A program made the translations under genes and the position numbers. From contig JAHNUO010000003.1 in the NCBI GenBank assembly GCA_019787685.1, positions 2,418,001-2,482,000 of the forward strand: 64,000 bases of DNA, given 5' to 3'. Under the pieces are notes generated by a model. That model was not told the DNA's origin. It searched no databases and worked only from the letters and a program-made list of their open reading frames with translations. Below are positions 1 through 64,000 of this stretch, piece by piece (position 1 is the stretch's first letter; each line of letters starts with the position of its first letter). The DNA is from Chiua virens (taxonomy: Eukaryota > Basidiomycota > Agaricomycetes > Boletales > Boletaceae).

Positions 1-346
1 TGATTCCGTGCCATCCGAAGTTCAACTGGACCAGGGCATGCTGGCATGCTCCATTCCTCATTCATAGAACGGAACCAAACAGCATGGCTTTTTATGGCTG
101 GCCATTCCATCAGTACGGGAACCTGCGAGATAGGATCACACGGGTTGCTTACGGACTCCCGAGGCTTTCAAGTTTGGCGACGCAGCAGACCAAACACGGG
201 TTGCTTTGTCAGCAATGACCCGGCCCTGTCACCACTGCAATTTTACTCCGACCTACACTTTATGGCCAGCAGCCTCGTGTGATTTCAAGTTCTCTTTCGC
301 GAGCTAACTAGGGCACTTTACTTCCAACCATCATCCCCCTGTGAAG
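1..346. other. Upstream region, no gene recognised
   Basis: I see no recognisable coding region here. A short open frame exists on the + strand but its product resembles nothing known and it lacks splice signals. The last 100 bases probably hold the promoter and 5' leader of the aminopeptidase P gene that starts at 347. Confidence 0.5.
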
Positions 347-3300
347 ATGGCCCCGCCCCCGCCCCCGCCCCCACCTCCACCGCCTATGTGCTTCCCCTTT
401 TCCTCCAACAAGTCAAGACACAGAGAAGCCAGCCCCCTCATCCGTACCGACTCTGAAAAGTCGGAAATTGCGTCCCACAATTCGGATAATCGTTCCCACC
501 GCTCCCACCGTTCAGATGGTCGCAGTTCCAATCGTTCGCATCAATCTGGTCGACTGGTACGTTCGGGATCATACTCGACAACACGGACCCTCTCCGATCC
601 GGAGAAACTCGAGTTCGACTCAGATTCAGAAGCATACGATGTCCCACCTCTTCCTAACAACAACTCCAAGCTATCCCAGGTATCACCCATCGATACCAAA
701 CCCAGCCTCGTCAGAGCCGATTCAAAGAAATCTACGAAATGGGGTTATGGATGGGGAGTTGGCAAAGTAAGGGATAGGGAGCGAGATCTCTTGGAAAGGA
801 GCCCCTCTGTCAGCTCTCAGCGATCTCCCCCACAATACAATTCTCCCACTCGCACTTCCTCTAGGTCTAGCGGTAGCAAACGTCCTGCCTTCTTCTCAAA
901 CGATTCATCCAGTACCCTTGTTGGTTCCGCTTTAGAGCGCAAGTTGGAAATGGGATCGATCAAGGAACGTGTGGATACGAGCGACAGACTCGACCAGATC
1001 CGTAAATTGATGATGAAGGATGGTCTCGACTACTAGTGGGTAGTCTCTCCTTTCATTGCTTGTGCCTTCTGAATCTCTTCCAGTGTTATTCCTACTGAGG
1101 ATCCCCACCAATCTGAGTACGTCGCTATCAGCGACAAACGCAGAGAATGGATTTCTGGGTAAGTATACTCATTGTGGTTGTATTAATCATCACCTCATAC
1201 TCCGCACAGCTTTACTGGAAGTGCCGGCCAAGCTATTGTCTCTAAGACGGCAGCCTATCTTGTTACCGACTCTCGGTACTGGTTGCAGGCGCGTGAAGAA
1301 TTAGATCCCAATTGGTATCTAATTCCGGCTGGTGCTGTCGATGCACCAAAAGATTGGGCAGATTGGATAGTGGTAAGTGGTTCATAAAATAGATTACGGT
1401 AGGGATACTGAAGGTGTGAGGTAGGATCGTGCCAGAGATGCCAAGATCGGTATCGATGCTAGGATGATCTCTCATGAAAAGGCGACTCAGATGATTTCGA
1501 AACTCAACACCATCAAAGGGTCCAAGTTGGTTTTCCCTCCTCAGAACTTCGTTGATCTTTGCTGGAAGGAGAAGCCTCTGCGCTCGAAGGATCCGATATT
1601 TGTCCAACCTTCAGACTTCACTGGCCGGGAAGCATCATCTAAACTTGCTGAAGTACGACAATGGATTCGAGCACAGCCGCCAGCGGTGCCGACATACTCC
1701 AAGTCCCCACCAACTGCATCACAGATGCACGTTGGGACGCTTATCACTTCATTGTCAAACATTGGTATGCGATTGACCTTGGTCTGTTGCCATGCTGACG
1801 ACTCCCCATTAGCGTATCTGTTGAACCTGCGTGGATCTGACATCCCTTTCAATCCTTTATTCTATGCATATCTGTTCATTTCTCTCGACAAAGTCGTCCT
1901 CTTCATTGATGCGGCTAAACTGACCGATGACACCGAGGACTATCTGCGCTCTCTCAGGGTAGAGAGAAGGGAATACAACGATGTCTGGCCGTTCCTCCGG
2001 CGCAGGGAATGGGGCGAGGGAAAATTACTACTTTCCCCCGAGACCTCGTATGCGATCTCGCTCATGCTAACCCATTTCCGCTACACCATCGTACCTTCTC
2101 ACGTTGACGACATGAAGGCCGTCAAGAACGAAGTGGAATTAGACGGCTTGCGACGTGCATATCTACGTGATGGCGCCGCCTATGTGCGTTCAACCGCTGC
2201 CTCACCTATTTCATCTATCTCATGCCATTTCCTCCCCAGGTTAAATGGCTTGCTTGGCTGGAACACAAGATCTGTCAAGGCTACGATATCAGTGAATGGG
2301 AAGCCGCGTGGCGCCTTACAGAGTTTAGAAGGCAGAACTAAGCACTACTGGGGCCTGGCGTATGAGAATATCTCTGCTAGTGGGCCCAACGCGGGTGAGT
2401 GATGCATTCGGCGTGTCCGGTTATTGTTCCGAACATTTCGTAGCATTGCCACATTATTCGCCAACTAAACAAGACGCAAGAATGATTGACCGAGAGACGC
2501 CTTACCTGAAGTAAGTCTTCGGATCCTTTGAACTTATCGATAACTGATGTTTATCGGTGTTCTATTACCTCAGCGACTCCGGTGGTCAGTACCGAGATGG
2601 CACGTGTGATACGACTCGCACCGTCCATTTTGGTCGCCCCTCACTAGATCAATCGGAGGCTTATACACGCGTGTTACAGGGTCATGTACGTCAATGGCGC
2701 CTCATCGATCAAATCCCCGCGTACCATACTTATCTTTACCCCAGATTGCCATCGATAGTGCCGTCTTTCCTGAAAGGACTACTGGCCTGCAATTGGATGT
2801 CCTCGCTCGTCGCGCCTTGTGGAAAGATGGTCTCAACTACCTGGTACGTATGTTCACGTGTCTGCTAATGCCCATCTAACGTTACCCACAGCATGGCACG
2901 GGTCATGGCTTCGGGTCCTTCTTGAACGTTCACGAAGGGCCCCATGGCTTCTCTACCAGCGTTCCTCTCGTACCAGGGCACGTTATTACCAATGAGCCCG
3001 GATTTTGTGCGTTTCTTGCTCGATGTATTACTATATTATATCCTGATGGAATTTTTCACACTAGATCTCGAGGGCAAATGGGGTATGCGTATTGAGTCAG
3101 CTTTGGTTGTCAGACGCGTGAAGGTGTGTCCTGTTCGTTCACAACCGCCGTCTTAACATCCTGATCCGCGGCAAACTTAGACCAAGGGCGAATTCAGCGG
3201 TGATATCTGGCTTGGTTTTGAACGCCTTACCTGTGTACCCATCCAAACGCGGATGGTGAAAGAAAACATGCTTACCAAGGAAGAGAAGCAATGGCTCAAG

Positions 3301-3506
3301 GTGCGTTGTCGGTAATCATTTCCGCACCCGGCAGGCCTGCTTACTTGATGTCCGCTTCTCAGGATCATAACAAGAAATGTCTCGAGAGATTAGAGCCATA
3401 CCTTAAAGATGACAAACGCGCGCTCAAGTGGCTCAAACGTGAAGCTGAGAGAGGCATTGGGGTCGCTGCCCCCGGACCGGGCGGTATAACTATTGATTGG
3501 GATTAG
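347..3506 (+). CDS. Xaa-Pro aminopeptidase P (M24B), 13 exons, one frameshift
   Basis: Metallopeptidase that removes an N-terminal residue preceding proline; family members are cytosolic and bind two Mn ions. Exons by splice sites: 347-1035, 1084-1158, 1210-1372, 1425-1764, 1813-2183, 2240-2394, 2444-2510, 2574-2685, 2745-2843, 2892-3006, 3065-3123, 3181-3300, 3363-3506. The creatinase N-terminal domain begins at [12 protein letters not shown]. The pita-bread catalytic domain shows the metal ligands in order: Asp of [17 protein letters not shown] (two Asp), His of HGTGHGFG, Glu of TNEPGF and Glu of RIESALVV. The first exon adds about 230 residues not needed by the enzyme: a run of 12 prolines, then Ser/Arg/His-rich low complexity. 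In exon 6 the frame is lost near 2338-2340, where one extra T appears between FRRQN and [11 protein letters not shown]. This is either a sequencing indel or a recent inactivation. The ATG at 347 is the first in frame. Confidence 0.9.
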
Positions 3507-4410
3507 TCCACTGGCGTTTTTCTGGTTTTTCCTTTTTCAGAGCTTGCGCATTTCGCGACGAATACCGTCCGTTCATCCTCCGCCCCTGCGATACCTCCGA
3601 CCATGATCCAGACTCGAACATATTCTCCATTCTTACTCTTCTCAGAGGGGTCTTACTCTATCTTACGCTTCATGACTAACTAGAGGAACTCGTCATAGGA
3701 CTGTTCCCACCCACCGGTACTTCTATGCTAGTAAGGACGGAATGCTTTTGATGCTTTGTTTCTATATCTTTTAATATTATTGGAGCATGCATTGTCGTGC
3801 AGTACATGGCCCCATTTGTTTGTACGTACATTCTTGAGTCTCTTTTTCTTCGGTTTACCCACTTTTGATTTACACCGTCCATACGCGTCTGCGGGGAGTG
3901 GAAATTGCACAATAGTACTTCTGCGACGTAAATAGATGTGGATTCACTGCTTTACTTACGTTTATGCAAGGGTTAACTGACCCGTCTTCTGTGAGCGGTT
4001 CCTTGGACGGGATGGATGACATAAAATTTTGGCCCGACGAACTCGGTTCAGCACAATGATGCTGCTCTTCTTGATAATCTCGATAATCATGCATGGTGAT
4101 ATATGATGATTCGTACCCAGTCGCTTGACCAGTCTAGACTCCTAACCTCACTCCGAACCTGCAATCCGTATACACGTAAATATTCTCAAGTCACTTTTTC
4201 TTTCGGTTTCTCCATCTCACCCTGTCCAAACACCTGTCTTTCATTTTCTCTGCGTCGCAGATGCGGCATGACAGGCAATGAATGCAAGTATGGATGTAGC
4301 ACATGGAATCACCATGTCACGTTTTCACGGCGCAACATTGTCTATTGATCAGATAAGAGTGTCGTTTCACACACCGCCAAGACGAACTCGGTCAGTTCGG
4401 CGGTCTTCTT
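3507..4410. other. Intergenic, remnant of HET 3' flank
   Basis: No gene is supported. Parts of 3,985-4,350 (a GTGAGCGGTT motif, the GATAATC repeats, and a stretch near 4,310 containing CACGTTTTCACGG) resemble DNA beside the two other HET copies at 8.57-8.70 kb and 47.67-47.72 kb. This is probably the conserved 3' flank of the HET family. Confidence 0.5.
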
Positions 4411-5245
4411 CTATTCACGTTCATACAGGGAACCCGAGACTACGGTATGCAGCACACAGACGTGCCTTCGCTGACCCTTGATGCCCCCTATGGGTTCAAT
4501 GTGACGATGGATCTGTACCGAGTTTCTCCCAGCCCCACTTGGGTGTCCGTATCCATGGTCCAACGTATTTTCCGCCACGGACCAACTCACCGTGGTCCAC
4601 ATCGTCGTCCGGTGATCCCAGCCAGACTGCAAAATTGACGACGCCGAGGGTGTATTCGCGATCGTCCTCGGCGTCCACCGAGGATGGAAGCACAGCGCCC
4701 GTGCCAGCGCGGATCATGAACAGCTCGAGGACTCGATCAGAGTACCACGTAGTACCGACATGGAAGCCATGACGCAGCGTCCACTCGCGGTGAACCCTGA
4801 ACATGAGGCATTGGGACCACGACGCCGAGTTTGGTCCTGTGCAGGGTGACCGGAGTTGAGGATGGTCTCTGGGGCCACGGACGTGGACTCTCGGTCGCCG
4901 AGAGACGAGTCCATCGCCATCGCCCACGCGAATGTAACACGCGGGCGAGGAAGGTGGGGTACACGAGAGTTCGGAATGACTGGCCAACCAAGGCAAAAAA
5001 TGAGGGCGTTGTACACTTGTTGGCAGGCGGTAAACGCCTTTTTGATTGGGATGCTGATATTGAAGGGATCGAGAAGGGCGTACGCCCTGTCTTCGATCCG
5101 CGTCGTTTTGCGCCTAGCAGACCACTCATGATCGAGGATCAGTTCGCAGCTGGAAGTGTGGGAGATGAGCGGCTGAATGCCCGTTATTGTTATTTTAGTG
5201 ATGGCGGTCGTGATCGCTGCGTTGGCCTTGTCGCCGTGTTTGGGG
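4411..5245 (-). pseudogene. HET-domain gene, truncated and frameshifted copy A
   Basis: The translation matches the middle and C-terminal half of the HET-domain gene at 47.8-49.6 kb. Shared blocks include ARRKTTRIEDRAYALL (just after the HET core), SSPACY, FRVHREWTLRHGFHVGTTWY, and GVVNFAVWLGSPDDDVDHGEL. The blocks lie in at least two different frames, so at least one frameshift separates them. The N-terminal HET core, including the HRWGERE and SDTCCI region, is missing, and homology stops near 5,245. HET proteins trigger cell death on non-self recognition in fungi; this copy cannot encode a complete one. Confidence 0.75.
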
Positions 5246-5777
5246 GGACCAGCCTTGAGATGTATGACTGGGAGCGAATGAGCGAACACAGGATCGCGCG
5301 AGCTCCCAAGGCGAGCAGGAAAGGTAGATAAGGTAAGAGGAGCGGTGCGAATGAGAAAGACGACGTTTGGGTGTGAGACCAGCTATGAAGCTGGTCAGTG
5401 TATCGCGACATGCGTGCCAGTGATAGAAGGAGACGGGTAAAAGATAGGGAGACAAATCGTTCACGATTCACCAATGTCAGTGGTGCGGTATTCCAAGTCG
5501 GATAATACAGCATTGAGCGCGGTGCACAAGAAAAGTACAACGGAGTTAGAGAACATGACGTGCGATGATAAAAATCGAATATTCAATATCCAATGAGCCG
5601 CGAGTCTGGAAGTAAGTCGAGGTAATGAGGTCTGATAAGAAGCAAGACTTGCCGAATGCGAGTGACGCCGGTCCGGGGTCCGGTAACTTAAAGGGCAAGC
5701 AAAAGTAAGAAGAACCAAACCAAGAGCCTGAGCCAAGGTAAGAAAACACTATACTGAAAAGAAACCATCCAAACAGG

Positions 5778-8052
5778 GCTACCACGTCGAAAGTGATCAA
5801 AATCAATGCCCGAGCTCACATATGGTCAGTTATTTTCACGGCTGATGGGAAACGCGTGTTTGCTGCCGGAGAGGAAGGAATCATTCGATGTTGGGGGTCA
5901 GACAACGGGAAAGAAGTGGTAAAGCACATGGGAACGGGGTACGCGGTCTCACTAACCATCGCGGTCTCCCACTGGCAAGATGGCAAGTGGATTGTGAGTG
6001 GAGGGGGGTCTCAAGTGAAGGGTATCAAGAGCAGGTCGTATGGCTTTGCCCAGGTATTTGATGCGGAGAGTGGAGAATTCGTGACCGAGTTCATGGAAGG
6101 AGACAGATTCAGAGTGGCTATGCTAAAAGGACTTGACTCGGGAGTGTAAATGCCGTCGACATCTCGCCGGACGGGACGAAAATCGTGACAGGATCGGAGG
6201 ACAAGGCTGTCCGGATCTGGTCACTCTCGACTCGGAGTGGCCGCCTACTTCAAAGCCTACGATATGACTGGCCAGTCGCTGCGGCAAAATTTTCGCCAAA
6301 TGGACAGCTGTTGGCAACCGCCCTGCAGTTTAACATGAGGTCCGTTCGCATATACGATTGCGAAAGTAGCACCCTGCTCGTCAATTTCAACATTCAAGTC
6401 AGTTCATCGTTCAACCAATCCATTGCCTGGCATTGCGATAGCAAACACCTCTTTGTCGCATCATTCGATGGTCATATTCACCATCTGGACGTCGCGACTG
6501 GGAACACGCTCTCAAAATGGCGCATTCACAGCAAACATCACCCGGAGTGCATCGCCTTGGCTCGCAATAGTGCATACCTCGTGGCCTCTGCAGGCCCATA
6601 CGTGTCATTCTGGGATGCAGTGACCCATCAACAGATCGGGTCTCCCATCCGGCGGCATGCTGATAACGTTGCGGCTGTGGCCATATCATCTACATACCAA
6701 GACCTGGCGACGAGCGCAGGCAAGACCATCACCGTGCTGAATTTGAGCAACGTTCTTCCCACTCACTACGTAAGTGCACCCCTCCATATGGCATCATGAC
6801 TGTCCTCACACAACTAAAAACTTCCAGATTACCCGGAATCTCCAAGCCGCCCTCACGGACATCCAGCGCCGCTACAAGGTGCAGGCACGCAGGCTTGCCA
6901 CAGTCCGCCAAATAGCCGCTCTCACTGCTGAATTGGACCTTCGGAAGCGTTCAGTTGCCACCAGAACGAATGAGCTTGCTGCCGTTCGACAAGAACTTGA
7001 TCAATCCCCTGATCTACGGCATGAGCTCTACTTCATGCGTAACGAGATTAAATTGTCCGAAACTCAAATGCACGAGATCGATCAACAGTATAATGACCAG
7101 CTCACTGACACCGCCTCTACCGTCGCAGACCATCAATCTGAATTACCTGATGTTCGGCGCTTCATCATGGTCTCTGATGCGCACACCGAGTACACAGTCG
7201 TTCGGATCCTCGAAAAGCTCAATTCATCCGTTCATCTGATCTCGATATTCATGGGTAGACTTATGATCAATAACACCCAGTCTCCCGTTTCCGAAGAACG
7301 ATCGTCAGCGCTGCGACGGGTGTCTGAGTTTATTGCTCGACCCCTGATAGATTGCTTAGCAACACTTCCACCGAACGGCGTGGCCTTGTATCTCCCAATC
7401 GCCTTCCGAGCCTTCCTTATCTCTCGCTTGTCGCAGATCATTTCCTCGTGGACGATGAAGAAAGGACACGACAAACTTTTCAGTGGGATGTACAAACGTG
7501 TGCAGGATTCAGGCAAGTAATCTAATGTGTCTTCAAGTACATCACTAATGGTAACACATAGAGTCGCAAAACTTCGCCTCCCGGTGGCGATCCCTTACCT
7601 ACATGTGTATCCCTGACCCAGCCAGCGATGCCGACAGCCTCGTCACAGATATAATACGAGGGCTTTCTGACATCACCTTGGCAGCTGGTTGTGTCACCTC
7701 TGCTTCTGCGGCCCAGTCAAGGATCTCGCCCGGGTTCCAACGCAAGATATCACACATCATTTTGGTCACCGAAAAACTTGCGAAATCAATGTGGAGTGCG
7801 AGGGCGGCCGACTTCAAACTTGTGGTTGGCCATTCTGGTCAGACATTCGACGGAACGTTGACGGAATTGGATTGCCGTCATGGTTTGGCAAGGCCTCGTG
7901 GAGGAAGCCGGAAAGTCATGTGCACGACTCATTTGGGGTTGATGAAGCACGTCGTCTCGCAGTCGCCAGATCTAAATCACAAGAACACCTTGACTGTGTC
8001 GACGGTAGTCAAGGCAAAAGTTCTTCTCGAATCTTCGCTGCCAAGCAGATGA
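5778..8052 (+). CDS. WD40 repeat protein with coiled-coil tail
   Basis: The N-terminal two thirds form WD40 repeats, for example RAHIWSVIFTADGKRVF, ISPDGTKIVTGSEDKAVRIW, AAAKFSPNGQLLATA and YVSFWDAVTHQQIG, giving a predicted beta-propeller scaffold. A coiled-coil-like stretch rich in Ala, Leu, Glu and Arg follows (6,830-7,130), then a C-terminal region with VMCTTHLGL and VVKAKVLLESS. Introns: 6770-6827 (GT-AG) and 7513-7561, the latter a GC-AG intron with donor G/GCAAGT. The frame breaks near 6,135-6,150: LKGLDSGV ends at a stop while the next blade (SVNAVDISPDGT) continues in another frame, and no plausible intron bridges them. The exact start is uncertain; no good in-frame ATG was seen, so an upstream exon is possible. 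Similar WD40 proteins are abundant in agaricomycetes; their role is not known. Confidence 0.75.
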
Positions 8053-8174
8053 GGCTCTGGCGGCGCTGTCAATGTGCCTGCTCGAGCCATCGTTTGACTC
8101 CAAGTCATATCTGTACGACGCGGGCGGCGGAAACGACATTCATGCATGGATTCTTTGGTCGTCCATAACACATA

Positions 8175-9431
8175 CTACCATTGTTTCATATTTGTTCATG
8201 GAATCCTTCTATCTGCTAGCTCCTTTCGTTGAGAACTACTTCATTTACTATTCGACCGGCCGTGTTCCTCGTGGGCCTTATACGCGTGTATCCTCAAAGT
8301 CGAAACGCGCGTACGTTATATCATAGACGATGACCTCAACTCGTCGCTTTATGTCATTCAGTGTGTATCTCTCAGTGCGGAGCGGAATCCGACTTGCGCG
8401 GATCGTCCCCACTGGCATGATTTTCATCATCCGTCTGCCGTGGCGACATGAAGAGAAAAAATGTTATTACAGTATTTAATGAGTTACGAGGCACAGGATG
8501 TCTATGACATTATGCCCTGATTCAAGTCGTCTATAAATTTCTACGAACGCCCCTCCAAGTCGTGCTCTGTCTTCCGTGAGCGGTTAGCTCGATGACATAA
8601 AAAGAATGACCAAGCGCGATCATGATACTCTCGATAATCATTGTCATTGGTGATATCAGGCGTGATGGCAGATTGAATAATACTTAGGCAATGAACGTAG
8701 TAAGCCACGTTGCTGCGCACACGAGATCAGTGCAGCTTTGAAGTCTTCTTCTATTCATCTTACTTATTTAATATAGCGAACCAAAGGCAGTATGCAGCAA
8801 AAGGATGCGCTGTAGCTGGCCCTTGATGTCCTCCCTGCAGCTCAATGCGATGACGCGATCTGAGGTGAGTTTTTCCCGACCCCACTTTGATTTCCGCATC
8901 AATATCCCAAAGTATTTTCCTCCACAAACCAATTCTCCGTGATTTAAATCCTCGTCCGGTGAGCCTGGACGAGCTACAAAATTGACGACGCCAAGTGCGT
9001 ACACGTGAATGTCCGCCGAGGCGGACATAAAGGGTGGAAGCGCGGCGCCCGTGCCAGCATGGATTATGAACGGCTCGAGGGGGATATCTTGATCAAAGTA
9101 CCATGTGATACTGACATGGAAGCCATCACGCAACGTCAACTTACGGTGGACCCTGAACACGAGGAGTTGGGCTACGACGCCGAGTTTTGTGAGTTGGTAT
9201 GCAGGATGACCTCTGTTGACGATGGCCATCTTCTCAGGCCGTGACTCGGAGTTTGAGTCTTGCCCATGACCGTCGCCCATGCGCTCGTAGCATGCGGGCG
9301 AGGAGGGCAGGGCATTCGAGAACGACCGGCCCAGGCGAAAAATGTGGGCGTCGTACATTCACTGGCAAGGGCGACCATCAGGCGGTAAAACGCCTTGCGT
9401 CCCTCGCCGTACGCAATCGGGATGCTGACAT
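8175..9431. repeat. Segmental duplication, copy 1 (pairs with 47,283-48,470)
   Basis: Direct, same-orientation duplicate of 47,283-48,470, starting at TTTCATATTTGTTCATGG and ending abruptly after GGGATGCTGACAT. It includes the HET 3' flank and the C-terminal half of the HET gene. Many substitutions and small indels separate the copies, so the duplication is not recent. Confidence 0.85.
8768..9431 (-). pseudogene. HET-domain gene, 3' fragment, copy B
   Basis: This encodes the C-terminal part of the HET family gene: SSPACY, VFRVHRKLTLRDGFHVSITWY, PLEPFIIHAGTGAALPPFM and GVVNFVARPGSPDEDLNHGEL. The stop is at 8768. A frameshift near 9,300-9,330 separates it from the preceding block TTPTFFAWAG. 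Homology ends at 9,431, before the HET core, so the copy has no N-terminal domain and no start codon. Confidence 0.8.
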
Positions 9432-9838
9432 GTCATTTTCACTTTCCAAAATGGCTTGGTTCCGTTTGACTGCACCTCTGTGGCCGACTGAGTAAGATCA
9501 CGATCTAAGTTGTGTGAGACCGTAACACATGACTTGGAGGATGGAAAATGAATCGGAAACTCGGAAAATTACATGTTGGGTGGTACTCCTGAAAGCAGAG
9601 ACGTGCAGCGCATGCCCAGCCCAAGCACACTGGCACAGACTGAGTGTGTGGCACTCACTCTCGAGTGCATGTGGAGATGCCGCCAGGAAGTCATTGAGAT
9701 GTTCGCGAGGCTTGTGAGAGGAGTCCGAAGGTGTTCTGTGTAGAAACACTAAATGTGCGTCAACTGAACGGTGTACCTACGGTTACGTAAGCAGTGGCTG
9801 TATGTGACGGTTGTCACACGAAGAGGGTACTTAGGAAA
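9432..9838. other. Intergenic, nothing recognised
   Basis: Sequence between the HET fragment breakpoint and the TTGCAAG repeats. Short open frames exist on both strands; none resembles a known protein. Confidence 0.4.
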
Positions 9839-9939
9839 TCACAGGTTAAAACTCTCTCTGTGTTCTAAACACTCCTGGGGTACATGAGCGACGAGCCTAG
9901 CTCTTTTATATCTTCCTAGCACTAGGTATCCCAATCTGG

Positions 9940-10290
9940 CCGACCGAAACAACTGCACCTGTATCTGACACCAACTTGCAGAATTCATGGTAACTACTGT
10001 CACCATGCTTGCAAGATATATGACAAAATATGCTACGGTGATCCTGGTGTGCATCTGCCCGCCGCATCCTGCAAGATGAATGAGCCAAACTGTTTGCAAG
10101 ATCCCCGCATGCACTAGATTTGTCTTGCAGGATGAATCAGCCCTGGAGCCTGCAAGATTAATCGTGCATTACTGGCGTGCTATGCTAGACATCCACTCTG
10201 CATCTTGCAAGATGAATTTAAGTCACATTCAAGTTGTGCAAGACTCGGATGCTAGTGCCACAGCCACGTTTTGCAAGACCCCCACAAGCA
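9940..10290. repeat. TTGCAAGA repeat cluster 1
   Basis: About nine variants of TTGCAAGA/TCTTGCAA lie within 350 bp, several followed by TGAATGAGCC- or TGAATCAGCC-like sequence. One is the exact palindrome TCTTGCAAGA, near 10,205. The spacing is irregular (roughly 25-60 bp). The same motif forms the minisatellite at 44.5-45.5 kb. Confidence 0.7.
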
Positions 10291-10379
10291 GGGAGGGGAG
10301 ACGCGCTGTGTTCATCTCCTCCCTACAACTCTGAGTCGCCCCTTCCTACAATACCCTTGCCCTCCCTTCAACTCTCCCT

Positions 10380-10860
10380 TCACTCTCTCTTCGCCTCACA
10401 TGACGACCGTGACGACGACGATATCGTCATCATCATCCAACGCCATGCCTCGCCTCGCCTACTTAGTACAATGATGCCACTTGCCCTCATGCCTTCACCA
10501 CCCTTCGCCTTCCCTTCACCCCTCCACTAACCTTCTGGGTTCTCCCTCCCCTCCTGATGACAACAACAACAACAATGTGATAACTGTATAACACAGATAT
10601 TGTGTTGTCGTTATCATCGCATCCACGAACTCGTCCCTTGCTCTTTCCTCGCCTTGCCTGACGACAATGACAATGACACGATATAAGTTATATTGTGTCA
10701 TCATTGTTGTCGTTGTCATTGTCACTCGGTCTTGTCTTACATCTCACCTGGCCTCACCCTTCTTCACCCTCATCTCTCTCGCCTGATGATGACCGCGACG
10801 ACAACACGATTATGACGCGTTCGCCTGTGCTTCCATCTCACCAACCTTGAGCACACACAG
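10380..10860. repeat. Low-complexity GACGA/CAATGA tract with imperfect palindrome
   Basis: The region is rich in simple triplet-like runs (GACGACGAC, ATCATCATC, CAACAACAACAA) on alternating strands. Positions 10,660-10,730 form an imperfect inverted repeat around ATATAAGTTATAT, with arms related to GACAATGACAATGACAC. No coding potential is evident. Confidence 0.55.
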
Positions 10861-12059
10861 GAAAAAATATTCGAAGGGAGAGCAGTCGAAACAGGGTATA
10901 CAATACAGCTAATTTCTAAGTATCATGTTGTATGTAGAATTACAGATGTAGTAAGCACTAATTCTCCTTCTTGAAGCTCTGAACCAGCTGAGATCTAGAT
11001 GTCTTCTGACGCTTTGCACGCTGAGGTTGGCCTGAGGATCCAGCAGCATTTATCAGTTTCGAGTCTGCTGGTCGCTTAGATGGCAGCAGGACTCTCGTTC
11101 TTAATTTCATTCGAGCCTGACATAGATGAAGAAATTTAAGTGTTATATCATGACCATCAGTAGTTGGTAATACTTACTGTCGAAATATTAACATCTCTGT
11201 TGTTCGCTCCCGCTGGCAAACCCGGTGAGGGGTCCGAGTCTGAGGAGGGAAAATCAAGTGGTGGCAAGTCCTCAGGCTCCTTGATGTTGTCGTGAGCAGA
11301 AGGGTGTACCATATCACAAGCAGTGACACGTACGCATTGATCCAAGCTGGTAGTAGCTCTGTTTTCAATGGTAGCAGCCTGTGCCGGTGACCCGGATTGA
11401 AGGGACAATCGTACCATTTAGTACATTCTACATAATTGCTATACATTAGTCTACTCACAGTGTGTGCCAGTGCTGGGATTGCAATATTCCCTGGGTAGAG
11501 GGTATTGAACCCAGCAGGCCAGAAGATGGCAGACTGGAACTGGGATTGTGAAGGGACAGTGTTGGCATTTGGGCTGCTGGGTTGCGCACATTCGGTGGCC
11601 TTCCCGCTGGCATGTGGAAACAGAAAGTCTACGTAGCGTGGGTGGGTTAGCTACAGTAACAGAGAGTGCTTCACTCACCACTGGTCCATTGTGACTGTAG
11701 TCACAGGTTAAGGAAACGGAGTGAAGGCAAACACTACGGGGTATGATAACATCAATTACGGGCCCGCCAGGTGTGTTAGTGCTCTTACAAAAGAAATATG
11801 ATGGATTGCATGTACCGGCAGGGATCTTGATGCAGTAGAATAGATATAGCATTGGAGTTTCGTTTTTGTTGTTATTGGATACCATCGCAGCTGGTCCATC
11901 ATGATACGTACCAATACAATGTCTTGCAAAATTATCAGTCAAAGCTTCTCTTCTGCATTTACATACAATCTACTTCTCCCACTGAAGCACTCACAAATCA
12001 CAACTTCAACCTTGAGAAGCAACTGAGGCGAAATGAATTAAAATTGGAAGAAACTTGAA
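10861..12059. other. Region downstream of the KDZ transposase, no gene recognised
   Basis: Open frames on the - strand (11,157-11,458 and 11,451-11,942) lie just past the KDZ stop codon. The larger is cysteine-rich near its end (CQHCPFTIPVPVCHLLACW) but matches nothing I recognise. They may be non-coding DNA of the KDZ element. Confidence 0.35.
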
Positions 12060-15000
12060 TCATGTCATTGACACGTCACTACTGGTAACAGGATCAACAC
12101 CACTCCCAATCTCGATGTACCTGTGTGTGTTCCGCCAGACATGCACAAAATGCTGTGCCAAGTCAGCCCTGAGTGCGGCCTGTTGCAACGCATATGCCCT
12201 TAAGCCCTCCACGAGTGCCATATCCTCTGTTGTAACAAGGGACTGCTTCTCTGACCACCATTTCGACTGCCATCTAAGGAATTGTAAAATGCACTGCTGT
12301 TCTTCCACCAACAACTCAACCTCCTCTGCCCAACGATGTGCACAAGCACAGGCTTTTAACCACTCAATGCGGAGAGCTAGATCAATAACAGATGAGTGCA
12401 AACTAGCAGATAAACGACCAGCATACCATCTTGAAGCCCCTCTTCTCCATCCTCTTCTCCTTCTCCACATGTCAGCCAAATCCAGGAGACTCGCCTGCGA
12501 CCCTCACTTTGCCGTTCCTCAGTTCTGGCCGTCATCGAGTGTATGTCTTCATCAGCAAGAGGGCAGAGAGAGTTTTGCCAACCAGTGTGAGTCTTCTCTA
12601 ATAACGGCGACAGTGTGTAACCATTGCTTTGTATGCCGTGTGGTACTTCATAGCAGCAGCCTTTACCTTAGAATCTACGACTTTCAGAGAGTTTCAGGCA
12701 CATGTATTAGCACCTTGACCACGTAAGAAATAATCTTTGAAGCGCAGTGCCTGGCAGAGTTCTGTAAGTGCGTCATGAGCTTGACCATAACGAAGATTCC
12801 ATTTGATATCTTGGAGTCTAGTGTCGCACAAAACTTTGCATGGAAGAGCAGATGGTAGCCAGAGATGAAATTGCTCTGGCTTTCGGGCAATTATGGAATC
12901 TGAGTCAAGTGATTCTTGGGCTCGAAGGGAAGCAACAGCTGGAATATACAGAGTCTGAACAGCTGCCCATGCGTCAATGTGATTCCTTAGGCCATTGCTA
13001 CACTGTTGGAGTCTTGTATTCTGTTGGTCTGTACCACGGAGACGAACTTCTTCAATATCACTGTGAAGTCGGCGTCTTTCAATCTATGTATTAGGCTGAC
13101 AGACGTAGTGAAAAAAAAGAAAGAGAGCAAACTCACTGTTGTCCCTCTAATTTGAGCCCTGTACTGATAAGAACACTTGGTGAGATGTCAGTATGGATAG
13201 GTGGTATGTCCGATGCAGTGGCTTCAATGGCTTCGTCCTTTGCAAGCCACAGTTGTACGCTTGTTTGCGTTACTGCTAGCACAGAGTTAGTTAGGATAAT
13301 TGCTTGCCTGAAATGCACGTACAATTAGACTTGACCTCAAATGGGTTAGGCTGCAATGCATCCTGCTCCCATGCCTCTACCTGCTCTCTCCATTTGGCCA
13401 ATTGTCCACCATATCGCCCAGTGAGAGAACTTTCAAATTCTTCCAAGTCTTCTTGATGTTCATTTCGTTCTGGAACAGCTTCAATAAGCTTACGGAGAAT
13501 GGTGGTTCCTGGGTTCAGATCATCATCACTATCTTGCAAGACAAGCTAAACTCTAATTAACTTACCCAAACCAATGATTTTTTTCCAGTTGCTATCTCCG
13601 ATCAGGTTGTCAAGGGTGTCACGACGATGTCCGGGGCCCATTTCCTTCATACTTGACACCACTGGGTTCAGTGTTGACCAGGCACGCTCAGGTGCTTCAC
13701 CATCTGTTCGAGCAACCCCTCTGATATAGTTAAACAAGTATTTCCACTGACATTCTGTGACATGGGTGGGGAGATGAAATTTTGGAACAAATGACCTAAC
13801 TTTGATGTCGTGGTATGGCAAGTGGAGTGGACGTGGGAGTGTTTCCATGCGTTGCCACAAATGCTGCATCCATTGGCATACAATATCATATGAGATGTTG
13901 AGTACTTTAATAGAGTTGTTATTATGAACTGCAGAAAAAAAAATTTAGTCCATGTTAACATATCTTAAATGCCGAGGGAGTTCAAGTTAATCGGTGATCT
14001 GGAACATTTAAGAAGGTTCTCACCATTCTCCTTTCTGTAAATCACCTACTGCTCCCGGTAGCTTCATTTCATGACGGGCACAGCAGATGCTGCCCACTCC
14101 AGTGGATGCAAGTCCCACTACCGACTTGGTATCTGCATTATTGACAGCATTGTGGCTCATGCAAGTGCTTTTCTAAAGAGAGATTCAGATATTAAGTATT
14201 TCGAGCCTGAAGGAAAGCAGAAATACCTCTTGTCGTGTATTAGAGTGTTCTGAAATATATAACTTGTATGACAACTCTTCAACAAAATATGCCCATCCTC
14301 GGCTGAGACTGGGATCAATTGCATCCTTGGACACCGACCTACGCTTGAGATGGAAGTTGGCATCAATTGCCACAAAAAGAGCGTAGAGCCACCTAAAGGA
14401 CTATGAATTAGACGAATGAATTAATGGGTAGGAACTTACTCCTTGTCTTTCGGAACCTTATCCCAGTTTTCGGGAAGATTCTTTCCAGGCTGTGGGCATG
14501 CAGGACAGAGAACCGCACAATTGCCCTCCCGTGTGCCCTCTGACCCTGTAGGATCATGCCCACGCCCACTCCTCTTCAACATCTTGAGGTGGCACCATTC
14601 GCGAACGATATGCATAAATTGCTCGTAACAATCCTGTGAGATGAAATCATAGAAAAAACATTCAGAGTAGAAAAACCGAGACTAACCTTCACGGGATACA
14701 AGCCTGTGTTATCAGTATGACGAGCAAGCGAGTTATAAAAATGATATGCAGATGCCTTGGACTCAAGTGAAAGGATGTGATATTCCTCTAGAACCCTGAA
14801 GGTAGCCACCGTGCGTGGCTTGTCTGCACTTGCAGGGAATAACTGGCAATGAAGAAGTTGCTGAACTACAGTACCAGCTGATTTGCAGCCGCAGAAACGG
14901 AGCATAATGGAATGTATCCCGTTGCTGTCAATGATGATGAAGTCATCCGAGTAGGGAGCTCTGGGCAGACAACACAGTTGTCCACTAGTGTGTCCCAGTT

Positions 15001-16392
15001 GTATGACCAGCCCAAGGGTCTTGAGTGGAACCCGAACCCAATAAGACCCAGACCATTCCTATGTGCAAGTCAGAGGTGTCAAACGAGAATTACTGTTGGC
15101 TGAACGGCCCTAACCTTCACTATATGGAGCGCCTGTGTCTCGTGCCTTGCCAGAAGACATGGCTTGCAGTACAGATCTAAAGTCAGACAGTTGTCGCAAC
15201 AGTAAAGTGCCAGTTTGCTTTTGCAGAGAGAGCAGACCGTCACACCCCACCGTCCTTCTAAATGAATTAGTTCGTGAAGGAACATGTCATGATGGTGCTC
15301 CATCCAGACGAGGAGAGGGAAGTCCTGCATAACAATTTAGATCAGCAGAGAATGTGCGCTGAAGGTAATAAATCCCAGCTGTAGTGCAATACTCAGGGGG
15401 ATTGAAAGAATAGAAAAGAGGGTGAAGGAATGTGATTCCGTTCGACCCAGGGACAACACTGAGTTGGTGAATGACGAAGAATGGTTTTTGAGTAGTCCGA
15501 GATGAATCCAGGGCGAATCCGGATTAAAACAGATAGAAAAGCGGACATGGCAGTCCGATCCAGATCGAGAAAATACAAGGAGAGCGAGGGAAAATGAACG
15601 TCGAGCGAAAACGATGTGAGACAGATGCACACGGGCAAAAGCTACTGTATTTTTGTCAATACAGTGAATTTATAGTCCTCGGGAATACCCTCAGACTTGT
15701 CCTAAGTAAGGATAATAATAAAAAGAAAGTTTTCATACGGTATAAAGTTTTCATATGGTATAAAGTTCAAGAGGCACCCGAATGTCCCTGCAAGGGCTGC
15801 ATGACATGGTCTAGCCAATGCTAAGTACGAATAAGGAGCATCAAACATAAAATAAAAGAGTCCAAGGCAAAACAGGTGTGGATACAGCAATCCGGATGAG
15901 TTCGCACAAGCAGACAGATCAGGATCGGGATCGGGTGACGACAGGGTGCGGAAACATGCTATGCGAGCACAGGGAATACCTATTCCCTACAGTGCGAGGC
16001 CCGAACACAATGCAAACCCTCACTGATGCAGTCCGTTGCCTTGGTACATCATCCAAGTCAAGGATAGAGAGATCCACATCATCCGGGAGGCGATCAATGC
16101 AACTAGGATGATTATCAGTGGCATCCAAAGCGAAAGTGGGTGGTACTTCTTCTGGTCCCAGGCCAGTTGTCGTATTAGTGGGTACATGGTAATTTTTCTT
16201 CACAACGCGTAATGTCCCAGACATATCTGACTGGATTTTATGGTGATTCCCGGTATGTACATGAGGTTTTCCGTAGGATTTTCCATGGAGCTTGAAACCA
16301 CAAAGCCGCTTGAACTGTGGTCCAGCGGTTTCTGAGTGCATATGGTTGACTAATATGAAGGCAGCAGGAATCAATTGATTACTCACCACCAT
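12060..16392 (-). CDS. KDZ-family transposase with CxC2 cysteine cluster
   Basis: Predicted cut-and-paste transposase of the Kyakuja-Dileera-Zisupton group. In order: an N-terminal acidic segment with DDVPRQRTAS (16,024-16,110); the CxC2-like cluster with CSLCKSKLALYCCDNC and CKPCLLARHETQALH (15,130-15,300); the segment TFRVLEEYHILSLESKASAY (14,760-14,830); and the diagnostic block KFHLPTHVTECQWKYLFNY followed by ARTDGEAPERAW and KEMGPGHRRDTLDNLIGDSN (13,570-13,800). Charged C-terminal segments follow, including YGQAHDALTELCQALR and EWLKACACAHRWAEEVELL. It is divided by many short introns. One intron (15,325-16,023) is 699 bp because it contains a solo LTR; exons on either side join in phase as RTAS/DFPLLVWM. 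The start is uncertain: the ATG at 16,224 or further upstream. Confidence 0.85.
15360..15991. mobile_element. Solo LTR, family 1 copy 1, inside a KDZ intron
   Basis: 632-bp unit starting TGAAGGTA and ending TTCCCTACA, about 95% identical by eye to the unit at 19,482-20,102. Its ends are TG...CA. It is flanked by GTGCG at 15,354-15,358 and 15,992-15,996 (one extra C lies between the left copy and the TG), which fits a 5-bp target duplication. No coding capacity. With no internal region beside it, the simplest reading is a solo LTR left by recombination. Confidence 0.7.
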
Positions 16393-18125
16393 CCTGCGAT
16401 CCTGTGTGAGATAAACTCATCGTATACTGGTGGTAGGCACAGAGTTATGGTCCTTATGGATCAGGCTCTTTGAAGTTAGAGTCAAATATCTTAGTTTTGC
16501 AAGAAACTTATGAGCTGGGGCAAACGCCGACATTAAACATGATTGAGGGACATCATGATAGGCCCTCCCCTGCAGAGCTGAAAACCATGACAAAGCCGCT
16601 GTACAGGTTAGAAGCTTACTAAATGTGCTGTCATGGTTATCAGACTTGGTCATCGTAGAACTGGGGGGCAAACACCAACATTAAGCATGATTTGGGGATA
16701 TCATAGGCCCCCTCTTGCTGAGCTGGAAACCATGGAAAAGTTACTATACAGATCAGAAGCTCGACTTACTAGAAGTGCCATTGGTATCTGACTTGACTTG
16801 GTCATTGTATCATTGAACCATAATTTCGACTCAGACATTCTCCTCTTGCAAGACTTCACTGGCTGCCAGTGGCTTGGTCATCATGCCAGCACTGAGGAGT
16901 CTTGCACAACTCGGTGTCAACCATGATGCTATGTAATGTGTAGAATCTCACATATGATATAGCGGTGTTAACTACCTTTCCTTGCACAGAAAATTTTGCT
17001 CCAAGTTCAAATGCCACTTTCATACAACATACTGACCACAGCTTGGAATAATGAGACGAACCACCGGACAGATTATCTCTGTGTCACTGTTGATTGTAAG
17101 TGTCTGATCACCATGACAGTCAATTCTGAAGTACTACCCTATGCATGTAGCTCTTCTTACTGACATACATCGTGCAAGCATTCCATTAGAGTATGCAAAT
17201 GCTCTTGTGGCTGCGATCCGACTTCGTGCAAATTATCCCAACCAAACTCTCGGAGGTATTTTCCTTTCTCTCATGTCTTTGTATGGGGAATGTTCTCACC
17301 CATAGCTCCTACTAACCAGCTCAGCATCTGCTCATTCCCCCATGGAATATGAATATAGCTGTGCCGTCTGGCCACGAGTTCATACAATATAATGGATTCA
17401 CATATGTCCAACCGAGTATAACCTACTCCCGCTCCAAATGCTACATAATCACTCGTGGGAGGGTTGTTGGTGTATTCATGCATTGGTGAGTCTCTGTTCT
17501 TCATAGTACTTACCAGGTCCAATGATCTGATTCACACTTAGGACTAACATGGCGCCTTTCGTTCTTGGTGTCAGCGGAGCTGTCTTTGAGAAGGTTGAAT
17601 TGGTGGAAGTGGGCTGCTGCCTCATATTGGATGCAATTGATAGTAACACTGTCATGTATATCGACTTGGACCAACATGTCTCATAGTTATACATTGTTCA
17701 ATTGACACCAACTCATTCCAAAGCTCCTCCTTGTTATTGTGACTTGCACTGAGTGAATCTGGGACCTTGGATCGGTGCATCCTCAGTATTGTGCTCCTTC
17801 CAGTGAGTATGTGCATCTTGGCGATTCGGAATTTCCTACACCATGCACATAGTACAATTACACTGGCATGCATTCCTTGCAACACCCAGGACCTAACAAG
17901 TGTTCTTATCTGCAACAAAGTATGCTAAAGTGTGCTAGGAGTAAATCTCCTATGACATTGTGCATAAAGAATCCAAAAGCTCCACCATGGTTGGTATGGC
18001 CGCTTACTTCCCAGCCTTATTCTCCCATTTCGAACTTACATTAACTCACTCAAACCTGTACCTTTGTATCCACCAGTTCCAAAGTCCAACTCCCCTACGA
18101 GTACGACTCGGCCCAAGTTGAATGG
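16393..18125. other. Mixed repeat region, no gene recognised
   Basis: Positions 16,514-16,660 and 16,664-16,820 are two diverged tandem copies of a roughly 150-bp unit beginning GGGGCAAAC. One exact TCTTGCAAGA lies near 16,848. Small frames on both strands between 17,000 and 17,920 (for example WNNETNHRTDYLCVTVD near 17,050) could be fragments of an old element but I cannot assign them. Confidence 0.4.
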
Positions 18126-19000
18126 GAAGGCCAAAGCTGTATGTCACTCCCGAGGAGAGAATAATGGCTGCTCGTTCATACCAAGCAAAATATTATGAAA
18201 AGTATGTCTTCACCCTCTTACACTTCTGCCAATGACTTATTCGTATTTCAGAAATAAGGATGCAATTAACAAGAAGCTTGTGGGAAAGTGTAAAAAGGAC
18301 AAGTTACCTAACAACACGGTGGGCTCAGGCTTGAACTTATCCCTGCTCCGTGATCAGATCAGCTCATAGGCCATTGCTCACAGGGAACCAGACATGTGAC
18401 ACATCCCACCGAGATCATTGGGGAACCTACATCAAGAAATAAGATGTTACTGTGCCAGTATGTGCAACATCTTCCATCAACTTCTGCTCTATCTCATTGC
18501 TTATATTCGACTTTCCAAGTGCTGGGCGGCCAAGGAGCAACCTCAGAAATGACCAACCGACTCATTCAAGTTCGTCAGTCAAGTATCAGTAAGTTCCTAC
18601 TGTATTTACACATTGTTAAATTAACCCACATACATACTTAGTGATTCAGAGACTAGTATCGAAGTAGGGCTCAAAGAAATCATTGAGGGGTCCTCTCGTG
18701 AGCGGATGCATGTTCTCTGTCAGCGTTTCATTGCTTCAGGGGACTATCATGAGATCTCTCACACTCATGACCTAGTTCAAGCACTCGATAAACATATTCG
18801 AAGTTTATCATCTCCCAGGTGGTCAGAAAGTGGGATTGATGTCCCTGACAGTCCGATCACCCAGGCCATTCAAACAGTCGTTAAGGCCTTGGAGGACCTT
18901 CTGCTGAATGCCATGGAAGGCAATAATCTGAGTGAGTTTGTACAAAACCACTGTTTATTGTACCAAGTCGCTCCTGATGTTATGTTACCATAGTAGAATT
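18126..19000 (+). pseudogene. Agaricomycete-specific protein with YYEKNKDAINKK motif
   Basis: The translation contains PKLYVTPEERIMAARSYQAK YYEK, followed by an intron (about 18,202-18,251) and NKDAINKKLVGKCKKDK. This arrangement (TPEE, R, KYYEKNK) recurs in a large family of uncharacterised basidiomycete proteins. Further downstream, ERMHVLCQRFIASGDYHEI and TQAIQTVVKALEDLLLNAM lie in an open frame (18,706-18,993). Stops between the blocks could not all be explained by introns, so the copy looks decayed. Function unknown. Confidence 0.5.
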
Positions 19001-19179
19001 TGATCCAATTAAGGACAAATGAACATCATCGGACAATCAATTAATCAACATCAGATACAAAACCACCTAATCAGAAGTTCAGAATTCACTCTTATGGGTT
19101 AGTTTAATGCTGAATGCCAGTGTGTCACAGGCCTCATATTCTTGTGCTGAAATCACATCTCGTCACTTCACAAGATCTT

Positions 19180-19275
19180 GACTCGATTGGCATGGTCAGT
19201 TTGGACCAGCGTTGTCAAGGTCAGTTCGGATCGGCGTTATCATGGATGGTTCAGATCGGCATTATCATGGTCAGG
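19180..19275. repeat. Short tandem repeat of about 32 bp, three copies
   Basis: Three degenerate units share GGTCAGTTCGGATCGGC followed by GTTATCATGG. They lie just upstream of the second solo LTR. No coding role is seen. Confidence 0.6.
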
Positions 19276-19481
19276 TAAGGAATGTGTCCAGTTTGTTATT
19301 GGGACTTGTTGAAAGAAGTCAAATGATCTAGCTACCATGTCATTGTCACTCTGAGAGATTGGTTGATTGCCAAATAGATCCTACATCCTTTATAGTCATG
19401 GTATGTGTGGTTCCTTCTCAATCTCCCGTTCATTGTACTTTCAATTTATGTGCCATTCTCTTGCAGTCCCACCCAACACGT

Positions 19482-20102
19482 TGAAGGTACATAATATATC
19501 CCAGCTGTAGTGCAATACTCAGGGGGATTGAAAGAAATAGAAAAGAGGGTGAAGGAATGCGATTCCGTTCGACCCAGGGACAACACTGAGTTGGTGAATG
19601 ACGAAGAATGGTTTTTGAGTAGTCCGAGATGAATCCGGGGCAAATCCGGATTAAAACAGATAGAAAAGCGGACGTGGCAGTCCGATCCAGATTGAGAAAA
19701 TACAAGGAGAGCGAGAGAAAATGAATGTCGAGCGAAAACGATGTGAGACAGATGCACACGGGCAAAAGCTACTGTATTTTTGTCAATACAGTGAATTTAT
19801 AGTCCTCGGGAATACCCTCAGACTTGTCCTAAGTAAGGATAATGATAAAAGAAGAAGGTTTTCATAAGGTATAAAGTTCGAGAGGCACCTGAACATCCCT
19901 GCAAGGGCTGCGTGACGTGGTCTAGCCAATGCTAAGTACGAATAAGGAGCATCAAACATAAAATAAAAGAGTCCGAGGCAAAACGGGTGCAGATACAGCA
20001 ATCCGGATGAGTTCGCACAAGCAGACAGATCAGGATCAGGATCGGGTGACGACAGGGTGCAGAAATGTGCTATGCAAGCACAGGGAATACCTATTCCCTA
20101 CA
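19482..20102. mobile_element. Solo LTR, family 1 copy 2
   Basis: 621-bp copy of the LTR at 15,360-15,991, same orientation, with the same TGAAGGTA start and CCCTACA end. Flanks are ACACG on the left and ACATT on the right, so no exact target duplication is visible. The 3.5 kb between the two copies has no gag or pol, so they are more likely independent solo LTRs than the two ends of one element. Confidence 0.7.
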
Positions 20103-20344
20103 ACATTCAAGTTGTTCTAGTCACAGTGACCCTTCTTGCTATCTTGCTATCCTACGTGTTGTTCTTCACCCCACATTCACCACACGCATTATCCTTGTTA
20201 CTCTATGCGTCATCTTCCCCCTATTTGATTGGCACATTCTCCACTGGCGTCTGGAGCTCAATTCCCTGTACGAAAAAAATGTAAGTATTCTGGAGAGCTT
20301 TGCAGTACATAGACAAATCTTATGTCAGAATAGATGCCAATAGA

Positions 20345-22224
20345 ATGGACAACGAAGGAGCAGAAGGCTTTTCTCATCGAGGAATTGCCTACCTTCAAGA
20401 AAATTGGTGGATGTTGATATGCCCTGCAGTGGCCTGACCTCTATAACCGGTGGTTCAAGAGGTGGTCAGAGCGCACACTGGCACTACCAAACGTTCCATT
20501 AGATGTGACACTAACTCAAGAGCAAGGTGACATCCTTGCCAAGGCTATCGAACAATGTCAGGCACAGCTTCGCCGCTGGTTGCAGTGGCGTTCCGGGCGA
20601 TACACCAACCGTGCTGCTAACAACAAGACTATGAAGATTATCAATCATCTTGTGAAGCTGAAGACTCGTACCAAGAGGCCATGGGAGATCTATTCAAAAA
20701 TCTATTACTCGACATGCATCCAACCAAAAATTACAAGTGGTATGGCTATTGCTGATGTTACTCGAAAGATTCGCAAGTCGTACGAAAACGAGACACTCGA
20801 GATCAAAGAAGAGATATGGAAAATTATGACCAAGAACAAAAAGGTCAAGAAGAAGCGAGGGAAGGCAAGTGCGAAAGATACTAAACAAGGGGACAGCGAC
20901 TCTGAGAGCGATGCGGACAACGATGACGACCCACTCTCACGTCGCAAGTGAGTCCTGTATATCATAATATTGCTACTAGCTAATGGCATTGTAAACAGTT
21001 ACATTGAACAATGTGGTCCTGCACTTCAACGCATCCTTGAGCACCTCAGTAGCCAGACCGGTGGGTGGCATTTCAGTGTCTTGATGGGGGGGCCCGATCC
21101 TTTGGACACTACCGGCAATCTCATTATGAGGTCAGTGCTTTCACTTTAGTGTTGACTGTTATTACTCATCTTAGGCCACTCATATAGCCTTCACATTGGG
21201 AAGACAAATGATGGTCATGACTTCTCCGACGTCTACACTGACTTCGACACGATGGTTGTAGCAATGTATGGTGAGTACTTGGGGAAAGCTTTAAGTGAGC
21301 CTATGTCTCCCCATATGATAGCGATCATTCCCTCACCATCACTACTCAGACAATACGTCCTCTCTGCCTGTGCAATTACCCAGTGCTGGCGGTGGAGTCG
21401 ATGGAGAAGACATTGACAGGGATGACAAAAAGGATGACAGAGCGGAAAAGGATGATCAAGACCACAACAATGATAGTGAAGGAGAAAAAGAACCTATCGA
21501 GCAGGAGACAACAAAGGTCATTGACGGAGGAGAGAGTTTCCATTCAGATGGAATTTATACCACTGCCCCTCCAATGACACCACCTCATCTTGCAAGCTCC
21601 CCGACCGCTCATCTTGTAAACTTGGTCCTTTCCGCGACACCGCCCACTGCACATCTTGCAAACCCGTCCATTTCTTCCATGCTCCCAACTGCTCATTTTG
21701 CAAACTCAGCCCCTTCCATGACGTCACCGACCATGTATCCTGCAAGTTCGCCCGTTTCTTCTGAACTTAATCATCTTGCAAACCTAGCCGTTTCTGGGAC
21801 ACCACCCCAGCCAGCCGCATATCTTGCAGACTCGTGCGGACCTACCACACTACCAGCCATTCCGACTCGCTTCGAAAGCTCATCTATTCCTACGGCACTA
21901 CCAACCATTCATCCTGCAAGTTTGACTGTTTCTGTCGTATCGCCAGTCAGTCATTTTGGAAGCTCGCCTAATTCGGTTCCCATGGATCTCGCAACATTGG
22001 GTTTTGCGTCAACTATCCCAGAACTTGCAATGTACTCTGGTTACCATGATGTGACTCCGAATTCCACAGCCACCGTGACATCGATTGATCCCACACTGTC
22101 TATCCAATTGGATCCATTCTGTGGCTACTTTTCAGCCATGCTCAACAATCCTTCCCTGGAATCTATTCTCAATGACTGCTCATTGCATCACACGAATGTC
22201 AAATTTCTGATAAACCCCTTATAA
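20345..22224 (+). CDS. Agaricomycete-specific protein with repeat-derived C-terminus
   Basis: The N-terminal part reads WTTKEQKAFLIEELPTFKK, then WPDLYNRWFKRWSERT and a basic segment WLQWRSGRYTNRAANNK. The order (WTT..Q..FL, YNRWF..W, then a basic region and RPWEIYSKIYYST) matches a large uncharacterised agaricomycete family. Downstream exons give NYIEQCGPALQRILEHLSSQ and DGHDFSDVYTDFDTMVVAMY. An intron (about 21,270-21,350) leads into DNTSSLPVQLPS, an acidic run (GEDIDRDDKKDDRAEKDD), and about 180 residues in which HLASSPTAHLVN-type units repeat. Those units come from the TCTTGCAA motif. The true start lies at or upstream of 20,345. Function unknown. Confidence 0.55.
21580..21970. repeat. 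TCTTGCAA-type repeat array inside a coding region
   Basis: Nine degenerate units of roughly 45-65 bp are each anchored on CATCTTGCAAACTC or a close variant and encode HLAN/HLAS/YPAS. They keep the reading frame of the surrounding gene. Confidence 0.65.
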
Positions 22225-23276
22225 ATTCTTATCATTAGAATAATAACAATATGATTTATAAACGGTTTATATTGGTTCGCGATGTGCGCAATGGGGATCA
22301 TTCCCTCAGGTGCAGGAGAGTGGTCTCAACATACTACCAAAGGCCGGCCTTATTAAAAGTGTAGTTTACTCGGAAGGTTCATCACAACACGTCTAGTCAG
22401 GCATGTGGGGGGGGTTATAAATATTCATCAGTAGTAAAAATGAACTGGTGATTATCGATGTATGTCACATTGCTGGTTGTTGGGAAAGGTTCATCAACTT
22501 CTCTGGATCTCATAAATTCTTTACAATGGTTCATTTGTTGTGCGAGGAGTATAATTCTGATGGAATGTAGGGATGCTCGCAAACTAATTAGACTTTAGCT
22601 AGCTATGTACACTATATCGTTCTTGCCCGCATTAAGTCTCCTTCGACCTGTTGGTAGTTGGTCTCGGAAACCATTGTAACCGCCAAATGGCTAGCACTGA
22701 CATTTCCCTGTCATTGTGGTGTTCCCTTCGATCTATTGGTGGATGGTCTCGGAAATTCCAGCAATGGCCAGATGGCTGATGTTAGCGTTTCTTTGTCATT
22801 GCAGCACTCCTTGGATCTATTGACAGTTGGTTTCAAAATTGCTTGTAATAGCCAAAAAACTAGTGTCGACATTTCTCTGTCATTGTGGCAATCATCAGGA
22901 GTTCTCGGAAAGTGGAGGATGTGTGATGGTGTTCAGCAAAGAAAGCAGGACTGGCAAACTTTCTGAATCCACATATGCACGAAGACATACCACAGATTAA
23001 TATAAGACAAATAATGTTTCTCATTCGATGTATGTGGCATACAATCTCGCAATCAGGGAGGTACATCTAGGAAAGCACAAAAAGGGAAATCCACACAAAT
23101 CCAGGTATGCCGGTTTCCGCTTCAATCTGTTAGCCTGGTATACTAGTAAGCCCTCAGCAGAACAGGGAAGACACAGAAGATGTCATGCGTACTCGTTCCA
23201 CCAAGGAACTGGTCAACCACGGCGCGACGCTGTCTGTGTGCGACGCTTCTTGAATGAAGCGGCAACTGAGCCGGTC
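22225..23276. repeat. Intergenic with a minisatellite at 22,640-22,900
   Basis: Three diverged units of about 88 bp share GATCTATTGGT, GGTCTCGGAAA and CATTTCTCTGTCATTGTGG. The rest shows no gene. Confidence 0.55.
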
Positions 23277-24660
23277 TCAACGGGCGGCTGACTGTAAGAA
23301 AGCCCCACACGACGACCGAAAACTTCCCTGGAAGACGTCAGTGACTCGGAGGGTGAGGGTTATAGTCACTTGCTTGTTCCACCACCATATGAGATCGTCA
23401 ACGAATTCTTTTTCTTCCCGACCCATTACTTCGAACCATTGTACGACCATGTTGTAAAAGACAGTGAGATTAAACAAGTCGTCAACCACTCTCCAAGCAC
23501 CACAGCTTGAGAGTGCAAAGCGCAACTAAGAGGTCCATCAGCCATGATTTCCCCAAAGTGAGAGAACGTACCTGGACAGCTATATAAGCAATGGATCAGG
23601 GAGTTACTTGCTTCATCCTGGCTAATTTCGCATTGGTCGGGCGCGTGCTTGCGTCAACATGCTGACGTTTGTCCCCTGCTGCCATGGGGGTTTCATTCTC
23701 TCCTAAATCAACAGAGGATGCCCCAGTGAATACATGCTTGTATGCCTGGCCAGGTGAGGATGACCTTGGATAATGACTCGTACGACAGAAAATTGAAATA
23801 CCTTGACTAGCAATTCGCCTTTAAAAAGACCTTTGTTTGTGTCGTTGTGATCATACTCTCCTGCGGGAAATAGAAAGCAAGGCCAGGAGTGGGCGGTGAC
23901 GGGTACATCAGCATGCCACTGCTGGATTTTCTCTCGAACGCTGGTCAAGCAATAAGTGAGATTAGATAGGTAGGCTTACAATCAACTGACGATACTTACA
24001 CGATGTTATCCCAGTCATACTCGACTGGGCACAACAGACGACCGGTGGCATCATTGTGAAACCCTCGGCTAACCTTGTCCCTGGAGTGAAGTCGAGAAGA
24101 AGTAGCTGCATCGGGGTATTCGAGCCAGGTCACCACAATACCTTTCAGGTTGTTGTTGTTGTCCGCTTGAGCCCCGTCGGCTCCTGTGGTGAGCTGTACT
24201 AACATGTGTTACCCGGCTGCATCTGCTGTGTTCAATCACCTACCTTGCATAGCACTTCATGGTACAGATCGATATCTGGGTCCTGCCTGAGCCATTCCGT
24301 GAACTCAGGAATCCATTCCCTGAGTTCTTCGTAACACCGATACAGTCGGCTTTGCCTTCAAATTGGGGTCAGAATAGACGAAGACCTGGGTTTGGTGCCT
24401 ACTCACTCTTGGTGTTCAGAGGCAGCTTGTGCATCCGACCTTTGAAAGTAAACTCCGGTTTTGAACGTGACACTGGACAGGTAAGATGTTACTTACTGAA
24501 CAGAACCTGCAGTGCTGTCCATGGTCCCTCGACGACAAGCCTCTCTTATCAAGTTGTCCACGTTGTCGAACATCGTTACGAGGCGTCTCAAAGTTCTTCC
24601 GCACTTATGCCAGTCAATCGCTCTACGAGTGGAAGACCAGACTCTGATTAGTGGCTGGAG
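23277..24660 (-). CDS. DUF6698-family protein
   Basis: Uncharacterised fungal family that is highly expanded in agaricomycetes and often found near transposons. Blocks in family order on the - strand: NVDNLIREACRRGT; RCYEELREWIPEFTEWL with DIDLYHEVLCK; KGIVVTWLEYPD; SRGFHNDATGRLLCPVEYDW; VREKIQQWHADV with WPCFLFPAGEYDHNDTNKG and LFKGELLVKVF; then IAYIAVQ joined by an intron (GTACGT...CTTAG) to LRFALSSCGAWR; and FVDDLIWWWNKQV. The exon junction AVQ/LRF is in phase. The stop is at 23277; the start is uncertain. I see no catalytic motif and assign no function. Confidence 0.75.
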
Positions 24661-25697
24661 TATGGCAGTGATAGACTCACACTGCGTCTGCCTTTGCCCT
24701 GCTACTGTTGGATTCTTTCAGGGCTTGGAATTCCAAGAGCAAGTCGGCAAATTCTCTTCAGATTGCTAGCATGCTGCCTGGAAGGATCGAGCCGGTGGCT
24801 GAGGCATCGGATGCATTGGGGTCACCTGTGCGCACAGGAGCCTGGGTGGAAGACAGAGCTTCTGGCATTAGATGAGGGCATGTGTGCAAGTCTTGCGTAG
24901 GACCGATGTGCTGATGAATAGTGGTTAAATTATATACCCAACTGGTAGGGGAGAGAAAAAGTGAGTAAGACCGACCTTCAAGATGGGTCGGAACGGTGAC
25001 TTGGCCAATTTGGCTTGCTCGGCCAGGGTGATCTAGCTCGTGGTAAAGGAACACAGTTAAGTTCCGTCACTTGACATAGTGTTTAAAGCACCCTGCAGTG
25101 TCCGTTGGTGTTCAAGTTGGAGCATAGATCCTCTGGGACTTACGAGTGATGGGGTTTACAAGAGGACTGAGGGTCCCAGACCACTGCATCGGTACCGCTA
25201 GTGCCGCAGGCGATCCAGTCATGTGAGGTTTGTACAATATGCCGCCCAGAAAAACACTGATTCAGTGCTTACGCGCTGATCAATGAGTTGTGTGACGTAT
25301 TAGCACGATGCAATACCAAAAATATACACTGAATTAATACTTATGCACTCAGTGGCACCCTGGCTGGCTACCAAAAAAATAACTGAATCAGCTCAACCGC
25401 ATTGGCGTACCCTGGCTGGTCAGTACAGTCCCCATTGTCCATATGACCAAACCTTAGACAAATTAGAAGATGAGCTGGTAAGACCGCTTGCCTCAATGTT
25501 GATAGTGGCACAAATTTTGGAGGTGGGTGACGTGTGGGCATGGAATTCAGAAGGTCATTGTCCATTCAATCGGTGCCTATGAGCTAATGCAGCACCCTGA
25601 CGGATCGCATGCAGGCGACTTGGTCCAAAATAGATGTGACACTGTTGTGAGGCTATAAGCAGGCGAAATAGTGGCAACAGACTCACAAGTAGCCACC
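24661..25697. other. Intergenic, no gene recognised
   Basis: Probable 5' end and promoter of the DUF6698 gene plus DNA with no recognisable coding capacity. CACTGATTCAGTGCTTA at 25,256 and CACTGAATTAATACTTA at 25,328 are short related motifs. Confidence 0.4.
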
Positions 25698-26437
25698 ATG
25701 TGTTTCCATCGCCCAATGCTTGTCCCTTCTGAGCTCCTGCAGGAAATTATCTTGTGGCTGAAGGACGAGCCCAATGTCCTCAACTATGCCCTCCTCTCGA
25801 CCGCCTGCTATGACTGGTAAGTATGAAATTCTTGTGTTGCATTTGCAATGACTTACTTTGAGGAGCTGCTAGGCTTGCACCATTCATGTATCGCACAGTG
25901 GTGCTGCATGACGAAACTCAAGCCCTTGGCTTTCTTGAGTGGCTGGAAGCTGACAAAGAGCACCGCACAGCGAAAGTGAACAAGCTTGATGTAGGAAAAA
26001 CAGTTACAAAGCCTATACTCGCGGACATCTTGAAGCTGTGCCATGGGCTCACCTCGCTGGAGATGTGATTTGGCTACCATCTCCGCATGGATCCCAATAC
26101 GAATCTTCTCTTCGAGCCTCTGAACGACCTCAAGAACCTGAGGCACATGTATATCTCCTTAGCAGCTTTCTCGGACTGCACCGTATTTCACTTACCCAAG
26201 TTCGAGGTATTTGGCCACTTAACTCATCTGCACCTCTCACCCTTCGAGACTGCATGGAAGGGCTGTCCCATCGGCTTCGCCAACCTTGATAAGTTGATGC
26301 ACCTAGCCTTGCATTTCAATATCCTTCGGTCGAAACGAGCTTGCGCTCAGGCAGTGCAGGGCTTCTTGCAAAAAGAGTCAACGCGGGTGGTCGTTGTTTG
26401 GATGACCAGCTTTGAACTCACATTGGTGGTTGCTTGA
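25698..26437 (+). pseudogene. F-box protein gene with in-frame stop
   Basis: The ATG at 25,698 sits in a strong context (GCCACCATG) and opens MCFHRPMLVPSELLQEIILW, an F-box start (LP.E...I). An intron at 25,818-25,872 joins as CYDW/LAPFMYRTVVLHDE. The LRR-like segment ILADILKLCHGLTSLEM ends at TGA (26,066-26,068). The same frame then continues without a break as FGYHLRMDPNTNLLFEPL and LKNLRHMYISLAAFSD up to 26,437. F-box proteins choose substrates for SCF ubiquitin ligases. Because the open frame resumes in phase directly after the TGA, a single nonsense change is the simplest reading. Confidence 0.7.
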
Positions 26438-26828
26438 ACGCTTTCGCAGGTGGGATGCATGGATAGGCAGGTGGTCCTCTTCCATTATTGGACTAGGCAG
26501 ACCTACAAAGAGGCCACAGGAGGATTCTGGCAGTGGGCCGAGAAGGTTGTGGCTTGGTGAAAAGAGAACCCAGGTAAGCTTTTTCCAAGTTGAGAAAGTG
26601 TCGGCTTGATACTCACTCGAGTACAGATGACCCACTGACGAGTCCCAAATGTGTAGAGCGTCCAAGGGAGAACCTCCGCATTCGCACCAAATAAATTCGT
26701 AGGTATCCCTTATAATAATGATCAATGGGGACAATCGATATGTATACATCAAACACTTACCTGTGTCTGATGGACGAACTACACTGACAGTGACTATGTG
26801 AATAGGTGGCGCTTCCAGAGAACCTACT

Positions 26829-27104
26829 TCAGCTACGTAGATATGTTGAATTTGAACAGGCCGGACTTAGAGTACACACCTGACATGCATGATCCCAACT
26901 TGAAAGTAAGTGAATGGAGACCGCTGAGGAGACCGTAAGGATGGAAGAGGGGGCACTCCGGGAGTCTTTAACCCCACTGTCACGCAAACGAGATGGAGAC
27001 GGGGCGACTTGATGGACATAAAGTCCAAGAGCGTTCTGAGGGACGACGCAAAGTCAGTCCTCTGAGAGAAGGTCAAACCATGAGCGGCGCAAAGCCAACC
27101 CTAT
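26829..27104. repeat. Dispersed repeat R2, copy 1
   Basis: About 276 bp from TACTTCAGCTACGTAGATA to GCGCAAAGCCAACC. It is a direct copy of 30,359-30,644 at roughly 88% identity by eye, and 31.74-31.94 kb holds a partial inverted copy. Confidence 0.75.
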
Positions 27105-27425
27105 GGATTGTCCAAGAATCGTTAGCCTGAGGGAGATTGCTGATGGCGCCGAGAACAGTGGTGCTGGCAGGCATTAAACTTTAGTACTGTTACTCGAAAT
27201 GTCAGGAAGACCGTGAGGCGTGATGTTACTCACCTGCAGAGTCATTCCAACAGAAACGGGGTAGGCAGTTTTCTGGAGTGCTGTTGGGTCCAGACCATGT
27301 CGATGGAGTGTCGATGGCGCGAATCAGCAGCGAGCAGGGATTGCTGTGCTCGCTGACAGTCACTCTGGATTTTAAAACTCCGCCTCCCCTTCTCCAACTC
27401 ATACTGCAACAATCCAAGCGATTCC

Positions 27426-28121
27426 ATGGAACTTGTGTCTCGCCCCCAAATTCAGGATCTCCCCACTTGTTTCCCCCTTTATTCCAAGTGCCCTGGGCCA
27501 TGGAAGAATCCCACCCACAACCATCCTCATGCGATGTTTTCCCAACACCGTGGCCCTTGCGATCAATTCATTGGCGAGAAAGTGGGGCCATCGGAGGTAA
27601 GTTACAATATACCCTTTTGTCATTTGGTAATACTCATAAACCACCTGCAGCCCTTGGAAATTTTCTTGCGAGGCGTTGATGCCTTGCCTGATAATGTACT
27701 CCGTGGTGTCGTGTTCGAGAAGTATGCATCGGCGGAAAGGAGCCGCCTACAGCTCCTTGTTGCTACCTGGGACCTCGAAGTAGCGAAACGCAGGGTCCTT
27801 TCGCAGGAGGAAGTCCTGCAGCACCTTGAGGCTGTGAACATCCTGGATGGGTCAGAATTTCGCTACTGGCTCAGTCTGTACACGGATCGAGGGCTGGAAC
27901 ACCTCACGGAAGATGCGTTGTTCTACAGGAATCAGGTGCCACATGCGGCTCGCGAAACGGATCGCGAAGTCATGGAGCTCTCCCTGATGATAGAGCGTGC
28001 AAAGAGGCAGGGATTAAACATTGAATTCGAGGATTGTCAGGATGAGGCCAGAGTTGCCGAAGACCCCGTGCGCTTTGGTAAAGATCTAGGGATCCCGAAC
28101 GGTGAGACAACCGTGGAATGA
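27426..28121 (+). CDS. Hypothetical protein
   Basis: Uninterrupted frame of 231 codons with ATG in a good context (TTCCATGG). The second half is predicted helical and charged: NVLRGVVFEKYASAERSRLQ, WDLEVAKRRVLSQEEVLQHL, and ETDREVMELSLMIERAKRQG. An optional intron at 27,597-27,650 has proper borders (GAG/GTAAGT, CTGCAG) and is exactly 54 bp with no in-frame stop, so both spliced and unspliced forms would be open. I do not recognise the family. It lies between two R2 repeat copies, upstream of the DUF6532-like gene and on the same strand. Confidence 0.5.
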   Translation: MELVSRPQIQDLPTCFPLYSKCPGPWKNPTHNHPHAMFSQHRGPCDQFIGEKVGPSEVSYNIPFCHLVILINHLQPLEIFLRGVDALPDNVLRGVVFEKYASAERSRLQLLVATWDLEVAKRRVLSQEEVLQHLEAVNILDGSEFRYWLSLYTDRGLEHLTEDALFYRNQVPHAARETDREVMELSLMIERAKRQGLNIEFEDCQDEARVAEDPVRFGKDLGIPNGETTVE

Positions 28122-28432
28122 GGCTGCGAGGTACCAGTCGTCGTATTTCTGGTGCATGATAATTCCTTTTGGATATTTGAATTGCACTGACTCGTTCATC
28201 CACAGCCCTTTACATATGACAAACGATGTCCTTGTGGTTCTTCTCGATCTGTAGTACATATGTGATTATGTGATTATGTACTTTGTACTTGGCTCCCTTT
28301 ACTTGCGTTGTCGAGACCCCCCGATGCTACTAGTTGCAGACTTCACATCAGCACGGAAACATTGTGAATAAGGGAGATAAAAGGAGGTAGTTAAGTCACG
28401 GTGTACCCCATCATCTACAGTAACTAGTGAGC
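28122..28432. promoter_or_regulatory. Intergenic spacer, probable promoter of the DUF6532-like gene
   Basis: 311 bp between two same-strand genes. It holds ATGTGATTATGTGATTATG at 28,260 and an AGGGAGATAAAAGGAGG stretch about 60 bp before the ATG that could act as a TATA-like element. No gene is seen. Confidence 0.3.
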
Positions 28433-30373
28433 ATGACTACCCACTCTGACACCAATCGACGACGTGTAACGCTATCAAATCCATATGCCTATGCGGGAGA
28501 GCAATCCATCAATGCGCCTCCAACATCCCACCATGCTCTGCGAGACCAGTTGGCAATGGGCAATTCAGCTGGATCCCAGCTATTCGCTGAGAGGTTTCCG
28601 GATCCTACCATTCCGTCCAACCAATATCCCCCACCATATCCTGCCTCGTTCCCATCCCAGTCTATGTATCCCACAGGTTTGGACCTGTTGTCAGAACAGC
28701 TCGAATATCGCTCAAATCCTCCTATTATGATAGCATGCTCGTCTACACAGCCGTCCGACGCAAGTTATCTGCCATCCTATTCTGTCATCGATCCCTCAAC
28801 GCCATCATATGGCCCTGTACATGCTGGCACTTCCGCTCCAGAATATCCTCTATACGCTCCCATCCCAACATATCCCATGGGTTACTTGGCAGACCAACCT
28901 GCAATATACAGTCCTATTCGAAGCTGTGCGTTGCGTTTGAACAGCCGAGTGCCAGCGTCGTTGCGTAGCCTCCGTGCCGATATAGCCCCATATGTGGTAC
29001 CGAGTATGCGGTTCGCGCCTGCTTATGCACACGACAACCGGAATGAGCATGTCCATCGCGAGGTCGTCACTGTGGGGATATTCAATGTGAATTTTGTTTT
29101 CTTCACAATAAAATGAGACACTAATGTTCTCCTGCAGACCACCATGGACGTACCATTCTCAACTGTGCCGTTGATGACTAACCCAGCCTCTGTGTTCGAT
29201 GTGAAGATCATTTCCTTCACAATCAAACCAGACTAACTTTTTCCTTCAGACTACTATGGACGTACCCTGCACAACTGCGCCATCGATGACTAACCCGGCC
29301 CCTGCGTTCAATGTGAAGGTCATTTCCTTCATAATGAAATCAGACTGATTTTCTACTGCAGGCTGGGACAGACGTACCCTTCTCAACGATGCCAACACCA
29401 ACTAACCCGGCTGGGCCAGCCCCCACGTCCAACGTGAAGCTCTTTTCCTTCACAGTGAAATCAGGCTGATTTTTCACCACAGCCGGGGATGGAACCAACA
29501 CTAATCCCTTCAGATCCATCCCAAGCATGACCACCAGCAGCCTCGACAGCGCTGCCGACACCTAGCCTGGCCCCTACTCCTGCCGAAGTCGAACGGATTA
29601 CTGCACAGGCCAGAGAGAAGATCAAGGGCGTGGTCATGTGCACAAAGTGGTCCATCTCACAAGAGAATTGTCTAGACGCACTGCGGAGTGCAGCTGTGGA
29701 AATCATGGGTAAGTGAAAGACGATTCATAAGCGCACCTTTAACGAGCATTTCAGGAAACTCCAATCATGCGAACCCTGGGCTGTACGAAAAGAATGCAAC
29801 GGGTATTTCAGGGGTTGCAACTGCAACAAGAAAGCTGTTCAAGGATGCCACCCGCAGGCTGATCCATGAGGCTTACAGCCTCCGACCAGCAGTTAAAGGC
29901 TCCACCTCCCAGGCGGAGGTGGAAGCCAAGTGGTCTCTCGTCCCACAGCTACTGGAGAACAATCAATTCCTGCACACCTTGAATTCAGTGAGTTTTTCAG
30001 TGCGTTTTGCATTTACGATGCTCAACTTACTTGATTTATATAGGATGGTACGGTCGCCGGAATGTTCGAGCATCCGGCGCTTGCTTCCGTCACCCTAAAC
30101 ACAGTATGGATAGGAAACTTACAAAGATATCTAGAAGACACACCTGAAGGTTTTGCTCGTATGATCGCACTTTGTACAAGTGCGATCTACTCTGCTCTGT
30201 TGGAGCATCGCACTGGACAGTTCGAACCTGTTGGGTTCTCAGCTGTGAGTGTGCAGCAGGTTTATGAGCGTACATTTAATTCTCTTACTTGCGATTTTGA
30301 GGCACGGCTTCTTGCTCTACGAGAGGATATCATCCGTCGTGGCGATACCCTTGTACCTACTTCAGCTGTGTAG
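28433..30373 (+). CDS. DUF6532-like protein with tandem exon-intron array
   Basis: The first exon (28,433-29,086) encodes a Pro/Tyr/Ser-rich low-complexity region (NQYPPPYPASFPSQSMYPTG). Then come small phase-0 exons 29,138-29,200, 29,250-29,312 and 29,362-29,433, each encoding a version of TTMDVPFSTVPLMTNPA and each followed by a 49-51-bp intron starting GTGAA. The C-terminal part starts with AEVERITAQAREKIKG. Introns 29,709-29,754 and 29,988-30,043 follow, and the domain ends MFEHPALASVTLNTVW, MIALCTSAIYSALLEH and FSAVSVQQVYERTFNSL. This resembles DUF6532, an uncharacterised agaricomycete domain. Direct reading after the fourth intron meets a TGA at 29,528-29,530. An alternative acceptor at CCACCAG just past it would avoid the stop, so whether the gene is intact is unsettled. 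Confidence 0.65.
29087..29482 (+). repeat. Tandem exon-plus-intron repeat units
   Basis: Units of about 112-121 bp, each a 63- or 72-bp exon plus a 49-51-bp intron. Introns are 29,087-29,137, 29,201-29,249, 29,313-29,361 and 29,434-29,482. Donors read GTGAA and acceptors CTGCAG, CTTCAG, CTGCAG and CCACAG. Introns share TTTCCTTCACAAT and a CAGACTGATTTT-like branch region. Confidence 0.8.
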
Positions 30374-30644
30374 ACATGTTGAATTTCAGATCGTTCGCTC
30401 AGGCTGGACTTAGAGCACACACCTGACATGCGTGATCAGAACCCAACTTGAAATTGAGTGGATGGAGAGCGCTGAGGAGACCGCAAGGATGAAAGGGAGG
30501 GCACTCCAGGAGTCTTTAACCCCACTGTCACACAAACGAGATGGAGATGGGGCGACTCGATGGACATAAAGTCCAAGAGTGTTCTGAGGGACGACGTAAA
30601 GTCAGTCCTCTGAGAGAAGGTCAAACCATGAGCGGCGCAAAGCC
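30359..30644. repeat. Dispersed repeat R2, copy 2
   Basis: Direct copy of 26,829-27,104. The last codons and stop of the DUF6532-like gene fall inside its first 15 bases. The end carries degenerate repeats of GAGCGGCGCAAAGCCAACTC. Confidence 0.75.
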
Positions 30645-32117
30645 AACTCGAGGACTCATGAGTGGCATAAAGCCAGCTCTACACGAAGCGCTTGAACTTG
30701 AATAGGTCTGGGCAGTGAACACCTGTGGCAGGCGGGAGGATAGCTTGGAAACGTGGTTGGGGAATGGACCTGGCGCTGATGTATGTGAAGCGTGGAGGTG
30801 GCAATTTCGTGGACAAGGTCCTCAATGCAGAGGATGTCATACCTGGCGAGCCCCTGTTCTATGATGGCGTTGTTGGAAGGGGAATACGTTGCTTGTCGAC
30901 TTTGCCATACCCACGCTTGTAGATCAGTTCTCATGGATTTGAGATATCAAGTCAAACTCACCCGTAGGCGACGTAAGGCTCAGTCAGCTGCTGCATCTGT
31001 TGCACCACCTTGGTCACCTCAACAAAGACACCGTTGGAGGAGACAGAGAAGTTGGAGGATCTTGCGGGGTTTGGGGGCGATTTCGTGGATATCACGGATA
31101 CGGATGACGAAGTGAACAACATTAGCCTCGGTGAGAACATACTAGTAGAGGTCACTGGGTGCATGTGCTGCCCTCTTTGGCCGGATCTCCTCCTGCTCGG
31201 CGCACTGGAAGATGACTTTGCGTGTGCGGCCTGCATGAATGATGTCAACTCGGTGGTATACAAGTTTTCAGCAACACGCGGTACAATGTTAGTACTCACA
31301 TTGTTGAGGGAGACATGGCGAAACTTGAGGTTGGTCAGCGGCAAGCGACGGTTGGACGGCATGGGAGGGCAATTGGTGAGGGCATTGGCCTTGGCGCATC
31401 GGAGCTGTTCACCGTTGTTCACCGTGTTGGAGTGCATTCTTGGGTTGCTTCGAAGTACGAAGGAAACGAGATCGATCGTCGAGCCAGCATCGGATTTGGC
31501 ACGGTGGCGATGCGCGTGGGACTGTGGCTCGGACTGGAGACGTGGACCATGGGTTTTTTCACACGAAGTACAAAGGAAACAAATAATGTGGAACTCAGAC
31601 AAACAGTGCCAAACCGATCAAATATTACGACCATCCAACCTCAATTGGGCACTACTTCAAGTTATCATTGCCACAACTGCGACTCCGAGCCCAGCCCTCC
31701 CCAGCCACGACACTGACGGACGCGCCCCCACTTCAAGTTATCCCCTCACCAGAGTTGGCTTTGCGCCGCTCGGCCTTGAGATCTGAGACGCGATTGAGTT
31801 GGCTTTGTGCCACTCCATCTGCTTCTTCCCTCAGAGACTGACTTTGCGTCGTCTCTGAAGACGCTCTTGGACTTTGTGTCCATTCAGTCGCCCCGTCGCC
31901 TCCGTGGTTCGCACTACAGTGGGGTTGAAGACTTGTGGAGTGTTCAACTCATCCCCTCTCCCCTCATCCATCTGTTTCTGTCATCACCTTGCAAAGACCA
32001 TAGCCGTCACCACCTCAGGCTCCAAATCCACCCCCAATAGTCTCCCTCGAGTACTTTCGGTGCGTCTCCATCCTACGTTGTTGTATCTCACTCACTGCAG
32101 TATTGATTTATCCAGTC
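30645..32117. other. Intergenic with inverted R2 remnant, no gene recognised
   Basis: Long open frames overlap on opposite strands (+ 31,010-31,786 and - 30,958-31,602), but neither looks like a known protein and both are probably chance. Positions 31,736-31,935 carry GAGTTGGCTTTGCGCC and a segment matching the reverse complement of R2 (CTCTTGGACTTTGTGTCCAT). The final part is probably the promoter of the gene at 32,118. Confidence 0.4.
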
Positions 32118-34363
32118 ATGGTCACCACACTTTCCCGCTTCAAAGTACAATCCCGCTCCAATGACGGTAAGCAGTCTTGTCTACACCCTCTAATGTGCGA
32201 TAGCTGACAATTCAACCAGCCACTCTCAAAGCCCTTGATGTGAAGGTCATCGCCTGCGATACCAGTGGTGACATCACGTATACATCGCCCAACATGAATT
32301 TTGTACCTGAACCCTGGCTCGGTGACGAAGCTCTTCGTGCGAGAGCTGATGGATGCTTTGGCCCTGCGGATTGTTTTCAGTGGCCACAAGAATGGTGCCG
32401 GGAGTACGAATATGCTGTCTGTATTCCCCGCAAGGAACATCACAAGCACCCCGATCCAATCGCACACGCCTGGTACACGCCTGTCGAACCTGACTTCCAA
32501 CCTCTTCCGTCCTCCCCAGTTGCAATTGGAAAGCTCAAAGCTGATAAGGTGACCGTGATCTGCAGTCTATATACCATTGCCAAAAAGCGCTACGAGAGTT
32601 GGAAGAAGACACGGGGCGATAAGGTCGACATTGCTGGCAAGATGATTCAGAGCCTCCAGCACACGTGCACTGTCCTGGAATCCCACCCCCTTTCGTACCG
32701 CGACCTCGTCACATATGTTGCTCAAGCCCAACGATATTTCCTCGACATCTACGCCTTCCTCGACTTCTGTGAAGTCGTCCTTCCTCGCCGTTCCTTCCCC
32801 GATTTCTTCCCCCACCTTGTGCGTGAAGACTGGATGGGGTGTTTCACCTCAGATATGAGTCTCTGCAATGAACTCTATCAAGCTGGGGTGCCCATGTGGC
32901 TCACACGATCGTCGAGAAGCTCACAGTGTATATGTTCCCATTGCACATTGTCTGTGCAGAATTCCGGGAATCCGGCCAGAAGGTGAACCCTTTCGAGACC
33001 ATCTACCAAGGTCCTGGTGGTTTCAATCGCCATTTCTCTACTCGGAAGTATTACAAAGGAACTCCCCCGTCTACTACCCCCGCCAACATAACGGATCAGC
33101 AGATATCCTCGCAGGTTGGCAGAGCGAAGAGGCAAGGCCAGTCAAGGCAAGCAAGGGAGAAGGTGCAACGGGGTCCCTCGCAGGGTGCGTTGATCAACGG
33201 CGGTTTACTGTCAGTCACACTAAACTACATTCTATAGCGAACAGGTCTGCCCCTCGGATGTGCAATTGAGATAGAGTCTCCAATGCCCCACAAACGCAGG
33301 GTCCTCCCCAGGGTGAATGATTCAGCTTCTGTAGTTTATGGCACCTACTAACTTGGTGTATAGCTAGTGGCACTGCGCATCGGTCACGGGACAAGTGGAA
33401 AAACTTCGATGCTCAGGAAATGCTGTCCACTCTACTAGTCTGGGAGCAAGCACTCAAGCGTGTCAATAAGGAATTGCCAATGACCAAGAGAGCCGAGGTC
33501 GATACGGGATATCAAGTGCCAGAACCGGTCCTGTTTCTCAACACCGAATCCCCTGAACAGCGCAGGCTTTACCTGACTAACTGGCTAGCCCTTCAGGGAT
33601 GTTGGCTCAAATGGCTCGGGAGGACCCTCCCTCGTGGTACCCTTCTCCACAACTGTGGCATGATTTCCTCGGTGGCTTGTCTGCCTGCGAAGACCCAACT
33701 CTCAGCAGCGCCAAGAGCTCCGCTGTCAGTGGAGGCAGTACCCTACCCAACGCAAGGGCGAAGAGATCCACGGAGTCCTGCAAGACGGCCCTTCTTGAGA
33801 TCTTCTGCGAAGTGAGCAACCTTGTTCAAGGAGGCTCGTGGGCTCCGAAGGAAAAGGTCAACTGGTTCGGCCAAACCTTTTCTCTTGAGTCTTTAGCTGA
33901 CCCACCTGTTCCCTGTGTGCGTGCTGTACTCTGGGAGCTGTATGAAGTAGGGTTTCGTCATGAGTTGATCGCTCTCGATTATGCGATCGTACCCGACAAG
34001 TGGAAGAAATTCCGTCGCGAGCGATTAAACATGATCTGTTGCATCTTCCCGGGAACGAAAGGTACCTACAGGTGGTTGGACGCGCTGCCTCTTAAGGCCA
34101 GTACCATGGGCTTCACCGACGCAGACGAAGACAACATTGCTGCTCTGACAGGCTTTTGCATCATGTTGAATACATGGCCCAATGCTCCACCAGCACTCGG
34201 GGATTTTGCTTTAGCATACCGTTCGGCAGAAGATCCTCAGAGGGTGAAAGCAACCGCTATCATGCATCAGGCTTGCGCTTTCTACGTCCAGTGTTTCTAC
34301 GATTTCTTTGGCCGTCCGCCCCTTCTTCCTCATGCTTTCCCCTTCGAGTATCTCAATAAATAG
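32118..34363 (+). CDS. Large agaricomycete-specific protein of unknown function
   Basis: The ATG at 32,118 starts MVTTLSRFKVQSRSND. An intron at 32,167-32,219 joins in phase to ATLKALDVKVIACDTSGD. The block YVAQAQRYFLDIYAFLDFCE and MGCFTSDMSLCNELYQAGVP marks a family widespread in agaricomycetes (helical, with the conserved order Q..YL.I..FL, MG.FT.D, L..AG.P.W). Near 32,890-32,910 the frame slips by one: GVPMWLT is followed in another frame by AHTIVEKLTVYMFPLHIV. Later exons give LLVWEQALKRVNKELPM and WLALQGCWLKWLGR. The C-terminal part is LLEIFCEVSNLVQGGSW, PCVRAVLWELYEVGFRHEL and LDYAIVPDKW, ending at 34,363. No enzymatic motif is seen. Confidence 0.65.
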
Positions 34364-34747
34364 CTCCTGTCTTTCTTCTCTGTACCTGCTTCAGTATTAC
34401 CATTCTTTATTCCCACTTTTGTCAGTTGGGCTGCACGATTTGGCTGGGACAATAATAGCACTGGTTTGCTCATCAGATCGCCATTTAAGTTGTGATTTAC
34501 TTCTGCAGTCCGTCAAGACTTCCAACTACTAGCTGATCCCCAAGAAACCACGTGGCGTGTCGCCCAAATGTACGTTAATAAAAAAACGCTCTGCCTCGTG
34601 CATCGCAACTAATAAACATGCCAGAGACCTTGCCCTTCACCTTTTTCCTGCCCCCCGCCCAGGCGGACCATGTGGAATCGAGCTACGTCCAGCCTCTCAT
34701 CTCTCAAACTCTTTGTATTGCTTTTAGCTCTTGTGATACTCACCATC
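34364..34747. other. Intergenic
   Basis: 384 bp with no coding region recognised. It should hold the terminator of the preceding gene and the 5' end of the Plavaka element. I looked for terminal inverted repeats matching the DNA after 43,291 and found none. Confidence 0.35.
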
Positions 34748-37700
34748 ATGTTTAGGTGCGGCCATCCATGCACAGGCACATTCCCTTCCCCGAAATCCCT
34801 CAATCAACACTGGTCCTCTTGCCGAATCCATCAAACTCACCAGCGTCAACGCATCGAGAGATTAGGCCAGACTTTGGCCTTACCCGCAAAACGACCATGG
34901 TCAATTTCTGAGGTAAGACCTCGAAGGGCAGCCATGATTTTTAGCTAATGAGCAATCACGCTGATAGGCCCCTGTCCCCCTGTCCCCCCCTCGCCTCTCT
35001 ACTAACCACACATCGCCTAAAAGTGGTTCGCTGGAAACCAGCCATTCCACCATTGCCAATCCACAACCCCATTCCTCCAACGGCACCCCCGTCATGGCTG
35101 CTACCCAGGCATCAAGTGACAGTCTCACACCTGCCATGAGCCCTCCTGCCATTGACGTTGTACAACCTGCACCTTCCGACAAGCCTCTTGCGTCACACAT
35201 CCGTCTCTTGCCACCGAGGTACCGTGACCATCTCCCTGAGCCTCCCGTGTCTGTCCATGCCCCACCTGCTGCACCCTCGACAATTCGCCGCATATTCCTA
35301 CACATTTTTGACTCCTTCCGCACCCATTTCAACGCATTCAGTATCACTAGAGAATATCGCCATCGCCCGTCTCATGACCCGGATTCATTCATCTCCTCAG
35401 ACGAACTCTCCAAGAATTCGTCCACCTCACAACCAAGTCTCCCATTCGCAAAGCCAAACAATCATCCCCCACCTTGGCCATGGGCCAACATGACCATTTG
35501 GTGCCTTATGAAGTGGGTCTTGACAGGAGGCCGTTCTAAATCAGCCCCCAAGGTAAATCGATTGGTGCAAGATGTTCTTCAAGCCCCAGACTTCAGTACT
35601 GAGGACTTGTGAGGTTTCGATGCACAGGCCCAAACAGCCCGGTTGGATGCTGCAGCAAAACAACTCCCCTCCAGTGACCCCATAGGTCAGGACAAATGGA
35701 AGTGCACTAATGTGGAGATTCTTGTTCCCTCCAAGGAGAGTAATGAGACGTGCAGTGGCCAACCGTTTTCTATTGATGGATTTTACTACCGGCCCATCGT
35801 GGATGTGATTCGCACCATGTTTGCTGAGAGATCTTCGCGAGCCTTCCATTTGACACCATTCAAAAAGGTAAGGCAACGCCCTACTGTTGGACTGCGTACT
35901 CACATTGTCCTGCAAAAGGTATGGAAGTCTCCGATTATGGGTGAAGAACAACAAATATATGACGAGCTTTACACATCCGACGCCTGGCATAAAGCTCATG
36001 ATGATATCATGAAGCAACGAAGAATGGATAATTGCAAGCTCGAGAGGGTGGTTGCAGGGCTCATGTTGTGGTCGGATTCGACACGACTAGCACAATTCAG
36101 ACATGCGTCGGCATGGCCAATTTACCTTTTCTTCGGCAATGCCTCCAAGTATGGACGGACAACACCCAAGGGAGGAGCCTGCCACCCCATTGCATTTATC
36201 CCACTGGTATGACACGATGAGTGAGATCCAGAACTATTTTACTTACCCACGGCCTTACTAGCTGCCCGAGACACTCCGAAAGCTTATATCCACCATTTCC
36301 ACGAAGAAGCACAACCAGGATCTACTAGCCCATTGCAAACGGGAACTCATACATGCCATCTGGAGGATCCTATTGGACGCATCCTTCGTGGACGCCTACC
36401 GGAACGGAGTGAAGATCAAATGTTTCGACGGTGTCACACACAGGGTGTATCCACGGATATTCACATACTCAGCCGATTACCCCGAAAAGTTGGTCCTCAG
36501 TTGACCACGAAGTAAGCTCAACTGATCTATTGTCAGAGTTTTACTGGCGACAATTAGGGACAAAGGCATTTGCCTGTGTCCCCGCTGTTTAATTCCGAAG
36601 ACGAACTTCCACAAGCTAGGATTTCTGACCGACATCTCGGCAAGATTGTCCCGTGCACGTGAACATTGCATGCCAACCATTTTGGCGGCACGCCGACTCA
36701 TCTATGACCTTGGAAAGCCATTGAAGAGTCTCTTTGTGGAGAACCTCCTCAAAGCGAAGTCACTCGTGCCAACAGTGGTGAGAACATGATCCTCGATAGC
36801 CTTTACCCATGCTCACCTGACATCTAGAATGCATTCACCGAACGACTTTCTGACCAGGGCTTCGACATCTTCTCCGTGCTTACCGTGGACGTGTTGCACG
36901 AGTTTGAACTAGGTATCCTGAAGGCTACCCTGAAACATTTAATCTGAATTCTCTATGCCATATCTCCCCTTCATGTGGCCGTTCTCAACGAACGGTAAGT
37001 ATGCTTTTTGTTGTCCATGTACCGACCAATGATTCTCTGCTCAGGTTCGCCAAGATTCTACCTTTTGGACGGGCAGGAATCCGACGTTTTCCGGAGAACG
37101 TGGCAGAAACAAGCCTGCGACCTGCATGGTTTTTCAAGGATGTATTACAGGTGAGGCTTTTGTAGTTTTATTTATAGAAATCACCATAACCTCTTCACAG
37201 TGTGCCATGCCAGCGTTCGAATCTTTGCTCCCCCCCGGTTGTGATGATCAAGTTCAGACACTCCTCTTCCGACTTGCTGAGTGGCACGCGCTGGCGAAGC
37301 TCCGTCTTCATTCGGAAGATACACTCTTACTCCTTCGCCAGGCGTTGCGTCGGATGGCCAAGCAGTTACGCAAGTTCAAAGAAAGTACATGTCGTGAGTT
37401 CAGCACCTCAGAACTTCCCCAAGAGGCAGCCCAAAGGCAGAGGAGGGAGGTTGCAGGGGTGAAAGCGGGAACTCGCCAGAAGCCGTCACGCTCAGGAAGC
37501 TTACCGGTCTCTTTCAACTTGAATACATACAAGATCCACGCTTTAGGGGACTACGAAATGATGATTTGGTCATACGGGACTACCGATTCATACAACACTC
37601 AAGTGGTAAGTAACATCGACTACATTGTGTGGCCACGACTGACCACGATGGTACACACATAAGGGTGAACGAGCACACAGGTTGATCAAGAGATATTACA

Positions 37701-38967
37701 CCCAGTCCAACAAAAAAAACATAGAAGAACAATTTGCGAAGCAAGAGAGGCGGGACACTCTTTTGAGACAACAGCTAAACATAACGACTGCAGACCTGGA
37801 GGCAGTGGACAGTTTTCCGGACCTGCACCACTCTATGGCGAGCTTTCTTGGCCAGAACAACGTCGTCAATCTCGTCCAACTCCTCCATGATCATCGCGAG
37901 GATCCAGCTGTGAAAGTACGTCCAATCTTCTCAGGGGTAATGGGCAAGGACACATCATTGACGCAGATGACAGACCAATTTTATGCAGTCCTTAAGAGAC
38001 CATTTGCTTAGCAGGCTTTTTGGTCTCGATTTCGACGGCGACGAGCGCTCTTTCACTGAGGCGCAGTACCAATCGTTACGCCTCACCAACCTCGGGGCTG
38101 TCATCAATTCCAAACTCTTGCGCGTCAACTATACTACTTATGATATACGCCGGGACTACGACACAGTTCGATGTGGAGCCGGAGGTGTGGTGATGACCTC
38201 ATCCAGGGATGAGGAGCACCCATTCTGGTATGCACGTGTAATTCGCGCATTCAACATACCCGTGCTATTTGCTGCGGATGGTGTCAACTTTGCTCAGGAG
38301 AGGATGGAGGTGCTGTGGGTTCGTTGGCTCGGTATAGATCAAGATCATAAATGGGGGTTCAAAGAAGCACGTTTACCCAAGGTAGGATTTGTGCCAGATC
38401 AGCCCGGTTATCTACCCTTTGGCTTCTTGGATCCATCGCTGGTCATTCGTGGTTGCCACTTGATACCAGCTTTCGTGGAACAGTGCACCAGCGAATTGCT
38501 ACAACCTGGCACATTGTTGGCCAGACTCCCGGGTGAAACGGATGACTGGGCTGGATTCTACGTCAACATGTGAGTGTGCTTACGTCTATCATACCTCCAC
38601 TCCTCAATCAGCCTTCAGTTTTGCAGACCGAGACATGTTCACCCGGTTTTCTGGTGTAGGAGTGGGACACCTGGCTGTGCAATTGGGTGGTCGCGTACCA
38701 GCTCTGGTCATCAAGCCCCAGGATGAAATGGAAGTGGAAGAACCCACCTACGAACACGGTGATGTCGATGATGTGCTTGAAGGTGACGGTGAGACACCTG
38801 ATCTCGCATGCGGTGAACCCAAGGGCGAGGTGGATTACATGGATGTCAAAGATGAGCAGGAAGATGATGCTGATGACAATGGCAATGGCAATGGCAATGA
38901 CAATGACAATGACAATGGTGGCACAAGTGACTGTAATAGTGTCAGCGACAGCGAGGAAGTAGGATAT

Positions 38968-39522
38968 TGTCATATACCGCTCCGTTCTCCGTTCCTCCGA
39001 ATATAACTCCGTTTCTCTTAGACGATAACTCCGGGTCGATCTCCCTCAGGACGCAACTCCGCGACCCCGGACCTCCGTTACGTATATATGTTTCCTCCTT
39101 TTATATTAGTACATAACCTGTGTCTCACTTATGAGCACAGCTCCGGCTTTCTCAGTACCCGACTTACCTCCGGCTATGTAGTTTCCCGATCTTCCGTCTT
39201 ACTCAGTTCTTACCAACTCCGTTACTAATCTCCATTCCACTCCGAGTATATAAACTGTAGTACCATGACTGTGTACCCTTAGTCTGAATATTAGTTTATT
39301 GTATGACTCACTCCGAACACTCCGTAAGACCTTGACGGTCTTTACTCCGCTCGACTCCACTTTATGTGTTGAGTCATATATCTACCTCCGTTTTCCGCAC
39401 GTCCGAAATATAGGGACAGACTGTGACAAGGGTGCACCACATATGGTGAAGCCAAGTCCCGTCCGACGTTACAACTCCGGAGATCCGGAGTTGGCTACCT
39501 CCAAGTCGCACGGTCTCTAACA
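38968..39522 (+). repeat. 5' LTR
   Basis: 555 bp, TG...CA ends. It holds a TATA box at 39,247-39,254 and about 16 copies of CTCCG. Confidence 0.93.
39247..39254 (+). promoter_or_regulatory. LTR TATA box and inferred transcription start
   Basis: TATATAAA lies about 30 bp upstream of TAGTCTGAATAT (39,280-39,291), placing the start of the element's RNA at or beside that motif. Confidence 0.65.
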
Positions 39523-39523
39523 G

Positions 39524-39536
39524 TATATTCAGACTA
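39524..39536 (+). promoter_or_regulatory. Self-priming primer-binding site
   Basis: ATATTCAGACTA at 39,525-39,536, two bases after the 5' LTR, is the exact reverse complement of TAGTCTGAATAT at 39,280-39,291, at the inferred 5' end of the RNA. No tRNA-type TGG primer site is present. This is the arrangement known from Tf1, where the RNA's own 5' end primes reverse transcription. Confidence 0.75.
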
Positions 39537-39564
39537 CTTCTTGTCATCAGTCACCTCACGACCT

Positions 39565-40809
39565 ATGTCCTCTCACACCCGCCCTCAGACCAGTACTACT
39601 GGTATCTCTACCTTGAACCTATCTGACACTACCCGCATCCAATCTCTCAGGAACCTCCTCAGTCATCGACGAACTCCCGAAGTCATCGAAGATTTCCGAG
39701 GTTTCTCCACTCGACTTATTGCATCCTCTGCCTCTCGAGCACCCGTATTCCTGGGTGTACGAACTCCGTCTTCCCGTAATCAATCTCCGAGTATTCCGGG
39801 CTCCTCCAGGGGACATCCCTCTGATGAGCCCAACTCCGGAGATGACTTCTCTGACCCCGAAACCGAACTTGCCTCTGATGATACCTATGGGCGATTGACA
39901 AATGCAATACAAAGTCTCACTTGCGCCTCTCGTCACCCCTCCTCTAGCTCCTCCCCTCGCACTAAAGTCAGAGAACCTGATCAGTTTGATGGGACAAGCC
40001 CCCGCAAACTCCGAGTCTTTCTCGTTCAATGCGAGTTGAACTTCCAGGACCGTCCCAAGGCTTTCCGCTCAGACCGTGCCAAAGTCACATTTGCACTGTC
40101 TTATCTGAAAGGAATTGCCCTTGAATGGTTTGAACCCGACCTCCTCGAATCTGACCCCTCCGTCTCCCGTCCCCTCTGGAAAGATCACTACACCGACTTC
40201 GTTCTGGAACTCCAGACGAACTTTGGTCCGCACGATCCGGTCGGAGATGCGGAGTACGAACTCTGAGATCTGTCCATGAGTGATGGACAAAGGATCAACA
40301 AATATGTAGTTGAGTTTAACCGCTTAGCTGCTCAAGTCCGTGGTTATGGAGAAGGTGCTCTCCGTACCCATTTCTACAATGGTCTGCCAAACCGCATCAA
40401 AGACGAAATCTCTCACGTAGGCAAACCCCCAAGGCTCTCTGAAATGCGTTACATGGCGCAAGCTATCGATGCTCGCCATTGGGAGCGCAACTCCGAGATT
40501 AATCGCGCCTCCACGCAATCCTCCAGAAACTCCGCATCCGCATCACCTCCTATCTCCGAATCCGACCAAGAATATGACTCCGACGACTCCGTCGAGTCTA
40601 CCTCCGCACCCCAAGAACCTGAATCACCACTCGGTGAAGACGGTAAACTCACCTCCGTCGAACGTCAGAGACGTTTCGACCTCTTCTTATGTATGTTCTG
40701 TGGCCTCCCAGGACATAAGGCTAAGGACTGCCCCAAGTCCACTTCTCGCTCTGCAAAGCCCCGTGCTACACGAGCAACTCCGGTATCCTCCTCCGAGGAC
40801 ACTGACTAA
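39565..40809 (+). pseudogene. Retrotransposon Gag with one in-frame stop
   Basis: The ATG at 39,565 opens a Ser/Pro-rich N-terminus. The capsid-like core follows: REPDQFDGTSPRKLRVFLVQ, ALSYLKGIALEWFEPDL and FVLELQTNFGPHDPVGDAEY. TGA at 40,264-40,266 interrupts it, and the same frame continues at once as DLSMSDGQRINKYVVEFNRL, FYNGLPNRIKDEISHVGKP and MRYMAQAIDARHWER. An acidic linker and the zinc knuckle CMFCGLPGHKAKDC (C-X2-C-X4-H-X4-C) follow, then a stop at 40,807-40,809. The TGA could be a dead codon or a readthrough site; nothing in the sequence decides. No protease or polymerase follows. Confidence 0.85.
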
Positions 40810-41594
40810 GCCTCCGACCCCCGACTCCGTGTATTCTGAAGGAGCGTTACCTTCTACTGCACAATAAGGAGTATATTCAGAACCAACGCATCCAGTCTTT
40901 TCGACACTCTGGACCTCATGAACTTCAGTTTATGTCGTCACCTCCCTTCTTCTTTTCACCCCGAGAGAGTTCGAGGACATGATTCTTCACCTCGATACTC
41001 CCTACCCCTTCACTCCCCAGAACTCCGTTTACCCCGAGCCTCAACTCCGTTTACCCCGACTCTCATCCCCGACCTCCTCATAACTCCTCCGACCTTACCC
41101 TATGATCACTCCGACCGCACTCCGTGCACCTCCGTTGGGTCCCCCTGTTCTCTTGATTCTTGGATACCACTGATCCGCTCGCTAACACTCCGTTGAGCGA
41201 CGAGTTATGGACAGTAACTTTTCTGTTCACCTGAACATGGACGCCAACACATATGAGCTCGACTCTGCGCCTTTGGGTGTTCCCTCTGGCAACTCCGGCT
41301 ATTACTCCGATCCTCTAGGTTACTCCGGTCATCCCTCCTTGCTTGACATTGAAAACTCCATGGAACCTCAGCGACGTATACCGTTCTTTCCTGGATTACT
41401 TTGAAAGGCACTCACATCCCTCCTCCTTCGTACCCCGAACTCCCTCCGTCCACCTCCGCTGCTAGACGCTGGGACGTCTAGCCTAAGAGGGGGATATGGA
41501 CCTCCCATTCCCCACACTTCCATCTCCGCTCACTCCGTTTTCCTCCGAGAATCGTATCTTGTTGCTTTTTGCAACTTCATAAGTACATTCTATT
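40810..41594. other. Retrotransposon internal DNA without pol
   Basis: About 780 bp after gag. It is rich in CTCCG and Pro/Ser codons in all frames, with no reverse transcriptase, RNase H or integrase motif. A purine tract CCTAAGAGGGGGATATGG at 41,481 resembles the polypurine tract before the 3' LTR and may be an internal or relic copy. Confidence 0.6.
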
Positions 41595-42541
41595 CTACTC
41601 TACTTCTCCCTCCGCATCCGCCAAGTCACCCATCTCCACCTCCGTGCCCATCTCCGTGAGCTCCTTTTCGCCCACCTCCGCATCGACATCCTCATCATCC
41701 GACTCCTCCGACTTCACTCCGTACACCTCCTCCACCTTCAGCTCCACGAGCCTCGATAACAGAGCGTTCTGGTAATCCAGACGCCTGTTTTGCGACCTCA
41801 TCGCCGCTTGGAGATCCCTTACGGCCTCCGTCATCTGCTTCGCAACTCCCGCCCACGACTCCGCCGCCTGCACGAACGTCTCCGGAAGAGACGAGACTTG
41901 AGCCCCGCTCAGACCAGCGGACGACGACTCGGTCCTCGCCTTCTTCTTCGACTTCGGCACCTCCTCCGATTCCTCCACCCGTTTCCTCCGGCGCACCCTC
42001 TTCTCCGTCACCTCCTCTCCGGGCCTCTCACACTTCACCTTGGCGTCTCGACAAGGCTCGCAAGCTGTCGACTTCCTCCCTGCGCCCAGTACGCACTCCA
42101 GGCCTCGGTCCTCGCACCTAGTGCATGCCTCCCACTCCGACCCTCGCGCCTTCTCCTTCTCCTTGCCCTTCTCCTTGGGAGCACTCTGCTCCGCACGGAC
42201 CTCCTCGGCCTAGTAACTCCGTCAGCTCCGGAAGCCAGACGTTGTGAACCACTCACCCTTTTCTTGGCCTCCTCGACCTCTCGCGCCTCGCGCTCCTCTG
42301 CTTTCCTCCGCTCCTCCGCAGCCCTCCTCGCTTTCTCTGCCTCCTCTGCCTCGCGCCTCGCCTCTTCAGCCTTGCGCGCCTCCTCAGCTTCCTCCGCCTT
42401 CCTCCGTTCCTCCGCTTCTCTCCGAACCTTCATCCGTCGTCGCCGCTCCGTCGCCTTCGCGTCGAACAGCTCGTCGCTGTCATCGTCGCACTCCTTGAGA
42501 CGCGCGTCGTCCCACTCCTTGATGCTGCTGATATCGGACAT
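41595..42541 (-). CDS. Antisense gene in the retrotransposon: coiled coil plus six-Cys cluster
   Basis: Encoded opposite to gag. Exon 1 (42,541-42,257) starts MSDISSIKEWDDARLKECDD, then about 60 residues of Glu/Ala/Arg-rich charged helix (AEERRKAEEAEEARKAEEAR). A 47-bp intron (42,256-42,210; donor GTGAGT, acceptor CTAG) joins in phase 0 to AEEVRAEQSAPKEKGKEKEK. Next is the cluster CTRCEDRGLECV...CEPCRDAKVKCERP, spaced C-X2-C-X6-C then C-X2-C-X6-C, reminiscent of fungal Zn clusters. A Lys/Arg region, a second helical stretch and an acidic tail (SEESDDEDVDAEVGEKEL) complete about 299 residues. TATATAAG lies about 45 bp upstream of the ATG. The balance of a basic metal-binding-like centre and acidic tail suggests a nucleic-acid or chromatin role, but that is inference. 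Unspliced, the downstream part would be out of frame. Confidence 0.8.
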
Positions 42542-42584
42542 GGTAGGAATTAATGGTTAAGGAATGAAACAGCCATCCGCCGGA

Positions 42585-42592
42585 CTTATATA
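42585..42592 (-). promoter_or_regulatory. TATA box of the antisense gene
   Basis: TATATAAG on the - strand, 44-51 bp upstream of the antisense ATG, between that gene and the 3' LTR. Confidence 0.6.
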
Positions 42593-42716
42593 CAGAGCAC
42601 GTCACCCACACTCCGAATTCAAACTCCGCACATCCGTCACCTCCACTCGCGCTTTGTTCGCGCTTTGACTCCGCTTGACTATTGTTCCTCGCTAAAGGCC
42701 TTCAAGGGTTCAGGCC

Positions 42717-42728
42717 TAAAAGGGGGAT
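42717..42728 (+). promoter_or_regulatory. Polypurine tract
   Basis: AAAAGGGGGA directly before the 3' LTR (separated by TAC), as needed to prime plus-strand DNA synthesis. Confidence 0.75.
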
Positions 42729-42730
42729 AC

Positions 42731-43283
42731 TGTCATATACCGCTCCGTTCTCCGTTCCTCCGAATATAACTCCGTTTCTCTTAGACGATAACTCCGGGTC
42801 GATCTCCCTCAGGACGCAACTCCGCGACCCCGGACCTCCGTTACGTATATATGTTTCCTTTTTATATTAGTACATAACCTGTGTCTCACTTATGAGCACA
42901 GCTCCGGCTTTCTCAGTACCCGACTTACCTCCGGCTATGTAGTTTCCCGATCTTCCGTCTTACTCAGTTCTTACCAACTCCGTTACTAATCTCCATTCCA
43001 CTCCGAGTATATAAACTGTAGTACCATGACTGTGTACCCTTAGTCTGAATATTAGTTTATTGTATGACTCACTCCGAACACTCCGTAAGACCTTGACGGT
43101 CTTTACTCCGCTCGACTCCACTTTATGTGTTGAGTCATATATCTACCTCCGTTTTCCGCACGTCCGAAATATAGGGACAGACTGTGACAAGGGCACACCA
43201 CATACGGTGAAGCCAAGTCCCGTCCGACGTTACAACTCCGGAGATCCGGAGTTGGCTACCTCCGAGTCGCACGGTCTCTAACA
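42731..43283 (+). repeat. 3' LTR
   Basis: 553 bp, nearly identical to the 5' LTR; differences include a 2-bp shortening near 42,856 and single changes near 43,195-43,265. Confidence 0.93.
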
Positions 43284-43546
43284 GATATTAATATGAGAAC
43301 TGTCGATGATTCTTAGGTGACCATTAGGAACCCATTATCAGAAATTCAGCCCACTAGCAGATACATGCCGGTACATAATCCCTTATAATGGGCTTGTCAG
43401 ACCGAAATCACACAGCATTCCATGTAGATTCTTTGTGCAGTAATATAAAGTTGGAAAGGGAATGTACGAGAATATAAGGGGCTGGCATGCTGTTAAAAAA
43501 TTGCAATTTGTATAAGACGTTATAAGGAATCAGTCAAACTCGTGAT

Positions 43547-44077
43547 GTGGAAAGCTGTCCCAGAGTGTTGGTGGGCACAGGATTAGGTACGGGTCAACCC
43601 ATGACGTACAGTAATCAAGGCCTCATCTTTAATGACGCACACGGCACTCAAGTACAAGACAATTTTGCGATTCCTATGAGTGTGTCCGGGCCCATCGCTG
43701 CGTCAATGGAACCACTGCACCCCCTGTCCATACTAGATCCACATTCAGCACCCAATTCTCCCCAAACAGGACGTCTTCCACCAATTCCGGACACCATCAC
43801 CAACATTACTCTAGCTTCACCCGGGCAATCGAAACAAAAGTCAAGGCCTTCTCAGCGTGCACAGCGTGACAATGCTATCGGCGACTCTTTCAGTAAAGAG
43901 AACAACGTCCTGCCACCAGGAATCAATGGTTTGAAGAATGTGAAAGTCAAACAAGGGAAGGGCTCACAACATCCTGCAGATCGTGGGTCGCCGAAAAAGA
44001 TGACAGTGAGGAACAGTAAACGGTCGGCCAATGCTGTCGAGAATGATGCTGATTCAGCACCACTGAAGAACAAGTAA
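43547..44077 (+). CDS. Hypothetical low-complexity protein fragment
   Basis: Open frame of 176 codons, the first in-frame ATG being near 43,600 (MTYSNQGLIFNDAHGTQVQD). It is Pro/Ser/Lys-rich with basic patches (KQKSRPSQRAQRDN; RGSPKKMTVRNSKRSANA). The end AAGAACAA/GTAAGTTG looks like a splice donor, so this may be the first exon of a gene whose remainder is lost or was replaced by the repeats that follow. I recognise no family. Confidence 0.35.
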   Translation: MESCPRVLVGTGLGTGQPMTYSNQGLIFNDAHGTQVQDNFAIPMSVSGPIAASMEPLHPLSILDPHSAPNSPQTGRLPPIPDTITNITLASPGQSKQKSRPSQRAQRDNAIGDSFSKENNVLPPGINGLKNVKVKQGKGSQHPADRGSPKKMTVRNSKRSANAVENDADSAPLKNK

Positions 44078-44509
44078 GTTGTTCAGCTCCCCTTGTTATG
44101 TCCATTGTTCACTCAGAAGAAAAGGAAACACAAGGTTTAGACTTTGTGCGGATAGTCGCCCCCTCCTTGTGACATAGCCACAGATACCTGTTTGTGATGT
44201 AGTTAGGATTTTTCGTGCTACAGAGTATACAGTACAATGGTGATTTAGCTACAGATACCCACTGCCTTGATGTAGCTACAATGGCTTTATGCTATGGAAT
44301 GTGCAGCTGTTACCCGTCTGAAGCGAAGCTATGGACTCTATCACCATGTCCCTATCCCACATCCACGTGCCACTGAATGAAAGAAATCAATATGTTAGCA
44401 ACAGAAAAGTGGGAGTGATATGGAGAAACATAGGACTTAAATACCAGTAGGAAAGCAAGTCGTGATAACAATAGATGGTGGTCTGACGAAACGTGTGATA
44501 GCGAGAGCA

Positions 44510-45490
44510 AGGTGTCAGATGATGGGGTGGAATCTTGCAAGTTTTCATCTTGCAAGAAGCGTGATAGCAAGGGTAGCTGGGAGGCGAGCGGCCCATGCAA
44601 TCCTGCAAATCGTGTGGTAGCAAGACATAGTATGGTAGTATCTTGCAAGAAGCACAGCAGTGATGCGCCGGCTGGGAGCCTGGGAGCAACTGGGGGGCAT
44701 CATGGGTCTTGCAAAATCGCGAGGGTACGGTATCGGTTGTCGAAACTTGTAAGTTGCATCTTGCAAGAAATACAGTAGTGAGGGCGCCTGGGGGAATGAC
44801 GGATCTTGCAAAGTGTGCGAGGGGCGAGGTAGTATTGGTCGTCGAAACTTGTAAGTTTGCATCTTGCAAGAAACACAGTGGTGAGGGCAGCTGGGAGCCA
44901 GGGAGCAGCTGGGGAGCATGATTGAGTCTTGCAAAATGGACGGTAACGAGGGCAAGTTATCAGATGGTGGCAACTTGCAGGTCAGGGTCTTGCAAGAAAT
45001 GTGACAGTGGGCGACTGGAAAACGACTGGGGGTCCGGGGATATGACGGATCTGCCAAACATACGGTAGCAAGGCCAATGCGTCAGAGGGTGGCATTATGG
45101 CAGCTGGGTTTTACAAAACGCGCAGTAGCAAGGGAGAGAGCAGTAGCTAGGGCAAGACATCAAGTAGTGTGGCATGCCTTGCAAGTTGGGGTCTTGCAAG
45201 AAGTGCGACAGTGAGGGCGGTTGAGAAACAATGGGAGACATGATGGATCCTGCAAGACATGCAGTAGCAAGGGCGAGATGTTGGATGGTGTGGTGTTGTC
45301 TTGCAAACTAGTGTCTTGCAAAACGTGTGGTAGTGAGGACAAGACATCGGATGGTGTTATCTTGCCTTGCAAATTAGGGTCTTGCAAGAACTTGCACGAC
45401 GGAAGGCGGTTGGGGAGGGATGTGATGGACCTTGCAAAATGTGTGGTAGCGAGGCCTCGAGGTTGATTATCGTTACTCTTGCAATCCTTT
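44510..45490. repeat. TCTTGCAAGA minisatellite
   Basis: Degenerate tandem repeat with a period of very roughly 110-190 bp. A unit reads CTTGCAAG, a short gap, TCTTGCAAGAA, then a stretch rich in CAGTGAGGGCG and CTGGGAG, then GATCTTGCAAA and GTGTGGTAGCAAGGCAAG. Seven exact TCTTGCAAGA palindromes are visible. Short open frames on both strands repeat with it (LQVSTTN-like on -, SCKLASCKK-like on +) but look incidental. Confidence 0.8.
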
Positions 45491-46236
45491 CTTACGATGA
45501 CCACCAAGATAACCTGCAGGATACTTCCAGGATGGCCTGACGACCGCATGGTCTTTACTAACCTTTGCCCTAGCTGACTGATGTGACACACGTGACCGTG
45601 TGCTAGGCACTGCCACATCGTGACAGCCGCGTCGCTACACTGTACGTACTATATGTCGAGATTGGGATCTCCAACATTCTGGACAATTGCTGGGATGCTC
45701 GCGAGGCTCTGGAGAGGACTTAAGATGAGGCTCGGGATAATGTCATTGGTAAATTTGGACTACAGTATGGACATCTAGGGGAGAAATGACCAGTAAGGAT
45801 AGATACCATCAACTTAGGAAGGGCTGAGCCTGAGGTGGCCTAAGAGGGAGGGAGTACCTTGAAAATGTGCTGCCAAGGGTGATTTCAAGAATTGAACGAG
45901 ATTGAGTCGACCAATTGTCTGGGTCACCAATTCGCGGGGCGGTTACCTCAAGGTTCTGAGACTAGCTGAATATGGAACCCACGCCTTTGGAGAGAAGACA
46001 GAGGTCCTAACATTTACAGCCATCTCCGTTCGTAACTTTCTCGTAACACATTACCGTAACGAGCACCCACCGCATCTTGGATCCAAAATAATCCTACATG
46101 ATGACGCTGTGCTGACGGAAGATTACAGGGACGCACCTACAGGAAACAGATAAACTTGAAACCACCAGTCGGCACACCATCTTCTCCCCTTGTGTTATAG
46201 TAGCGCTACCGGCACCGCCACACAAATACTACCAGC
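45491..46236. other. Intergenic, no gene recognised
   Basis: No family resemblance. A short + frame (45,902-46,153) is probably chance. It should contain the promoter of the gene starting at 46,237. Confidence 0.35.
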
Positions 46237-47283
46237 ATGCCTCTATCCTCTGAGTCTGCCAACAGACAGGCAGACTATACTGTGGACAAAATACTTCAAT
46301 TCATCCAAAGAGAATCTGATAATTTCTGCGCTGAACTATGCGAAACAGACCGGGAGGAATTCAAACGCGTACGTGAATCTGAGGGTGGCTTAGTTTTTCT
46401 GCTATAACGATTCTAATTTTATTAGGAATATATTAATGCAAAACTGAGAGCCTGCCTCAGCGAAGAAGGCAGCCCCTCTGTGCCAGCCTCTAACCGGACG
46501 AATACTCTTCTCCGTAGGAAGCTCCCTTTTGTGCCTCTCATTGCACTGATGGTTTATCATCGGTCAGAAACCTCTAGTGAGGTGAAATGCAGGAGTGACT
46601 CTTATATTCAACCACGAAGACTCGGAACCCCGCCGTCGCCGCGTCTCCCTTTATCAGAAACCACCGGCACTAGTCCGGCATCGAATCGCGCTTCCACTCG
46701 ACTTCAGAGAAAGCTGCCGCCGCCGCCGCCATCACCTCAACGAGTGGCCGGATCGGAGACTGCGAGTGGTGACCCTGGTGGTGGGTCACATCGTGATCGT
46801 AGTTCTCAATTTGTCAGGAAGGCCGTATCTGTATCTCCGCAACCGACAAGAAGATCAAGGTATCACTCCTCTTTCGCTGTCGGTTCGTTGGCTTCCGGCC
46901 CCGCCACGTCTGCTAGCTCTAGCCTCAATCATCAAGGCAGCACACTTGAATCTGAGAACGTCAAGGATGAGCAAGTTCCGGATCAAGACCAATGGGAAAA
47001 ATGGCTTGGTGATGGCTCTACTAGGATCAATTTCGTGGAGATTAGCCATTCGAATGTCAACGGCTTGACAATGAATAATGGCGGGAACTCCGAGTCGAGT
47101 ACTTTCAGGGCCGGTGTGTTTTCTTGCCACTCGACGTTCCTGGCTACTAAACGCAATGTGCAGTCAATCATAAGATGGCACCTTTGCTTTCATCTAAAAA
47201 ACATATCCTGCAGAATTAGGCTTCCCTGCGTACTTCCTTTATGGTTTTTTTTTCGTAAACTGAGAGTACTGTGTCGACGGTAG
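46237..47283 (+). CDS. Hypothetical Ser/Pro-rich protein with internal duplication
   Basis: The ATG at 46,237 opens MPLSSESANRQADYTVDKIL. An intron at 46,369-46,425 (GTACGT...TTAG) joins in phase to EYINAKLRACLSEEG. The rest is Ser/Arg/Pro-rich. A segment is duplicated: PASNRTNTLLRRKLPFVP at about 46,483 and PASNRASTRLQRKLPPPP at about 46,680, each near an SET(S/A/T) motif. The last 15 or so codons run into a segment shared with the 3' end of the WD40 gene (TGTGTCGACGGTAGT), so the present stop may not be the original one. I do not recognise the family. Confidence 0.45.
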
Positions 47284-48470
47284 TTTCATATTTGTTCATG
47301 GAACCCTTCTACCTGCTAGCTCCTTTCGTTGAGAACTACATACTTTATTTGCTACTCGTCGTGGGCCTTGTACATGTGCATTCTCAAAGCGAAACGCGCG
47401 TACGTTATACTATAGATGATGACCTCAACTCGTTGCTTCATGTCATTCGGTGTGCATCTCTCAATGCGGATCGGAATCCGACTTGCGCGGATCGTCCCCA
47501 CTGGCATGAATTTTCATCGTCCGTCTGCCGCGGCGACGTGACGAGAAAGAATATTGTTTATTAAATGAGTTACGAGGCACAGGATGTCTATGACATTACG
47601 CCCTGATATCATCCAAGTCGTCTATAAATTATTTCTACGAACGCAATTTATGTATTCACAACTTCACTTATGAGTCACGTTTTCACGGTATACCATTTTC
47701 CATCAATCAGGTAACACTTCCACGTTGCTGTGTACACGAAATCAGTGCAGCTTTGAAGTCTTCTTCTATTCACGTTACTTATTTAATATAGCGAACCAAA
47801 GGCAGTATGCAGCAAAAGGATACGCTGCAGCTGGCCCTTGAATGTCCTCCCTGCAACTCAATGTGATGACGCGATCTGAGGTGAGTTTTTCCCAACCCCA
47901 CTTTGATTTCCGCATCAATATCCCAAAGTATTTTCCTCCACAAACCAATTCTCCGTGGTTTAAATCCTCGTCCAGTGAGCCTGGACGAGCTACAAAATTG
48001 ACGACGCCAAGTGCGTACTCGTGAACGTCCGCCTCGGCGGACATAAAGGGTGGAAGCGTGGCGCCCGTGCCAGCATGGATCACGAACGGCTCAAGGGGGA
48101 TATGTTGATTAAAGTACCATGTGGTACTGACATGGAAGCCATCACGCAACGCCAACTTACGGTGGACCCTGAACACGAGGAGTTGGGCTACGACGCCGAG
48201 TTTTGTGAGTTGGTATGCAGGATGACCTCTGTTGACGATGGCTATCTCCTCAGGCCCTGACTCGGAGTTTGAGTCTTGCCCATGATCGTCGCCCACGCGA
48301 TCGTAGATCGTAGCATGCGGGCGAGGAGGGCAGGGCATTCGAGAACTCGGAATGACGACCGGCCCAGGCGAAAAATGTGGGCGTCGTACATTCACTGACA
48401 AGGGCGACCATGAGGCGGTAAAACGCCTTGCGTCCCTCGCCGTACGCAATCGGGATGCTGACATTGAAGA
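47283..48470. repeat. Segmental duplication, copy 2 (pairs with 8,175-9,431)
   Basis: Same-orientation duplicate covering the HET 3' flank and the C-terminal half of the HET gene. Unlike copy 1 it continues into a fuller HET gene. Confidence 0.85.
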
Positions 48471-49629
48471 GACCGAGGAGGACGTACGCCCTATCCTCGA
48501 TCCGTGTCGTTTTGCGTTTAGAAGACCACGTCATGATCGGGGCGAGAAGCTCGCAGGAAGGGTGAAATTGTTGAAGATGAGTTGCTGGAATACCCGTCAC
48601 TTTAGTGATGGCGGTCAAGATTGTTGTATTAGCCTTGTCGCCGCCTTCGGAGACTTCAGGGGAGATTGGGTTCCAGTCTTTGCCGTAAAAACGCATGAAT
48701 TTGGGTGCCAATAGTTCTTGGAGAGTCCATCCTCTCGTGAACCATGGTTCGAGATCAAAGTCTTCGACCGTCAATGAGTGTGCCAAGTGAACGATGCAGA
48801 CGTTGGCGAGGCTGTACCCCCGATGCATGGATCGAATCGCTTCTTCCAGCTCTGAGCTACTCTCCTTATTGATGCAACACGTGTCGGACCAGACGTATTG
48901 ACAGTCAAACTCTGTCTGCGCTTTTTCGCAAAGGTGGCGTAGTTTGTCGTAGCCTGGACCACTTGGTAAGGTGGGCCTTAGGCCGTGGCTGACTTGGGAC
49001 GGCATGTCATGAAACAGGGGTTCCCGTTCACCCCATCGATGCGAGAAGATGGCGAATTTGAAAAAATCGTGGGCATACTCCTAGGAGGAGCGGTGTTCGA
49101 TCTTAGTCATTCTACCGTCCCACAATCCCGATCGGACAAGCGGACTGACCTCGCACCAGCTACGCTCCAAGAAGCCTGTCCATTGCCACCCGAGCGTCTT
49201 CGAGTACTCGTATTGCAATTCGCGTAATTCGCCGTCCGATATGGTTTCTATGCGTGATCGCGCCACATCCCATATCTCGTTCCGTGTGACAATCGTCATG
49301 TCGGCGATACGGAGGAGGTGTGTCGGGAGGGCGTTGAAAACGTGATCAACACAGGCTTCTACGAGTTGTTGGCGAGCATCCGAGAGATCAGTGGTCAAGA
49401 CCGGCCGACGCTTCTCGCTGAAGGGATCGTCGTCTGGGGCGTAACTGAGATGATGTAGGTAAGATAGGATGGTGTCCGAGTCGTCATGACTTGAAGTTGG
49501 GTGCTGGATACCAATATTCGGAAGGTTGTTTGTATCTGAGTCCTCCAAGGGTAGTTTTTCAAGATCTAAATCTGAATGCAAATATGCGGTCGAATCAATC
49601 TCGTTCAATTCTTGAGATGGGCTAGCCAT
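47775..49629 (-). pseudogene. HET-domain protein gene, most complete copy, frameshifted
   Basis: HET proteins act in fungal non-self recognition and programmed cell death. The ATG at 49,629 begins MASPSQELNEIDSTAYLHSD, an acidic N-terminus. A 69-bp intron (49,149-49,081; GAG/GTCAGT, CTAG, with a TGACTAAG branch-like site) joins in phase to EYAHDFFKFAIFSHRWGERE, the start of the HET core. The core continues QYVWSDTCCINKESSSELEE, CIVHLAHSLTVEDFD and WFTRGWTLQELLAPKFMRFY, then RKTTRIEDRAYVLLG and IAYGEGRKAFYRL. After SSPACY the frame is shifted by a 7-bp tandem duplication (GATCGTA twice, 48,299-48,312 on +). The C-terminal region is open in the next frame to the stop at 47,775. It is therefore probably inactive unless the duplication is an artefact. 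Confidence 0.85.
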
Positions 49630-49851
49630 GAGAGCAGAAAGTGGTACTACACGTGTCCGAGTCGTTATGAACGTTAACAAGCATTCTGGGCGGTGCCAAG
49701 GGTCCTGGCGCGCTGAGGTGAAGTTCATCCAGGATTTTTCAATTTGTGCATCTTCTCAACGGATCGATCCGAGACCACTGGTACATACATTGCAATCATC
49801 ATTCGAGTTTGCAAGAATACCAGTCAAACCTTCTACTAGTAGCGCACCCTC

Positions 49852-50097
49852 ATGATGCGGGAACGCCGCCGGGAAGTAACTTTCCTAGATGTCTACCTTC
49901 TCGGTGCAGGGATTTACCTTACCAAATGGCTATTTGATTCAAGGCATTCTAGCCCATCTCCACCTGGTCCTCTTGGATGGCCAGTCGTTGGTAACCTCTT
50001 CCAGGTACCCCCCGAGAAACAATGGGAATATTTTGCAACAATCAAGTTCGACCGATTAATAACCTACAGATCTACAATACACAGAAACACGAAATAG
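49852..50097 (+). pseudogene. Cytochrome P450 N-terminal fragment
   Basis: The translation shows a membrane anchor (FLDVYLLGAGIYLTKWLF), the proline hinge SPPGPLGWPVVGNLFQVP and the following WEYFATIK, as in microsomal fungal P450s. It ends after about 80 residues. No I-helix, ExxR or heme-binding Cys region follows, because the next DNA is the convergent membrane-protein gene. Confidence 0.75.
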
Positions 50098-50103
50098 AAT
50101 AGG

Positions 50104-51388
50104 CTACAAGTGAGGAATGTAATTTGTCCACAGGACAACTTGGTACGAGGAAGGTGGCAGAGAGCGAAGACTCATAAACATCAGTACGACCAACGTCAAT
50201 CGTGATACCCCCCCAATGACAACAAAGATCCACAACCACAGCGTGAGCGTTCGACTCCCAGCAGGAAGACTGACGGCCCCGATCCCACAAATGAAGGGTG
50301 GGATCACCAATGTGAGTGAGGCCACACGCCAGGCGGTCCTCTCAGGCCCAGATGGGAATTCGTAATTCCAGGCAAGTGCGTGCAGCGTGCCGAACGTGGC
50401 CCATGTAAAGCAAAACGGAAGGATATTTTGTGATCTGCTGTGCGACTCCACAGGTATGAACAGTTCCCGCTTCCTTCTTTGAGTGGAGATTTCCAGATGT
50501 TTCTATGGGCATCATGTGAGGCACTGGTGGATAGATGCCATTGTCAGGCAAGCACGTACTGGCGGCAGCTTTTCCGAGTTGTTGGCCATTCTTGACACAT
50601 CAGATGGTTCTGGGTTGCGCCGATAGAAAATGTAAGGGCGTCCTGGGCAATGAGGCTTGTTCCACCAACAAAATAAAAGTGGGACGGTGAGGACAGCCAT
50701 GCAAACGGTGTCCAGCTCGACCAGTGTCACCGTGAGACGGTACGAAAGACGGACGATCACTTGCGTAATGAACCACGACAGTTGAATAACGAGGATCACT
50801 TTCCCAAGCGCGTCAGCGGAACTCTTATCCTTGATGTCGTCCTCCATGACCACTGGATTTATGATTTCAACTGCATGCAGGATCTCCAAGAAATCGTTGA
50901 CCCTGGAGGTCGCGGTGAACGAGATTTCGCGTGCGTCTGTATTGTCGCAAAGAGCAAATCCACCGTTCAACGCAAAATGGCTGTGGGTCCTAGTCCACCA
51001 TTCATACCCACTGTCTGAAGACAGCGTGATCATTCTTCCACAACGCTAGGTCGATCGAGAACGTACCACGAATGTGTTTTGTCAGTCGTTTCGCCTCGTA
51101 CAATTCCATGAACGCGATCTCGATGATTAGTTCGGGTACAACGAACATGGAAAGCATCAGAGCCAGCCGGTATAGAAAGACGTGATACCATTTAAAGTGT
51201 GGCAGAGGAACAGCAGGATGCACGGCGTGCCAGACGCAAACTAAAAGCGTGAGGCCGCAGTTGGCCAAAAGACTCCATACGCTGCGACGATTGTCCACTA
51301 TTGCCGGACATTCCGAGAGAGTAGCATTCGCGGATTGTGCGCGCGCAACCTCAGCGAAAAAGAGTGAAGCGATCAACGGGGGAAACAT
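50104..51388 (-). CDS. Multi-pass membrane protein, agaricomycete family
   Basis: The start MFPPLIASLFFAEVARAQSA looks like a signal peptide cleaved near AQS. Hydrophobic segments follow: VWSLLANCGLTLLVCVWHAV, FLYRLALMLSMFVVPELIIE, VILVIQLSWFITQVIVRLSY, VCMAVLTVPLLFCWW, and near the C-terminus WRVASLTLVIPPFICGIGAV and LWLWIFVVIGGVSRLTLVVL. An intron (about 51,016-51,061) joins IR to DSGYEWWTRTHSHF. The block WWTRTH...GGFAL...LSWFITQ..R...WWNKP is typical of a poorly characterised fungal membrane family. Further introns lie around 50,440-50,560. The stop is at 50,104. Confidence 0.7.
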
Positions 51389-52678
51389 GGTGGGCTGAGT
51401 GGGATTTGCGGATTGACGCTATGGCCAACACCTACTCGATACTTATGTTTATCCATGGCTGCAACTTACAGGCGGGTTTAGTATGTTCCGGATAACAGCC
51501 TCATCCTGTGCAAAAACGGGGATGGACAGCGCAGAAGCTTCCTATGGATACCAGGGCACAGGACGCTCGAAAGGATGAGCGCTTCACGGGTGATTAGCGC
51601 GTGTCTGGCCCCGGTGGCAGACAAGACCGTACCGAACGGGAAGGCTTCATGGCAGGGCTTCCGGATGCCATCGACGAGTGTCAGCGCTTCAGCAGCCTAG
51701 GACACATTCAATGACATCATGTGGCATGAATCCGTGCACACTGTGAGGTACCATCATGTCCTATCACACACTTTCTGCGGAAATGTAAATGAAAACCGAG
51801 GATCACAAAAAACAAAATATTCGTACCACGAACGACATTTCGAGAGCATATGGTTACAGGTTCACCAATGATGGCTTCGGTTCGACTTTTGGCTTTGGTT
51901 CAAACCTGGTTGTTTCTGGAGACGGTGGGTCAATCAAACCTGATATGTAAAACTGATAGACTATCCACAAACACTCGCCGATTTTCTTGTCGGAAGGGCG
52001 GGCAAGCTGAGCGCAAGGACATTAATATTGTCTTCCGAATCAGAATCCGGATGAGTTAGCGGTGGTTACGCAAAAAGTGAATGATTGTCGATTTCTGCAA
52101 ATCGACAATTATTCACTTTTTGGCTTTGGTTTGAAAGAAACGTGTTCGGGGGGCTTGCGGCGGGCGTTCAACCTCATGGAATTTATGTATAAGGTTCGAC
52201 GGAGTCGACCGGGCCGCGTGACGCATGACGCATGACGCGGTTCCACGACCAGGATTATGTGAACGAAAACGTCAATCCACGATCAGGTTCTCCACAAAAA
52301 GGACGCGCACTCGGTTCGGTAGCCGGCTGCTGGACAGAATAAGGTGAGTAGTCACTCCTCAGAACCTCACATCCCAAGCTCTTACTATCGCTGGTCCTTT
52401 ATTTATGTAATACGCGTCACCCTCTTAAGATTGTATTTCTAATAGACTGTTATTGTTCTTATCTCAGTTGGCTCTTCAAAGCCCGAGGAGGGAGTTCCGC
52501 GAACGGATTGTATCATACACATTTTTGGGACGCCAGACATGACATTTTTATTCTGAATAAACCACCTCTCACCGCGTCCACATCTTACTGCTGTCCAGAA
52601 GGCGTGGCGTTTGTCTCGATGGGCTTCATCGCGGGGAAGAGGAGCACCTCCTTGATGTCTAACAAAGCACCGTCAGAA
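51389..52678. other. Intergenic with hairpin and TGACGCA repeats
   Basis: Nearly 1.3 kb with no gene recognised. It holds the inverted repeat at 52,071-52,122 and a GTGACGCATGACGCATGACG run at about 52,218-52,240. Confidence 0.6.
52071..52122. repeat. Near-perfect inverted repeat (hairpin)
   Basis: 24-bp arms (52,071-52,094 and 52,099-52,122) with one mismatch and a 4-base loop. The arms contain AAAAAGTGAAT and GTCGATTT. No adjacent open frame. Confidence 0.9.
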
Positions 52679-54926
<2,248 letters not shown>

Positions 54927-55134
54927 TCACTTTTTTGTACAGATCGATAACCTTCCTATTCGAGTAAAGAAAAAAAAAAGTGACAAGAGTCACGATGACA
55001 CTTATCACGTGATTATACTGAATATTCCCACGGTCATAAACACTTTGCACAGCATTTCATATGTAATCCATCCTAATCGATCCTGTCGTGCTCGCTGTTC
55101 CTGACAGTGACAAAGCCCTTCAACCACGACAATC
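54927..55134. promoter_or_regulatory. Bidirectional promoter with TCACGTGA
   Basis: 208 bp between divergent housekeeping genes. The palindrome TCACGTGA (55,005-55,012) is the recognised site type of fungal bHLH factors such as Cbf1. An A-rich run (54,966-54,979) lies beside it. Confidence 0.55.
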
Positions 55135-57281
55135 ATGTCCTCAGACTACGACTATTCAGACGAAGACGTAGATTACTACGACGAGGACGAAGACATGCTC
55201 AGCGCACAAGAAAACGGTGAGTATCCACCACCTCTCCAAGGGGTTTCCTCTCCTGGTGAGCCACACGAGATCGAGATAGTCACCACTCACTCGGTTCTCG
55301 GTGCGTCCTTCCAGGATCAGACTCATCCGATGACGAAATGGACATGGATACCTTTGGTGAGGACTTTAAGCTTCCCCAGCGTGCCGCCCGCAAGTCCTAT
55401 GAGGTGGAGCATGAGCCCCTTCCACAATCAGCGGTCGAGAAACTCATGGCAACAGACGTGGAACACATCAGTGGCATATTTGGCGTGGACGTACGTGTAT
55501 GCTCTTCACACATCGCTCGTACGATCATCATTCCCTTCTCGCAGCCCAGCACCGCCTCACTCCTCTTGCGCTACATGAACTGGAATAAGGAGCGCCTAAT
55601 CGAGAAATACATGGATAATGTCTTTGCAGTCTCTGTCGCAGCAGGAATATCCCCTCCATCCAAGTCACTGCCTTCCTCAGCCGCAGGTCCCGAACGTTCT
55701 CAGGGTGTCTCTTCCAGCGCTAGGTCTGGTGGGCTGCGCAGACCCACGCGGCAGACACCAGGTGTGCCCTTCCACTTATTCCAGGGATCTCTCTGATAAC
55801 TAACAAGTCTGGTGCAGCTCCAGCCCCAAAGCCCGAACCCTTCATGTGTCCGATCTGCTATGACGACTCACAACCGGCGTTTACGACCCTTTCGTGTGAC
55901 CATACATTCTGTATTGGATGTTGGAATGCATACATCACGTCCAAGATTAGAGAAGAGGGCGAGCAGGCGATCAGGTGTATGGCTGAGGGTTGCGGCATCA
56001 TTGCAACAGATCCGTTCGTTCATTCCGCCTTGGGGGACGACAACGCTACTTGGGAGCGCTTCAACGAACTTATTGTGCGACACTTTGTTGGTTCGAACCC
56101 CAACTTGAAGTATTGCCCTTACCCATCATGCACGTACACCGTCTCCTGCCCTGCCGCGGCGTCCAAGAGTGCCTTAACAACGATTGTACCGACGGTTGCG
56201 TGTGGTGCAATTGCTACACCACCACACAAATTCTGTTTCGGATGCACGATAGAAAGTGATCATCGACCCGTGATATGTGGTGTGGCACGGATGTGGCTCA
56301 AGAAGTGTCGAGACGACAGCGAGACTGCAAACTGGATCAAGAGCAACACCAAGGAGTGTGGCAAGTGCCAAAGCACAATCGAAAAGAATGGAGGGTGCAA
56401 GTACGAACACATCGTATACCTTGTCAGGTCGTTGCTGACAATTTTCTCGGCAGCCACATGACTTGTAAGAAATGCAAGCACGAGTTTTGCTGGGTGTGCA
56501 TGGGTGAGAGTTGTCAAGATTCTCTATATTTCGCTAATGTTGTTCAAAGGTCCATGGTCGGAGCACGGCACAGCTTGGTACTCGTGTAACCGATACGATG
56601 AGAAGGCCGGTGTAGACGCTCGGGATGCTCAATCAAAGAGCAGAGCCTCGCTAGAGCGCTACCTCCATGTATGCTTCATTCTTCCTACATGCATCTCGAT
56701 GATTTATATGCTAAACAGTACTATAACCGGTGGGCAAACCACGAGCAATCCGCGAAACTCTCGGTTGAGCTGTACAACAAGACCGAGAAGAAGATGGAAG
56801 AGATGCAGATCACGTCGGACTTGACGTGGATCGAAGTTCAATTCATGAAGAGAGCCGTCGATGAAGTGGAGAAGTGTCGAATGACACTCAAGTGGACGTA
56901 CGCGATGGCATACTACTTAGAGAAGGGCAACCAGAAGGAGCTCTTTGAGGATAACCAAAGGCACGCTTGTTTTGTTCTTAACCCTCACTGGGACATTGAC
57001 GTGATGTGGATGAACTCGCCAGGGACCTAGAGCAAGCTGTAGAAGATTTATCGGAGCTTCTAGAATCTCCTCTCGATGCAGAGAACATGCTGACATTGCG
57101 TCAGAAGGTAACAGACAAGGCGGTAAGTATCATTGTACCCATAATACACGCCAACCGTTCATTCTTGTCGTGTAACTAGGTGTACGTGGCTAAACGGAAC
57201 GAGATCATGCTGGAGGATACTGCCAAGGGTTTCTTGGAAGGACGTTGGACCTGGAACGTTTCCGTCGAAGGATTCGACTAG
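55135..57281 (+). CDS. Ariadne-type RBR E3 ubiquitin ligase
   Basis: Transfers ubiquitin through a Cys thioester in RING2. Start [20 protein letters not shown] (acidic N-terminus). Exon 1 ends at 55,216 and exon 2 begins at 55,315 ([13 protein letters not shown]). A UBA-like segment follows ([20 protein letters not shown]). RING1 is [20 protein letters not shown] followed by FCIGCW; the IBR contains [13 protein letters not shown] and HKFCFGC. RING2 is [14 protein letters not shown], and an intron at about 56,402-56,454 then joins in phase to give [20 protein letters not shown], with the catalytic Cys in NHMTC. The Ariadne helical domain follows ([40 protein letters not shown]), ending [17 protein letters not shown]. 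Length and domain order match the ARI1/HHARI class. Confidence 0.92.
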
Positions 57282-57699
57282 ATACCTTTACTCTTCAAGC
57301 AAGGTACTATCCGATTTACAGTCTCTTTTCCCTTAATCTCCCCAGACACTACGTACAACGTTATACAGCTTTCGATTCAGGTTTGCTTAGAGCTCTTTCG
57401 ATGCTCTGTCTTAATGTCACTCGAGTGTAATGTTATGTATTTTTGGTGAGGACACCAGTACGGGTGCCGCGGGTGTCGCATCCAACGCGGATTTGGCTCG
57501 AGCTTACTCACTGATTGGTCTTGGATAAATAAGCTGCTAACCTTTGAATCTGCCTCGTCATCTTCCTACCTGTCGGTCGGCCATAACTTCCGCGTCAGCC
57601 GCAGACATATGCATATGTGAAACTTGTTCGACGAGTTTGGCGCGACTGTCTTTTACATTTGCTTGTGACTGAACAGTAATGATGACCATCTCTCTTGTG
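57282..57699. other. Intergenic, 3' region of the Ariadne gene
   Basis: No gene seen. Contains two short TATGCATATG-like motifs near 57,607. Confidence 0.4.
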
Positions 57700-58622
57700 C
57701 AGCGGCTTTTCGTGTTCTCAGACTGGTCCATCTAATCAACCCATCGACGATCCTGAAGTGGTTGTGTTCAACTGTTCGAGCTGTGTTGACACTGTCAGGT
57801 TCGTGTTCGTCCGAGAAGTTGGCGGTGGGAGAGACTTGGACTAGCGATCATCTCTGCCATCACGTTATGGAGCAATCTCGCAAAATTCTTCTCGAAAATG
57901 TATTGCGTTTCACGCACCCATTTCTAGTTGGAGGCGGACATGCGTCGGATATCGTTACTATGCCCACATCCACACTCGAAGCTTGGAACTCAGTCCTCCA
58001 TATTACATTGCAATCCATCTCTGAGGAGCATGTCTTGCACACCACAAAACTCTTGGTTAATCACCCCTAGAGGTCGACTCCGATCCCAACAATTCACTCC
58101 TCAATATCGCCGCTCGACGGGGTCACACTTCTGTCGCACGATATCTTCTTTCCCTCGCCGTTCCTCTCCCACCTGACATTCTATTTGTTATGTTCTACTT
58201 GCAAACACACGTCACATCACGGACATCACCCCCATGGTTCGCCTCATGCACATGATTGAGAATGCGCTGAATTCTCCCTTTAGAAACCTTCTCGAGTTCC
58301 GACTCGGGGTCCGCACTGCCGCCTCGCGTCGGCGTTCAATTTATAGGAATTGATTGCCAATGAATGCTGTCTTGTATAGCCCGCCATTGTTGCGGCTGGA
58401 GCGTTCAGCTCTGCCATGCTGTGAGTGCCACTCAGATCTTTGTGTTCGAGCCCCTCCATATTCTTGTTGACAGATCCGTGTTCATCGCTAACCGCGGCAG
58501 ATCGTTACTTCGGGCAACCGGCAAGTCACCGAAATAGTATCAAAAAAGGGGTGACAAGGATCTTCAAGTTTGCGGATACTTCAAAAGACCCCGAAGATGG
58601 AACATCCGACTCGGATGCTTAG
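57700..58622 (+). pseudogene. Degenerate ankyrin-repeat gene remnant
   Basis: One clear ankyrin-like unit reads DSDPNNSLLNIAARRGHTSV followed by ARYLLSL (about 58,080-58,160). The next block (VPLPPDILFVMF) matches the usual linker in an agaricomycete ankyrin family. Before and after it, stops and frame changes prevent a continuous reading. The last frame (58,425-58,622) ends FKFADTSKDPEDGTSDSDA. It is probably a decayed copy; the upstream frame 57,762-58,070 is unassigned. Confidence 0.45.
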
Positions 58623-59165
58623 CGATGCTGAATGACGCGTGGATGCGTCATCCCCCCGTTTATCCGATATCATAGTCAATAAATCACTTCTTTATTTCCG
58701 AAGAGGCTGAGCACAAGTACTACATGACATATTGGCTACTAGCGGAAATGTCCTTCGGTGGCAATGTGCTGCCCGGGCGGCGGACACATTCAAGTTGTGT
58801 AGCGAGGATAACCATTCGCAAGTCCGCTCACATGCGCGTTCATCATGTCGTGATTTGCATAGGCAACTCAGACTGAAATAGCTTAAGTATGGACGTCATC
58901 TCAAGAAACCCCGTTGTAAGTCGTCGACATGGATACACGTACAAGCTTCAGGAGCATTATAAGGGATAGGGTATGTACAACGTGAAAATGGTATATCTGA
59001 AAGCAAGTCAGCTGGATGGCAAATACTAGTAGCATGATGAGTCGTATTTCGTCCTGACCAACCCGACCATAGGTTCGACGGACATTATCCAAGACATGAT
59101 GCATGGGGCGGTAAATACGCATTCCAAAATGTCATGATAAATGCAGATGTTATGGACTCGTTTCC
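58623..59165. other. Intergenic, nothing recognised
   Basis: Short frames only; no resemblance to known proteins. Confidence 0.35.
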
Positions 59166-60042
59166 TCAAGGAGAAAGCTTCGGAGTTTCTGGGACTGACG
59201 TGGTGTCCGTCTGGGGCGCAGGATCCGACGTTGTGCCCGCTGTCGTAAGCGACGTTCCGGTCTCGACAGCCCCTCCAGAACTCCTGCTAATCTTGAACAT
59301 GAGCTTCCCCGCCGCCTGACCTTCTTCGAGGAGCTCGAGCTCGATCGCTGTCGAATCCGTGTCGTCTTTCAAGCATAGAACAAAAAACAAGGACGCACGT
59401 GTCTCGGAATGCTCGAGCAGATCGGCCAGGCTTTCTTTGCTCTCCGTTTTCTTGATGATTTTGTAACTAAAGAAGAACCGTCGTGCGTACACGTCGATCT
59501 CAACCTTGGACGACTCGATTCCCGACCTGTGGCATGTGTCCAACGCTCGACACGTGCAATCGCATCACAAGGCGAGGCACGTACAATTTGACGGTGTCAC
59601 CCCAACGTGCCACGAACTCGTCCTGTTCGTTATACTTGGCCGTCTTCGTCCTCTGTGGCACCTTGCCACCCTTGATTCTCACGTAGAAGAGCCCGCTGAA
59701 GAAGCCCACTTTGGCAGGGAGTCCGCTGGCTTTGATGTCTAGGTGTCGAGCATGTCCACCGCAATCAGAATTTGTCCGTGGACCCTTGACAAGGGCGTCG
59801 GAGGGGTGAAACCGACCTGTAATCTCGACGTCCACCTCATCCGCTTTGCCACCTTGCTCCCTGGTAGCAGGAACGGACGCCGCCGGTTCTGAACCAACAA
59901 GGGGTGTGTTTGGCGTCAACATCCGAGTCCGTGCAGGCGACCTTGTTCGTAGAGATGACGGGCAGCGAATCACACAGACGACGTTACGAGGTGTTACGAG
60001 GATGGGGAGAGAAAGACGACCACCGCAGCAACACCTTGGCAC
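59166..60042 (-). pseudogene. C2-domain-like protein fragment
   Basis: The translation gives RHLDIKASGLPAKVGFFSGL, FYVRIKGGKVPQRTKTAKYN and WGDTVKLYV, the beta-strand pattern of the C2 modules found at the N-terminus of many basidiomycete NACHT/NLR-like proteins. In another frame it continues IEVDVYARRFFFSYKIIKK, LADLLEHSETRASLFFVLCL and IELELLEEGQAAGKLMFKIS, a plausible second half of the same C2 domain, then a Thr/Ser/Pro linker ending at 59,166. No NACHT or repeat domain follows on this strand. A frame change near 59,500-59,560 may be an unrecognised intron. A short C2-only gene is also possible. Confidence 0.45.
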
Positions 60043-60933
60043 GTCGAAACCCTGTCAGGCTATATAAGGCGCCTTGCTGCACCCGGTCAGCGGCCACACG
60101 CTCAGGCTCCACCCTCGCTCCGACGCCGCCAATGGGATGCAGGCGCAATCCTATGATGTGCTTTGAGAAAGAAAGGGACATATCATCCCGGGGATGGAAG
60201 CGTTATTGCCAATGAGGCTTGGGGGGGTTGATTGTTGGGCACGGACAACGCCAATTCTATTGATACGCGTTCCGCTCCATGTGATGAACCGACGTAGCGC
60301 ATGGCGACCTCGCCAACGGTAGGTTTTAACTGACATCACCCTTTCAGGTGGTCATTGGTAACACACCGAGTCCACGATCCCACTACCGGAGGAGCCGTTC
60401 GCTCGCTAACTTTGAAAAGTGGGACACGATGGCAGATAAGGGGGAACTGCCAGATCCCTTTGTGCCCGACGAGGTCATTCTAGCTTCCTCGCTCGGTATG
60501 TCGACGAAATGAGGGCCACATGGTTTCGTCCGAAGGAACGTTCGAGAAAACCGCCAAAAATTGACTCACGTTCGGTAAGGACCTTGCGCGGGTATCTCCT
60601 TGTGATCGATGAACCTCGTCACTGATAAGGACATACCACTGCCAGTGGGATCGCCATCTGTGCCTTCAAACCGCACATCGTGGGTTGGATCCGTCCGAGT
60701 CCAAGCCTCGTGTATGCACAGCTGACTTGTCGATCAAGCAGCACTACAGACTGCACCTATTCGAACCGACTCAAACGCGCGAGGAGGAAGATGAAAGGGA
60801 CATAATGGAAGCCACCACCGTGAGCATTGACATATATACCACGCGTGTGCCTTGACCCTGCCAGTGCTCATCAAACGTGCGTCGCATCCTCAAACCGCAT
60901 CTGGCATCGGTTTCATCCACACGCCACAACTTG
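60043..60933. other. Intergenic, nothing recognised
   Basis: No gene supported. A + frame near 60,430 (MADKGELPDPFVPDEVILAS) is short and unassigned. Confidence 0.35.
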
Positions 60934-63900
60934 TCAGACCCACGGCAGCGACCTACGCCCCCTCTCCTCTGCAAACAACGCATCAAACTCTCCCGAATGC
61001 CCAATCACCCCAAACGCATCCTGAAGCGTGCGCCCGAGCAGCTCCAATTCTTGGGTGACACCCTTCATCGTGAGGGCGTACGCAAAAAACAGCAGCTGGC
61101 GCGACGCATGGACCTCGCGGTGCTTGACCACGTCTAATTTACGAATCGCATCCACCTACCGCGCGTGAGGACTCAGACGTGCAGGATGATGTCATGGTCG
61201 CTTACCAAGCGCTCTCGGGCCTTTTCGGCCGGTGGCAGGTACGGCGGCAGCGGCGCCTTCAATCGGAACGCAGATGCCAAGGTCGAAAAGTAGAGAATGA
61301 TGTTGCCAACCATCTCGCGCCGTTCCTTGTTGACAGGCAAAATAAAGTCTTTTCTCACGCTCTGGGACGACAATGAGGACAACGCGTCTGGGAGCCACCA
61401 GTGTACTTGCCGTAAACCTATCGGCGAGATGAGAAAGAGCCCATGACAGAATGATATGACGTACCATTCCTCCCGGGTAGTCACGCATCGCATGCTATGC
61501 AGCTTGTCCAAGATCGTTTGTAGACTTGTCAATATCGAACGGTATAACATGATAGGGAAAGGTCCTTTCAAACGCGGCTCATGCTGTGTTTGCGCCAACA
61601 GCCCCTGTAGCTCAATCAGCTTGATCTGCAGATGCAATTCCCTTTGCGAGGATCAGCAAAGAGGCCCTATTCAGCTCATGTGACATCACCACTCACATCG
61701 CCATAAACTCATGGATGGAGTCACTGAGCTGTGCACTGGCCGATTTGGACAGCAACGGCGTACTCTCGTCCAGGACATGTGATCCGTTCTGTGCACCATC
61801 AATCGGAGCATCATCATCATAGTCCATCAAACCAGAATTTGATGCGACTAAACTCGTGTACAGCCAACCAATGTTGAGACAAAACCTATGGCTGGTTAGC
61901 GTTCTTGTCTATGATGGTACGGCGCAACTACTCACTCTCCAAGCGCTTTGCTCAATTCACGTCTCGCCTCCGACGGCCACCAGAGACGCGATGCGATCAG
62001 CGCCCATATCACACCAACCGTGACCGATGTCGATCGATGCCAGGCGATGTCCAGTACCGGTACATTATCCTCGCGGATATTGAACCTACAGCCTGGCGTC
62101 AGCAACAACGCGCGCGGGTCGACCCCTGATCACGTACGCATATAGGCATGTCAAATTATACGTTAGAAGCACAAACCGTCCCGTGGTCGCATACTCTGGC
62201 TTCGCGACGATATAGTAAAAACAAGGTAATGAAAAAAAGAACCCGAATAGCGACAACACGATGCCATTTTCAGGGAAGAGCGTGTATATCCCGGCCGCGA
62301 CAACGGCGCCAAACCTGTGGGATATGTCAATCCACCTGCCTTTGCACCGGAAGGATTTACCGTACAGCGTCCCTAATGCACGGTGAAGGGCGAGAAAATT
62401 GGTCTTCAAGGATAACGTTGGCATCAAGCATGATCCGAATTAGTAATGGGAGAACTCACCGCCCCGATCGTGGGGGACATGACCACGAAGCACTTTGGAC
62501 GTAATTGAATTAGCTTCCGGACCTCCAAACCCCGCAGCACACACTCACAGATATGAGCGCCCATTCCCCTCGATATTCCGTAAATAACGGGCGGGTGGCA
62601 TCGAAAAACGCAGGCGCGGCCAACACAGCTGTAGACATACCCACTTTGAACGCATAGTTGATATTGCGATCCTTGAAAAGGTCTGCAAGGTCCCATAAAG
62701 ATCGGAGAAACCGTTCGACAAATGTGAGGTTCGAGTGATTCGGGGTCTGTAATGTATTCAGCGCGTGTGGCCGCACCTTGGGAAACGAGACTTTGGGATG
62801 ACGCCCGTCCGACTTGAAGTACATGGCTAATTCCGATCGTCAATTCGAAAATGTTAAGAAAAGAAATCAGGGGACCCCCCAGTGCTTACAGATACGACGC
62901 AAGCCAGTTCGCGTCGTCTTCGTCGACGGGTTTTGCCGTCGGAACGACTTAATGCAAGATAGGAAAGACTTTGGTCCGTTGATGAAATAGCGTTTGAACC
63001 AGTTTTGTCTCGAGAACCTGGCTAACTCCACTGCATATATTCTTCGCATAGCATCAGTAAGGGACATCAGTTCCCCGGCGAACTCCTGCAGGGTAAAAAT
63101 AAAGCTGTATAACCATATCAGAACGTGATCTGGACACGAGACAACCTGACCTCCCACTGACAAATAAACAAGAAAAATGTCCTCATGCTCGCTTTCTTTC
63201 AGCACCGAGTTGTCTTCCAAGGATGAATGCGTCGACTTTTCCATGGATCTAGAAGCAAAGTTGCTTCGCCTGTATAGACGCAAGACGGCGTGGTTCGATG
63301 TGCTCTCAAACGTAAACAATGCCCGATCAATGCCATCGATGATCTTGTGAAAGTCTTGCGGTTGCATCATCTTGTACTGCTCCGTGTCCTGGCTATTTAC
63401 GAACGCTTCTCGTAGTCGCTTCAGACAAGACGTGCACGCGTTCTATTCAATGGTTTCATTAACGTTCATAAATGAATGCACACGGCCTTACCGCAAGTCC
63501 CTTCAATGGCGGACCGACGTCGTCCACGAGATCACCAAACATCTCCGCAGCTGCTCGCAGCAGTGCCTCCTCGAGATCGTCCGTCTGAGATGTGAGCGAA
63601 TACCGGGTCTTACCCTTTGGCCCTGGTGACGCATGGCCGTGGGACACGTTCTCGGACGGACGTCGGAGAATAAGCTTGCCATCGCGTTGGGCCTTGGACA
63701 GCTCGTATTGCAACCGCGTGCCACTCCTGAGACCACTCAGATGCTGAGCGAGACGCGTGAGACTGTCGACCGCATCACCGTACGCCTGCTTCGACAGGAT
63801 CCGTTCCTGTTCGTCCAGGGTACCAACCCACTCCGAGCTTGCCTCGGCGAGGCTCTTCTTCAGACTCGTAAACGACGACTGGTGGTTCTCCACTGCTCGC

Positions 63901-64000
63901 TGCATTTTTTCATTACTCGGTTTTCGGATGGGCTCCTCGAGTAAGAACGTGTTGGTGATCATTCCGAACAACGTCGAAAAGGAGTCCAAGGTCTTTGTCA
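60934..64000 (-). CDS. ArAE/BRE4-like (FUSC superfamily) membrane protein, 5' end missing
   Basis: Resembles fungal proteins with ArAE_2_N and ArAE_2 domains (brefeldin A sensitivity protein type), thought to be exporters or organelle membrane proteins. The 5' end lies beyond the window; the frame is open at the edge. Order on the - strand: a soluble helical part (SSFTSLKKSLAEASSEWVG; LEEALLRAAAEMFGDLVDDV); PQDFHKIIDGIDRALFTFES; DLFKDRNINYAFKVGMSTAV with LAAPAFF; FLALHRALGTLYG joined by an intron to AVVAAGIYTLFPENGIVLSL; FGFFFSLPCFYYIVAKPEYA with FVLLTYNLTCLYAY; LIELQGLLAQTQHEPRLKGP; and the end HREVHASRQLLFFAYALTMK with LGRTLQDAFG, stop at 60,934. The block GTLYG...AAGIYTLFPEN and PEYATTGRFVLLTYNLT is diagnostic for the family. 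Confidence 0.82.

Follow-up and report, generated by a model that had tools for sequence, protein, structure and literature searches.

Plant LTR elements can carry antisense open reading frames between pol and the 3' LTR, and their roles are given as undetermined in the sections of PMC7264820 that treat them. Examples of this class, aORF-3R, include gene23 of Grande as well as the frames of RIRE2, Retand and PvRetro13, and for gene23 both transcription from an upstream promoter and a nuclear product are described (PMC7264820). In the same sections an SMC domain is mentioned for PvRetro13 and a transposase-28 domain for Retand, with otherwise no clear similarities for the plant frames. In fungi, brtn is an antisense gene of Boty-like elements of Botrytis cinerea (Zhao et al. 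2011, as cited in parts of PMC7264820 and PMC8365987). Apart from brtn, we found no description of a CTCCG motif or of an antisense gene for a zinc-cluster protein in LTR elements of fungi among the open-access papers searched. HBZ of HTLV-1 is transcribed from an antisense promoter within the 3' LTR, as noted in the cited section of PMC7264820. VANC of the Arabidopsis VANDAL elements is an element-encoded factor which acts on its own family via short motifs, and both motif binding and loss of methylation are reported as demonstrated in the part of PMC5735166 drawn on here.

The locus described here lies in a window of 64,000 nucleotides from the basidiomycete Chiua virens, the window being the whole stretch of DNA that was analysed. 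The antisense gene found there is best explained as a true accessory gene belonging to a Ty3/gypsy chromodomain lineage, where it is positioned between pol and the 3' LTR. We describe its structure, its conservation, the selection acting on it, its lineage-specific location and the enrichment of the motif CTCCG throughout the element.

Architecture of the element

The features of the element are collected in Table 1. Its two LTRs are 99.3% identical, where the differences consist of four transitions and one 2-bp gap, and together with the flanking duplications and gag this agrees with a sequence-only reading made earlier, which had taken the locus for an LTR retrotransposon. The gag frame contains a CCHC-type knuckle which scores slightly below the Pfam cut-off. 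TAGTCTGAATAT is the probable start of the sense RNA, a position predicted from the LTR sequence. In Tf1/sushi-like chromoviruses the primer site complements the 5' end of the RNA (Tf1-type self-priming). The sequence behind the 5' LTR was likewise observed to be complementary to the putative RNA start over 12 nt in the window and over 11 nt in L072, a locus of the autonomous lineage described below.

Table 1. Positions of features of the element in the window (strand relative to the window; a dot marks features without strand).
Feature	Position	Strand	Remark
Whole element, CTCCG dispersed throughout	38968..43283	+	92 sense-strand CTCCG, 7 as CGGAG
Target-site duplication, left copy, GATAT	38963..38967	.
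5' LTR, 555 bp, TGTCAT...CTAACA	38968..39522	+	16 CTCCG inside
LTR TATATAA	39247-39253		upstream of TAGTCTGAATAT
TAGTCTGAATAT, probable RNA start	39280..39291	+	~33 bp beyond LTR TATATAA
Putative self-primer binding site ATATTCAGACTA	39525..39536	+	Tf1-like arrangement; L072 arranged alike
gag frame, DUF4939/Ty3_capsid-like, CCHC knuckle	39541..40809	+	broken by TGA at 40264-40266
Spacer, site of pol in autonomous relatives	40810..41594	+	17 CTCCG
Exon 2, 204 codons plus stop	41595..42209	-
Long C-terminal helix, exon-2 residues 110-164	41718..41882	-	pLDDT blocks >90 for residues 111-160
Zn2Cys6-type cluster, residues 124-155	42030..42125	-	halves reversed relative to PF00172
Intron, 47 bp, phase 0, GTGAGT ... 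GCTGACGG ... TTACTAG	42210..42256	-
Exon 1, 95 codons, conserved N-terminus and charged coil	42257..42541	-
TATATAAG (TATA box)	42585..42592	-	-51 to -44 from A of ATG
Polypurine tract AAAAGGGGG ahead of 3' LTR	42718..42726	+	by eye
3' LTR, 553 bp	42731..43283	+	17 CTCCG inside
Target-site duplication, right copy, GATAT	43284..43288	.

No pol domain was seen in the window element, spacer included. The spacer was considered as a pol remnant and rejected, since it has a single 41-nt match of 83-85% to the pol region of the relatives L070 (E 6.5e-6) and L071 (E 1.2e-7), which covers 33 nt in L069, and the rest is short and weak.

Two side observations concern the surroundings. In the region 38900-43330, the element is inserted exactly at the stop codon of an acidic ORF: when the two flanks are joined, the frame ends in ...EEVGY and the stop; in the occupied site the frame of this ORF runs on into the LTR. 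Downstream of the element, at 44534-45463, there are degenerate repeats of 36-39 nt based on CTTGCAAG, which fall into families D2 and D3 of eight members each.

The antisense gene and its close copies

The antisense gene occupies the minus strand from 42541 to 41595 as one complete spliced frame of 299 aa. The sequence-only reading had placed the locus at 41595..42592, with a 47-bp intron at 42210-42256 and a product of about 299 aa, and these coordinates and the anatomy were found to be right. The TATA box TATATAAG stands at a similar distance from the ATG in the relatives (-51 in the window and -47/-48 in L069-L071), which predicts that the gene is driven by a promoter of its own. A single splicing event is likewise predicted from the sequence. 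Opposite the gene, a long mirror frame is present on the plus strand (41790-42560) which is open in L070 and L071 too; long mirror frames on the opposite strand are expected from GAG/GCG-rich codons.

A DNA search with the gene in the 48.3-Mb assembly (136 contigs, window included) gave at least 44 matches at at least 38 places, the window's own included, with 79-100% identity. Thirty of the 38 places were analysed with their flanks (L039-L068, where L039 is the window copy). The intron signals GT[GA]AGT, CTGA[CT] and TAG are kept in all 30 copies while the middle of the intron varies. Among the 29 copies that were read, 28 retain TATATAAG and L059 differs from it by one change. With a spliced frame of at least 280 aa, taken from the sequence of each individual copy, counted as intact, 10 of 30 copies carry an intact gene (29 were read; the start of L066 was not found and this copy was scored as not intact). 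Nine of these belong to the 14 youngest copies (L039-L052) and one to the 16 older ones. For comparison, an uninterrupted 460-aa gag frame was observed in 6 of the 14 youngest copies.

Autonomous relatives

When the genome was searched with the protein, 126 exon-level matches were obtained; beyond the close family they mark 27 further places, mostly with 36-49% identity. In the three of these that were analysed, L069, L070 and L071, the gene lies antisense immediately behind pol, and a related LTR is present upstream of the ATG. The proteins of L070 and L071 are 46-47% identical to that of the window. The intron of the L070 gene is 48 bp long and likewise in phase 0, and it shares its codon boundary and branch-site context with that of the window; in L071 the intron and its flanking codons are gone by an in-frame deletion which leaves an open frame of 268 aa (L071 1047-1850), and in L069 the spliced frame is broken. 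The pol piece of L071 contains RNase H, integrase, SH3_Tf2-1 and a chromodomain (PF00385, 25.7 against a cut-off of 25.1), and no match to this piece was found in viral contigs. L072 forms the 5' part of the same element as L071, with an open 464-aa gag frame and an LTR which is 99.8% identical to its partner; judged from this identity, the copy is a recent insertion of the autonomous lineage.

The location of the gene was found to be specific to this lineage. By coordinates, the gene occurs on the opposite strand no more than 1500 bp downstream of pol at 24 of 26 lineage pol loci, compared with 0 of 33 for other Ty3 pols (38-41% identity). Of 790 candidates 63 were scored, and the 26 and 33 loci come from these best-scoring ones. 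The count used 70 of 99 pol matches, the other 29 being RT-side pieces (40-44%) of loci already included, and 41 of 146 gene matches, the others being further exons and close copies of the window family; by eye, no omitted match has a 38-41% pol locus on the other strand at a distance of 1500 bp or less. One of the 24 positive loci, on C15, gave a match to a C-terminal piece of the gene alone. The 38-41% pol at C9:202551, which is nested on the same strand in an interrupted copy of the window family, was scored as a miss. The two lineage loci where the gene was not detected are G000:C15:248113-250038 and C11:645382-646323, and the match at the latter is truncated. The gap between pol and the gene is 40-46 bp at 11 of the 24 loci; the two are convergent and tail-to-tail.

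The LTRs of the window family and of the autonomous lineage align at 72% identity. On the evidence of the pol loci and this alignment, the window family is a pol-less relative of an autonomous chromodomain Ty3/gypsy lineage which has kept gag and the antisense gene. An earlier description of the gene as standing in place of pol therefore applies to the window copy but not to the autonomous relatives, where the gene follows pol. The expectation that homologues would be found inside other LTR elements was borne out at both levels, by the close places (at least 38, window included) and by the 24 of 26 pol loci.

Selection on the antisense frame

Between families, NG86 dN/dS of the antisense gene is 0.34 (window and L070) and 0.48 (window and L071), with synonymous sites close to saturation, and within the autonomous lineage it is 0.21 (L070 and L071); the two gag halves gave 0.15 and 0.18 (NG86). 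The other five frames of the region range from 0.65 to 1.5, where the lowest is the opposite-strand frame which shares wobble positions. Constraint on this mirror frame is weaker (0.65-0.79), and in the window copy it contains stops.

Variation within the close family was assessed with a context-matched test. Private variants are neutral (1.26), while shared variants gave 0.75 (P 0.01) and those of the youngest copies 0.41 (P 0.022). The wobble-sharing opposite frame is nearly equal in this test (0.79), so that the within-family test alone cannot tell the strand. Shared variants in gag gave 0.78 (P 0.077) with about 57% of gag covered. A dN/dS near one had been named in the sequence-only reading as evidence against its proposal of a maintained antisense gene in the retroelement; values below one between lineages (0.21-0.48) and in shared variants support that proposal, as do the copies.

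The predicted protein

The window protein contains the cysteine pattern C-x2-C-x6-C-x10-C-x2-C-x6-C, and the consensus spacing of Zn2Cys6 clusters is C-x2-C-x6-C-x5-12-C-x2-C-x6-8-C. This spacing was observed in the window, in L070 and L071, and in 8 of 17 database relatives; eight of the remaining nine start within or beyond the cluster, as judged by eye. Exon 2 of the window scores 22.8 against Pfam Zn_clus (PF00172, gathering score 21) and relative P0001 scores 23.9. Scores below the gathering score were obtained for P0002 (19.3), L071 (15.9), L070 (11.9) and P0004 (10.3), and P0009 gave no match to PF00172. The first half of the cluster matches profile positions 19-32 and the second half positions 1-15, an order opposite to that of PF00172. 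All seven PDB matches found by Foldseek at E<=10 are weak, and all are Zn2Cys6 DNA-binding domains (PPR1, Leu3, Pho7, Gal4).

The long C-terminal helix of the model is likely to be a coiled coil, and 20 of the last 45 residues are D or E. The paired cysteine cluster and the acidic tail noticed at first sight were recovered here. No bZIP family was found in Pfam scans of both exons and of the relatives. Named relatives come from Boletus, Pisolithus and Trametes, which points to an agaricomycete, and the genes of the window are those of a fungus. One relative is a Boletus edulis protein labelled 'Zn(2)-C6 fungal-type domain', which accords with the suggestion of the sequence-only reading that such proteins are annotated as host hypotheticals; relatives of the Boletus protein were not found in prokaryote assemblies. 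Some annotated Zn(2)-C6 proteins of Agaricomycetes may be retrotransposon genes, and such annotations call for caution.

Distribution of CTCCG

Among the 5-mers of the element CTCCG shows the strongest over-representation, with 92 occurrences on the sense strand (expected 13) and 7 as CGGAG, which we take to be a GAL4-type half-site. It is also the top 5-mer in both parts of the autonomous element (L071, L072). The LTRs contain about 30 CTCCG per kb and the flanks 1.0-1.5 per kb with both orientations summed. Four Ty3 fragments with no such gene nearby (three pol and one gag, 5.07 kb) contain five CTCCG, or 0-2.2 per kb.

The enrichment in coding DNA goes beyond synonymous-codon shuffles. For example, CTCCG was observed 31 times in L071 pol (10.4 in shuffles), 14 times in L072 gag (7.0) and 10 times in the C-terminal half of window gag (4.9); in the N-terminal half the count of 5 against 2.7 is not significant. 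Read as CGGAG in the antisense genes, the motif again exceeds shuffles (22 observed for 13.6 in one gene, 18 for 9.8 in the other). CGGAG is also above shuffles in L071 pol (7 against 2.2), in L072 gag (6 against 2.0) and in the N-terminal half of window gag (3 against 0.7). The strand bias of L071 pol (31:7) is similar to that of the window element (92:7).

The LTRs of the two lineages contain 16 and 15 sites, of which only 7 are aligned, about the background rate for 5-mers; this indicates that the number of motifs is kept while single sites turn over. A three-site pattern was found at 1172 places in the whole genome compared with 352 for a reversed control. Among the first 100 of the 1172 places, all on C1, 89 belong to this family or its LTR relics (7 of them assigned by eye) and 11 lie elsewhere. 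No periodic spacing of CTCCG was found (gap CV 1.09, helical-phase value 0.09), and clear selection on CTCCG was not seen in copy polymorphism. The C of CpGs inside the motif is no less variable than at other CCG sites, and the G gave a mixed result.

Proposed function and alternatives

The gene probably helps the copies which carry it, because the pol-less subfamily has kept gag and the antisense gene. What the product does is deduced from sequence throughout. A self-directed nuclear regulator fits best because of the DNA-binding-type cluster, the dimer coil, the acidic tail and the array of CGG-type sites. In our main reading, which we regard as evenly balanced, the gene is an accessory antisense gene for a Zn2Cys6-type nuclear regulator which recognises CGGAG sites of its own element. 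Transcription would begin at a promoter just inside the 3' LTR, and one splicing event would yield the antisense mRNA. The product would most likely act in the nucleus as a DNA-binding protein of the Zn2Cys6 type, which dimerises through its coiled coil and has an acidic tail. Such a protein would recognise CGG-containing half-sites (CGGAG; CTCCG on the sense strand) spread across the element and thereby control or protect the expression of its own family. Nuclear entry, binding to CGGAG and the direction of the effect, for which we favour activation or anti-silencing over repression, are predictions.

A more specific proposal is put forward tentatively and with more doubt than confidence. Here, the half-swapped protein and the sites would form a self-recognition system, where CGGAG is loaded element-wide, mainly in one orientation and beyond codon need. 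Sites would be present in the LTRs, gag, pol and the antisense gene, with density kept and single sites turning over. If this is true, transposons would be the source of part of the proteins which carry the annotation 'Zn(2)-C6' in mushroom-forming fungi.

The strand bias of the motif across the LTR, gag, spacer and antisense gene of the window (and in pol of the relative) could also mean that CUCCG in genomic sense RNA is a dispersed signal for packaging, export or protection, read by the Gag knuckle or by the antisense protein, which would then be a packaging or RNA-handling factor. The CCHC-type knuckle of gag suits such a role. We consider this unlikely, as the cluster resembles DNA-binding Zn2Cys6 domains, CGGAG itself is above shuffles in L071 pol and L072 gag, and the bias equally fits DNA binding at direct repeats.

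Less likely again is a negative regulator similar to HBZ, which would repress sense transcription and so limit copy number or harm to the host. HBZ is a spliced, coiled-coil nuclear regulator of the bZIP type. The geometry is the same in that the gene is antisense, near the 3' LTR, spliced and coiled-coil, and the gene is convergent with pol or gag. However, the acidic tail suggests activation, and a self-repressor is disfavoured by the intact gene in 9 of the 14 youngest copies of the pol-less subfamily.

It is improbable that the antisense RNA is the functional product, acting by interference or as dsRNA with the reading frame secondary. The convergent genes 40-46 bp apart (11 of 24 loci) would give overlapping RNAs upon read-through, but the frame-specific dN/dS and the kept splice signals speak for the protein. 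A factor for integration or chromatin targeting, which would tether the pre-integration complex, is similarly improbable and ranks just behind: a nuclear DNA-binding design would be suitable and the window copy sits exactly at an ORF stop codon, but a chromodomain is already part of the integrase in the autonomous relative examined, and nothing puts the protein in an integration complex.

Finally, a captured host gene or a functionless chance frame is scarcely credible despite the long mirror frames, because the gene has the same place in two lineages and its dN/dS and the pol-locus counts contradict it; capture of a passenger in a single copy is ruled out by the multiple copies and autonomous-lineage loci, and a chance or mirror frame by the frame-specific dN/dS and conserved intron, the mirror frame being the less constrained.

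Comparison with known systems

The nuclear-regulator reading can be set beside several described systems. As in the plant aORF-3R class, in the sections of PMC7264820 cited, the gene lies antisense between pol and the 3' LTR in the autonomous relatives, although the window copy is without pol. It was found in most copies and is kept by selection, as judged from the search, intactness, dN/dS and pol loci. It differs from the plant examples described there in its fungal host, its chromodomain lineage, its conserved intron, its Zn2Cys6-like cluster and the dispersed CTCCG. With brtn, as described in parts of PMC7264820 and PMC8365987, it shares the antisense position in a fungal Ty3/gypsy-type element; the host of brtn is an ascomycete.

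The arrangement also has features of Tf1/sushi-like chromoviruses, namely the integrase chromodomain (in L071 pol; the window copy is without pol) and the self-primer arrangement. The protein resembles the fungal Zn2Cys6 regulators GAL4, HAP1, PPR1 and Leu3 in its six-cysteine spacing, its Pfam Zn_clus match, the coil which follows and the acidic tail, with weak fold matches, but here the cluster halves are reversed and the gene is encoded by a retrotransposon. In comparison with HBZ, the likeness is the design of a spliced, coiled-coil nuclear regulator encoded antisense near the 3' LTR. The difference is that HBZ has a bZIP where a zinc cluster is found here, and that the present TATA box is situated in the stretch which separates the gene from the LTR.

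Antisense accessory genes are thus known, and the present one adds a domain that can be recognised, constraint specific to its frame and, in its own element, a candidate for the target motif, which make its function testable with one protein and one set of oligonucleotides. The proposed likeness to VANC is that of an element-encoded factor which would recognise short repeats enriched in its own family. In the part of PMC5735166 cited, the VANC motifs lie in non-coding tandem repeats, whereas CTCCG is dispersed over coding and non-coding DNA, and binding and demethylation are demonstrated for VANC whereas motif enrichment is what the sequence offers here. If the self-recognition system is real, it would be the LTR-element counterpart of VANC.
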